Made by a program: the position numbers and the translations under genes
From: Candidatus Hydrogenedens sp.
GTDB lineage: Bacteria > Hydrogenedentota > Hydrogenedentia > Hydrogenedentales > CAITNO01
DNA length: 35,547 bases
Direction: 5' to 3'
NCBI GenBank assembly: GCA_012522755.1
Contig: JAAYJV010000157.1
Span: forward strand, 1-35,547
The notes under the pieces: model-generated
Databases searched by the model: none
What the model was told of the DNA's origin: nothing
The model's input: the letters and a program-made list of their open reading frames with translations, nothing else
Shown here: positions 1-35,547 of the stretch, piece by piece
How the letters are laid out: every line of letters starts with the position of its first letter
Numbering within the stretch: the first letter of the stretch is position 1

Positions 1-50
1 GCCAATGTGGAAATTGGCGTTCCCAGGCTGCGCGACACAAGGTCTTTAAC

Positions 51-80
51 TTATCAGTGTTAATCAGTGTTCATCTGTGG
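51..80. repeat. three imperfect 10-bp units of a dispersed-type repeat
   Basis: The units are TTATCAGTG, TTAATCAGTG and TTCATCTGTG, at 51-59, 60-69 and 70-79. The reverse complement has the form accacagatgaacactg. I recall this wording as a repeat scattered between genes in many environmental bacterial genomes. Only one copy was found in this window, so its dispersed nature is inference. Confidence 0.5.
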
Positions 81-278
81 TTCCAAGGGTCGTTGTGTCA
101 GTACCATTTCTTCGAGCCCATTGCAGTTGAAGAAAAAGCATCATTTGGGTGCGGCTATGCTGCGCTGTGTACTGAAGTGCATTCATGCACTGGTCTTCAT
201 TCCACAGCTTATCACAGCTGCTTCAACAGGTCGGCGCCGTGAGTTCAAGAACGAAACGCAATTTTTTGCTTAAAATCA

Positions 279-307
279 TTGGCTAATTTCGCAAGTTATG
301 TTATAAT
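279..307 (+). promoter_or_regulatory. sigma-70-type promoter of the pilin operon
   Basis: The -35 element TTGGCT (279-284) and the -10 element TATAAT (302-307) are separated by 17 bases. The expected transcript starts about 70 bases before the first pilin gene at 387. A second TATAAT at 316-321 has no good -35 element. Confidence 0.55.
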
Positions 308-386
308 TCAGAGGCTATAATAGTTGAGCTGTCTTCAAAAAAATGTCTGTCGGTGATTTTCGCCGAAAAACAGATACAGGATAATC

Positions 387-926
387 ATGACTGTGACCTC
401 TTCCAAGAACGCCTTGATGAAGCATCTCACCCGTACCAGAGGGTTCACTCTGGTAGAAATCATGTTCGCCTTCGGCATCTTCACGTTGATGATGTGGTCT
501 GTGGCCCATAGTCTGGTCTACTCCTATGCTGTTCTGGAGATTCAGGAACAGCGTAATGCGGCACTTGCCCATTGTCAGACAGTACTATCGACGATGCGCG
601 ATGTTTCCTATCATACGGAGAACAGCCCTGATTGTACGGGCGGTCGTCCCGATTTTCCCTGTGTTCTCTTGAATTTCGGGGATGGCTTCCCCCAGTCTCT
701 GGATGGAGCCAATGCGGCCATTCGTGCCCGTTACGGCAGTTTTTTCAGCCTGCCCGAGCAGGAATATCAGATTGATATGGTGGACGACAGTGGCGATCCG
801 GCGAAATCGAGTGTTGTGCCCAATCAGAATACCAATCCGGTGTATGTTACGGTAACCACCTCGTGGCTCGGGCCGCGTAATCATCGCTACAGTGTTAATA
901 CTACGGCTGCGATCACCAGCCACTAG
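387..926 (+). CDS. prepilin-like N-methylation domain protein (GspI/PilV-type minor pilin)
   Basis: This 179-residue protein starts with a class III prepilin signal. A basic leader (KHLTRTRG) is followed by FTLVE, with cleavage expected after Gly19 and the conserved Glu at +5 (Glu24). A hydrophobic helix then runs to about residue 48. Such proteins are processed by the prepilin peptidase PilD, enter the inner membrane and become minor subunits of a type IV pilus or type II secretion pseudopilus. The C-terminal half is soluble and has two Cys (DCTGGRPDFPC), which could form a disulfide. AGGA sits 5-6 bases before the ATG. It is the first gene of a run with two more pilin-like genes, the usual order of a minor-pilin operon. 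The exact subfamily cannot be fixed by eye. Confidence 0.85.
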   Translation: MTVTSSKNALMKHLTRTRGFTLVEIMFAFGIFTLMMWSVAHSLVYSYAVLEIQEQRNAALAHCQTVLSTMRDVSYHTENSPDCTGGRPDFPCVLLNFGDGFPQSLDGANAAIRARYGSFFSLPEQEYQIDMVDDSGDPAKSSVVPNQNTNPVYVTVTTSWLGPRNHRYSVNTTAAITSH

Positions 927-939
927 GAAAGGCACTCTT

Positions 940-1560
940 TTGAACAAGTCCGGCTTCACCCTTTTAGAACTTACCATCTCCACAGCTCTGATCATCGTTG
1001 TTTTTGCTCTGGGGCTGATCGCTGTCAAAAGCTCCTCAGCATCGGTGAGCCTGAACCGTGGCAAGGCGCAGCTTCAGGAAGAAGCGCGACGCCTCATGAT
1101 TGTTCTGGGTCAGGAACTGGAACAGGCTGTGAAACCTGCGCCAGCGGGCATGAGCCTTCCTTATGGTGTGAAAGCCCTTACCATTTTAAATAACGGAGAA
1201 GGTGTTCGCTTTCAGATTCCCAATAATGAGGCTTTCACCTCTTTCGGTACGGCTATTGAATATCATTTTGAGACTGAAGACTCACCTGTGGCCGGCAGCA
1301 ACCCTCCTGTGGGTAATGCCTGGCTGGATCCCGGAGAAGATGCGAACAATGACGGGATCCTCAACCGGCACATAGTACGTGTGCAAAATGGTCAGAGTCG
1401 CATTCTCGGTGCGGCCAATTCCATAGCTCATGCAAACTTCGAACTAATTGATGCGGGAAATGTGTTAAGAATATCACTGATCTTAACCGCCCCCATGGGT
1501 GATACGCGAAGTGCGCTTGTCCGCCACGAGTTGCAGCGCGATATTTATCTCATGAATTAA
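940..1560 (+). CDS. prepilin-like protein (GspJ/PilW-type minor pilin), TTG start
   Basis: The likely start is the TTG at 940, giving MNKSGFTLLEL. This puts the prepilin cleavage site after Gly5 with Glu at +5, and AGGAAAGG (925-932) lies 7 bases upstream. An upstream ATG at 892 would overlap the previous gene and bury the signal 21 residues in. The resulting 206-residue protein has one N-terminal hydrophobic helix and a soluble domain. Residues around 134-142 (DANNDGILN) look like a calcium-binding EF-hand-type loop, which occurs in several pseudopilins. The gene follows the stop of the first pilin gene by 13 bases and is surely co-transcribed. The GspJ/PilW assignment rests on position, size and N-terminus only. 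Confidence 0.83.
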   Translation: MNKSGFTLLELTISTALIIVVFALGLIAVKSSSASVSLNRGKAQLQEEARRLMIVLGQELEQAVKPAPAGMSLPYGVKALTILNNGEGVRFQIPNNEAFTSFGTAIEYHFETEDSPVAGSNPPVGNAWLDPGEDANNDGILNRHIVRVQNGQSRILGAANSIAHANFELIDAGNVLRISLILTAPMGDTRSALVRHELQRDIYLMN

Positions 1561-1590
1561 CTTTATGGAACTTGTAAGGAGGATTTAACC

Positions 1591-3798
1591 ATGACTCATT
1601 TATATGCACAAAAACAGGGCATGGCACTGATCCTGGTGTTGCTGTCAACGATTATTATTCTGGGTGCAGTCTTTGTTGTCGGGCAACTCGTTGTGTCTTC
1701 CAAGGCGCATACGGATCTGACTGTACAGATGCAGCAGGCTGAGGAAGCGGCCAAATCAGGTATTGATATTGCCGTGGAACATCTGTGGAATCAATATCTG
1801 GTTGGCCGTGGCAATACGACAGGCAACCTGGCCTCCTACCGCGCTTTTATTGATGATATCGTCAAGAAAAACCAGCAGAAAATTCTGATCAACCAGAATG
1901 CACCGGTCCTATTGAATGAAGAAACGGGCAGCCGCGTTCTGGAACTGGTACTCAGTCGTGAGGACACTTTGAACGGTATCCAGATTACGGCGGAATCTGT
2001 GGGCGAGGTACAGGGTTTGCGTCAACGGGCCGTACAGACCCTGCAGGTGAGTGGCGCTCTCTTCGCAGGTTATGAATATGCTGTTCTGGCGAACTATATC
2101 AACTGTATTCTCTGCCACGCCTCTTTTTACAATATTGAGGAACGCTTGAATACGGATGCCAGCAAATACGGTACTTTTGACCGAATCAAAGTGGCCACAC
2201 TGGAAGCCCTTCTTTTCCGTCCGGGCGGAGCGGACTCAGCAGTGGCTGGAACCATTTATACCCGTGGGCAGGTGTATAACGAGGCCTATCAGCCCATCAA
2301 TGCGACCACCATTCGCAACAGTTCCATGAAACATTTTGAGTTCAACAATACCGATGGAAAACTCAAGCAGAGTCGCACAGGAGCTCTCACGAAGGGTAAT
2401 CTTGTTCAGGCCGGTTATGACCGCAACGGCAATCTGGAGCAGTTCGCGAGTCTTTACACCAACTATCCCACAGATCCACGTCAGATGACAGACGGTACCT
2501 TGCCGGAGACCTTCCCGGCTCCTTTCCCGGATAACAACGGCAATCGCCATGTGGACCAGGATGAATTTGACGAAGTGGCGGAGATGCTTGAAGGTTCTGT
2601 CAGCGGCGGTGTGGCTTTCGGCGTTCCTGATGGCGGTTCTTACAGTGCGAAGACCCTGCCTTCCCAGAGCAACAGTGCTCTTTCCGATCTGAGCAACACG
2701 GGTTATTATGATGGGAACCTGATTCTGGTGGGTACTGATGCCAATCCTATAGTACTGGACGGCGAAATAGCCGTAAATGGCGACCTGATTCTGCAGGGCA
2801 CGGTGAAGGGCTGGGGCCAGTTTTTTGTCAAGGGCAACACCTATCTGACAGGCGATGTGACCTATGCTGATGCTCCGGGCAAATTCGGCGAGGCTGCAGA
2901 CGGCTCGCGAAATGGCCTGGCTCTTGTGTCGGGCGGTAATATTCTCATGGGTGATTACCTGACTATCCGTGGTAAAAACCACAGTGCTGATACAGCGAAG
3001 TTCCCCAATTCCGCCGACAGTATCATGGTACGTACAAAGAACAGCACAGTAACACGTACAATAAACAGAAAATCAGAAACGCTGGATCGTGGTTACTTTT
3101 CTCCCGGTGCCATTGATGCCGGAGAAATCCAAAAGCAGATGTACAACGCACAGGGCCGGCTGGTTCAGCGTGACGGACAGCAGTTCAGCTTCACCCAGTC
3201 CGAGTTGAAATTGTTCAACAACCTGGAGTTGGATAAAGCCCTTGCTGATCCCAATTATCGTCCCCGCTTTTATGGCTTGCGCGATTCACAACCCAATAAT
3301 GTGTATGTCTATACGAAGATCAGTGAAGAACATGCAGTACGTTATGATGAATCGGGCAATACAGTGAAGACTGTGTCTGACCGCCTTGTGCAACTTGGCA
3401 AAAATCCCAAATCCGTTCTGGATCGTGCTTCTTATCAGTATATGAATCCCACGAACAACTGGGTGTCGGAAGAAACGCTTCGTGAATTCTGGTGGAACGA
3501 TGAAATGTCCAGATCCCGCTTCAGCCCCTGGCGTTTTGATGGTGTGCTTTACAGCAATAACGCCATCTTCGCCCTTACCCGAAGTGACGTTCGCCATGGT
3601 TCGAATACGGAAGGCAAAATGCTGATTCGCGGCGCTATGATCTGCCCTGATATCGGTGTGCTCTGTGCTGGAACAGACAGGACCGGCAACGAGAGCTTCC
3701 GTCTTTTTTATGATCCCCGCGTACAGGAATTCTGGGCGCCTCAGGATACAAACACAGTCGTGCTTCAACGACTTGTTTACAAAACAGAAGCCGCATAA
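1591..3798 (+). CDS. large PilX-like pilus/secretion protein with CxxCH motif and EF-hand loop
   Basis: This 735-residue protein begins QGMALILVLLSTIIILG, the PilX/GspK-type N-terminal helix that lacks the classic GFTLxE. A strong AAGGAGG lies just upstream of the ATG. Residues 172-176 are CILCH, a c-type heme-like CxxCH motif on the expected periplasmic or extracellular side. Residues 314-325 form a full EF-hand loop (D314, N316, N318, H320, D322, E325). Around residues 375-425 there is a run of short beta strands with repeated GDL/GNT turns, suggestive of a beta-solenoid. The end contains LIRGAMICPD and FRLFYDPRV, which resemble the C-termini of PilX-like proteins. It is the third pilin-like gene of the operon and probably a tip or priming-complex component. 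Function beyond that is unknown. Confidence 0.75.
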   Translation: MTHLYAQKQGMALILVLLSTIIILGAVFVVGQLVVSSKAHTDLTVQMQQAEEAAKSGIDIAVEHLWNQYLVGRGNTTGNLASYRAFIDDIVKKNQQKILINQNAPVLLNEETGSRVLELVLSREDTLNGIQITAESVGEVQGLRQRAVQTLQVSGALFAGYEYAVLANYINCILCHASFYNIEERLNTDASKYGTFDRIKVATLEALLFRPGGADSAVAGTIYTRGQVYNEAYQPINATTIRNSSMKHFEFNNTDGKLKQSRTGALTKGNLVQAGYDRNGNLEQFASLYTNYPTDPRQMTDGTLPETFPAPFPDNNGNRHVDQDEFDEVAEMLEGSVSGGVAFGVPDGGSYSAKTLPSQSNSALSDLSNTGYYDGNLILVGTDANPIVLDGEIAVNGDLILQGTVKGWGQFFVKGNTYLTGDVTYADAPGKFGEAADGSRNGLALVSGGNILMGDYLTIRGKNHSADTAKFPNSADSIMVRTKNSTVTRTINRKSETLDRGYFSPGAIDAGEIQKQMYNAQGRLVQRDGQQFSFTQSELKLFNNLELDKALADPNYRPRFYGLRDSQPNNVYVYTKISEEHAVRYDESGNTVKTVSDRLVQLGKNPKSVLDRASYQYMNPTNNWVSEETLREFWWNDEMSRSRFSPWRFDGVLYSNNAIFALTRSDVRHGSNTEGKMLIRGAMICPDIGVLCAGTDRTGNESFRLFYDPRVQEFWAPQDTNTVVLQRLVYKTEAA

Positions 3799-3887
3799 GA
3801 TCATTTAACTTCGATTCAAGAAAATCTGTTGTTTGCGGCTGTACCTGCAGAGGTTGCCGGAACGCTGAGAAGGAGACCGTTCAGTTT

Positions 3888-4808
3888 ATGAAATACAGTT
3901 TTTTTGTCAGTATGCCCGTGTTGGTTCTTCTGCTGCTTTGTCTGTCTCTTTTGCCTGCGGAGGCTGATACGATTATCCTGAAAAATAACGTGCGTATTCA
4001 CGGTAAAATTGAAAAAGAAGTCGGCGAATTCATGCATGTGCGTGTTGATACCCGAAGCATTCGCGTGCGTCGTGATGAAATTCTGCAGGTGGAGGAAAAC
4101 GATCTGGACGGTTCTTTTGATCTTGAAAGGGCTGTGGAAGCGGCTAAAGAAGAGGATGAAAAACTCACGGAAGAACTCGGATTGGACAGCGAACAGCGCG
4201 ATCGTGTTTACCGTCTCGTTTCTCTTTTAAGTGCTCCTGATGTGGCGAAGAGCCGGGAAGCCCGCAACAATCTGCTTGCCATGCAAAAAGAGCTCAATAT
4301 CATTCCTTACATCGTTTTCATGCTTCCCTCCTATCTACCGCCCGTGGTATTGTCACTTCTGGAATTCATGACGGAAGTGAGCCCTGATCAGGCACAACCG
4401 GTTCTGCAGGAATATGTGTTTTTTACCGATGAAAATGTGCGGGCCAAATGTCTGGATCTTCTCGGGATCATTCGTGACAAGAGTTCCATTGAACTGATGA
4501 TGCGCGGCCTTCTGGATCACACGGGTATCGTCAAAATAAGTGCCTGCAAAGCCCTGGCTCAGATCAAAGCCCGGGAAGCGACTCCCCTTCTGGCTCACTA
4601 TTTTGATCAGTCTGATCTGCGTGTGCAGAACAATGTCCGACAGGCCCTCTCAGCGCTGTGGAGTGATGGCGAAAATGCTGTTTCCTTCGACAGTCAACAG
4701 GAATGGCTGAACTTCTGGCAGGAGAAAAACGCCTCCGTTGAAAAGACCGTTCTTCTGGAACTTCTGGAGCCTCTGGTTGAAGAAGGCACACATTTTTCCG
4801 GATGCTGA
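3888..4808 (+). CDS. secreted HEAT-like repeat protein
   Basis: This 306-residue protein has an N-terminal signal peptide (hydrophobic core VLVLLLLCLSLL, likely cleavage after about residue 26). A small beta-rich segment (DTIILKNNVRIHGKI...VRRDEILQVEE) follows; it resembles the short domain often found at the start of exported proteins in this kind of genome. The rest, from about residue 80 to 280, is alpha-helical. It contains units such as NVRAKCLDLLGIIRD and IVKISACKALAQIKAREA, which read as HEAT repeats and so suggest a protein-binding scaffold in the periplasm. AAGGAG is at 3870-3875. It lies 89 bases after the PilX-like gene and may share its transcript. No enzyme motif is seen. Confidence 0.7.
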   Translation: MKYSFFVSMPVLVLLLLCLSLLPAEADTIILKNNVRIHGKIEKEVGEFMHVRVDTRSIRVRRDEILQVEENDLDGSFDLERAVEAAKEEDEKLTEELGLDSEQRDRVYRLVSLLSAPDVAKSREARNNLLAMQKELNIIPYIVFMLPSYLPPVVLSLLEFMTEVSPDQAQPVLQEYVFFTDENVRAKCLDLLGIIRDKSSIELMMRGLLDHTGIVKISACKALAQIKAREATPLLAHYFDQSDLRVQNNVRQALSALWSDGENAVSFDSQQEWLNFWQEKNASVEKTVLLELLEPLVEEGTHFSGC

Positions 4809-4833
4809 GTTCAATTTTTTTTTGCAGAAAGAC

Positions 4834-5952
4834 TCAGAGCAACTCGGTATAACTGTCTTTCAATGCCGGGCTGGTCTCAGGAATGGAAGCCCGGATCGCA
4901 TCCAGTTCCGCTTGTGTTGAAAAAGCGCCGAATTCCAGATTGAATTCCCGCGTTTCTCCAGCCTTCAATATATCCAGCAGACCGAGAGCTTCATCTTTTT
5001 CCCGCCCTTCAATGCCGCAGTTGCAAGGCTCAAATCCGCATACATAGACTTGTTCGCCCAGTTGTTTCCATTGAACGAAGCGAGGCAGTTCTTTTTTGTT
5101 GTAGCGTATATAGATCCCGAAGCCCTTGTCCGGGAAAGCATCGTTGATCATTGCAACTGTTACAAAACCTTTTCTGTCAGCCGCCATGTCATGGTAATAA
5201 CATTTCTCCCTGTATTGGTGCCTAGGGCCGTCCATGAGATTCCAGGACTCCATCCCTTTTTCGGCTTCCTCATCCCGCGGTGCCAGGGCCAGGCTGGGCG
5301 CAAGCATTTTCGAACCGGCGTCCACGGCCGGCCAGCCTATATTGCAGTGATACAGAAGGGACAGAGGCGTTTTGTTGAAGCCCTCGTTGCAGACACGGTC
5401 GTGAATATGAAAAGAAGTGGCTCCCAGTTCTGTGCTTACTGTGCGAAGGAGCGTCAGATTTTCACCGAAGACTGACGTCTCACGCATGAGCCCTGTCACG
5501 GAGAGAAGATAACGGTTTCCTTCCCAACGCTGTGATACCTGAATGTCTCGGGCTGGAATATGGCTGATCCGCCCATGAAGCCCGTCACCTTGCAGCGCAC
5601 TGTCCGGACCGGGTGATCCCACACGACTGAGACCGCAGGTGGTCACGAGCCCCCCGAAATAGCTGCGAAGCCAGCGGATCCCCTCGGGCTCAAAATATTG
5701 AGGAGCCACATTTCCTGTTGTGGAACGCCAGCCCAGCGCTTTTCCCTCATAACTGGCTGAAGCAATATCCATCCCTCTGTCCAGAAGAACAGTGAATTCC
5801 AATCCGCTTCCCGTATGGAACAGAGCGGCCCGGGCGGGACGTTCATTCCCGTCATCAAAGGCAACCATACGAATGCCGGCCACCTGATCCATATTACCGA
5901 TGCGTTTACGCAGAGCTGTTTTGCTGTAATTTTTTCCGAAAATTTTCATCAT
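4834..5952 (-). CDS. DUF4432 / aldose 1-epimerase-like protein
   Basis: The protein is about 372 residues from the ATG at 5952; AGGAG at 5958-5962 supports this start or the next ATG at 5949. An upstream ATG at 5979 has no such site. Sequence features fit the galactose-mutarotase fold: FTVLLDRGMDIASASYEGKA near the start, a GLHGRISHIPA segment with a candidate catalytic His, and LLYHCNIGWP. This matches DUF4432, a family of aldose-epimerase relatives in sugar catabolism whose exact substrates are mostly unknown. It converges with the HEAT-like gene with a 25-base gap. It is divergent from the polyproline protein gene, whose promoter-like site overlaps this gene's leader. Confidence 0.8.
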   Translation of the reverse strand: MMKIFGKNYSKTALRKRIGNMDQVAGIRMVAFDDGNERPARAALFHTGSGLEFTVLLDRGMDIASASYEGKALGWRSTTGNVAPQYFEPEGIRWLRSYFGGLVTTCGLSRVGSPGPDSALQGDGLHGRISHIPARDIQVSQRWEGNRYLLSVTGLMRETSVFGENLTLLRTVSTELGATSFHIHDRVCNEGFNKTPLSLLYHCNIGWPAVDAGSKMLAPSLALAPRDEEAEKGMESWNLMDGPRHQYREKCYYHDMAADRKGFVTVAMINDAFPDKGFGIYIRYNKKELPRFVQWKQLGEQVYVCGFEPCNCGIEGREKDEALGLLDILKAGETREFNLEFGAFSTQAELDAIRASIPETSPALKDSYTELL

Positions 5953-5964
5953 GAGGTCTCCTGA

Positions 5965-5992
5965 TTGAGGAAAGTTCACTATATGTTATAAT
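5965..5992 (+). promoter_or_regulatory. sigma-70-type promoter for the polyproline protein gene
   Basis: TTGAGG (5965-5970) and TATAAT (5987-5992) are separated by 16 bases. This predicts a leader of about 90 bases before the ATG at 6090. The -35 side abuts the ribosome binding site of the divergent gene. Confidence 0.45.
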
Positions 5993-6089
5993 AAACCGAG
6001 ATGGATCCTGACAGGGAAAAAGTATAGTTACTTTAACAGAATATTGATAAACAGTACAAAACAAAGTTGGATGCACAGAGGCTGATTGA

Positions 6090-6659
6090 ATGAACCCAAA
6101 AGTGACTGTAGGAATATTTGTAGCGCTGGCGGTCATTGCTGCTACACCCTTCATTTTGAATTTTGTCAATAAAACGCCGATTCCTGAAGAAAATATGAAC
6201 CTGTCCACTCCTGTAAATCAGCCCACAGAAGCACTCCCGCCGCCGCCACCGCCGCCACCTCCACCGCCGCCGTCCCCTGCGGAGCCTGTGGAAATTCCGG
6301 CCATGCCAACGGTCTATACGCAGCCTGTCAAGCCTGTTGCGCAGTATAAGCAAAATCGTGGAGCCGCCGGCACCGGTCAGGGCGGAGCTGCTCAAGGCCC
6401 CGCACTGACAGCAGAAACACTTGTGGGGACTGTCTGGGAAGTGGGTACGCCCCATGGCCCTGTGCAGGTACAGTTGCAGCCGGGAGGCCAGGCCAGTGTT
6501 TCCCATCCCATGGTCGGCAGTATTCCGGCCAATTGGCAGGTCAGTGGAAATAAAGTGAAGGCTTCGGCATCTTTCATGGGTCAGTCCATCAATATAGATG
6601 CTACAATTCAGGGAAGTACGCTCACAGCAAAAGGTCAGAGCATACGCCGTATCAAGTAA
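6090..6659 (+). CDS. membrane-anchored polyproline protein with a small C-terminal beta domain
   Basis: This is an unrecognised 189-residue protein. Residues 5-26 form a single membrane helix or uncleaved signal (VGIFVALAVIAATPFILNFV), placing the rest outside the membrane. A low-complexity linker contains twelve consecutive prolines (Pro50-Pro61), encoded mainly by CCG and CCA. From about residue 108, LVGTVWEV...GPVQVQLQPGG...NWQVSGNKV...GSTLTAKGQ reads as a small lipocalin-like beta barrel. The proline run probably spans the periplasm as a rigid spacer. Its translation should require elongation factor P. The gene stands alone between a divergent neighbour and the putative origin. Confidence 0.65.
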   Translation: MNPKVTVGIFVALAVIAATPFILNFVNKTPIPEENMNLSTPVNQPTEALPPPPPPPPPPPPSPAEPVEIPAMPTVYTQPVKPVAQYKQNRGAAGTGQGGAAQGPALTAETLVGTVWEVGTPHGPVQVQLQPGGQASVSHPMVGSIPANWQVSGNKVKASASFMGQSINIDATIQGSTLTAKGQSIRRIK

Positions 6660-6689
6660 AAAAATGTCAGTTCAGCAATTATGTCCTCC

Positions 6690-7262
6690 ATAACTGTGGA
6701 AAACATGTTGATAACTTTTTATGAAAATTCAAGTCAACTTCTTTCTTTTCAAAATTCAATGAGAGAATTTATGCTGAAAGCCTTGAATCACAGGGCTTAA
6801 ATGAAGATTATCTTGAAGTTTACCAAGATCTAAGATATTTGAATCAAAGAACTTGATTACACAACTGCAATCGGGGATTTTATGGATTATGATAGTAAAT
6901 ACCATGTTCCACGGATTGTGTATAAAGTATCTGCAAGGCTCTGTTCGTGCTTATTTTAAATGAATTTCCGCGGTGGATAACTTTTTAAAATCATCGTGGA
7001 ACATTTATGATGGGAGTCTTGTGAATAACAAGCGTTTTTTTGTGCATAAAAAAAAACTTATCCACAAAAATCGGCTTTTCCTTTTTGAAAAATATTCTTT
7101 TATTTTCACGCTTTGGGATAAAGGTGGAAGGAATACACAAGTTATCAAGAAGTTGTTATTTTATTTCAGCCTTTATTTTCAGGCATGAAAAGAGGTTATC
7201 CACAAGTTCACAGGCCCTACTGGGACTACTACTTGCTTTATATATAAAGAAATCAGTATAAA
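6690..7262. other. candidate replication origin (DnaA-box cluster upstream of dnaN)
   Basis: This gene-free, AT-rich stretch contains two perfect DnaA boxes TTATCCACA on the + strand (7058-7066 and 7196-7204). On the other strand are boxes reading TGTGNAWAA: 6695-6703, 6917-6925, 7020-7028 and 7041-7049. Near-matches are at 6706-6714 and 6972-6980. AGATCT at 6826-6831 resembles the ATP-DnaA hexamer. A very AT-rich segment at 7236-7262 could unwind. Such clusters mark oriC in many bacteria, often beside dnaN. dnaA itself is not in the window, so a DnaA-controlled dnaN promoter is the alternative. Confidence 0.68.
7233..7262 (+). promoter_or_regulatory. promoter of dnaN
   Basis: TTGCTT (7233-7238) and TATAAA (7257-7262) are separated by 18 bases. 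Transcription would begin near 7269, about 38 bases before the dnaN ATG. A perfect DnaA box ends 28 bases upstream of the -35 element, so DnaA could regulate this promoter. Confidence 0.5.
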
Positions 7263-7306
7263 AGATGCATAACTAATTCACATGGTCATGAATCGGGAAT
7301 AGTCTT

Positions 7307-8419
7307 ATGAAATTCACCATATCCAAAAACGATCTTCTCCAGGCACTGAACAAAGTCAAAGGTATTGCCCCGGCGAAAGCCGCCATACCGGTATTAACCA
7401 ATGTCCTTCTGGAAGCGGAGGGCAGTTCCTTGAAACTGACCTCCACAGATTTGAAAATCAATATTGAGTATACGATCGATTGTACTGTTCAGGAATCGGG
7501 TGCCACGACAGTACACTGTCAGCGTATTGTCATGTTACTGAATGAACTTCCTGATACTGATGTGAATCTTTCCCTCCTGGACAATGGTATCCTGGAGTTG
7601 CAGTGCGGTTTGATCACTACAAAGTTGCTGACCGTCTCCGCTGATGAATTCCCCACTATCAGTGACATGTCTTCCATTGAGCCCATCGTGTTCAAACAGG
7701 CGGTATTGAAGAAGCTTTTTCAAAAAACATCCTATGCCATCTGTACAGACCAGTCTCGGTATAACCTTACCGGCTTATTGCTGGAGACCAAGGCTGATGG
7801 AATGCGCGTAGTGGCCACGGACGGGCGCCGCCTGACACTGGCTATCAGTGACGAGGCTGTTTCCTCTGCAACGGAAATGAAGGCCATTATCCCCGCAAAA
7901 ACCATTCATGAGCTTCAGACGCATTTAAGCGATGACGAAGAAAAATCTGTTGAAGTCTATTTTTCGGAGAATCGCGCAGCCTTCGTATTTGACGGGCTTC
8001 GTATTTCCTGTGCGCTCATTGAGGGTAATTTCCCGAATTATGAATTGGTCATTCCCAAGAAGATGAGCAAGGAATTCATTCTTGAACTGGAAACTTTCCG
8101 TCAGTGCATCCGCCGTGCTTCAGCCATGACCAATGACAAATTTCGCAATGTGAAGTTTGTTTTCAACGATGACAATATGCAGCTCATCGTGAAAACACCG
8201 GATGTGGGTGAATATGAGGAAAGCCTTCCTGTGGGTTACCAGGGCGAAAAGATGGAAATCAGCTTCAACCCTTATTTCATTCTGGATGTGCTTCGCTATA
8301 TTGAAGGCGATCAGGTCTGTCTTCAATTCAAAGATGGCAGCAGCCCCGGCATGATCAAACCCTATACGGAAGCCCCTGTTGACAGCTATGTGAATGTGAT
8401 CATGCCTATTCGGAGCTGA
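7307..8419 (+). CDS. dnaN: DNA polymerase III subunit beta (sliding clamp)
   Basis: This 370-residue protein is full length for the bacterial beta clamp, a ring-shaped homodimer that tethers DNA polymerase III to DNA and recruits other repair and replication proteins. Clamp features include the start MKFTISKNDLLQALNKVKG, IPVLTNVLLEA, the central ATDGRRL, the domain 2-3 stretch ISCALIEGNFPNYELVIP, and the C-terminal motif VIMPIR that forms part of the peptide-binding pocket. It lies just downstream of the DnaA-box cluster. The usual neighbours dnaA and recF are absent; a convergent aminotransferase begins 2 bases after its stop. Identity is secure. Confidence 0.97.
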   Translation: MKFTISKNDLLQALNKVKGIAPAKAAIPVLTNVLLEAEGSSLKLTSTDLKINIEYTIDCTVQESGATTVHCQRIVMLLNELPDTDVNLSLLDNGILELQCGLITTKLLTVSADEFPTISDMSSIEPIVFKQAVLKKLFQKTSYAICTDQSRYNLTGLLLETKADGMRVVATDGRRLTLAISDEAVSSATEMKAIIPAKTIHELQTHLSDDEEKSVEVYFSENRAAFVFDGLRISCALIEGNFPNYELVIPKKMSKEFILELETFRQCIRRASAMTNDKFRNVKFVFNDDNMQLIVKTPDVGEYEESLPVGYQGEKMEISFNPYFILDVLRYIEGDQVCLQFKDGSSPGMIKPYTEAPVDSYVNVIMPIRS

Positions 8420-8421
8420 TC

Positions 8422-9678
8422 TCAGATTTTTTTCCAGGCTTTCATCAAAAGGGCATGTGCATCGAGAAGTTCGTTCTCAGTCAGTGTGAGTGGCGGGCTG
8501 ACTCGAATGACTTTTCCAGCCAGGGGTCCGAGTAAGTGAACACCCTGTTTCTCTGTGGCTCTGTATGCTTCCAGTACACATTGATTTGCCAGACTGTCCC
8601 CTTCTATTTCCATTCCGTAGACCATTCCTTCTCCACGGATATCGCTGATGAATGGAAAGGTGTTTTTCAGATCCAGAAGGGTGCTGTGGACTTTTTTGGC
8701 CATTTTTTTTGTTTTTGCAACAATCTTTTCTTCTTTGAAGACATCCAGAGTAGCGCATACGGCTGCGCAAGCGGCTGTGGAGGCGCTGTATGTGTCCGAT
8801 GCTTCTCCATAGTCCAGCGCATCGATGAGATCTTTTCTTCCGATGACAGCGGCCGCAGCTTCTCCGCTTGCCAGTCCTTTCCCCAGAATGACAAGATCGG
8901 GCTGTACGCCATAGGTCTCATAAGCATACATATTTCCTGTTCTTCCGAAGCATGATTGCACCTCATCGAAAAGGAAGGGGATATCGTGTTTGTTGCACCA
9001 TTTTTGAACAAGTTGGTGGTACCAGGCCGGCGGATGGAAAGATCCCTTTGCGCCCAGATAGGGTTCGGTGATGAACAGCGCTATTTTTCCTGGAAATTCT
9101 TTATGGAGTGCATCGAGTTCTTCGAGATAAAATTCCGGTGATTCCGGGTTTTGCATTGGAAATGAGACAAATCGGACATTCGGGTTTGGACTTCTTTCTC
9201 CCGTCACATCTGCTGCGAGTCCTTTTTTTCCATGAAATCCGTACTGTGTCGCCAGAAGCATGTGCCGGTCGGGGTATCGGTGCATGCATGCCCACATGGC
9301 TTTTTGAATTCCTTCAGATCCTGAAGCGGCCCAGAGCATTTTTTGTGCCTTGGGATTATTTTTCATGCTTTTGATGAGTCTTGCCGAGGCTTCCGTCTGA
9401 ATGGCTGTCATCATGTTGTATACATTTCGCGGCAGGTTTTTTTTGTAGTCTCGGAAGTATTTTTCAAAGGCCGGATGCTGATACCCGAGATTTTGCACGA
9501 GTACCCCAGATGTGAAATCGATAAGTCGTCGCCCGTCAACGGTATAGAGATATCGTCCTTTTGCCTTTTCGATGACAACCTGAGTCGGTGTGTAAGTGGA
9601 TTGCCCTTTACCGATGGTGGTTGCCCATTGTTTACGAATTTTGTTTCCTTTTGTTTCGGCATCATGTTTGATATACAT
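8422..9678 (-). CDS. class III PLP-dependent aminotransferase
   Basis: This 418-residue enzyme belongs to the class III aminotransferases (4-aminobutyrate, acetylornithine and ornithine aminotransferase group). These move amino groups from a terminal amine of the donor to a keto acid using pyridoxal phosphate. Visible motifs are ASGSEG (phosphate-binding, residues 118-123), FLFDEVQSCFGRTG with Asp238 for the cofactor ring, and ILGKGLASGEA with Lys267 as the Schiff-base lysine. AGGAG lies 7 bases before the ATG. The donor cannot be named from sequence alone. It stands by itself, convergent with dnaN with only 2 bases between the stops. Confidence 0.88.
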   Translation of the reverse strand: MYIKHDAETKGNKIRKQWATTIGKGQSTYTPTQVVIEKAKGRYLYTVDGRRLIDFTSGVLVQNLGYQHPAFEKYFRDYKKNLPRNVYNMMTAIQTEASARLIKSMKNNPKAQKMLWAASGSEGIQKAMWACMHRYPDRHMLLATQYGFHGKKGLAADVTGERSPNPNVRFVSFPMQNPESPEFYLEELDALHKEFPGKIALFITEPYLGAKGSFHPPAWYHQLVQKWCNKHDIPFLFDEVQSCFGRTGNMYAYETYGVQPDLVILGKGLASGEAAAAVIGRKDLIDALDYGEASDTYSASTAACAAVCATLDVFKEEKIVAKTKKMAKKVHSTLLDLKNTFPFISDIRGEGMVYGMEIEGDSLANQCVLEAYRATEKQGVHLLGPLAGKVIRVSPPLTLTENELLDAHALLMKAWKKI

Positions 9679-10210
9679 TTATTTCTCCTGTCCGCTCTGA
9701 AAGCGATTTACTGTTTTTTCAACTCACCCTGATTTTCCCTGTGTCCCTCAGAAGGATCTCCGTTTTTTTTCGGCTATTCTTCCAGAAAAGATTCCCTTTT
9801 CTTTATTTTATCGTCTGGTAATCCTCAAAGTTTCCTTCCCCTTTTCTGCACAATGCCCTGTTCGGTTACAGGTATAATTGATTCATGATGCAAAGGCCGC
9901 ACAAGCAAGGCGTGGCGGGCATAATCACATTTTCCGGTTATTTGCATAGTCAACTGCAGTATGATCGGTCGAAGGGACGGGATCAAAGAAATAAAGGGTA
10001 CACTATGAGGAGTGCAAAGTCAGATTATCAGCGAAAAAACTGCAAGATGCTTAGCTGAATGAACTGCAGCAATAGTACCATAATCAGATTGTTTTTTCAT
10101 GTTTTTGAGGTAGAATTCATGTTTTTTTGCTGGCGCCCCCTTTAATCTTGATTCATTGAATATGTTGTGATAGGATTCTCATAAGCCTTAAGAAATCGAG
10201 GGAATATATC
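9679..10210. other. 530-base intergenic region
   Basis: This gap separates the divergent aminotransferase and HIT genes. No family-like gene is seen. TTCATGTTTTT occurs twice exactly 20 bases apart (10097-10107 and 10117-10127), close to two helical turns, and could be a binding site. A possible promoter for the HIT gene is at 10148-10176 (TTGATT, 17 bases, TAGGAT). A 17-codon open frame with a weak ribosome binding site is at 10005-10058; I do not call it. Confidence 0.5.
10148..10176 (+). promoter_or_regulatory. possible promoter for the HIT and aroE genes
   Basis: TTGATT (10148-10153) and TAGGAT (10171-10176) have 17 bases between them. The -10 element is only a partial match, so confidence is modest. 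The site ends 34 bases before the HIT start. Confidence 0.35.
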
Positions 10211-10558
10211 ATGAGTTCAGAAACCCTTTTCACCAAAATTATTTCCGGAGAGATTCCTTCCGAAAAAGTGTATGAAGATGATGAATTTTATGCCTTCCAG
10301 GATATCAATCCAGCTGCACCGGTTCATGTGCTGCTCGTTCCGAAAAAGGTGATTCCCGCCATTGCTGATGCGACGGCTGAGGATGAGGGTCTGTTGGGGC
10401 GTTTCATTCTTACGGCCAATAAGATAGCGAAAGAACTGGGAATTGCCGAGGCCGGGTTTCGTTATGTGATCAACAATGGCGAGCAAGGGGGGCAGACTGT
10501 AGCCCATCTCCACTTGCATATCCTGGGAGGGCGGTCTCTTGAATGGCCCCCTGGTTGA
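10211..10558 (+). CDS. HIT family protein (HinT-like nucleotide hydrolase)
   Basis: This 115-residue protein is full length for the HinT branch of the histidine triad family. These small dimeric hydrolases cleave phosphoramidates and nucleotide conjugates such as AMP-lysine. The triad is clear: QTVAHLHLHILGG, with His99, His101 and His103; the middle-to-last residues carry out nucleotidyl transfer. The N-terminal FTKIISGEIPSEKVYEDD and FQDINPAAPVHVLLVPK are also typical. It is followed after 40 bases by aroE and probably co-transcribed, a common kind of housekeeping pairing without known functional meaning. Confidence 0.93.
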   Translation: MSSETLFTKIISGEIPSEKVYEDDEFYAFQDINPAAPVHVLLVPKKVIPAIADATAEDEGLLGRFILTANKIAKELGIAEAGFRYVINNGEQGGQTVAHLHLHILGGRSLEWPPG

Positions 10559-10597
10559 TATGCCTTCAAAAAGCTGCAGGCTGAGAGGAGATACAGT

Positions 10598-11473
10598 GTG
10601 AGAACAGGGACTCATCCCTCTATAAATTCCGACACAAAACTGTGTGCTGTCATCGGAAATCCCGTGCTCCATTCATTGTCTCCGGCCATGCACAATGCGG
10701 CATTTCAGGCTGTGGGCCTGGACTGTGTTTATCTTGCTTTTACCGTTTCTGATCTTGCCGGATGTGTGGCGGGATTACGGGCCTGTGATGGATTTCAGGG
10801 CTTGAGTGTCACGATCCCCCATAAAGTGGCCATTATGGAGCATCTTGATCATATTGAGGAAGATGCACTGCAAGTAGGCTGTGTGAATACAGTTGTCAAA
10901 AAAGAGGGTAAACTTGTCGGAGCGGTTACCGATGGGACAGGAGCTTTACGGGCTATTGAAAACAGTGGCGTGAATCTCAAAGACAAATGTGTTCTCTTTG
11001 CAGGAACAGGGGGCGCAGCCCGGGCTGTGGCCTTTGCCTTGTCCGCTTCCGGTCTCCCGAAAAAGATTATTATTCTGGGGCGTACAGCAAAACATGTGGA
11101 CCGACTCAGTCAGGATTTGTCTGATTATGGCAATACAGAGATCCAGGGGGGGCTTCTGGACGAGGAACTTGTTGCTTTGTCCGGGCAAAGTGATTTACTC
11201 ATCAATGCAACGCCTGTGGGTATGTATGGGGTCGGAGAAGATGAAAACAGTTTTCCGGGTGTAATATTGCGCAAAGAACAGGCTGTTTTTGATATGGTAT
11301 ACAGACCTGAGAAGACGGTTTTTGTGAAGGAAGCTTTGCTTGCCGGTTGCACCATTGTGCCGGGTCTGGATATGCTCTTGTATCAGGCGGCCATACAATT
11401 TGAAATGTGGACCGGTTGTCCGGCTCCGGAATCTGTGATGCTTGCCGCCTTGAAAAAAGCACTCCATAGCTGA
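10598..11473 (+). CDS. aroE: shikimate dehydrogenase
   Basis: This 291-residue protein catalyses NADPH-dependent reduction of 3-dehydroshikimate to shikimate in aromatic amino acid synthesis. The substrate site is visible as VIGNPVLHSLSPAMHN (Ser26, Ser28) and VTIPHK with catalytic Lys76, plus Asp112 in AVTDGTG. The dinucleotide fold follows at FAGTGGAARA (134-143), with LGRTAKHVDRL after the second strand; the Arg is typical of NADP preference. LINATPVGMYG and the final LYQAAIQFEMWTG complete the family pattern. The start is GTG at 10598, 7 bases after AGAGGAG; a second GTG at 10596 is out of frame. Confidence 0.95.
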   Translation: MRTGTHPSINSDTKLCAVIGNPVLHSLSPAMHNAAFQAVGLDCVYLAFTVSDLAGCVAGLRACDGFQGLSVTIPHKVAIMEHLDHIEEDALQVGCVNTVVKKEGKLVGAVTDGTGALRAIENSGVNLKDKCVLFAGTGGAARAVAFALSASGLPKKIIILGRTAKHVDRLSQDLSDYGNTEIQGGLLDEELVALSGQSDLLINATPVGMYGVGEDENSFPGVILRKEQAVFDMVYRPEKTVFVKEALLAGCTIVPGLDMLLYQAAIQFEMWTGCPAPESVMLAALKKALHS

Positions 11474-11546
11474 ATTATTGTGAATATTTGTGTGTAATAC
11501 CCGTAAAAGGGGATTCAACCCTCCCGGGATCAACCAGAAAGGGAAT

Positions 11547-11744
11547 ATGATGAAAGTACAAAGTTTTATGGGCAAGGTAAGCTCCACAGGACTGAAACAG
11601 ATGGACAATCAGATCAATGAATGGCTTGAACGCAGCCAGGTGAAACCAGTTCAAATCAAGCAGTCCTTCGGAACGGATATTCATCATGAGGGACGTGTGA
11701 GTGAGCCTATTGTCATTATTACCGTATGGTATGAAGAAGAATAA
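11547..11744 (+). CDS. small conserved-looking hypothetical protein
   Basis: The protein is 65 residues from the ATG at 11547 (a second ATG follows at once). GAAAGGG lies a few bases upstream and supports either start; an upstream GTG at 11490 is less likely. It has no signal or membrane segment and no Cys. The order is beta-alpha-beta-like (KVQSFMGKVS, a helix LKQMDNQINEWLER, then VKPVQIKQSFG and PIVIITVWYEE). The amphipathic helix and C-terminal strand look like a folded domain rather than a chance frame. It lies between aroE and the EIIA/zinc-ribbon gene and is separated from the latter by a promoter. Function is unknown. Confidence 0.65.
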   Translation: MMKVQSFMGKVSSTGLKQMDNQINEWLERSQVKPVQIKQSFGTDIHHEGRVSEPIVIITVWYEEE

Positions 11745-11774
11745 TTTTTTCTTTAAAAAAACTCCAAAAATCCA

Positions 11775-11803
11775 TTGATTTGCAGTGGGCAAGATGATAC
11801 AAT
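11775..11803 (+). promoter_or_regulatory. sigma-70-type promoter of the EIIA/zinc-ribbon gene
   Basis: TTGATT (11775-11780) and TACAAT (11798-11803) are separated by exactly 17 bases. Transcription would begin near 11810, leaving a leader of about 70 bases before the ATG at 11882. It probably also serves the downstream cyclic-nucleotide-binding and protease genes. Confidence 0.55.
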
Positions 11804-11881
11804 CGATACTCGTGCAGTGTCTGAAAATATGTGTATCCGGGCTTAGCTTCAAACCGGATCAGCCGATACAGGATGCTTGAT

Positions 11882-12688
11882 ATGTTATTAACAGATTATA
11901 TTGATGTTGATTGTGTATTGCCGGAGATGAAGACGAAAGTAAAAGCTGATGCTCTTCGTGAATTGACGGATTTGCTCATTCAAAAGCACAAATTGAAAGG
12001 GATGGACGCTGCTCTGGATCAGATTATGGATCGTGAGGGTACGGAAAGCACGGGTATCGGTGACGGAATAGCTGTACCCCATGCCCGTATTTCGGGCTTG
12101 AAAACCCTGCATTGTGCTGTGGGGCGCTTCAAGAAGGGGCTTGATTTTTCGGCCATTGACCGTCAGCCGGTATATCTTGTCTTTCTTATTTTATTTCCGC
12201 CAACACAACAGACACTTTATCTGAATTTTATTGCTTCTCTGGCGAAAATACTCCAAGATGCAAGCAACCTTGATGCGCTGATGAAAGCGAAAGAAGCCAA
12301 AGATATTCTGGTTGTTCTGAAAGAACTTTCGCAGTCTATGCAGCTTCCTGAAGCACGCAAGGACGATCCGCCGCCCAGAAAGGCGCAAATCGATCTGATT
12401 CTGCTGAGCCGTTTACAGCTGTATTACGAAATGTATGAGACAGCCAAGTCGAACAAAACAAAGTACAAAAAACTTATTACCGATACCCGGAAATTGATAG
12501 ATGAACGGGTACTGCGGCATTTTGACCGTTTGATGCAAGCAAGACCGCCAGCAGTTGTGCCCGTGGAAGCGGATACCTGTCAGGGATGTTTCATGCGCCT
12601 TTCGACGCAGTTTATCCAACAGGTGCGTGATAATGATGATGTTATTCATACCTGCGAAAATTGCAGCCGTTATATCTACATTGTCTGA
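11882..12688 (+). CDS. PTS EIIA domain fused to a C4 zinc ribbon
   Basis: The protein is 268 residues from the ATG at 11882, which has CAGGA at a good distance; GTG 11831 and ATG 11873 are alternatives. Residues 1-150 are a fructose/nitrogen-type PTS EIIA domain. TGIGDGIAVPHARI has the phosphorylatable His67, and ALMKAKEAKDILVVL is at the end. A linker and a helical, coiled-coil-like stretch (about 170-225) lead to a zinc ribbon with Cys233, Cys236, Cys258 and Cys261. That pattern and the ending CENCSRYIYIV match the C4-type zinc ribbon family (zf-RING_7, CdsZ-like), which normally has its own coiled coil. No EIIB/EIIC transporter is nearby, so a regulatory role like that of EIIA-Ntr is likely. 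The fusion is unusual to me. Confidence 0.82.
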   Translation: MLLTDYIDVDCVLPEMKTKVKADALRELTDLLIQKHKLKGMDAALDQIMDREGTESTGIGDGIAVPHARISGLKTLHCAVGRFKKGLDFSAIDRQPVYLVFLILFPPTQQTLYLNFIASLAKILQDASNLDALMKAKEAKDILVVLKELSQSMQLPEARKDDPPPRKAQIDLILLSRLQLYYEMYETAKSNKTKYKKLITDTRKLIDERVLRHFDRLMQARPPAVVPVEADTCQGCFMRLSTQFIQQVRDNDDVIHTCENCSRYIYIV

Positions 12689-12762
12689 TGAACAGTTGTG
12701 ATATTATTTTATATGCCGATTGCAAGGGGGCTGCATGGCCAATGTGAACAGGAGTAGCAGCC

Positions 12763-13191
12763 ATGACACCTGAACAGATACGCCAATTGACGAAGCGCGT
12801 TCCTTTTTTTCAAGGTTTGCAGGAAAGCGACGTCGCAAAGATTGTTGCCCGGGGCATGACAATGCGTATGCTCAAGGGAGAAACCCTTTTTTACAAAGGG
12901 ACCAGTGGTAATCAGATGTATGTGGTTCTGGCTGGTAAACTGGGGGTTTATCAGGGTGAAAAAATCATTGCAACCCTGGGACCGGGCGATATGTGCGGAG
13001 AAATGGCACTCGTAAACAAGGAAACACGCAGTGCCACCGTGAAACTGGAAGAAGACAGCCTGTTTTTCGTACTCACGGAAACTACCTTGAACAAGCTTCT
13101 TACCAAACGCGTGGCCGTACAACTTTTATTGAATATTATCGGAACACTCAGCAGACGGCTTCTGGAAGCCAACAAGCGCCAGGACCCCTGA
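12763..13191 (+). CDS. cyclic nucleotide-binding domain protein
   Basis: This 142-residue protein consists almost wholly of one cNMP-binding domain of the CRP family, with no DNA-binding helix-turn-helix. The beta-roll runs from KGETLFYKGTSGNQMYVVLAGKLGVY onward. The phosphate-binding cassette CGEMALVNKETRSATV keeps Gly79, Glu80 and Arg89, so real cAMP or cGMP binding is plausible. A C-terminal helix (LLNIIGTLSRRLLEANKR) may signal or dimerise. AGGAG precedes the ATG. It lies 74 bases after the EIIA/zinc-ribbon gene and 52 bases before the serine protease gene. Stand-alone domains of this type act as partner-binding sensors; the partner is unknown. Confidence 0.88.
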   Translation: MTPEQIRQLTKRVPFFQGLQESDVAKIVARGMTMRMLKGETLFYKGTSGNQMYVVLAGKLGVYQGEKIIATLGPGDMCGEMALVNKETRSATVKLEEDSLFFVLTETTLNKLLTKRVAVQLLLNIIGTLSRRLLEANKRQDP

Positions 13192-13243
13192 AACGCCTGT
13201 ATCCCCGACTGTCTCTCAGCCCTTCTGATCCGGGAGATCTTCT

Positions 13244-15733
13244 ATGGTAAAGCATCTTGTAATTATCTTACTCTGTGCCATGCTGTTTCTGGCTGTGCCG
13301 GCCCTGGCCCGGGAGGAAAGGCTGCAGGAAGACAAGCCCTGTGTCACCGAAATAGGAGAGATACCGTGGATACCTGATACAGGAGAAAAAGTTGTCTATG
13401 GCGAAGATGATCGCCGGGATGTTTATATGGAAGAAGATGCAACCAGGCTGGAGTGGGCCGCATCCACCTGCGCCCTCATCTACACGACCCGGCTGACACT
13501 TTTCGCTGATGGATCTGCGCAAATTTCGGCACCGGCCGCCTATACGCGTTCCGGACTTCCGGCCTGTGATGATGAGCCCTTCAAAAATCAACCTACAGCC
13601 TCCTATTGCACAGGTTTTATGGTTGGCGAAGATCTGATTGTTACGGCCGGACATTGTTTCAGTACCAGCTATATAGACACTGTCCGTTTTATTTTTGGCT
13701 ATGATATGATCGATGATCGTATTCCGCAATTGGAATTTGATGCCAAACGTGTCTATAAAGGGGTGGAAGTGCTCAGTTATATCGGTACCAGCAACAAAGA
13801 TCACTGTGTTGTTCGTGTTGACAGACCCATTACAGCACCTGGAGCGCGTCCCTTTCCCATTCGGCGTGAAGGAAGTGTACAGATAGGTACGCCCTTGGGT
13901 ATCATCGGTCATCCGGCCGGTCTGCCCAAGAAGATCGCCTTTGGCGATACTTTTGTGCGCAGTACTCCTTATCCGGAATATTTCGTAGCGAATCTTGACG
14001 CTTTCAGCGGTAATTCCGGTTCTCCAGTCATTAATGCGGAGACAGGGTATGTGGAAGGAATTCTGGTTCGAGGTGATACGGATTTTCAATATGAGGAAGA
14101 CTGCTTCCGCAGTTACAAAGTGCCCAATGACGGCGGTCGTGGCGAGGAAGTTACGCGCACTTCTATTTTCGCCAACTATGTCCCCGATATAGAGAGTTAT
14201 CCGGGATCATTGCGTTTGAATATGCGCGTTTACAGTTGTGATTCGACTCTGTCCATTTCTCTTATTGATCGTGATTTGCGTGAAGAATCTTTCACCTCTG
14301 TGACCGTTGAGACTTTAAGCGGGGACAGGGAGATCGTGATTCTGAATCAGGAAGCTGATGAAAAAGATCGTTTTACGGGTAGCATTGAAGTGAGAAGTGG
14401 AGAACCTTCTGTTGATTCCGGTTCTGTGGAAGTTGTCCACGGTGATTTGATTGTCGTCCGTTATGTTGATGAAGAAAACGCTCATGGCGAAGTGGAGATA
14501 GTGGAGATTGAAGCTCCTGTAGATTGTATTCCGCCGACTATTGATTCCGTTAAGATTCCTTTTGTCGGGGCTGCTCAGGCCCGCATTGAATTTGAGACGG
14601 ATGAAGCGTGCACTGGCGTCGTTTATTACGGGCTTTCCTGTGATAAACTTGATAAGGTGGCTCAGGGATCGGCCGGTCAGACCTCTCATACAGTTATCCT
14701 GACCGGTCTTGCCAGAGAACGCGTTTATTATTTTTCCGTGGAGGCCCTGGATAATGCTTTGAATGCAGGATCTGACAATAACAATGGTCTCTGTTATCGC
14801 TTTCAGACAACGGATAAAGCCCAAATTTTTACGGAATACTTTCATACGCAAAATCAAACCGACATCCGTTATGGACAAATTACCTTTCTTCCCAGCATGG
14901 CCCCTGATTATTATCAGGCCTGTTATGAGACTGTGACTGATTTTCCTGTTGTACCATCGGGCGAAGAGCTGACCCTTGGCGATGACGACTTTGTCAGGGT
15001 GGATATGGATCCGGGATTGAGTTTCGCCTTTTACGGCACATCCCATGATCATTTTTTCGTGGGCAGTAATGGCTATGTCACCTTTGAAAAAGGGGATACG
15101 AATTTTCAGGCTTTGCCCAGTCAGCATTTTCTCGCCTCCCGTATTTCCGCTTTCATGTGTGATCTCAACCCTGAAGCCAAAGGCACAATCAGGGTAGCAC
15201 GGCTCAGTGATCGCTATTGCGTGAGTTTTGAAGATGTTCCCCTTTACAGTGGCTCCGGTGCTTATGGGCCTGACAATCGTCATGATTTCATGATAGAACT
15301 CTATTACAGTGGTATGATTCGTATCACCTGGAAGGAATTGTCAGCTCCCCGCGCTCTGGTGGGACTGTCCACGGGATTGGGTACCCCCACCGGTTTTACA
15401 TCCATGAAATTGAAAAATCAACAGGCCTGTGAAAAATTGGGCTTTGAAGGGGATCCTCATAGTGCTGACAGCAATGGAGACTGGCTGATTTCCAGGGAGG
15501 AATTATGGCGTGTCATCAGCTATTATCAGCAAGGTTATCATTGTGACAGTGCGTCTATTGATGGATTTGCCCCCGGGGAAGGGCCCAGAGACTGTTCCCC
15601 TCACGACAGCGATTTTATGGAACAGGACTGGAAGATCAGCCTGTCTGAACTGCTGCGCCTGATCCAACTGCATAATGCGAGAGGTTATCAGCCGGATCCT
15701 TTGTCTGAAGACGGATTTGCGCCTCTTCCCTGA
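13244..15733 (+). CDS. secreted trypsin-like serine protease with fibronectin-like, nidogen-like and EF-hand modules
   Basis: The signal peptide is residues 1-22 (cleavage after PALA). Residues about 115-310 form a trypsin/V8-type protease with a complete triad: His137 in VTAGHC, Asp186 in NKDHCVVRVD and Ser258 in GNSGSP. A fibronectin/phosphatase-N-like beta domain follows (about 430-530, ending YYFSVEALDNALNAGSDNN). Next is a nidogen-like segment (about 560-720, with FFVGSNGYVTFEKG and RHDFMIELYYSGMIRITWK). The C-terminus has two EF-hand-like repeats, the first with ligands Asp742, Asn744, Asp746, Ser750 and Glu753. Many Cys suggest disulfides. The enzyme is probably extracellular or cell-surface attached. 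The C-terminal repeats may act like a dockerin or sorting tag. Confidence 0.85.
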   Translation: MVKHLVIILLCAMLFLAVPALAREERLQEDKPCVTEIGEIPWIPDTGEKVVYGEDDRRDVYMEEDATRLEWAASTCALIYTTRLTLFADGSAQISAPAAYTRSGLPACDDEPFKNQPTASYCTGFMVGEDLIVTAGHCFSTSYIDTVRFIFGYDMIDDRIPQLEFDAKRVYKGVEVLSYIGTSNKDHCVVRVDRPITAPGARPFPIRREGSVQIGTPLGIIGHPAGLPKKIAFGDTFVRSTPYPEYFVANLDAFSGNSGSPVINAETGYVEGILVRGDTDFQYEEDCFRSYKVPNDGGRGEEVTRTSIFANYVPDIESYPGSLRLNMRVYSCDSTLSISLIDRDLREESFTSVTVETLSGDREIVILNQEADEKDRFTGSIEVRSGEPSVDSGSVEVVHGDLIVVRYVDEENAHGEVEIVEIEAPVDCIPPTIDSVKIPFVGAAQARIEFETDEACTGVVYYGLSCDKLDKVAQGSAGQTSHTVILTGLARERVYYFSVEALDNALNAGSDNNNGLCYRFQTTDKAQIFTEYFHTQNQTDIRYGQITFLPSMAPDYYQACYETVTDFPVVPSGEELTLGDDDFVRVDMDPGLSFAFYGTSHDHFFVGSNGYVTFEKGDTNFQALPSQHFLASRISAFMCDLNPEAKGTIRVARLSDRYCVSFEDVPLYSGSGAYGPDNRHDFMIELYYSGMIRITWKELSAPRALVGLSTGLGTPTGFTSMKLKNQQACEKLGFEGDPHSADSNGDWLISREELWRVISYYQQGYHCDSASIDGFAPGEGPRDCSPHDSDFMEQDWKISLSELLRLIQLHNARGYQPDPLSEDGFAPLP

Positions 15734-15778
15734 GCCTAAACCGATGCGTCTGACAGGGCAGCCGCTGGAGAATTCATT

Positions 15779-17119
15779 ATGAAGGGGAACCGGTGTTTCG
15801 CAATTTGTCTGGTTCTTTGTTTGTCTGCTGTGGCTGTCCAGGGCCATACATTGATTCCCGGAGAGACTGATGAGTGGGAGGGTTTTACGCGGGTGCAGCC
15901 TGAAGGTCTGGATCTTCCCTGTCAGATTATCCAGCCTCAGAAAGCCGCTCCGCAGAATCCCTGGCTCTGGTGCGCCTCTTCCCCGGAGATGAACCTTCCT
16001 CTTGTACGGGATCTGCTGAAAAAAGGCTTTCATATCGTTTATCTTTCTTCCGAGGCCAGTGCAAGCTTTAGCGAAAGTATGAATCACTGGGACCAGGTCT
16101 ACGGGTGGCTGAAAGACAATACTTCTTTGTCTGAAAAGGCTCTGGTGGAAGCATCGGGCCGTGGCGCCTTGACGGCCTTCGCCTGGCTGGCGAAAAATCC
16201 GGAAGCAGCGGCCGGTATTCTGTCGATCCGTCCCTGGTTGAATCTGCGTGAAGCGGAGGATGCGACTCTGGAAGATCATGACCGGGCTGCACTGGGTCAG
16301 TGGCTTGCAGTGAAGGATCCTGCGGACTTTGAAGAAACGCCGCTGGCCTGTGCCACCGCTTTGGGTAAGGCGATTGTTCCCATGATGTTGATTCAGGAAT
16401 TTCCTCTTGATGCCTGGGACATGGAGCAATACAACAAATTTTATTTTGATTATCGCACGGCCGGGAAGGGTGAATATGATGTGATCAGTTGCAGTGAAGG
16501 TGCGCCACAGAACAATGAATCTCTTTTGTTTCATCAGTGTTATTTTGTGATGAAACATTCCGGTCAGCTGGCGACAACAAAAATTGATGAACCCGTCTCA
16601 AAGGATTCACCCTGGACGGTGGCCGATTTATCCGCCTTGCCCGGCGTCTATGAATTGGATGATACGCTGATACTTGAAAAAGGCGGAGATATGACCGGAA
16701 TTCGTTGGCATGGAGAAGCACCTTCAGAACCTTATGAGATCAGTCTGGAAGCGATGCGTATCGCCGGATCCGATTTTTTTTGCGGACTCACGGTTCCCTA
16801 TGGGGACAGCGCCTTCAGCCTCATTATCGGCGGATGGGGCGGTACCTGTGTGGGCATCTCCAATCTGAACTGGCTGGATGCCTATAACAATGAAACGGCC
16901 TGCTTCAGAAATTTCAATGACCATGAATGGTATACCATCAGACTCCGGGTTGTCGGTGAGCAGATAGAGGCTTGGATAGATGGTGAAAAGCTGGTGGATG
17001 TGGCCGTGGACGGTCGTGATGTGGATGTGCGTTGGGAGATGATGGCTGTGACACCTTTGGGTATCGCAACCTGGCGTACAACGGGGGTCATCAGAAACTT
17101 TCAGGTCAAAGCACTCTGA
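15779..17119 (+). CDS. secreted degenerate alpha/beta-hydrolase with DUF1080-like C-terminal domain
   Basis: This 446-residue protein has a signal peptide (about residues 1-22). The N-terminal part (about 45-250) follows the pattern of small esterases: VYLSSEASASFSESMNHWDQVYGWL, then VEASGRGALTAFAWLAKNPE, which lines up with the nucleophile elbow VEGxSRGGL. Residue 127, where the catalytic Ser should be, is Gly, so the hydrolase looks inactive. The C-terminal part (about 285-446) resembles DUF1080/3-keto-disaccharide hydrolase or concanavalin-type domains (ISLEAMRIAGSDFFCGLTVP, WYTIRLRVVGEQIEAWIDGEKL) that bind or act on sugars. GGAG lies 9 bases before the ATG. It follows the protease gene by 45 bases, so joint export and polymer attack are likely. 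Confidence 0.7.
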   Translation: MKGNRCFAICLVLCLSAVAVQGHTLIPGETDEWEGFTRVQPEGLDLPCQIIQPQKAAPQNPWLWCASSPEMNLPLVRDLLKKGFHIVYLSSEASASFSESMNHWDQVYGWLKDNTSLSEKALVEASGRGALTAFAWLAKNPEAAAGILSIRPWLNLREAEDATLEDHDRAALGQWLAVKDPADFEETPLACATALGKAIVPMMLIQEFPLDAWDMEQYNKFYFDYRTAGKGEYDVISCSEGAPQNNESLLFHQCYFVMKHSGQLATTKIDEPVSKDSPWTVADLSALPGVYELDDTLILEKGGDMTGIRWHGEAPSEPYEISLEAMRIAGSDFFCGLTVPYGDSAFSLIIGGWGGTCVGISNLNWLDAYNNETACFRNFNDHEWYTIRLRVVGEQIEAWIDGEKLVDVAVDGRDVDVRWEMMAVTPLGIATWRTTGVIRNFQVKAL

Positions 17120-17138
17120 TGAGAATTTGAAAGAGATA

Positions 17139-18599
17139 TTAAATATCCCTGCGCAGACGTGCGGGCAGAATATTCAGCTGTTCACGGTATTTGGTCACAG
17201 TTCGCCGGGCAATGCTCACGCCCAGCTCATTGAGTTTATCCGTTATTTTCTGATCGCTGAGGGGTCGTTTTTTATCTTCCTCTTCAATAATCTTTTTGAT
17301 CTGTTCGCAAACAGCTGTGGAGGAGAGTTCTTCCCCTCCGGCTGCGGACAAAGCTGAAGAGAAAAAATATTTCATCTCAAAAACGCCCTGGGGTGTCTGC
17401 ATGTATTTACCGCTGATTGCCCGTGATACGGTACTTTCATGGACGTCCACTTTCACTGCGATCTGCTCCAGGGTCAGCGGCTTCATGGAAGAGGGGCCTT
17501 TTTCCATGAATGCCTTTTGTTCATCGACGATTGCCTGAGCGACTTTCTTGATTGTGTCTTCACGACGTTCAATATTGCGCAGCAGCAGTTGCGCCGCATC
17601 GACATGAGCGTCCACATAGCGTTTGTCATCCTGGCTCTGTTTTTTGCTGCGTATATCGCGGATATAGGCCTCATCTATAGAAAGTCCGGAGAGATTGTCC
17701 GCTGTCAGCATGGCGATAAAGTCATCCCCGATTTTTTCCACGGTAATTTCCGGATAAATATAGACAGGCTGTTCCTGGCTGTATTCTCTTCCCGGGAAAG
17801 GGTTGAGAGTGGCCAGAAGTCGGTTGAGTTCTTTTACCCGCTCTTCACTGATTCCCATTGCTTCGGCAATGGGCGAGAATTTCCGGTTGAGCAGCTTATC
17901 CCAATGTTCGGTCAGCATGGTGATGAGCTCAGGTTCTTTGGGATATTCGGCTTCTATCTGCATGGTGAGACATTCGATGAGCGTTGCAGCGCCGATACCT
18001 GTGGGCTCGAATTTTTTGATGATTTCCAGCACAGCTGATACAGCGGCCGGAGTGGTTTTCAGTTCTTCAGCGATTTCCTGCACAGAGCCTGTAAACATAC
18101 CGTCCGGATTGATATCTCCGATGATGATACGTTCACCGATGGCCAGTTGCTGCGGATCGGAACAGGTCAGGCTGAGTTGACGGAGGAGATAAGCGCTGAG
18201 CGATTCCTCTCTGGTAATGGAATCCTGATAGTACTGGTAGCGCGCCTCCAGATCAGGGTTCCGGCTGAAGTCGCTGTAGTCGCGAAAAGAATCAGCGCTG
18301 TCCTGATGGATCTGTGAGATATTCTCATCCACCTTCGCCTGGACAGCGTTTTCGTAAGCCGCTTCATTGGCTTCATCTTCGGCTGTTGCGGGCGGGGTGA
18401 AGTTATCCAGCGCTTCGGAGAGAATAATCTCGCGGGGAGAGCTGCGGTCCAGAAAAGGATTGGTTTCCACTTGCTCATCAATGTACTGGTCCAGCTCCAG
18501 GCTGCTCATCTGCAGAATGGCCAGAGACTGCTGCATTTGCGGGGATAATGTGAGCCGCAGTTCCGGACGCTGTTGTATTTGAGGAGTGATATTGAGCAT
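17139..18599 (-). CDS. rpoN: RNA polymerase sigma-54 factor
   Basis: This 486-residue protein is full length for sigma-54, which directs RNA polymerase to -24/-12 promoters and needs an AAA+ activator. Region I is rich in Gln and Leu (LTLSPQMQQSLAILQMSSLELDQYI). An acidic region II and the core-binding domain follow. The C-terminal RpoN box ARRTVTKYREQL is intact. I choose the ATG at 18599 (MLNITPQIQQ), which matches family N-termini. An upstream ATG at 18635 lies directly next to a TATAAT that reads as the gene's own -10 element. No bacterial enhancer-binding activator, hpf or ptsN-like usual neighbour is adjacent, but an EIIA-domain gene lies 4.5 kb away. Confidence 0.95.
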   Translation of the reverse strand: MLNITPQIQQRPELRLTLSPQMQQSLAILQMSSLELDQYIDEQVETNPFLDRSSPREIILSEALDNFTPPATAEDEANEAAYENAVQAKVDENISQIHQDSADSFRDYSDFSRNPDLEARYQYYQDSITREESLSAYLLRQLSLTCSDPQQLAIGERIIIGDINPDGMFTGSVQEIAEELKTTPAAVSAVLEIIKKFEPTGIGAATLIECLTMQIEAEYPKEPELITMLTEHWDKLLNRKFSPIAEAMGISEERVKELNRLLATLNPFPGREYSQEQPVYIYPEITVEKIGDDFIAMLTADNLSGLSIDEAYIRDIRSKKQSQDDKRYVDAHVDAAQLLLRNIERREDTIKKVAQAIVDEQKAFMEKGPSSMKPLTLEQIAVKVDVHESTVSRAISGKYMQTPQGVFEMKYFFSSALSAAGGEELSSTAVCEQIKKIIEEEDKKRPLSDQKITDKLNELGVSIARRTVTKYREQLNILPARLRRDI

Positions 18600-18980
18600 T
18601 TTGAAGTATCCGACGAAAGTACATCCAATACGCATATTATACCCTGTAAAGGTCTTGGAAACGCACTTTGTCCGTGAAAAAATTTGGTGGATGCAAGTCG
18701 GAGAAGCAATTTGAAGTTGAAAGTCTGTTCCACAGCTTTGTTTTTTTTACACCTGGGAGACTCGGGAAAGCAGGTATCTCAATATGAGCAAGTGCATTGA
18801 TACCTGCGCAGTTTTCCGGTTTTGCAGAGAGTGACGGGGTGAGATGTTGCTGAAAATTGTCCGTTGATCAGGCGGGGATGACCACAGTTTTTATGGAAGA
18901 AGCTTTTGAGCTCAACCAGCATTTGTGCCCGCACTTGCAGTTTTCGGGAGGCTGTGCCACAATAGAGAGAGAGGAAAGCA
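18600..18980. other. 381-base divergent region between rpoN and pcm
   Basis: On the minus strand a TATAAT immediately upstream of 18635 is a likely -10 element of rpoN; no good -35 element is seen. On the plus strand there are two alternative hairpins (18751-18807) and a 16-codon Cys-rich open frame (18784-18834). TTGCAG with ACAATA just before pcm (18936-18965) could be its promoter, with an 18-base spacer. Otherwise nothing recognisable is present. Confidence 0.45.
18770..18807. repeat. inverted repeat (hairpin) upstream of pcm
   Basis: GCAGGTATC (18770-18778) pairs with GATACCTGC (18799-18807). Alternatively, GCAGGTA plus TCAAT can pair with ATTGA plus TACCTGC, with a 2-base bulge. The first arm can also pair with ACCTG at 18751-18755, so two mutually exclusive structures exist. 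No T-run follows, so it is not a plain terminator. Confidence 0.5.
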
Positions 18981-19640
18981 ATGATTCCGGACAGTGATTA
19001 TTTCAAACAAGCGCGAAAAAAAATGGTGAAAGAACAGATTCGCAAGCGGGGTGTGAAAGATCCGCGGGTTTTGGATGCACTTCTGACTGTACCCAGGCAT
19101 TTGTTTGTTGAGAAATCGCTGCAAAAAGAGGCCTATGAAGACAGGCCACAGCCCATTGCCGAGGAACAGACCATTTCACAACCCTATATCGTCGCAGCCA
19201 TGACAGAATGGTTGAACCCCTTCCCGGAGAGTCGTGTTCTGGAAATCGGTACAGGTTCCGGATATCAGGCGGCTGTCCTTGCCCTTCTGGCCCGGGAGGT
19301 TTACACGGTGGAACGGCATCGGGCTCTGCATCTGGAGGCGGCCGAACGGTTGAAACGCCTCAATTTTCATCAGGTGATTTGTGTTTTGAGTGATGGCAGT
19401 CTTGGCTATGAGGCCGCCGCTCCCTATGACGGCATTCTTGTCACAGCGGGTGCTCCCCATATTCCGGAGGCTTTGCTCAACCAGCTCAATGACGGGGGTG
19501 TCCTGGTCGCGCCTGTTGGTGATCGCAGGCATCAGCGGCTCATCCGCATTACCCGGCTGGGCGATGAGTTTGTCCGGGAAGAAGGCACCCCCTGCCGTTT
19601 CGTACCGCTCATCGGCAATCAGGGCTGGCCGGAAAAATAA
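18981..19640 (+). CDS. pcm: protein-L-isoaspartate O-methyltransferase
   Basis: This 219-residue protein is a full-length Pcm. It uses S-adenosylmethionine to methylate L-isoaspartyl residues formed by spontaneous ageing of proteins and so starts their repair. The family signatures are MVKEQIRKRGVKDPRVLDAL at the N-terminus, EEQTISQPYIVAAMTEWL, the SAM-binding loop VLEIGTGSGYQAAVLA (86-101), and PYDGILVTAGAPHIPEALL. GAGAGGAAAG precedes the ATG. It converges with the symporter gene with only 12 bases between stops and is not part of a larger operon here. Confidence 0.95.
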   Translation: MIPDSDYFKQARKKMVKEQIRKRGVKDPRVLDALLTVPRHLFVEKSLQKEAYEDRPQPIAEEQTISQPYIVAAMTEWLNPFPESRVLEIGTGSGYQAAVLALLAREVYTVERHRALHLEAAERLKRLNFHQVICVLSDGSLGYEAAAPYDGILVTAGAPHIPEALLNQLNDGGVLVAPVGDRRHQRLIRITRLGDEFVREEGTPCRFVPLIGNQGWPEK

Positions 19641-19652
19641 GACAGCCGTTCT

Positions 19653-21440
19653 TCAGTCCTTTGCCAGCAGTTGTCGCCATTTGTATACGAGGATCAGAGC
19701 CGACAGCACAGCCACGACAGTGAGGATACCACCGGGCAGATAGTTACCGTAGATGAGGTATCCGGTAGCGAAGAGGGCACTGTATATGCTCAGGCAACCC
19801 AGAAGCATGCAGAGAATTCCCAGAGGCACCTGCCAGGCCTTGTCATGGGCATCAACACTTTCGGGATCCGGTGGAAACTGTTTCCAGCCCGGACCGCCGG
19901 GGCGGATCAGGGTGCAGAAACGTTGCAGCACTTCCCGGTCCACGGGCCGGGTCAGCCAGGTAACCGTCAGCCAGCCCGCTGTGGTGATCCCTACGGTAAG
20001 AATCAGTTGCATCGCATCACTGAGGGGCGCAAAGCCGAAGCGATGATGGAGAAAGCGGAAATAGACAGCCACGAAAAAGGAGATGATCATGGCGGCGATT
20101 TCACTGGCTGCATTGATACGCCACCAGAACCAGCGCAGAATAAAGATGAGGCCAGTGCCCGCGCCGACCATGAGCATGATCTGGAAGTTGTCGCGGGCCG
20201 ATTCCATGACCAGCGCCACACATCCGGCAAGTATCATGAGAACCACAGTCACAACTCTTCCCACGAGGACCAGTTCTTTTTCACTCGCCTCCGGTCGCAG
20301 AAAACGGCTGTAAAAATCGTGGACCGCATAGGAGGCGCCCCAGTTCAGATGGGTGGAAATGGTGGACATATAGGCTGCAATGAGCGAGGCGATCACGACC
20401 CCGAGCAGGCCTGTCGGCAGGAAGGTGAGCATGGCGGAATAGCCCATGTCATGACCGATGATATTGGCTGCGTGAGGAAAGGCTTCCTTCAGAGAATCAA
20501 GACTGGGAAAGACGAGAAGAGAACACAAGGCCACCAGAATCCAGGGCCAGGGACGCAAGGCATAGTGGGCTGCATTGAAAAGGAACACGGCACCTACAGC
20601 GTTCTTTTCGTCTTTGGCCGCCAACATGCGCTGGGCGATATAACTGCCGCCACCCGGCTCCGATCCGGGATACCAGACACTCCACCATTGCACAATGATG
20701 GGCATGAGAAAAATGGCCACGAGCACACCCCGCTGGTCGGGATCCGTGAAACTTGGAAAGATGGAAAGCTTTCCTTCCAGAAGGGGATGGGCGAGCATGC
20801 TTGACAAGCCGCCCACATCGGGATGGCGCAGGGCTATGACTGCGGCGGCCACAGCGCCGATCATGGCAATGGTAAACTGGATCAGGTCCGTAACGAGCAC
20901 ACCGCGCAAGCCGCCTGAAGAGCTGTAGATCACCGTCACCGTACCTGCAATAAGAATGGTTTGTATGGGCGTAAGATTGAGCAAAACACTTCCGATTTTA
21001 ATGGCGGCGAGAGAAACGGAAGCCATGATAATCACATTGAAGAAAACACCCAGGTAGACGGCGCGGAAGCCTCGGAGAAAAGCGGCCGATTTGCCACTGT
21101 AGCGCAGTTCATAAAATTCCAGGTCTGTAAGCACGCCCGAACGGCGCCACAAACGGGCATATACAAAGACAGTCAACATGCCTGTGGGGAGAAAAGCCCA
21201 CCAGACCCAGTTGCCCATGACACCGTCTTCACGGACAATGTTGGCCACGAGATTGGGCGTGTCCGTGGAAAAGGTGGTGGCCACCATGGAGATTCCCAGC
21301 AACCACCAGGGCATGCTCCGGCCGGCTGCGAAAAACTCTGCGGTACTTTTCCCTGCACGGCGGGTCATGGCCAATCCGACTACGAGATAAAATAAAAAGA
21401 AAAAAACAACTATCGACCAGTCAAGGGGTGAAACTACCAT
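19653..21440 (-). CDS. sodium/solute symporter (SSS family)
   Basis: This 595-residue membrane protein has about 13-15 hydrophobic helices and the pattern of the SSS family, which couples sodium entry to uptake of sugars, sialic acids, amino acids or other organic solutes. Family features include the N-terminal DWSIVVFFFLFYLVVGL, AEFFAAGRSMPWWLLGISMVATTFSTDTPN in the first pair of helices, and YSSSGGLRGVLVTDLIQF. IAAYMSTISTHLNWGASYAVHDFY, a variant of the sodium-site helix region, is also present. The substrate cannot be read from sequence. It is the last gene of the (-) group with sulfatase, aldo/keto reductase and GT2, which would fit uptake of a desulfated sugar. AAGGG lies 8 bases before the ATG. 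Confidence 0.9.
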   Translation of the reverse strand: MVVSPLDWSIVVFFFLFYLVVGLAMTRRAGKSTAEFFAAGRSMPWWLLGISMVATTFSTDTPNLVANIVREDGVMGNWVWWAFLPTGMLTVFVYARLWRRSGVLTDLEFYELRYSGKSAAFLRGFRAVYLGVFFNVIIMASVSLAAIKIGSVLLNLTPIQTILIAGTVTVIYSSSGGLRGVLVTDLIQFTIAMIGAVAAAVIALRHPDVGGLSSMLAHPLLEGKLSIFPSFTDPDQRGVLVAIFLMPIIVQWWSVWYPGSEPGGGSYIAQRMLAAKDEKNAVGAVFLFNAAHYALRPWPWILVALCSLLVFPSLDSLKEAFPHAANIIGHDMGYSAMLTFLPTGLLGVVIASLIAAYMSTISTHLNWGASYAVHDFYSRFLRPEASEKELVLVGRVVTVVLMILAGCVALVMESARDNFQIMLMVGAGTGLIFILRWFWWRINAASEIAAMIISFFVAVYFRFLHHRFGFAPLSDAMQLILTVGITTAGWLTVTWLTRPVDREVLQRFCTLIRPGGPGWKQFPPDPESVDAHDKAWQVPLGILCMLLGCLSIYSALFATGYLIYGNYLPGGILTVVAVLSALILVYKWRQLLAKD

Positions 21441-21487
21441 GGCATGCCCTTCTCTTGAAGCATTGACACTACCCTGTTACAGTATGC

Positions 21488-21973
21488 TCATGCACGACTT
21501 CTGATGAAATCAACGACAGCCTGAGCATGGCCCTTCGCTTTGACCTTGCTCCAGACTTGGATCACTTTACCACTGCCATCAATGAGGAAAGTAGTGCGTT
21601 CAATACCCATGTATTTGCGGCCGCACATTTTCTTTTCCACCCAGACGCCGTATTTTTCAGCAATGGCATGTTCAGTATCGGAGAGGAGCAGAAAGTTCAG
21701 GTTCAACTTTTCCGCAAAGCGACAATCTGATGAGGGGCTGTCGGGGCTCAGGCCGAGAACGACAGCATCGAGCTTTTCCAGTTCCTTGCTCAGATCACGG
21801 AATTCCTGGGCTTCCAGGGTACAGCCGGGCGTATTGTTCTTCGGGTAGAAATACAATACTACCAGCTTGCCTTTGAACTCGCTGAGCCTTACTTTCTTCT
21901 GCTCACTGGACTCCAAGTGGAAGGCGGGTGCCTTTTTACCCAGAAGCGGGTGATTGTCTGCTTTTTCAGCCAT
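21488..21973 (-). CDS. bcp: thiol peroxidase, Bcp/PrxQ-type peroxiredoxin
   Basis: This 161-residue cytoplasmic protein reduces hydrogen peroxide and organic hydroperoxides with electrons from thioredoxin. The peroxidatic Cys51 sits in YPKNNTPGCTLEAQEFRD. The partner Cys five residues later, seen in E. coli Bcp, is Gln56 here. Cys84 in SSDCRFAEK lies in the following helix and could be the resolving Cys, as in the other PrxQ subtype; Cys117 is a further option. AAGGAG stands 8 bases before the ATG. The gene is 47 bases upstream of the symporter and 32 bases downstream of the GT2 gene, so they are probably co-transcribed. Confidence 0.93.
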   Translation of the reverse strand: MAEKADNHPLLGKKAPAFHLESSEQKKVRLSEFKGKLVVLYFYPKNNTPGCTLEAQEFRDLSKELEKLDAVVLGLSPDSPSSDCRFAEKLNLNFLLLSDTEHAIAEKYGVWVEKKMCGRKYMGIERTTFLIDGSGKVIQVWSKVKAKGHAQAVVDFIRSRA

Positions 21974-22005
21974 TGTAAAATTCTCCTTCTATTTTAAAGT
22001 GTATG

Positions 22006-22974
22006 TCAACTTCCTGTTACTTCTTCTTCCCACGGGGTCTCTTCATAAATTTCCACAAATCGCTTCGGATCGGGAGGAGGCATGCGATAGAGCATCAGCT
22101 CCGCCAGTTTGTTTTGATTATAAAAGGTATACAATTGATATATAACCATGTTAAAGAAAAAGACGACAAAAATGAGACCCAGACCAACGGGTATTTCAGT
22201 GAACAAAATCCCCAGACTCAGAAGCACTGAATTCACAATCACCAGAACAGTACTCCAGCGGACCAGGGTTTTGTGGGCACGGTACAGCAGGGCATCCTGA
22301 TTCTTGAGAATAAAGTTAGCGCTCTGAACATCGACCTCGCCTTTTTGGATTCTTGAAAAGCCATACTTGGATTTTCCGAATTTGCGAGGATGGTGACGTA
22401 CGGGAATTTCCGTGACCTTGAAGCCCAGATAGGAGGCAAATACAGGGATGAGCCGATGCATATCACTCCAAAGACGCAGGCTCTTCGCCACTTCCATGCC
22501 CATGGCTTTGAAGCCCGTGTTGACATCATGCAGAGGAAGCGAAAATTGGTGGGCAATACGTTTGTTCCAGGCGCGGGAGGGAAGAGTTTTATGCCAGGGG
22601 TCATGGCGTTTTTTCTTCCAGCCACAGACCAGATCATAACCTTCATCCAGCTTGGCGAGCATCCTGGGAATTTCCGCGGGATCATCCTGAAGATCGGCAT
22701 CCATGGTAATGAGTATGTCCCCTTTCGCCACGGCGAAGGCCGCTTCCAGAGCGGCTGTCTTGCCACAGTTGCGTCGGAGCCGCATCAACTCAATGCGGGG
22801 GTCCTCCTGCCGGAGACCTTGCAGCACCTCCCAGGAATCATCGGTGCTGCCATCGTCCACAAAAAGAATGCGGAAAGGATGAGCACCCACATGCTCAGTG
22901 ATTCCCTGTGCAAGAGCGGCCAGGGTGGGGGCTTCGTTATACAGGGGAATCACAAAAGTGATCTTCTTCAACAC
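22006..22974 (-). CDS. GT2 glycosyltransferase with C-terminal membrane anchor (GtrB/DPM1-like)
   Basis: This 322-residue protein begins with a GT-A fold: TFVIPLYNEAPTLAALAQGI, LFVDDGSTDDSW (Asp40, Asp41) and MDADLQDDP with the DxD metal site Asp92-Asp94. RKFGKSKYGFSRI follows, typical of polyprenyl-phosphate sugar transferases such as GtrB, ArnC and dolichol-phosphate mannose synthase. Two membrane helices follow at about 240-290. It probably transfers glucose, mannose or a similar sugar from a nucleotide to undecaprenyl phosphate for cell-surface glycosylation. The start is GTG at 22974 with GGAGG 6 bases upstream. The acceptor modification enzymes are not seen nearby. Confidence 0.9.
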   Translation of the reverse strand: MLKKITFVIPLYNEAPTLAALAQGITEHVGAHPFRILFVDDGSTDDSWEVLQGLRQEDPRIELMRLRRNCGKTAALEAAFAVAKGDILITMDADLQDDPAEIPRMLAKLDEGYDLVCGWKKKRHDPWHKTLPSRAWNKRIAHQFSLPLHDVNTGFKAMGMEVAKSLRLWSDMHRLIPVFASYLGFKVTEIPVRHHPRKFGKSKYGFSRIQKGEVDVQSANFILKNQDALLYRAHKTLVRWSTVLVIVNSVLLSLGILFTEIPVGLGLIFVVFFFNMVIYQLYTFYNQNKLAELMLYRMPPPDPKRFVEIYEETPWEEEVTGS

Positions 22975-23049
22975 GGACTTCCTCCATGGCTTCCCAAAGC
23001 AACTGCAGAATCCAAAAGAACCGGAGCAATTACTTCAGCAGCCCTTGTC

Positions 23050-24045
23050 TCAAAAAATACGCTGGTTGTCATCGGACTCCCACATGTCACAGTTTTTGCC
23101 CAGTGCCACCTTGAGCGGATAGGTGGCTTCATTGAGCTGAGCCGTTGCTGCAGGGCCTATATCCAGGTTGACGGCCTGCAGATTGAAGAGCAGCTGCTCC
23201 ACTTTGCGCGAACCGATAATCACGGAGGAAAGGCCTGGCTGACGCATGAGCCAGCAGAGACTCAGTACAGCCAGGGGCACCCCGATGGCTTCGGCAAAAT
23301 CACTGAGATCTTCCAGGGTATCCCACAGGATCTTTTCATGGCCCACCTGACCATGGCGTGTCCCTTCGCGGGTACAGGAAAAATGACGGGTCCGACGGCG
23401 TTGAAAAGGAATATCTTCAATGGATGCATAACGTCCGCTGAGCAGCCCCTGCATGAGAGGCATATAGGCCAGGACGCCGAGCTTGTTTTTCTGACATGCG
23501 GGAATCATTTCATATTCGGGAGCACGGAATAACATGTTGTAGCCGATCTGATTGGATACAGCCTGGCCCGTCGCCATCCAGTCCCGGATATTTCTCCTGC
23601 CGAAATTGGAGATACCCACTTCAACAATCTTGCCTTCTGCGCGAAGTTTCTCCAGACTGTCCTGCACGCCTTCAAAATCTTCCGTGGGGAAAGGCCAGTG
23701 AATCTGATAGAGATCAATGCGATCCGTCTGCAAGCGGTTCAGGCTGTTTTCGCAGGCGGCACGCACGCCTTCCGCTGTACAGTGCTGGGTGGATACTTTC
23801 GAAGCGATCAGCACTTCATCGCGACGGCCTTTCAAGGCCGAACCCAGAATCTCTTCGGAACAGCCATTGCCGTAGAGCTCCGCTGTATCGAAGAGAGTGA
23901 TCCCATGATCAATGGCCGCCGCAACCAGGTCTTCCGCTTTCGAGCACTCATCATCTCCCCAGAAACCAGGGTCGCCAAGTTGCCAGACTCCCAGAGAAAG
24001 AGCGGAGACACGCAGCTTACTGTCGCCCAGAGTGTTGTAATACAT
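23050..24045 (-). CDS. aldo/keto reductase
   Basis: This 331-residue protein is an NADPH-dependent oxidoreductase of the AKR superfamily with a TIM-barrel fold. The catalytic tetrad is complete: Asp53 and Tyr58 in LFDTAELYGNG, Lys83 in LIASKVS and His116 in DLYQIHWPFP. EVGISNFGRRNI and the C-terminal SSVIIGSRKVEQLLFN (cofactor-phosphate binding) are also present. It resembles the YajO/general-stress type that acts on sugar aldehydes and related carbonyls. AAAGGACA precedes the ATG. It lies in the (-) group downstream of the sulfatase, so it may process a sugar released by it; that is inference. Confidence 0.92.
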   Translation of the reverse strand: MYYNTLGDSKLRVSALSLGVWQLGDPGFWGDDECSKAEDLVAAAIDHGITLFDTAELYGNGCSEEILGSALKGRRDEVLIASKVSTQHCTAEGVRAACENSLNRLQTDRIDLYQIHWPFPTEDFEGVQDSLEKLRAEGKIVEVGISNFGRRNIRDWMATGQAVSNQIGYNMLFRAPEYEMIPACQKNKLGVLAYMPLMQGLLSGRYASIEDIPFQRRRTRHFSCTREGTRHGQVGHEKILWDTLEDLSDFAEAIGVPLAVLSLCWLMRQPGLSSVIIGSRKVEQLLFNLQAVNLDIGPAATAQLNEATYPLKVALGKNCDMWESDDNQRIF

Positions 24046-24166
24046 AAAAAGTGTCCTTTATTGCTTATGGGCCTCGTTTCAATGCATTGTAATGCAAGGG
24101 CCCACTTACAGGCAATTGTACAAGATTTGCAGCTCTTCAATAACGGCACTATTCATCAGCCGACAC

Positions 24167-25696
24167 TCAAAGCGTCGGATGTACATAATGGGGAGAATGA
24201 AGCATATCCTTCGCACGACGACGCAACTTGCCATTTTTAACCCAGTAATCTCCTCGTTCTGCAAAATGAGCGGCCAGATGTCCGCGCCATTCTTCCAACA
24301 AATCTTCATGAGCAGGATCAGAGGCCAGGTTGATGCATTCGCCCGGGTCGCTCACCAGATCAAAGAGTTGCTCCTCTCCGCTTTTGCCGAAATAAAGATA
24401 TTTCACACGGCCATCTGTGAGACCGTTCCAGTGTTCCGTGTCCAGATAACAGGTCGAATGCTCCAGGTCAATCCGGGGACGCCAGTCTTTGCCATCTGTG
24501 CGCAGGAGATGGAGCAGACTTTTGCCGTCCATTTCTTCGGCGCCGCCCAGACCTGCGGCATCCAGACAGGTGGGAAGAATATCCCGCAGTTCCACAGGCT
24601 CTTCACGCATTGTGCCACGCCAGGAGGGATTGCAACCAGCCGGCGGACGCAGGATCATGGGAATCCGTGAGGAGCCTTCATAGCCATAAGTCTTTCGCCA
24701 CATATGATGATCGCCCATCATGTCGCCATGATCGGAGATGAAAATAATCAAGGTGTTGTCGAGCATGTCACGCTTGCGCAGCAGAGCCAGTATGCGGCCT
24801 ATCTGTTCATCAATGAAGGTGATGCTGCCATAATATCCTTTGCGGGAATGAAGAGCAGTCTCCACACCCAGATCGCCATGCCACAAGCTGTCACGTTCGC
24901 TGGCCCGGGGCACATAACCTTCACACCAGTCACCCACATGAGGTGCGGGGATGTCCCGATCTTCATAAAGATCAAAAAAACGCTGTGGTGCATCATAGGG
25001 GCTGTGAGGCCGGGCAAAGGAAACTTTCAGAAAAAAAGGCGCCTTGTCTTCATAAGATTCAAGATAATGGAGTGCCTCGTTACCGGTCCAGGTGGTGGGA
25101 TGCAATTCTTCAGGAAGAGCATAAGGGCGGGCGGGATAATCATTCCAGCCCAAGCCCGTCATATCAGGATTCAGAACAGGCGCCTGTTCATGAAACCAGG
25201 CCCGGTAATCACTTTCAAAATCAGGGGATTCCACACGGCCCGATTCATCCAGGAGCATGAAATCATAACCGTGGCTGTTCCGTTGAGGATGGTAATGGCA
25301 TTTGCCTATGGCACCCGTCTTGTAGCCTCCGGCGCCGAGCATGCGGGGTTTTTCCCGCTCGTAGCGTTCAGGTATACGGCTGTATCCCAACATGCCGTTC
25401 TTCCAGGGGCCCAGACCTGTGAGCAGAGCCGCACGGGCCGGGGTGCAGGACGGCACCGATGAATAGGCACGACGGAACAACACCCCTTCATTCGCAAGAC
25501 TGTCCAGGTGCGGCGTGATTATGGCCCCGTTACCTTCAGCACCCACGCAATCACCACGCATCTGATCAGCCATGAGCAGAAGGATGTTCGGTCGTTTGGC
25601 TGCTTCACCCCGACCCTCAAGGGCGAGGCCCACTCCCAATGACGAAATGGCTGTACACTGGAGCCACTCCCGGCGGCTCAATCCCTCTCTGGGCAT
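24167..25696 (-). CDS. Tat-exported sulfatase
   Basis: This 509-residue enzyme is an S1-type sulfatase that removes sulfate esters from polysaccharides or other substrates. The sulfatase signature SVPSCTPARAALLTG carries Cys84, which is converted to formylglycine by a maturase, with Arg88. The N-terminal metal site is LMADQMRGD. FISDHGDMMGDHHMWRK provides the second Asp-His pair. Residues 6-12 (LSRREWLQ) form a twin-arginine motif before a hydrophobic stretch, so export is through the Tat pathway; the Cys at 14 is not followed by a clear lipobox. GGGAG precedes the ATG. No maturase gene is in the window. Confidence 0.93.
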   Translation of the reverse strand: MPREGLSRREWLQCTAISSLGVGLALEGRGEAAKRPNILLLMADQMRGDCVGAEGNGAIITPHLDSLANEGVLFRRAYSSVPSCTPARAALLTGLGPWKNGMLGYSRIPERYEREKPRMLGAGGYKTGAIGKCHYHPQRNSHGYDFMLLDESGRVESPDFESDYRAWFHEQAPVLNPDMTGLGWNDYPARPYALPEELHPTTWTGNEALHYLESYEDKAPFFLKVSFARPHSPYDAPQRFFDLYEDRDIPAPHVGDWCEGYVPRASERDSLWHGDLGVETALHSRKGYYGSITFIDEQIGRILALLRKRDMLDNTLIIFISDHGDMMGDHHMWRKTYGYEGSSRIPMILRPPAGCNPSWRGTMREEPVELRDILPTCLDAAGLGGAEEMDGKSLLHLLRTDGKDWRPRIDLEHSTCYLDTEHWNGLTDGRVKYLYFGKSGEEQLFDLVSDPGECINLASDPAHEDLLEEWRGHLAAHFAERGDYWVKNGKLRRRAKDMLHSPHYVHPTL

Positions 25697-25938
25697 AATA
25701 AGATCTCCCTTTTCGACACATCATCGCTGCGGAATGGTATAATAAATCCGGGCAGACGATCGGGGCTCAGACTTGACGTTTTCAGTGTACCATAATTCAA
25801 AGGGGCCATGCCTTTTTCTGTTTCCTGATCTTTCAGTGCCCGAGGGTTGAAGAAGCTTTCTTGAGTGGTGTGCCATCAAGGTGGTACACCCGCAGATTGA
25901 AGGCGTTTCATTCGGCTGTATCGTATAAGGAAAAAATC
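25697..25938. other. divergent region between sulfatase and M23 peptidase genes
   Basis: TATAAT is present at 25738-25743 on the plus strand without a good -35 element at the right distance. TTGACG occurs near 25773, but no -10 element fits it. A TTG-initiated extension of the M23 frame from 25861 is open but has no ribosome binding site. Promoter positions are therefore uncertain. Confidence 0.4.
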
Positions 25939-26538
25939 ATGTGCTTAAGACCTGTCATCCGGGGCGGTGGATGTCTTCTTGTCCTGATCATTCTGGCGGC
26001 TGGTGCGTTTCTCCTTTTCAGTGGAGAGGGTGACGATGTCATTTTTCCTGATCCGGCAAAATCGCCCTACAAACTTCCCTGGGAAGCCGGTCAGTCCCGA
26101 TGGTGTATTCAATCCACGGGAGGGCTCGTAAGCCACCGCGGCGGCGGCCGCTATGCCTATGATTTTTACATGCCTGAAGGGACAGAGGTACGTGCAGCCC
26201 GAGCCGGCAAAGTGGTAAAGGTTGTGCAGGAACACAGTGAACATGGTTATAAAAAGCCCAATAATCTGGTCATTGTCGAGCACAGTGATGGCACTCAGGC
26301 TTATTACGGACATATTCAACAGGGAAGCGCCAAAGTGAAAATGGATGAAAGAGTGAAGCAGGGCCAGGTCATCGCCCTGAGCGGTCATGTGGGTCACAGT
26401 ATGGTACCCCATCTCCATTTTCATGTCATGGACGGCAAAACGCGCACAACCCTGCCCGTCAGTTTTTCGGATCCGGGCAAGCATGATGGGATCCCGAGGA
26501 TTTTCCGGCGTTATACCTCCGGGAACAGGGGAGAATAA
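25939..26538 (+). CDS. membrane-anchored M23 family metallopeptidase (LytM-like)
   Basis: The start is the ATG at 25939, 7 bases after AAGGA, giving 199 residues. Residues 10-28 form one membrane helix, so the catalytic domain faces the periplasm. The zinc site is complete for M23: His66 and Asp75 in SHRGGGRYAYDF, and the HxH motif at 160-162 within VPHLHFHVMD. The core also has GTEVRAARAGKVVKV, HGYKKPNNLVIVEHSDGT and VKQGQVIALSGHVGHS. Such enzymes cut peptide cross-links in peptidoglycan during growth, division or pilus passage. It converges with rsmG, with two parS-like sites in the gap. Confidence 0.9.
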   Translation: MCLRPVIRGGGCLLVLIILAAGAFLLFSGEGDDVIFPDPAKSPYKLPWEAGQSRWCIQSTGGLVSHRGGGRYAYDFYMPEGTEVRAARAGKVVKVVQEHSEHGYKKPNNLVIVEHSDGTQAYYGHIQQGSAKVKMDERVKQGQVIALSGHVGHSMVPHLHFHVMDGKTRTTLPVSFSDPGKHDGIPRIFRRYTSGNRGE

Positions 26539-26545
26539 AACCCAA

Positions 26546-26561
26546 TGTTCCACGTGGAACA
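26546..26561. other. parS-type centromere site 1
   Basis: The 16-base palindrome TGTTCCACGTGGAACA lies within an 18-base perfect palindrome (26545-26562). It matches chromosomal parS, the ParB-binding site, in the variant with C and G at the fifth and twelfth positions known from Pseudomonas. It sits 8 bases after the stop of the M23 gene. Confidence 0.85.
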
Positions 26562-26602
26562 TGGGACAGCATAGCCGCAAGCAAATGATACTTTTTATTT
26601 AA

Positions 26603-26642
26603 CCCCGAAAAGCGCAAAAGGACGCGAAAGGACTGAGAGGAA
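26603..26642. repeat. imperfect 10-bp periodic repeat (CGCGAAAGGA type)
   Basis: Units CCCCGAAAAG, CGCAAAAGGA, CGCGAAAGGA and CTGAGAGGAA follow each other with a period of 10. I recall cgcaaagg/cgcgaaagg strings as another repeat type scattered between genes in environmental bacteria. The element lies between the two parS-like sites. Confidence 0.45.
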
Positions 26643-26751
26643 AAAGCTTATGTCTTCTCCGGAGTCTCTTTTGTATCCCAAGACATACCTGCGCCGTCAT
26701 TCCGGTTGTTTCTTGACCCTGCGCTCGCATCAAAGCATGCAAACACCTCAA

Positions 26752-26767
26752 TGTTCCACGTGGAACA
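26752..26767. other. parS-type centromere site 2
   Basis: This is identical to the site at 26546-26561, again inside an 18-base perfect palindrome (26751-26768). The two sites are 206 bases apart. This copy ends 5 bases from the end of rsmG. Confidence 0.85.
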
Positions 26768-26772
26768 TTTCA

Positions 26773-27405
26773 TTACACACGGGTGATCAATTGAAGATTT
26801 CCCCGACGTAAGCCCGCCTGATGCCACACATCCGTTATGACCTCTGTCTGGTATTTTCCGGCCGCAGTACCGGGAACACCTTCCAGCTGACAAAGGAAGG
26901 TGCTCTTCACTGGCAGACGCTGTAAAATTCGGTTGTACACCTGTCGGGGACGTTCCACGGCACGGGCCGTTATAGCACGGGCCTCAATCTTTGAAGGATG
27001 CTCCGGAAATTCACCCGCCAGTACTTCAATACCCTCCAGCCCGAGCGTCGCGATGACACGATGCAGAAATCCGGCCTTGCGAACACTTCGTTCAACACAC
27101 AGTACTGGAAGATCCGGATAAAAACATTTCAGCGGAATGGCTGGAAAGCCGGCACCACTGCCTATATCGAGAAGGGCCGTCCCCTTCTTGCCCAGTCCTA
27201 TGTAGGGAGCAAGACTCAGGGAATCCACAAGATGCCGCTCCGTAAGAAAAGCCAGATCCCCTTGTGAAACAAGACTGACAGTCTGATTCCATTCCCGGAT
27301 CAGAGCCAGATGTTCTTCAGTTTTACGGACACCATCCTCATCAAATACGGTATTTTCATCGCTTCCAAGAATTTCCAAGGCTTGTTCCAGCTGTTTCAAG
27401 GTCAT
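26773..27405 (-). CDS. rsmG: 16S rRNA (guanine-N7)-methyltransferase G
   Basis: This 210-residue protein (GidB) methylates N7 of guanine 527 (E. coli numbering) in 16S rRNA using S-adenosylmethionine; loss gives low-level streptomycin resistance in many bacteria. Key segments are LIREWNQTVSLVS, ERHLVDSLSLAPYI, the SAM loop LLDIGSGAGFPAIPLK (78-93) and CVERSVRKAGFLHRV. ITARAVERPRQVYN also fits the family. Its ATG overlaps the stop of the upstream 173-residue gene (ATGA), so translation is coupled. Usually rsmG lies with mnmG and parA-parB near the origin; here it is last in a glycosyltransferase operon, but parS sites follow at once. Confidence 0.94.
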   Translation of the reverse strand: MTLKQLEQALEILGSDENTVFDEDGVRKTEEHLALIREWNQTVSLVSQGDLAFLTERHLVDSLSLAPYIGLGKKGTALLDIGSGAGFPAIPLKCFYPDLPVLCVERSVRKAGFLHRVIATLGLEGIEVLAGEFPEHPSKIEARAITARAVERPRQVYNRILQRLPVKSTFLCQLEGVPGTAAGKYQTEVITDVWHQAGLRRGNLQLITRV

Positions 27406-27923
27406 AATGTTCTTTCCTGTGAATCCTTTGCATCTGCACCGCTCTTGTCGGTTCCGGTGCTTTTATCTTCTTTTAAAATAGGATGGCGGCGAATATACCA
27501 CCAGATACGGTAATAAGTATACAGTCCTTTGATGCGTCGTGCCAGAAGACTGGTGAAAAGGCGAAGAAAAGACAGGGAAAGAGGGTGTTTCTTCCCGTTA
27601 GGACTGATATAGCCTCTCTCCCGCGACCGGCTCAACACACTGATCAGAACCAGGGCGGGACTGTTGAAGAGCACAAAAAAGAGGCCGAACTTTTCTTTCC
27701 TTAAAAAACGCAGAAGTTTCACACCATGACGCCAGGAGCGTCGTTGTTCGGAACCGGGAGCCAGTTCCACAATACTGTCAGCCTGCTCCGCCACCAGGTT
27801 TCGGGGAAAGGAGGGCGGAACAATGACCGTCAGATGACTCTCAGGATGCTCCCTTCGCAAGCTTTCCAGGGCCCGCAGAAAATGGGGCGAAAAGCTGTAA
27901 AGCAAGGCTATACGCTCTTTCAT
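27402..27923 (-). CDS. hypothetical protein between a GT4 gene and rsmG
   Basis: This 173-residue protein is not recognised. The N-terminus (RIALLYSFSPHFLRALESLR...HLTVIVPPSFPR) looks like a Rossmann-type beta-alpha-beta start. A hydrophobic stretch follows at about 80-98 (GLFFVLFNSPALVLISVLS), then a basic region rich in Arg and Lys (SLLARRIKGLYTYYRIWWYIRR). The C-terminal 20 residues are polar and look disordered. It might be a shortened relative of a heptosyl- or glycosyltransferase N-terminal domain; this is only a suggestion. AAGGAG is 8 bases before its ATG. Both ends overlap neighbours by 4 bases, so it is a real translated gene in a coupled operon. Confidence 0.72.
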   Translation of the reverse strand: MKERIALLYSFSPHFLRALESLRREHPESHLTVIVPPSFPRNLVAEQADSIVELAPGSEQRRSWRHGVKLLRFLRKEKFGLFFVLFNSPALVLISVLSRSRERGYISPNGKKHPLSLSFLRLFTSLLARRIKGLYTYYRIWWYIRRHPILKEDKSTGTDKSGADAKDSQERTL

Positions 27924-29182
27924 GACAGATACTCCTTAAAAAGGGGCTGATAATGCTGCTCTATGACCTGATCCCAGGTATAAAAGGCTTCAATACGCTC
28001 CCGCCCGGCTTTTCCCCAACGTTCTCGAAGTGCTTCGTCCTTCAAAAGTTTTTCCAGCAGTGCGGCAAGTTCAACGCTGTTACCCCGTTCAAAAAGACCG
28101 CCCGTTTCTCCATCCACAATGATTTCACGAAGGCCCCCTGTCCGGGAAGCGCAGACGGGTACGCCGTTGGCCATGGCTTCCACTGCAACGAGACCAAAGG
28201 CCTCTTCCCACAGAGAAGGCACAACCACAATGTCAGCCCGGGCATACAAGGCCAGGCTGCCTTCATGACTCAGCCATCCCGTGGAAAGCAATTCTCCTTG
28301 AGCAAAGAGAGGATCAAAATGGGTAACCATCACTTCAAAGTCCAATCCTGTCCTCCGAAGAAGGATGCAGGCCTCCCGCAAAACATTGAGACCCTTCAGA
28401 GGATCCTCCACACGTCCCGTCATGAGAATGCGCAGAGGCTGTCCGGGCTTTTTATCCCGCAGAGGAATTTCGGGAAAAGCATCCAGAGACACAGCACCGG
28501 GGATAACCACTGTTTTTTCCTGCCAGGCCCCGAGATGCTTTTTGATCTCCTCATTGTTGACAACAATGCCTTCCAGGCTGTCCAGAGCCTGACAGTGCTT
28601 TTCCACGAAAGAAGCTTCCCAGGCGCGGGTGAGGAGATATTCATGGGTCCAGGGATCCCATTGTCCTGATTTAATTGTTTTGCCGAGATGTTCCCAGGCA
28701 CAGGCTCTGCAAAGCTCAGTATCTTTGTGTGCAAATCGGGGACAGGGCTGGCCGTCAAGAAAATGAAAAGCGCTTTTCCAACAGAAGAGCTCGTTGGCAT
28801 AATAGCGGCCTATGAGCTTCCACGAAGACAGGTAGGGAATCAAAGCCGTTTTCAGAAAATAACCATGGGTCAACATGACAACGGCGGGATCCCAGGCCTT
28901 CAGAGCTTTCTGAATCTTTTCCGCCATAGGCGCCAGCTTCTGTTCCTTGACGGGTACCCGGATAATTTCCACAGGGAAAGGAAGGGAAGTGCTGTCCACC
29001 TCTCCCCGACCGGCGCATCCTTCCAATTGCAAAACGAAGAGACGAAGGGGGATTCCGCGTTTCTGCAGGCCTGAGAGAAGGGAATATACATCCACGTCGG
29101 CCCCGCCTTTGGGAGGCCAGCAGAAAAGGAAATCCAGAAAGGCGAGGCGTCTATGGTTTTTTTTTGTGAGAAGGGAGGTCAT
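27920..29182 (-). CDS. GT4-family glycosyltransferase
   Basis: This 420-residue protein has the two-domain GT-B pattern of retaining glycosyltransferases that use nucleotide sugars. The N-terminal domain has PKGGADVDVYSLLSGLQKRG (acceptor side). The C-terminal domain has RILMTGRVEDPLKGLNVL and VPSLWEEAFGLVAVEAMANG with the E-x7-E motif Glu327-Glu335, followed by GVPVCASRTGGLREII. An insert at 147-161 has three Cys in the order C-x10-C-x2-C, possibly a metal site. It likely builds a lipopolysaccharide or other surface polysaccharide. The start has no obvious ribosome binding site. It overlaps the next gene by 4 bases and leads the operon ending in rsmG. Confidence 0.9.
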   Translation of the reverse strand: MTSLLTKKNHRRLAFLDFLFCWPPKGGADVDVYSLLSGLQKRGIPLRLFVLQLEGCAGRGEVDSTSLPFPVEIIRVPVKEQKLAPMAEKIQKALKAWDPAVVMLTHGYFLKTALIPYLSSWKLIGRYYANELFCWKSAFHFLDGQPCPRFAHKDTELCRACAWEHLGKTIKSGQWDPWTHEYLLTRAWEASFVEKHCQALDSLEGIVVNNEEIKKHLGAWQEKTVVIPGAVSLDAFPEIPLRDKKPGQPLRILMTGRVEDPLKGLNVLREACILLRRTGLDFEVMVTHFDPLFAQGELLSTGWLSHEGSLALYARADIVVVPSLWEEAFGLVAVEAMANGVPVCASRTGGLREIIVDGETGGLFERGNSVELAALLEKLLKDEALRERWGKAGRERIEAFYTWDQVIEQHYQPLFKEYLS

Positions 29183-29420
29183 TCTTATGTGTCTCGTGTA
29201 CCTGTCATCGCTGCTATATATTAAAGGCTGGCCCTGTACTTTGCAACTCTGTGTCTGAATTATTCAGAATCTTTCTGATTCATCCTTCAATTTCCGGACT
29301 TGTCCGCAGGGTCCTGAAGATTTATTTTTGGTCTGTAACTTGAATCGAGGCTTTGAAAAGGGCATACTTAAGTATACAACAGCAAGAGCACCCCACGCTC
29401 AATACAACAGGGATCCTATC
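29183..29420. other. divergent region between GT4 and TPR genes
   Basis: No gene is seen. A plus-strand promoter-like pair lies at 29340-29368. The minus-strand promoter of the glycosyltransferase operon is not obvious. Confidence 0.4.
29340..29368 (+). promoter_or_regulatory. promoter for the TPR protein gene
   Basis: TTGAAT (29340-29345) and CATACT (29363-29368) have 17 bases between them. An open extension of the TPR frame from 29328 would overlap this site, which supports the later ATG at 29421. Confidence 0.45.
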
Positions 29421-29897
29421 ATGTTGAAGTCTTTCTTTTCCGGGATCTGGACCTTGATTGTCGATTTGAGCCAGACCATCTGGCGCTTCGTCACCCTGAA
29501 TTCCTCCACCTCAGAGTTTACCCGTGATTTCTGGGACAGTCTCTCCGCAACCTGGCAGGAGGGCTCTTCCACAGCACTCACAGGTGAACGCAAGACAGCC
29601 CGCAAATACCTCAAGCAAGGAGTAAAACACTATAACTCCAGGCGATACAGCGATGCGCTCTATTCGTTTCGAAGATCTCTGGATGAGGACCCCAATTATG
29701 CCAGAGCCCTGCTCTATTACGGCAATGCGCTGTATAAGCTCCATGAGGAATCCGCCGCTTTGGAGGCCTGGAAACGAGCCATTGCCGTGGAGCCCCGTTC
29801 AGATTCCGCCAAGAACGCCCAGTTGAAGCTCATGCGGATCAGGGAAAAGAACAAACTGGTTATTGATGAAATCCAAAGTCAATTGAGTAAAAAATAA
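29421..29897 (+). CDS. TPR repeat protein
   Basis: The protein is 158 residues from the ATG at 29421, which has CAGGGA upstream. The first 60 residues carry a hydrophobic or amphipathic segment (MLKSFFSGIWTLIVDLSQTIWRFV) that may associate with the membrane. About two tetratricopeptide repeats follow: ARKYLKQGVKHYNSRRYSDA, then LDEDPNYARALLYYGNALYK, then EESAALEAWKRAIAVEPRS. TPRs form helical scaffolds for protein binding. The C-terminal tail is charged and helical. It is 13 bases upstream of the sialidase-like gene and probably co-transcribed. The partner is unknown. Confidence 0.8.
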   Translation: MLKSFFSGIWTLIVDLSQTIWRFVTLNSSTSEFTRDFWDSLSATWQEGSSTALTGERKTARKYLKQGVKHYNSRRYSDALYSFRRSLDEDPNYARALLYYGNALYKLHEESAALEAWKRAIAVEPRSDSAKNAQLKLMRIREKNKLVIDEIQSQLSKK

Positions 29898-29910
29898 CGG
29901 AGACCCTTTC

Positions 29911-31128
29911 ATGTTCGTCCGACAAGCTCCCCTGCTCATTTGTATAGTCGCTCTGATGCTCTGTGCAGCCATGCCCGCCGTAGCCGACCAAACCGGGGAC
30001 TGGGCCGAGGTGCCGGGTACCGTCATTGCGCACAGCCCCCAGATCAGCGGAAAATATATAGGCTCGCCCAGCATCACCGTGACCCCGTCGGGTGCCTATC
30101 TGGCCGCACACGACTACTTCGGCCCCGAAAGTAACGAGCACGAATGCGCTACGGCCGTTGTATATCGTTCCACCGATCAGGGTGAAACCTGGACGCAGAC
30201 AGCAGAGATGCAATGCCTTTTCTGGCCGAAACTTTTCACTCACCGTGATGCCGTTTATCTGCTTGCCGTGGAAAAACATCATGGCCCCATTGTCATCCGG
30301 CGCTGTCTTGATGACGGCGAGACCTGGACGGAGCCCCTCGATGAAAACACGGGACGACTCACCGATAGAGAAGGCCAGTATCATACGGCTCCGGGACCGG
30401 TCATTGAATACAAGGGCCGACTCTGGAGGGCCTTCGAAGATGCCATGGGCGGTACGCGCTGGGGTGAACGATACAGAGCTCTCATGATGTCCATCCCTGT
30501 GGATGCCGATTTGCTTGTTGCGAAAAACTGGACTTTCAGCAATCCCGTGGCAAGGGATCCCGAATGGCTGGACGGAAATTTCCACGCCTGGCTCGAAGGA
30601 AATGCCGTTGTCACGCCCGAAGGGGATATGGTCAATGTGCTCCGGGTTGATCTGCCGCCGCACCATCCCGAAAAAGCCGCCATCGTTACCGTGAACCCGG
30701 AAGGAACTCTTTCCTCTTTTGATCCTGAAACAGGGTTCATCCCCTTTCCCGGTGGTGCCAAAAAATTCACCATACGCCACGATCCCACAAGCAATCATTA
30801 CTGGACCCTGGCCTCCATCATCCTGGAAGACTCCATTATTGACGACAGGCCCGCACGGATCCGCAATACCCTGGCACTCATGCGCTCCGCCGATCTGCGC
30901 CATTGGGAAGTGCGTGCCATTGTGCTGCAACACCCCGATGTGAAGCACCACGGTTTTCAATATGTGGACTGGCTCTTTGAAGCCGATCATCTCATTGCTG
31001 TTTGCCGTACCGCATACGAAGATGGTCAGGGTGGCGCTCACAACAACCACGACGCCAATTTCATGACTTTTCATCGTATTGTGGATTTTCGTAACTTCAC
31101 AACACCAATTCCCCCATTGGCTCCTTAA
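29911..31128 (+). CDS. secreted sialidase-like BNR repeat protein
   Basis: This 405-residue protein has a signal peptide (residues 1-25, ending PAVA). It belongs to the exo-alpha-sialidase-like six-bladed beta propellers, with BNR/Asp-box repeats STDQGETW and CLDDGETW and blade segments such as YRALMMSIPVDADLL and NTLALMRSADLRHW. True sialidases use an Arg triad, Tyr/Glu and Asp; I cannot assign these securely, so activity on sialic acid is not proven. Related propellers occur in many polysaccharide-degrading bacteria. GGAG lies upstream of the ATG. Codons are richer in C than in the genes around 10-17 kb. Confidence 0.82.
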   Translation: MFVRQAPLLICIVALMLCAAMPAVADQTGDWAEVPGTVIAHSPQISGKYIGSPSITVTPSGAYLAAHDYFGPESNEHECATAVVYRSTDQGETWTQTAEMQCLFWPKLFTHRDAVYLLAVEKHHGPIVIRRCLDDGETWTEPLDENTGRLTDREGQYHTAPGPVIEYKGRLWRAFEDAMGGTRWGERYRALMMSIPVDADLLVAKNWTFSNPVARDPEWLDGNFHAWLEGNAVVTPEGDMVNVLRVDLPPHHPEKAAIVTVNPEGTLSSFDPETGFIPFPGGAKKFTIRHDPTSNHYWTLASIILEDSIIDDRPARIRNTLALMRSADLRHWEVRAIVLQHPDVKHHGFQYVDWLFEADHLIAVCRTAYEDGQGGAHNNHDANFMTFHRIVDFRNFTTPIPPLAP

Positions 31129-31246
31129 AAAGAGATTCGCCATTCTCTTTGTGTGAACAAGGGTCTTCACCTGTATGGAAACAAAGCCTGTTTTTGTAGT
31201 ATAACAATCATGGTAATCGGTTGCTATTCGTGTTTTAACCAGAATT

Positions 31247-31275
31247 TTGGCTTACAGACAGCCTTGGGGTATACT
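31247..31275 (+). promoter_or_regulatory. sigma-70-type promoter of the AMP-forming ligase gene
   Basis: TTGGCT (31247-31252) and TATACT (31270-31275) are separated by exactly 17 bases. The -35 element is the same as that of the pilin promoter. Transcription would start near 31282, so the coding start must lie downstream, in line with the ATG at 31352. Confidence 0.6.
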
Positions 31276-31351
31276 ATGCCCCAATAAATTAACACCCATT
31301 CTCTGGGAAGTGGGTCGGAGCACACTTGTGCCCGTCAGCAGGAAAGAGAAA

Positions 31352-32884
31352 ATGAATATACCGGAATATGTGGAGAAAACAGTAGGTCAGGCGCCTGATA
31401 ACCCCATGATCTTTTTTGAAAAGGAAGAGGTCACCTACGGCCAGATGTTCGAACGGTCCTGTCTCGTGGCCGGCAATCTGAAAGCGCTGGGCATACAGCC
31501 GGGCGACAAGATAGCCCTTATGCTAGGAAACAGTCTGGAATACCTGTATTGTTTTCTTGGATTCGGCCGTATAGGGGCACTCATGGTGCCTATTAATCCG
31601 GCATTGAGTTTTGAAGAGTATATCTATATCATTGAAAACTCTGAGGCGCGCTTTCTTGTTCTCATGCCCGAACTGCTCCCTGTTCTTCCGCGCCTGCTCG
31701 AAGTGTTGCCTCAACTTGAAAAAGTATTTGTCGCCGGGCCTGATACAGAGCACAGCACCTCTTTTTCCAGTCTCCTGGAGCCCTGCGAAATCCCGGAGAA
31801 TACAGCCACGAGCGATTCCGACGCCGCACTCATCTACACCTCGGGTACAACAGGAAAGCCCAAAGGCGTCATCCTCACGCACGGCAATTATATCTGGGAT
31901 GCTCTGGCCCTTTACCGTTCCAATCGCATCAGCTCCGAAGATCGCTTTCTCTGTGTGCTGCCTCTCTTCCATGTCAATGCTCAGGTCGTTTCCATTCTCA
32001 CCCCCATGCTGTGCAACGCCCGCATCTTTCTTGTGGCTGGCATGTTCAATCCTTTCACCATATTGCCCATGATTGAACAATATAAAATCACAACCATGAG
32101 TGCCGTGCCCACCATTTACGGACTTTTGACACGCTTGCCCAAGGCCGAATCCGCTGATGTGAGCTCCATCCGGTTCTTTGTTTCCGGCGCCGCACCCATG
32201 CCCGAGGCCATTTACAGGGAAGTACAGCGGGTCTTCAAAAAACCACTCATCATGGGTTACGGCTTGAGTGAAGCTACCTGCGCCAGTTCCGTGGCGGATC
32301 ATGAAGATCCCATCCGCTGGAATTCCGTCGGACCGGCCCTGCGTTATACCTCCATCCGAATCGTGGATAAAGCAGGAAAAGATCTGCCTGTGGGCGAAAT
32401 AGGGGAAGTCCTTATTGCCGGACCAACGGTCATGAAAGGATATTATCGAAATCCGGAAGCAACGGCTGAAGTCCTGCAAGATGGGTGGCTGAAAACCGGA
32501 GATCTGGGGCATTTCGACTCGGAAGGCTATCTCTATATTGTCGATCGGGTCAAGGACATGATCATCCGCGGCGGGCTTAATGTTTACACCGCCCAGGTGG
32601 AACAGATCATTGCACGTATGGACGCCGTGGAAGAAGTCGCTGTCATCGGTGTGGATGAAGCCACTTGGGGACAGGAAGTCCTGGCCGTCGTTAAAATCAA
32701 AGAAGAGCATTCCCTCACAGAAAAAGAAGTCATTGCTTTTTGCAGGGAAAATCTCGCAGCCTTCAAATGTCCACGATATGTGCGCTTTATTGATGAACTC
32801 CCTAAAACAGCCATCGGTAAAGTACGCAAACACGAACTTCATACCCGTTTCGCCAAAATCGCCATGGGAAAAGACAAGTCCTGA
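31352..32884 (+). CDS. AMP-forming acyl-CoA synthetase/ligase
   Basis: The protein is 510 residues from the ATG at 31352, which has AGGAAAGAG upstream; an in-frame TTG at 31247 lies in the promoter. Members of this ANL superfamily activate a carboxylic acid with ATP and transfer it to coenzyme A. The motifs are complete: LIYTSGTTGKPKGVILTHGN (ATP loop), MGYGLSEATCAS and GWLKTGDLGHFDSEGYLYIVDR. The hinge is KDMIIRGGLNVYTAQVEQ, and PKTAIGKVRK has the catalytic Lys. The layout resembles medium/long-chain fatty acid-CoA ligases (FadD-like), but the acid cannot be fixed. It stands as a single gene, before the insertion sequence. Confidence 0.92.
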   Translation: MNIPEYVEKTVGQAPDNPMIFFEKEEVTYGQMFERSCLVAGNLKALGIQPGDKIALMLGNSLEYLYCFLGFGRIGALMVPINPALSFEEYIYIIENSEARFLVLMPELLPVLPRLLEVLPQLEKVFVAGPDTEHSTSFSSLLEPCEIPENTATSDSDAALIYTSGTTGKPKGVILTHGNYIWDALALYRSNRISSEDRFLCVLPLFHVNAQVVSILTPMLCNARIFLVAGMFNPFTILPMIEQYKITTMSAVPTIYGLLTRLPKAESADVSSIRFFVSGAAPMPEAIYREVQRVFKKPLIMGYGLSEATCASSVADHEDPIRWNSVGPALRYTSIRIVDKAGKDLPVGEIGEVLIAGPTVMKGYYRNPEATAEVLQDGWLKTGDLGHFDSEGYLYIVDRVKDMIIRGGLNVYTAQVEQIIARMDAVEEVAVIGVDEATWGQEVLAVVKIKEEHSLTEKEVIAFCRENLAAFKCPRYVRFIDELPKTAIGKVRKHELHTRFAKIAMGKDKS

Positions 32885-33095
32885 GTGGAAATATGGCCAA
32901 CAAAGCCTGTCCCCGGTTATAACATAACAACAGACTGTCAGGGAGCACTCCGGGTATGACATGCCCTTCGCAAAGATAACCATTCAAACCGTCAATAGGC
33001 CTCCGGGATCAGATGACTCTCAGAGCCGACGTTCACGGGCATATTTTTCATTTGATTGCCCTTTTCCCCAATAAACACGGGCATATCTATACCCG
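32885..33095. other. gap before the insertion sequence
   Basis: No gene is seen. The 11-mer CACGGGCATAT occurs twice, at 33034-33044 and 33076-33086. The stretch lies outside or at the edge of the IS. Confidence 0.4.
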
Positions 33096-34897
33096 ACACA
33101 GCCAAATATTTTGTCAAAATATAGCCATGTAAATTATATTATAACTCCTGATAATTAGTGTCATATCGTATATAATGTAGCCATGTATATTGATATCGTG
33201 CCCAATAGAAAATCACCGCCGGCCATCCTGTTGCGTAAATCAACGCGACAAGGAGGAAAGGTGGTAAAGAAAACCATCGCCAATCTCAGCGAATGCTCCC
33301 CCGAAGTGATAGCGGGCTTACGGCTGTTGCTGGCGGGTAAAACCCTCGTGCCTGCCGATGAATTGCTCACTATTGAACGCTCTTTGCCTCATGGCCACGT
33401 GCAGGCCGTGTTGGGCTTCATGGGCCGGTTGGGTATGGATACGCTGCTGTCCTCTCGTCCCTGCCGGCAACGCGATCTGGTGATGGCGATGATTGCACAG
33501 CAAATTCTTGATCCCTCCTCAAAACTGGCCGTAACACATCTGTGGCATACCACTACGCTTGCCCGGGAACTGTCGGTTGAGAATGCCCATGTGAATGAAC
33601 TTTATGATGCCCTGGACTGGCTGCTGGAACGCCAGAGTCGCATTGAGAACAAACTTGCCAAACGACATCTTTCCCAAGGCGCTGTTGTTCTCTTCGATGT
33701 TTCAAGTTCTTCCTGTCATGGTCGCAGCTGTCCGCTTGCGGTACGCGGTTATCATCGCGACGGCGAAAAATTACCCGGTATTGTTTACGGGTTGCTTGCC
33801 GACAGTGAAGGCCGGCCCATATCCGTAGATGTATATCCGGGCAATACCGCCGACCCTGTCACCGTACCGGATCAGGTGGAAAAATTACGCGGACGCTTTG
33901 GCCTTGAACGGGTGATATTGGTGGGGGACCGGGGTATGTTGACCCGGACGCAGATAGACATGCTGCGTCATTATCCGCAGTTGGGCTGGATATCCGCGTT
34001 GCGTTTTGGCGCCATACGCAAACTGGCGGCACAGGAGGCATTCCAGCCTTCTCTTTTTGACGAGCAGAATCTGGCGGAGGTCACCAGTGACGATTATCCG
34101 GGGGAGCGTCTGATGGTCTGTTATAATCCACTTTTGGCGCAGGCCAGATGCCGCACACGCAATGAACTGCTTGAGGCGACAGAAAAGGATTTGCAGAAGA
34201 TTACGGTTCAGTGTTCCCGACGGGTCCGCAAACCGCTTGATGAAAAAGAGATAGCCATCAAAGTCGGCAAGGTTCTGGACAAGCACAAGGTGGGCAAACA
34301 CTTTGAAATCCGAATATGGGACAACACGCTGTCTTATCAGCGCAAGCAGGACACTATTGAGACGGAAAGCCGTCTGGACGGTTTTTACATCATACGCACC
34401 AGTGAGAGCGAAGAAGCGCTGAATGCGTCTGACGCAGTACGTACCTGCAAGAGTCTGGGGCAGGTGGAGCAGGCCTTCCGGTGCATCAAAAAGACAGACC
34501 TTCATGTGCGTCCCATCCGTCATCGCAATGAACAGCGGGTACGTGCGCATATTTTTGTCTGTATGCTTGCATATTATGTGGTGTGGCATCTACGCAAGAC
34601 GCTGGCACCCATCCTTTTTGAAGATGAGCAGCTTGATGAGGACAGATGGACGCGCGACCCTGTGACCAAAGCGCAGCCATCCTCCTCGACCATGAAGAAA
34701 AAAAGAACGCTGCAATCAGCGCAGGGGTGGCCGACACACAGTTTGAAAACCTTATGGGCGGTCCTTGGCACTCGCTGTAAAAACGAAGTGAAAATGGGCG
34801 AGGGCAAAACGGCAGCCCACTTTATGCAATTAACCGAAGCAAGCGAATTCCAATGTCACATATTTGATTTGCTGGGACTTAAGCCATAAAGCTGTGT
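33096..34897 (+). mobile_element. insertion sequence of the IS1634 family (ends approximate)
   Basis: The element is defined by an intact transposase. Short inverted 7-mers ACACAGC (33096-33102) and GCTGTGT (34891-34897) flank the gene at suitable distances and may mark the ends. TACCC occurs at 33090-33094 and 34897-34901, but its position does not fit these ends cleanly, so a target duplication is not established. A promoter-like TTGTCA (33111-33116) with TATATT (33135-33140) lies inside the left end. Confidence 0.5.
33183..34889 (+). CDS. IS1634-family DDE transposase
   Basis: This 568-residue protein looks complete. The N-terminal segment (IVPNRKSPPAILLRKSTRQG) and KKTIANLSECSPE are typical of the IS1634/IS4-like group. 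The RNase H-like catalytic core has Asp172 in VVLFDVSSS, Asp249 in ILVGDRGMLT and Glu429 in LGQVEQAFRCIK. YHRDGEKLPGIVYGLLADSE and DVYPGNTADP lie between, as in related enzymes. The C-terminus ends normally (FDLLGLKP). It cuts and pastes its own element. An in-frame GTG at 33261 follows a strong AAGGAGG and could yield a form lacking the first 26 residues. No frameshift or stop is seen, so the element may be active. Confidence 0.92.
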   Translation: MYIDIVPNRKSPPAILLRKSTRQGGKVVKKTIANLSECSPEVIAGLRLLLAGKTLVPADELLTIERSLPHGHVQAVLGFMGRLGMDTLLSSRPCRQRDLVMAMIAQQILDPSSKLAVTHLWHTTTLARELSVENAHVNELYDALDWLLERQSRIENKLAKRHLSQGAVVLFDVSSSSCHGRSCPLAVRGYHRDGEKLPGIVYGLLADSEGRPISVDVYPGNTADPVTVPDQVEKLRGRFGLERVILVGDRGMLTRTQIDMLRHYPQLGWISALRFGAIRKLAAQEAFQPSLFDEQNLAEVTSDDYPGERLMVCYNPLLAQARCRTRNELLEATEKDLQKITVQCSRRVRKPLDEKEIAIKVGKVLDKHKVGKHFEIRIWDNTLSYQRKQDTIETESRLDGFYIIRTSESEEALNASDAVRTCKSLGQVEQAFRCIKKTDLHVRPIRHRNEQRVRAHIFVCMLAYYVVWHLRKTLAPILFEDEQLDEDRWTRDPVTKAQPSSSTMKKKRTLQSAQGWPTHSLKTLWAVLGTRCKNEVKMGEGKTAAHFMQLTEASEFQCHIFDLLGLKP

Positions 34898-34993
34898 ACC
34901 CAGTAAATGCGCATTTGTTTTTTGCGAAAAGCCCTGATATTATTGGACCAAACCCACTTTTTCCCTGTGAACTCCGGCTTAAGAGAGCTGAAA

Positions 34994-35547
34994 ATGGCAG
35001 TTACATTGTTTCTCGCCGCATCCGTGCTAAGCCAAATTGTGCCTCAGACAAGTTTCATGGATGCCGATACGCTTCGCCTTGCGCTCCTTGAGCAGCTTCT
35101 TGCCATGGAGAGTATCGAATGTTCTTACACATATTGCTGCAGCAAACGGGCGGAAGAACAACTGGATCGGCTGGAAATGCGATGGAAAAACGGGTGGCTA
35201 TTATGGTACGCCAGCCGCCCGACAAATCCTTCCGACAATCCTCAGGCCAATAATTTAATCATGGAGTCTATTGTAGATGGGGCGGTTTCCGGGTATTGGC
35301 AGAGCGCCAACAGCTCTGAATCTTATTACCACACAAATTACGAAATGCTACGGTTTATGGCATACGACGAATTGTCCCCACTGACAGTTCTGGGTTTGAG
35401 CTTTATTTTTTCATACACCCGCAATTTGCGAGATATGTTGCAGGCTGAAACATCTCCTTATATGGAGCTTCGCGGCGAACAGATTTTGCTCTTTTTATTT
35501 CCCGATCCTCCCGATGGCGATTTCAGTGAGAATGAAACAATGGACGC
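34994..35547 (+). CDS. secreted hypothetical protein, cut by the window end
   Basis: From the ATG at 34994 the frame stays open for 184 codons to the end of the window, too long to be chance. The beginning MAVTLFLAASVLSQIVPQTS reads as a signal peptide. An in-frame GTG at 34967 would add VNSGLRELK, giving a better charged start, but neither has a strong ribosome binding site. After it come ADTLRLALLEQLLAMESIEC, a Cys pair (YCC), an acidic-basic helix and a Trp/Tyr-rich region. The layout vaguely recalls LolA-like or outer-membrane lipoprotein carrier folds seen in planctomycete-type proteins, but I do not claim this. No function is recognised. Confidence 0.65.
   Translation, partial: MAVTLFLAASVLSQIVPQTSFMDADTLRLALLEQLLAMESIECSYTYCCSKRAEEQLDRLEMRWKNGWLLWYASRPTNPSDNPQANNLIMESIVDGAVSGYWQSANSSESYYHTNYEMLRFMAYDELSPLTVLGLSFIFSYTRNLRDMLQAETSPYMELRGEQILLFLFPDPPDGDFSENETMD

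Follow-up and report, generated by a model that had tools for sequence, protein, structure and literature searches.

The two identical palindromes that lie between an M23-family peptidase gene and rsmG in the stretch of Candidatus Hydrogenedens sp. DNA analysed here (35,547 nucleotides, hereafter the window) are very probably parS sites that make up the chromosomal centromere in a standard ParABS system. ParB would load at them and spread from there, and the origin region would be the first to be segregated. This reading follows from the combination of two sites only, a ParB of the parS-reading type and a canonical parA-parB operon in the same genome, whereas ParB binding, spreading and the segregation function themselves are what we infer from it. 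In our view the locus is a chromosomal centromere of the ordinary kind, and what is unusual is where its sites are placed, a feature shared across the lineage.

A single pair of parS sites near a candidate origin

Exact copies of the 16-bp palindrome TGTTCCACGTGGAACA occupy positions 26546-26561 (site A) and 26752-26767 (site B), 206 bp apart from start to start, and the coordinates, spacing and flanking genes given in the original prediction all proved exact. From the stop codon of the M23-family peptidase gene (25861-26538, forward strand; Pfam Peptidase_M23, E 4.6e-20) there are 7 bases to the start of site A, and site B is 5 bases beyond that of rsmG (26773-27405, reverse strand), which encodes the 16S rRNA G527 N7-methyltransferase (Pfam GidB, E 2.4e-29; TIGR00138, E 4e-26 and 91.8 bits, under the 99.5-bit cut-off). 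The two genes are convergent, the gap of 234 bp between them holds both palindromes, and both sites extend to one identical 18-bp palindrome. An IS1634-family transposase gene is located at 33183-34889, about 6 kb from rsmG.

A scan of the window with up to three mismatches returned no further match to TGTTCCACGTGGAACA (mean in shuffles 0.13), and a search of the draft genome (4,006,924 bases, 199 contigs) allowing two mismatches likewise finds these two sites alone. When the loose pattern TGTTNCACGTGNAACA is used, the places in the whole genome that rank after them carry two mismatches, and genome-wide matches to this loose parS pattern are no commoner than those to a reversed control pattern. 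The original prediction had named a palindrome common across the genome and the lack of an encoded ParB as the findings that would speak against it; the palindrome is confined to two copies at one place, and a ParB is encoded.

The expectation that the sites cluster near the origin was likewise borne out, as both of the genome's sites lie 19.5 kb from a candidate oriC, the predicted DnaA-box region. This cluster (6695-7282; five perfect TTATNCACA boxes and near matches) precedes the origin marker dnaN (7307-8419, forward strand; DNA polymerase III beta, with three DNA_pol3_beta domains). GC skew within the window mostly reflects the strand on which the genes lie and does not locate the origin. 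The dnaA gene is located on another contig than dnaN (G000:C149:80619-81956, G000 being the window's own genome), and given the DnaA boxes in front of dnaN, dnaA and dnaN seem to be separated in this genome. In 15 parS-bearing relatives, dnaN and parS share one contig, at distances from 1.6 kb (G006) to 98 kb (G026). Judged from sequence, the parS sites thus lie in a single place, close to the dnaN/DnaA-box candidate for the origin, the origin itself being a prediction.

The ParA and ParB proteins of the genome

No parA or parB was found among the scanned open reading frames of the window, in agreement with the original prediction that neither gene stands beside rsmG. However, any reading of that prediction as a genome without par genes has to be dropped, as the search for them that it proposed yielded a canonical parA-parB operon between hemA and serS on contig C107, where the gene order is hemCD and hemA (divergent), parA, parB, serS and sir2. 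ParA (PF13614, E 5e-62) is encoded directly before parB, overlapping the parB start, and the ParB (L009:8626-9543; TIGR00180, E 4e-55) is the single one in the genome over the family cut-off, with ParB_N, HTH_ParB and ParB_C domains (PF02195, PF17762 and PF23552). Its best matches among solved structures are chromosomal ParB proteins, aligned over the N-terminal and DNA-binding domains. At the four ParB/Noc specificity positions the protein carries R173, T179, Q184 and G201 according to an HMMER alignment. R173 and G201 are parS-type residues that are absolutely conserved in ParBs (PMC7383237), and hence parS, rather than the Noc site, is the expected target of the protein. Q184, where Caulobacter has alanine, was counted against a parS reading, at a position reported to be variable among ParBs. 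No parS site was found near parAB.

In its single ParA and its single ParB with N-terminal, HTH and C-terminal domains, as well as in the same parS sequence, present in few copies and close to the origin, the system resembles the chromosomal ParABS systems of Spo0J/Soj, Caulobacter and Myxococcus. It departs from the common chromosomal layout in that parAB stands beside serS/hemA on C107 and not at parS and rsmG, an adjacency that is common but not defining. In ParABS systems, ParA moves the ParB-parS complex. parS nucleates ParB, which, once it has bound CTP, closes as a clamp and then slides onto the adjacent DNA (PMC7053999). All the observations made here agree with this mechanism. In the window genome, ParB made from the C107 operon would load at the two sites as such a CTP-dependent clamp and spread over nearby origin-proximal DNA, and ParA would then move the complex, so that the origin region would segregate first.

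Separation of parAB from rsmG

The nearest clearly named relatives of the window's RsmG in the genome collection are Candidatus Hydrogenedentes MAGs (L105 and L107), which puts the window in the phylum Hydrogenedentota, a placement by closest relatives rather than by a tree. The relatives searched comprised 60 draft genomes, drawn from the window's own genome, its genus, family and order, and the phylum-wide sample at a 97% completeness setting comprised 11 genomes, again all drafts. A parB gene is present in 54 of the 60 and, in the places compared, never on the contig that bears rsmG, while the order parA-parB-serS recurs in all five parAB loci examined. No par genes were seen beside parS in relatives, either within about 1.5 kb at the loci read or in the longer stretches examined. 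In G028, the contig with parS is 395 kb long and lacks parAB; parS is located 222 kb into it, which places parAB at least 173 kb from parS, as against about 4 kb between the parS cluster and parA of M. xanthus (PMC3899335). In G007, parB and dnaN are 74 kb apart on one contig, so parAB may remain in the wider origin region.

Outside the phylum, rsmG has parA on its downstream side, no more than 6 kb away, in 38 of 76 loci, a biased sample fetched by one RsmG motif, in line with the earlier statement that parA-parB follows rsmG in many genomes. In three loci of Paenibacillus (Bacillota; L144, L148 and L179), parS is found 8-27 nt past the rsmG stop, approximately the position of site B in the window; unlike in the window, another ParB-like gene and parA-parB follow rsmG there, and no in-frame copy of parS within rsmG was seen in these loci. 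The simplest history would be one in which parAB moved away from rsmG in an ancestor of the Hydrogenedentota genomes studied, with parS left behind. In this history, parAB would have reached its present parA-parB-serS setting, and the cis sites would have been retained close to dnaN, at the 3' end of rsmG. The original prediction that genes were dispersed and cis sites stayed largely holds, in so far as parAB left and parS kept its place at rsmG; the separation is old and general in the Hydrogenedentota, however, and not a recent event in the window genome, and the sites themselves have turned over.

A parS site within the rsmG reading frame

The 14-bp core GTTCCACGTGGAAC is present in 44 of the 60 genomes, mostly as exactly two copies close together, about 80-160 bp apart, and in nearly every readable locus it is located at the rsmG 3' end. 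Most relatives carry an inner site within rsmG, in frame and as a rule 82-145 nt ahead of the last base of the stop codon, where it encodes (M/V)FHVE(H/Q), mostly MFHVE(H/Q), together with an outer site usually 1-30 nt past the stop (the two being usually 82-115 bp apart in this layout). The layout is not universal, as family f7 and some others have no core site at rsmG and the single site of G039, an f7 member, lies elsewhere; this lone parS (L022, 851-866) stands downstream of a gene judged by eye to be mnmG-like, about 80-95 nt from its stop codon, and the other f7 genomes have no core site.

Among 38 distinct rsmG 3' ends, the codons of the FHVE motif are nearly fixed, with CAC in 34/34 histidines, GTG in 33/33 valines, TTC in 32/35 phenylalanines and GAA in 34/36 glutamates, against background fractions in the same genes of 0.60, 0.47, 0.48 and 0.54, respectively. 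The ratio of observed to expected codon entropy is 0.0-0.42 at the FHVE columns, compared with a median of 0.93 at 114 other columns; the counts are not independent because the sequences are related, yet the motif stands out clearly from the other columns in these genes. A parS site within a coding sequence has precedent in P. aeruginosa PAO1, where coding sequences most likely contain nine of the ten sites predicted (PMC4368675). Unlike in P. aeruginosa, the in-gene site of the Hydrogenedentota occupies the same in-frame codons of one gene across most of the phylum and is paired with a second site just past the stop, the coded one having been lost in the window genome. Among the papers searched, none linked parS, ParB and rsmG.

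Turnover of the sites in the window genome

The RsmG of the window reads KYQTEV at the C-terminus where most relatives align with MFHVE(H/Q), and the coded parS is therefore gone. Site B sits at the usual outer position of relatives and aligns with the outer site of G001, a genome of the same genus in which the gap is about 47 bp with one outer site and the inner site lies within rsmG. The wider gap of the window contains extra sequence that cannot be aligned to G001 and that includes site A. This site may have come about by duplication or by insertion, and beyond a shared CAATGTTCCACGTGGAACAT the flanks of sites A and B do not match. With the coded copy lost and a second intergenic copy present, the parS sites themselves have turned over. 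Genome G020, from another family, is likely a second case of the same turnover, with the motif replaced by KFATERV and two core sites outside it, at positions 0 and +58 relative to the stop codon of rsmG. Both sites are absent at L101 of G019 (motif GFDIKV), where just one site with two mismatches is found.

We infer that the second intergenic site compensates for the lost in-gene site, and in the window genome the copy beside the M23 stop would thus keep the number at two. Here we speculate further, giving the idea roughly even odds, that the Hydrogenedentota centromere is a two-part element, one parS in the rsmG frame and one past its stop, which stayed under DNA-level selection even after parAB had left, and in which a lost coded copy is replaced by a non-coding one (in the window genome and apparently in G020) while the pair is kept. 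If true, such keeping of the pair would suggest that two sites are needed. The recurrent pair, with its coded copy replaced in some lineages, lets one ask in nature if a second parS is indispensable. In addition, an uncultured phylum gains a predicted centromere and a pointer to its likely origin region, and the two sides of one segregation system, sites in cis and genes in trans, are seen to evolve apart.

Alternative explanations

The location of parAB elsewhere in the genome and the position of both sites between unrelated convergent genes would also fit non-functional relics of a former rsmG-parS-parAB locus, with the surviving ParB using other sites. We consider this extremely unlikely, as both sites are perfect 16-mers within the same longer palindrome, the draft genome offers no other site at up to two mismatches and places matching a looser consensus occur at control frequency, the cores and the number of the pair are conserved across families, and the in-gene copy shows almost no codon variation. 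The setting between convergent genes, with a stop codon no more than 8 bases from each site, could also suggest a bidirectional terminator, for which a perfect inverted repeat might form the stem, or sites of another factor such as a transcription regulator recognising a CACGTG core. This, too, is most improbable: in most relatives one copy lies inside the rsmG coding sequence, well ahead of the stop codon, which is unsuited to a terminator, a promoter for a regulator to act on is not expected in a convergent gap, and the palindrome agrees with parS, for which the M. xanthus consensus is TGTTCCACGTGGAACG (PMC3899335), in a genome that encodes a parS-type ParB.

With regard to the in-gene copy only, and thus not to the identity of the window sites, FHVE might have been kept for the function of the RsmG protein with the palindrome as a by-product, and each FHVE residue is indeed found in 33-36 of the 38 RsmG sequences. 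This is very unlikely in our view, as the codons of the motif are nearly invariant where those of other conserved residues vary, the RsmG proteins of the window (KYQTEV), L096 (KFATERV) and L101 (GFDIKV) do without the motif while the rest of the protein is intact, and the second copy is usually non-coding. A parS centromere remains the preferred reading of the palindromes.

Other site numbers among the relatives

The highest number of core parS sites of any genome checked was six, on five contigs of G024 (C137, C213, C351, C380 and C418), a draft genome in which no ParB was found. In L034 (G054) and L033 (G056), the coded site occurs twice in tandem within rsmG, as MFHVEHSAPMFHVEH in L034, where the copies are 27 bp apart, which suggests a duplication of parS inside the gene.
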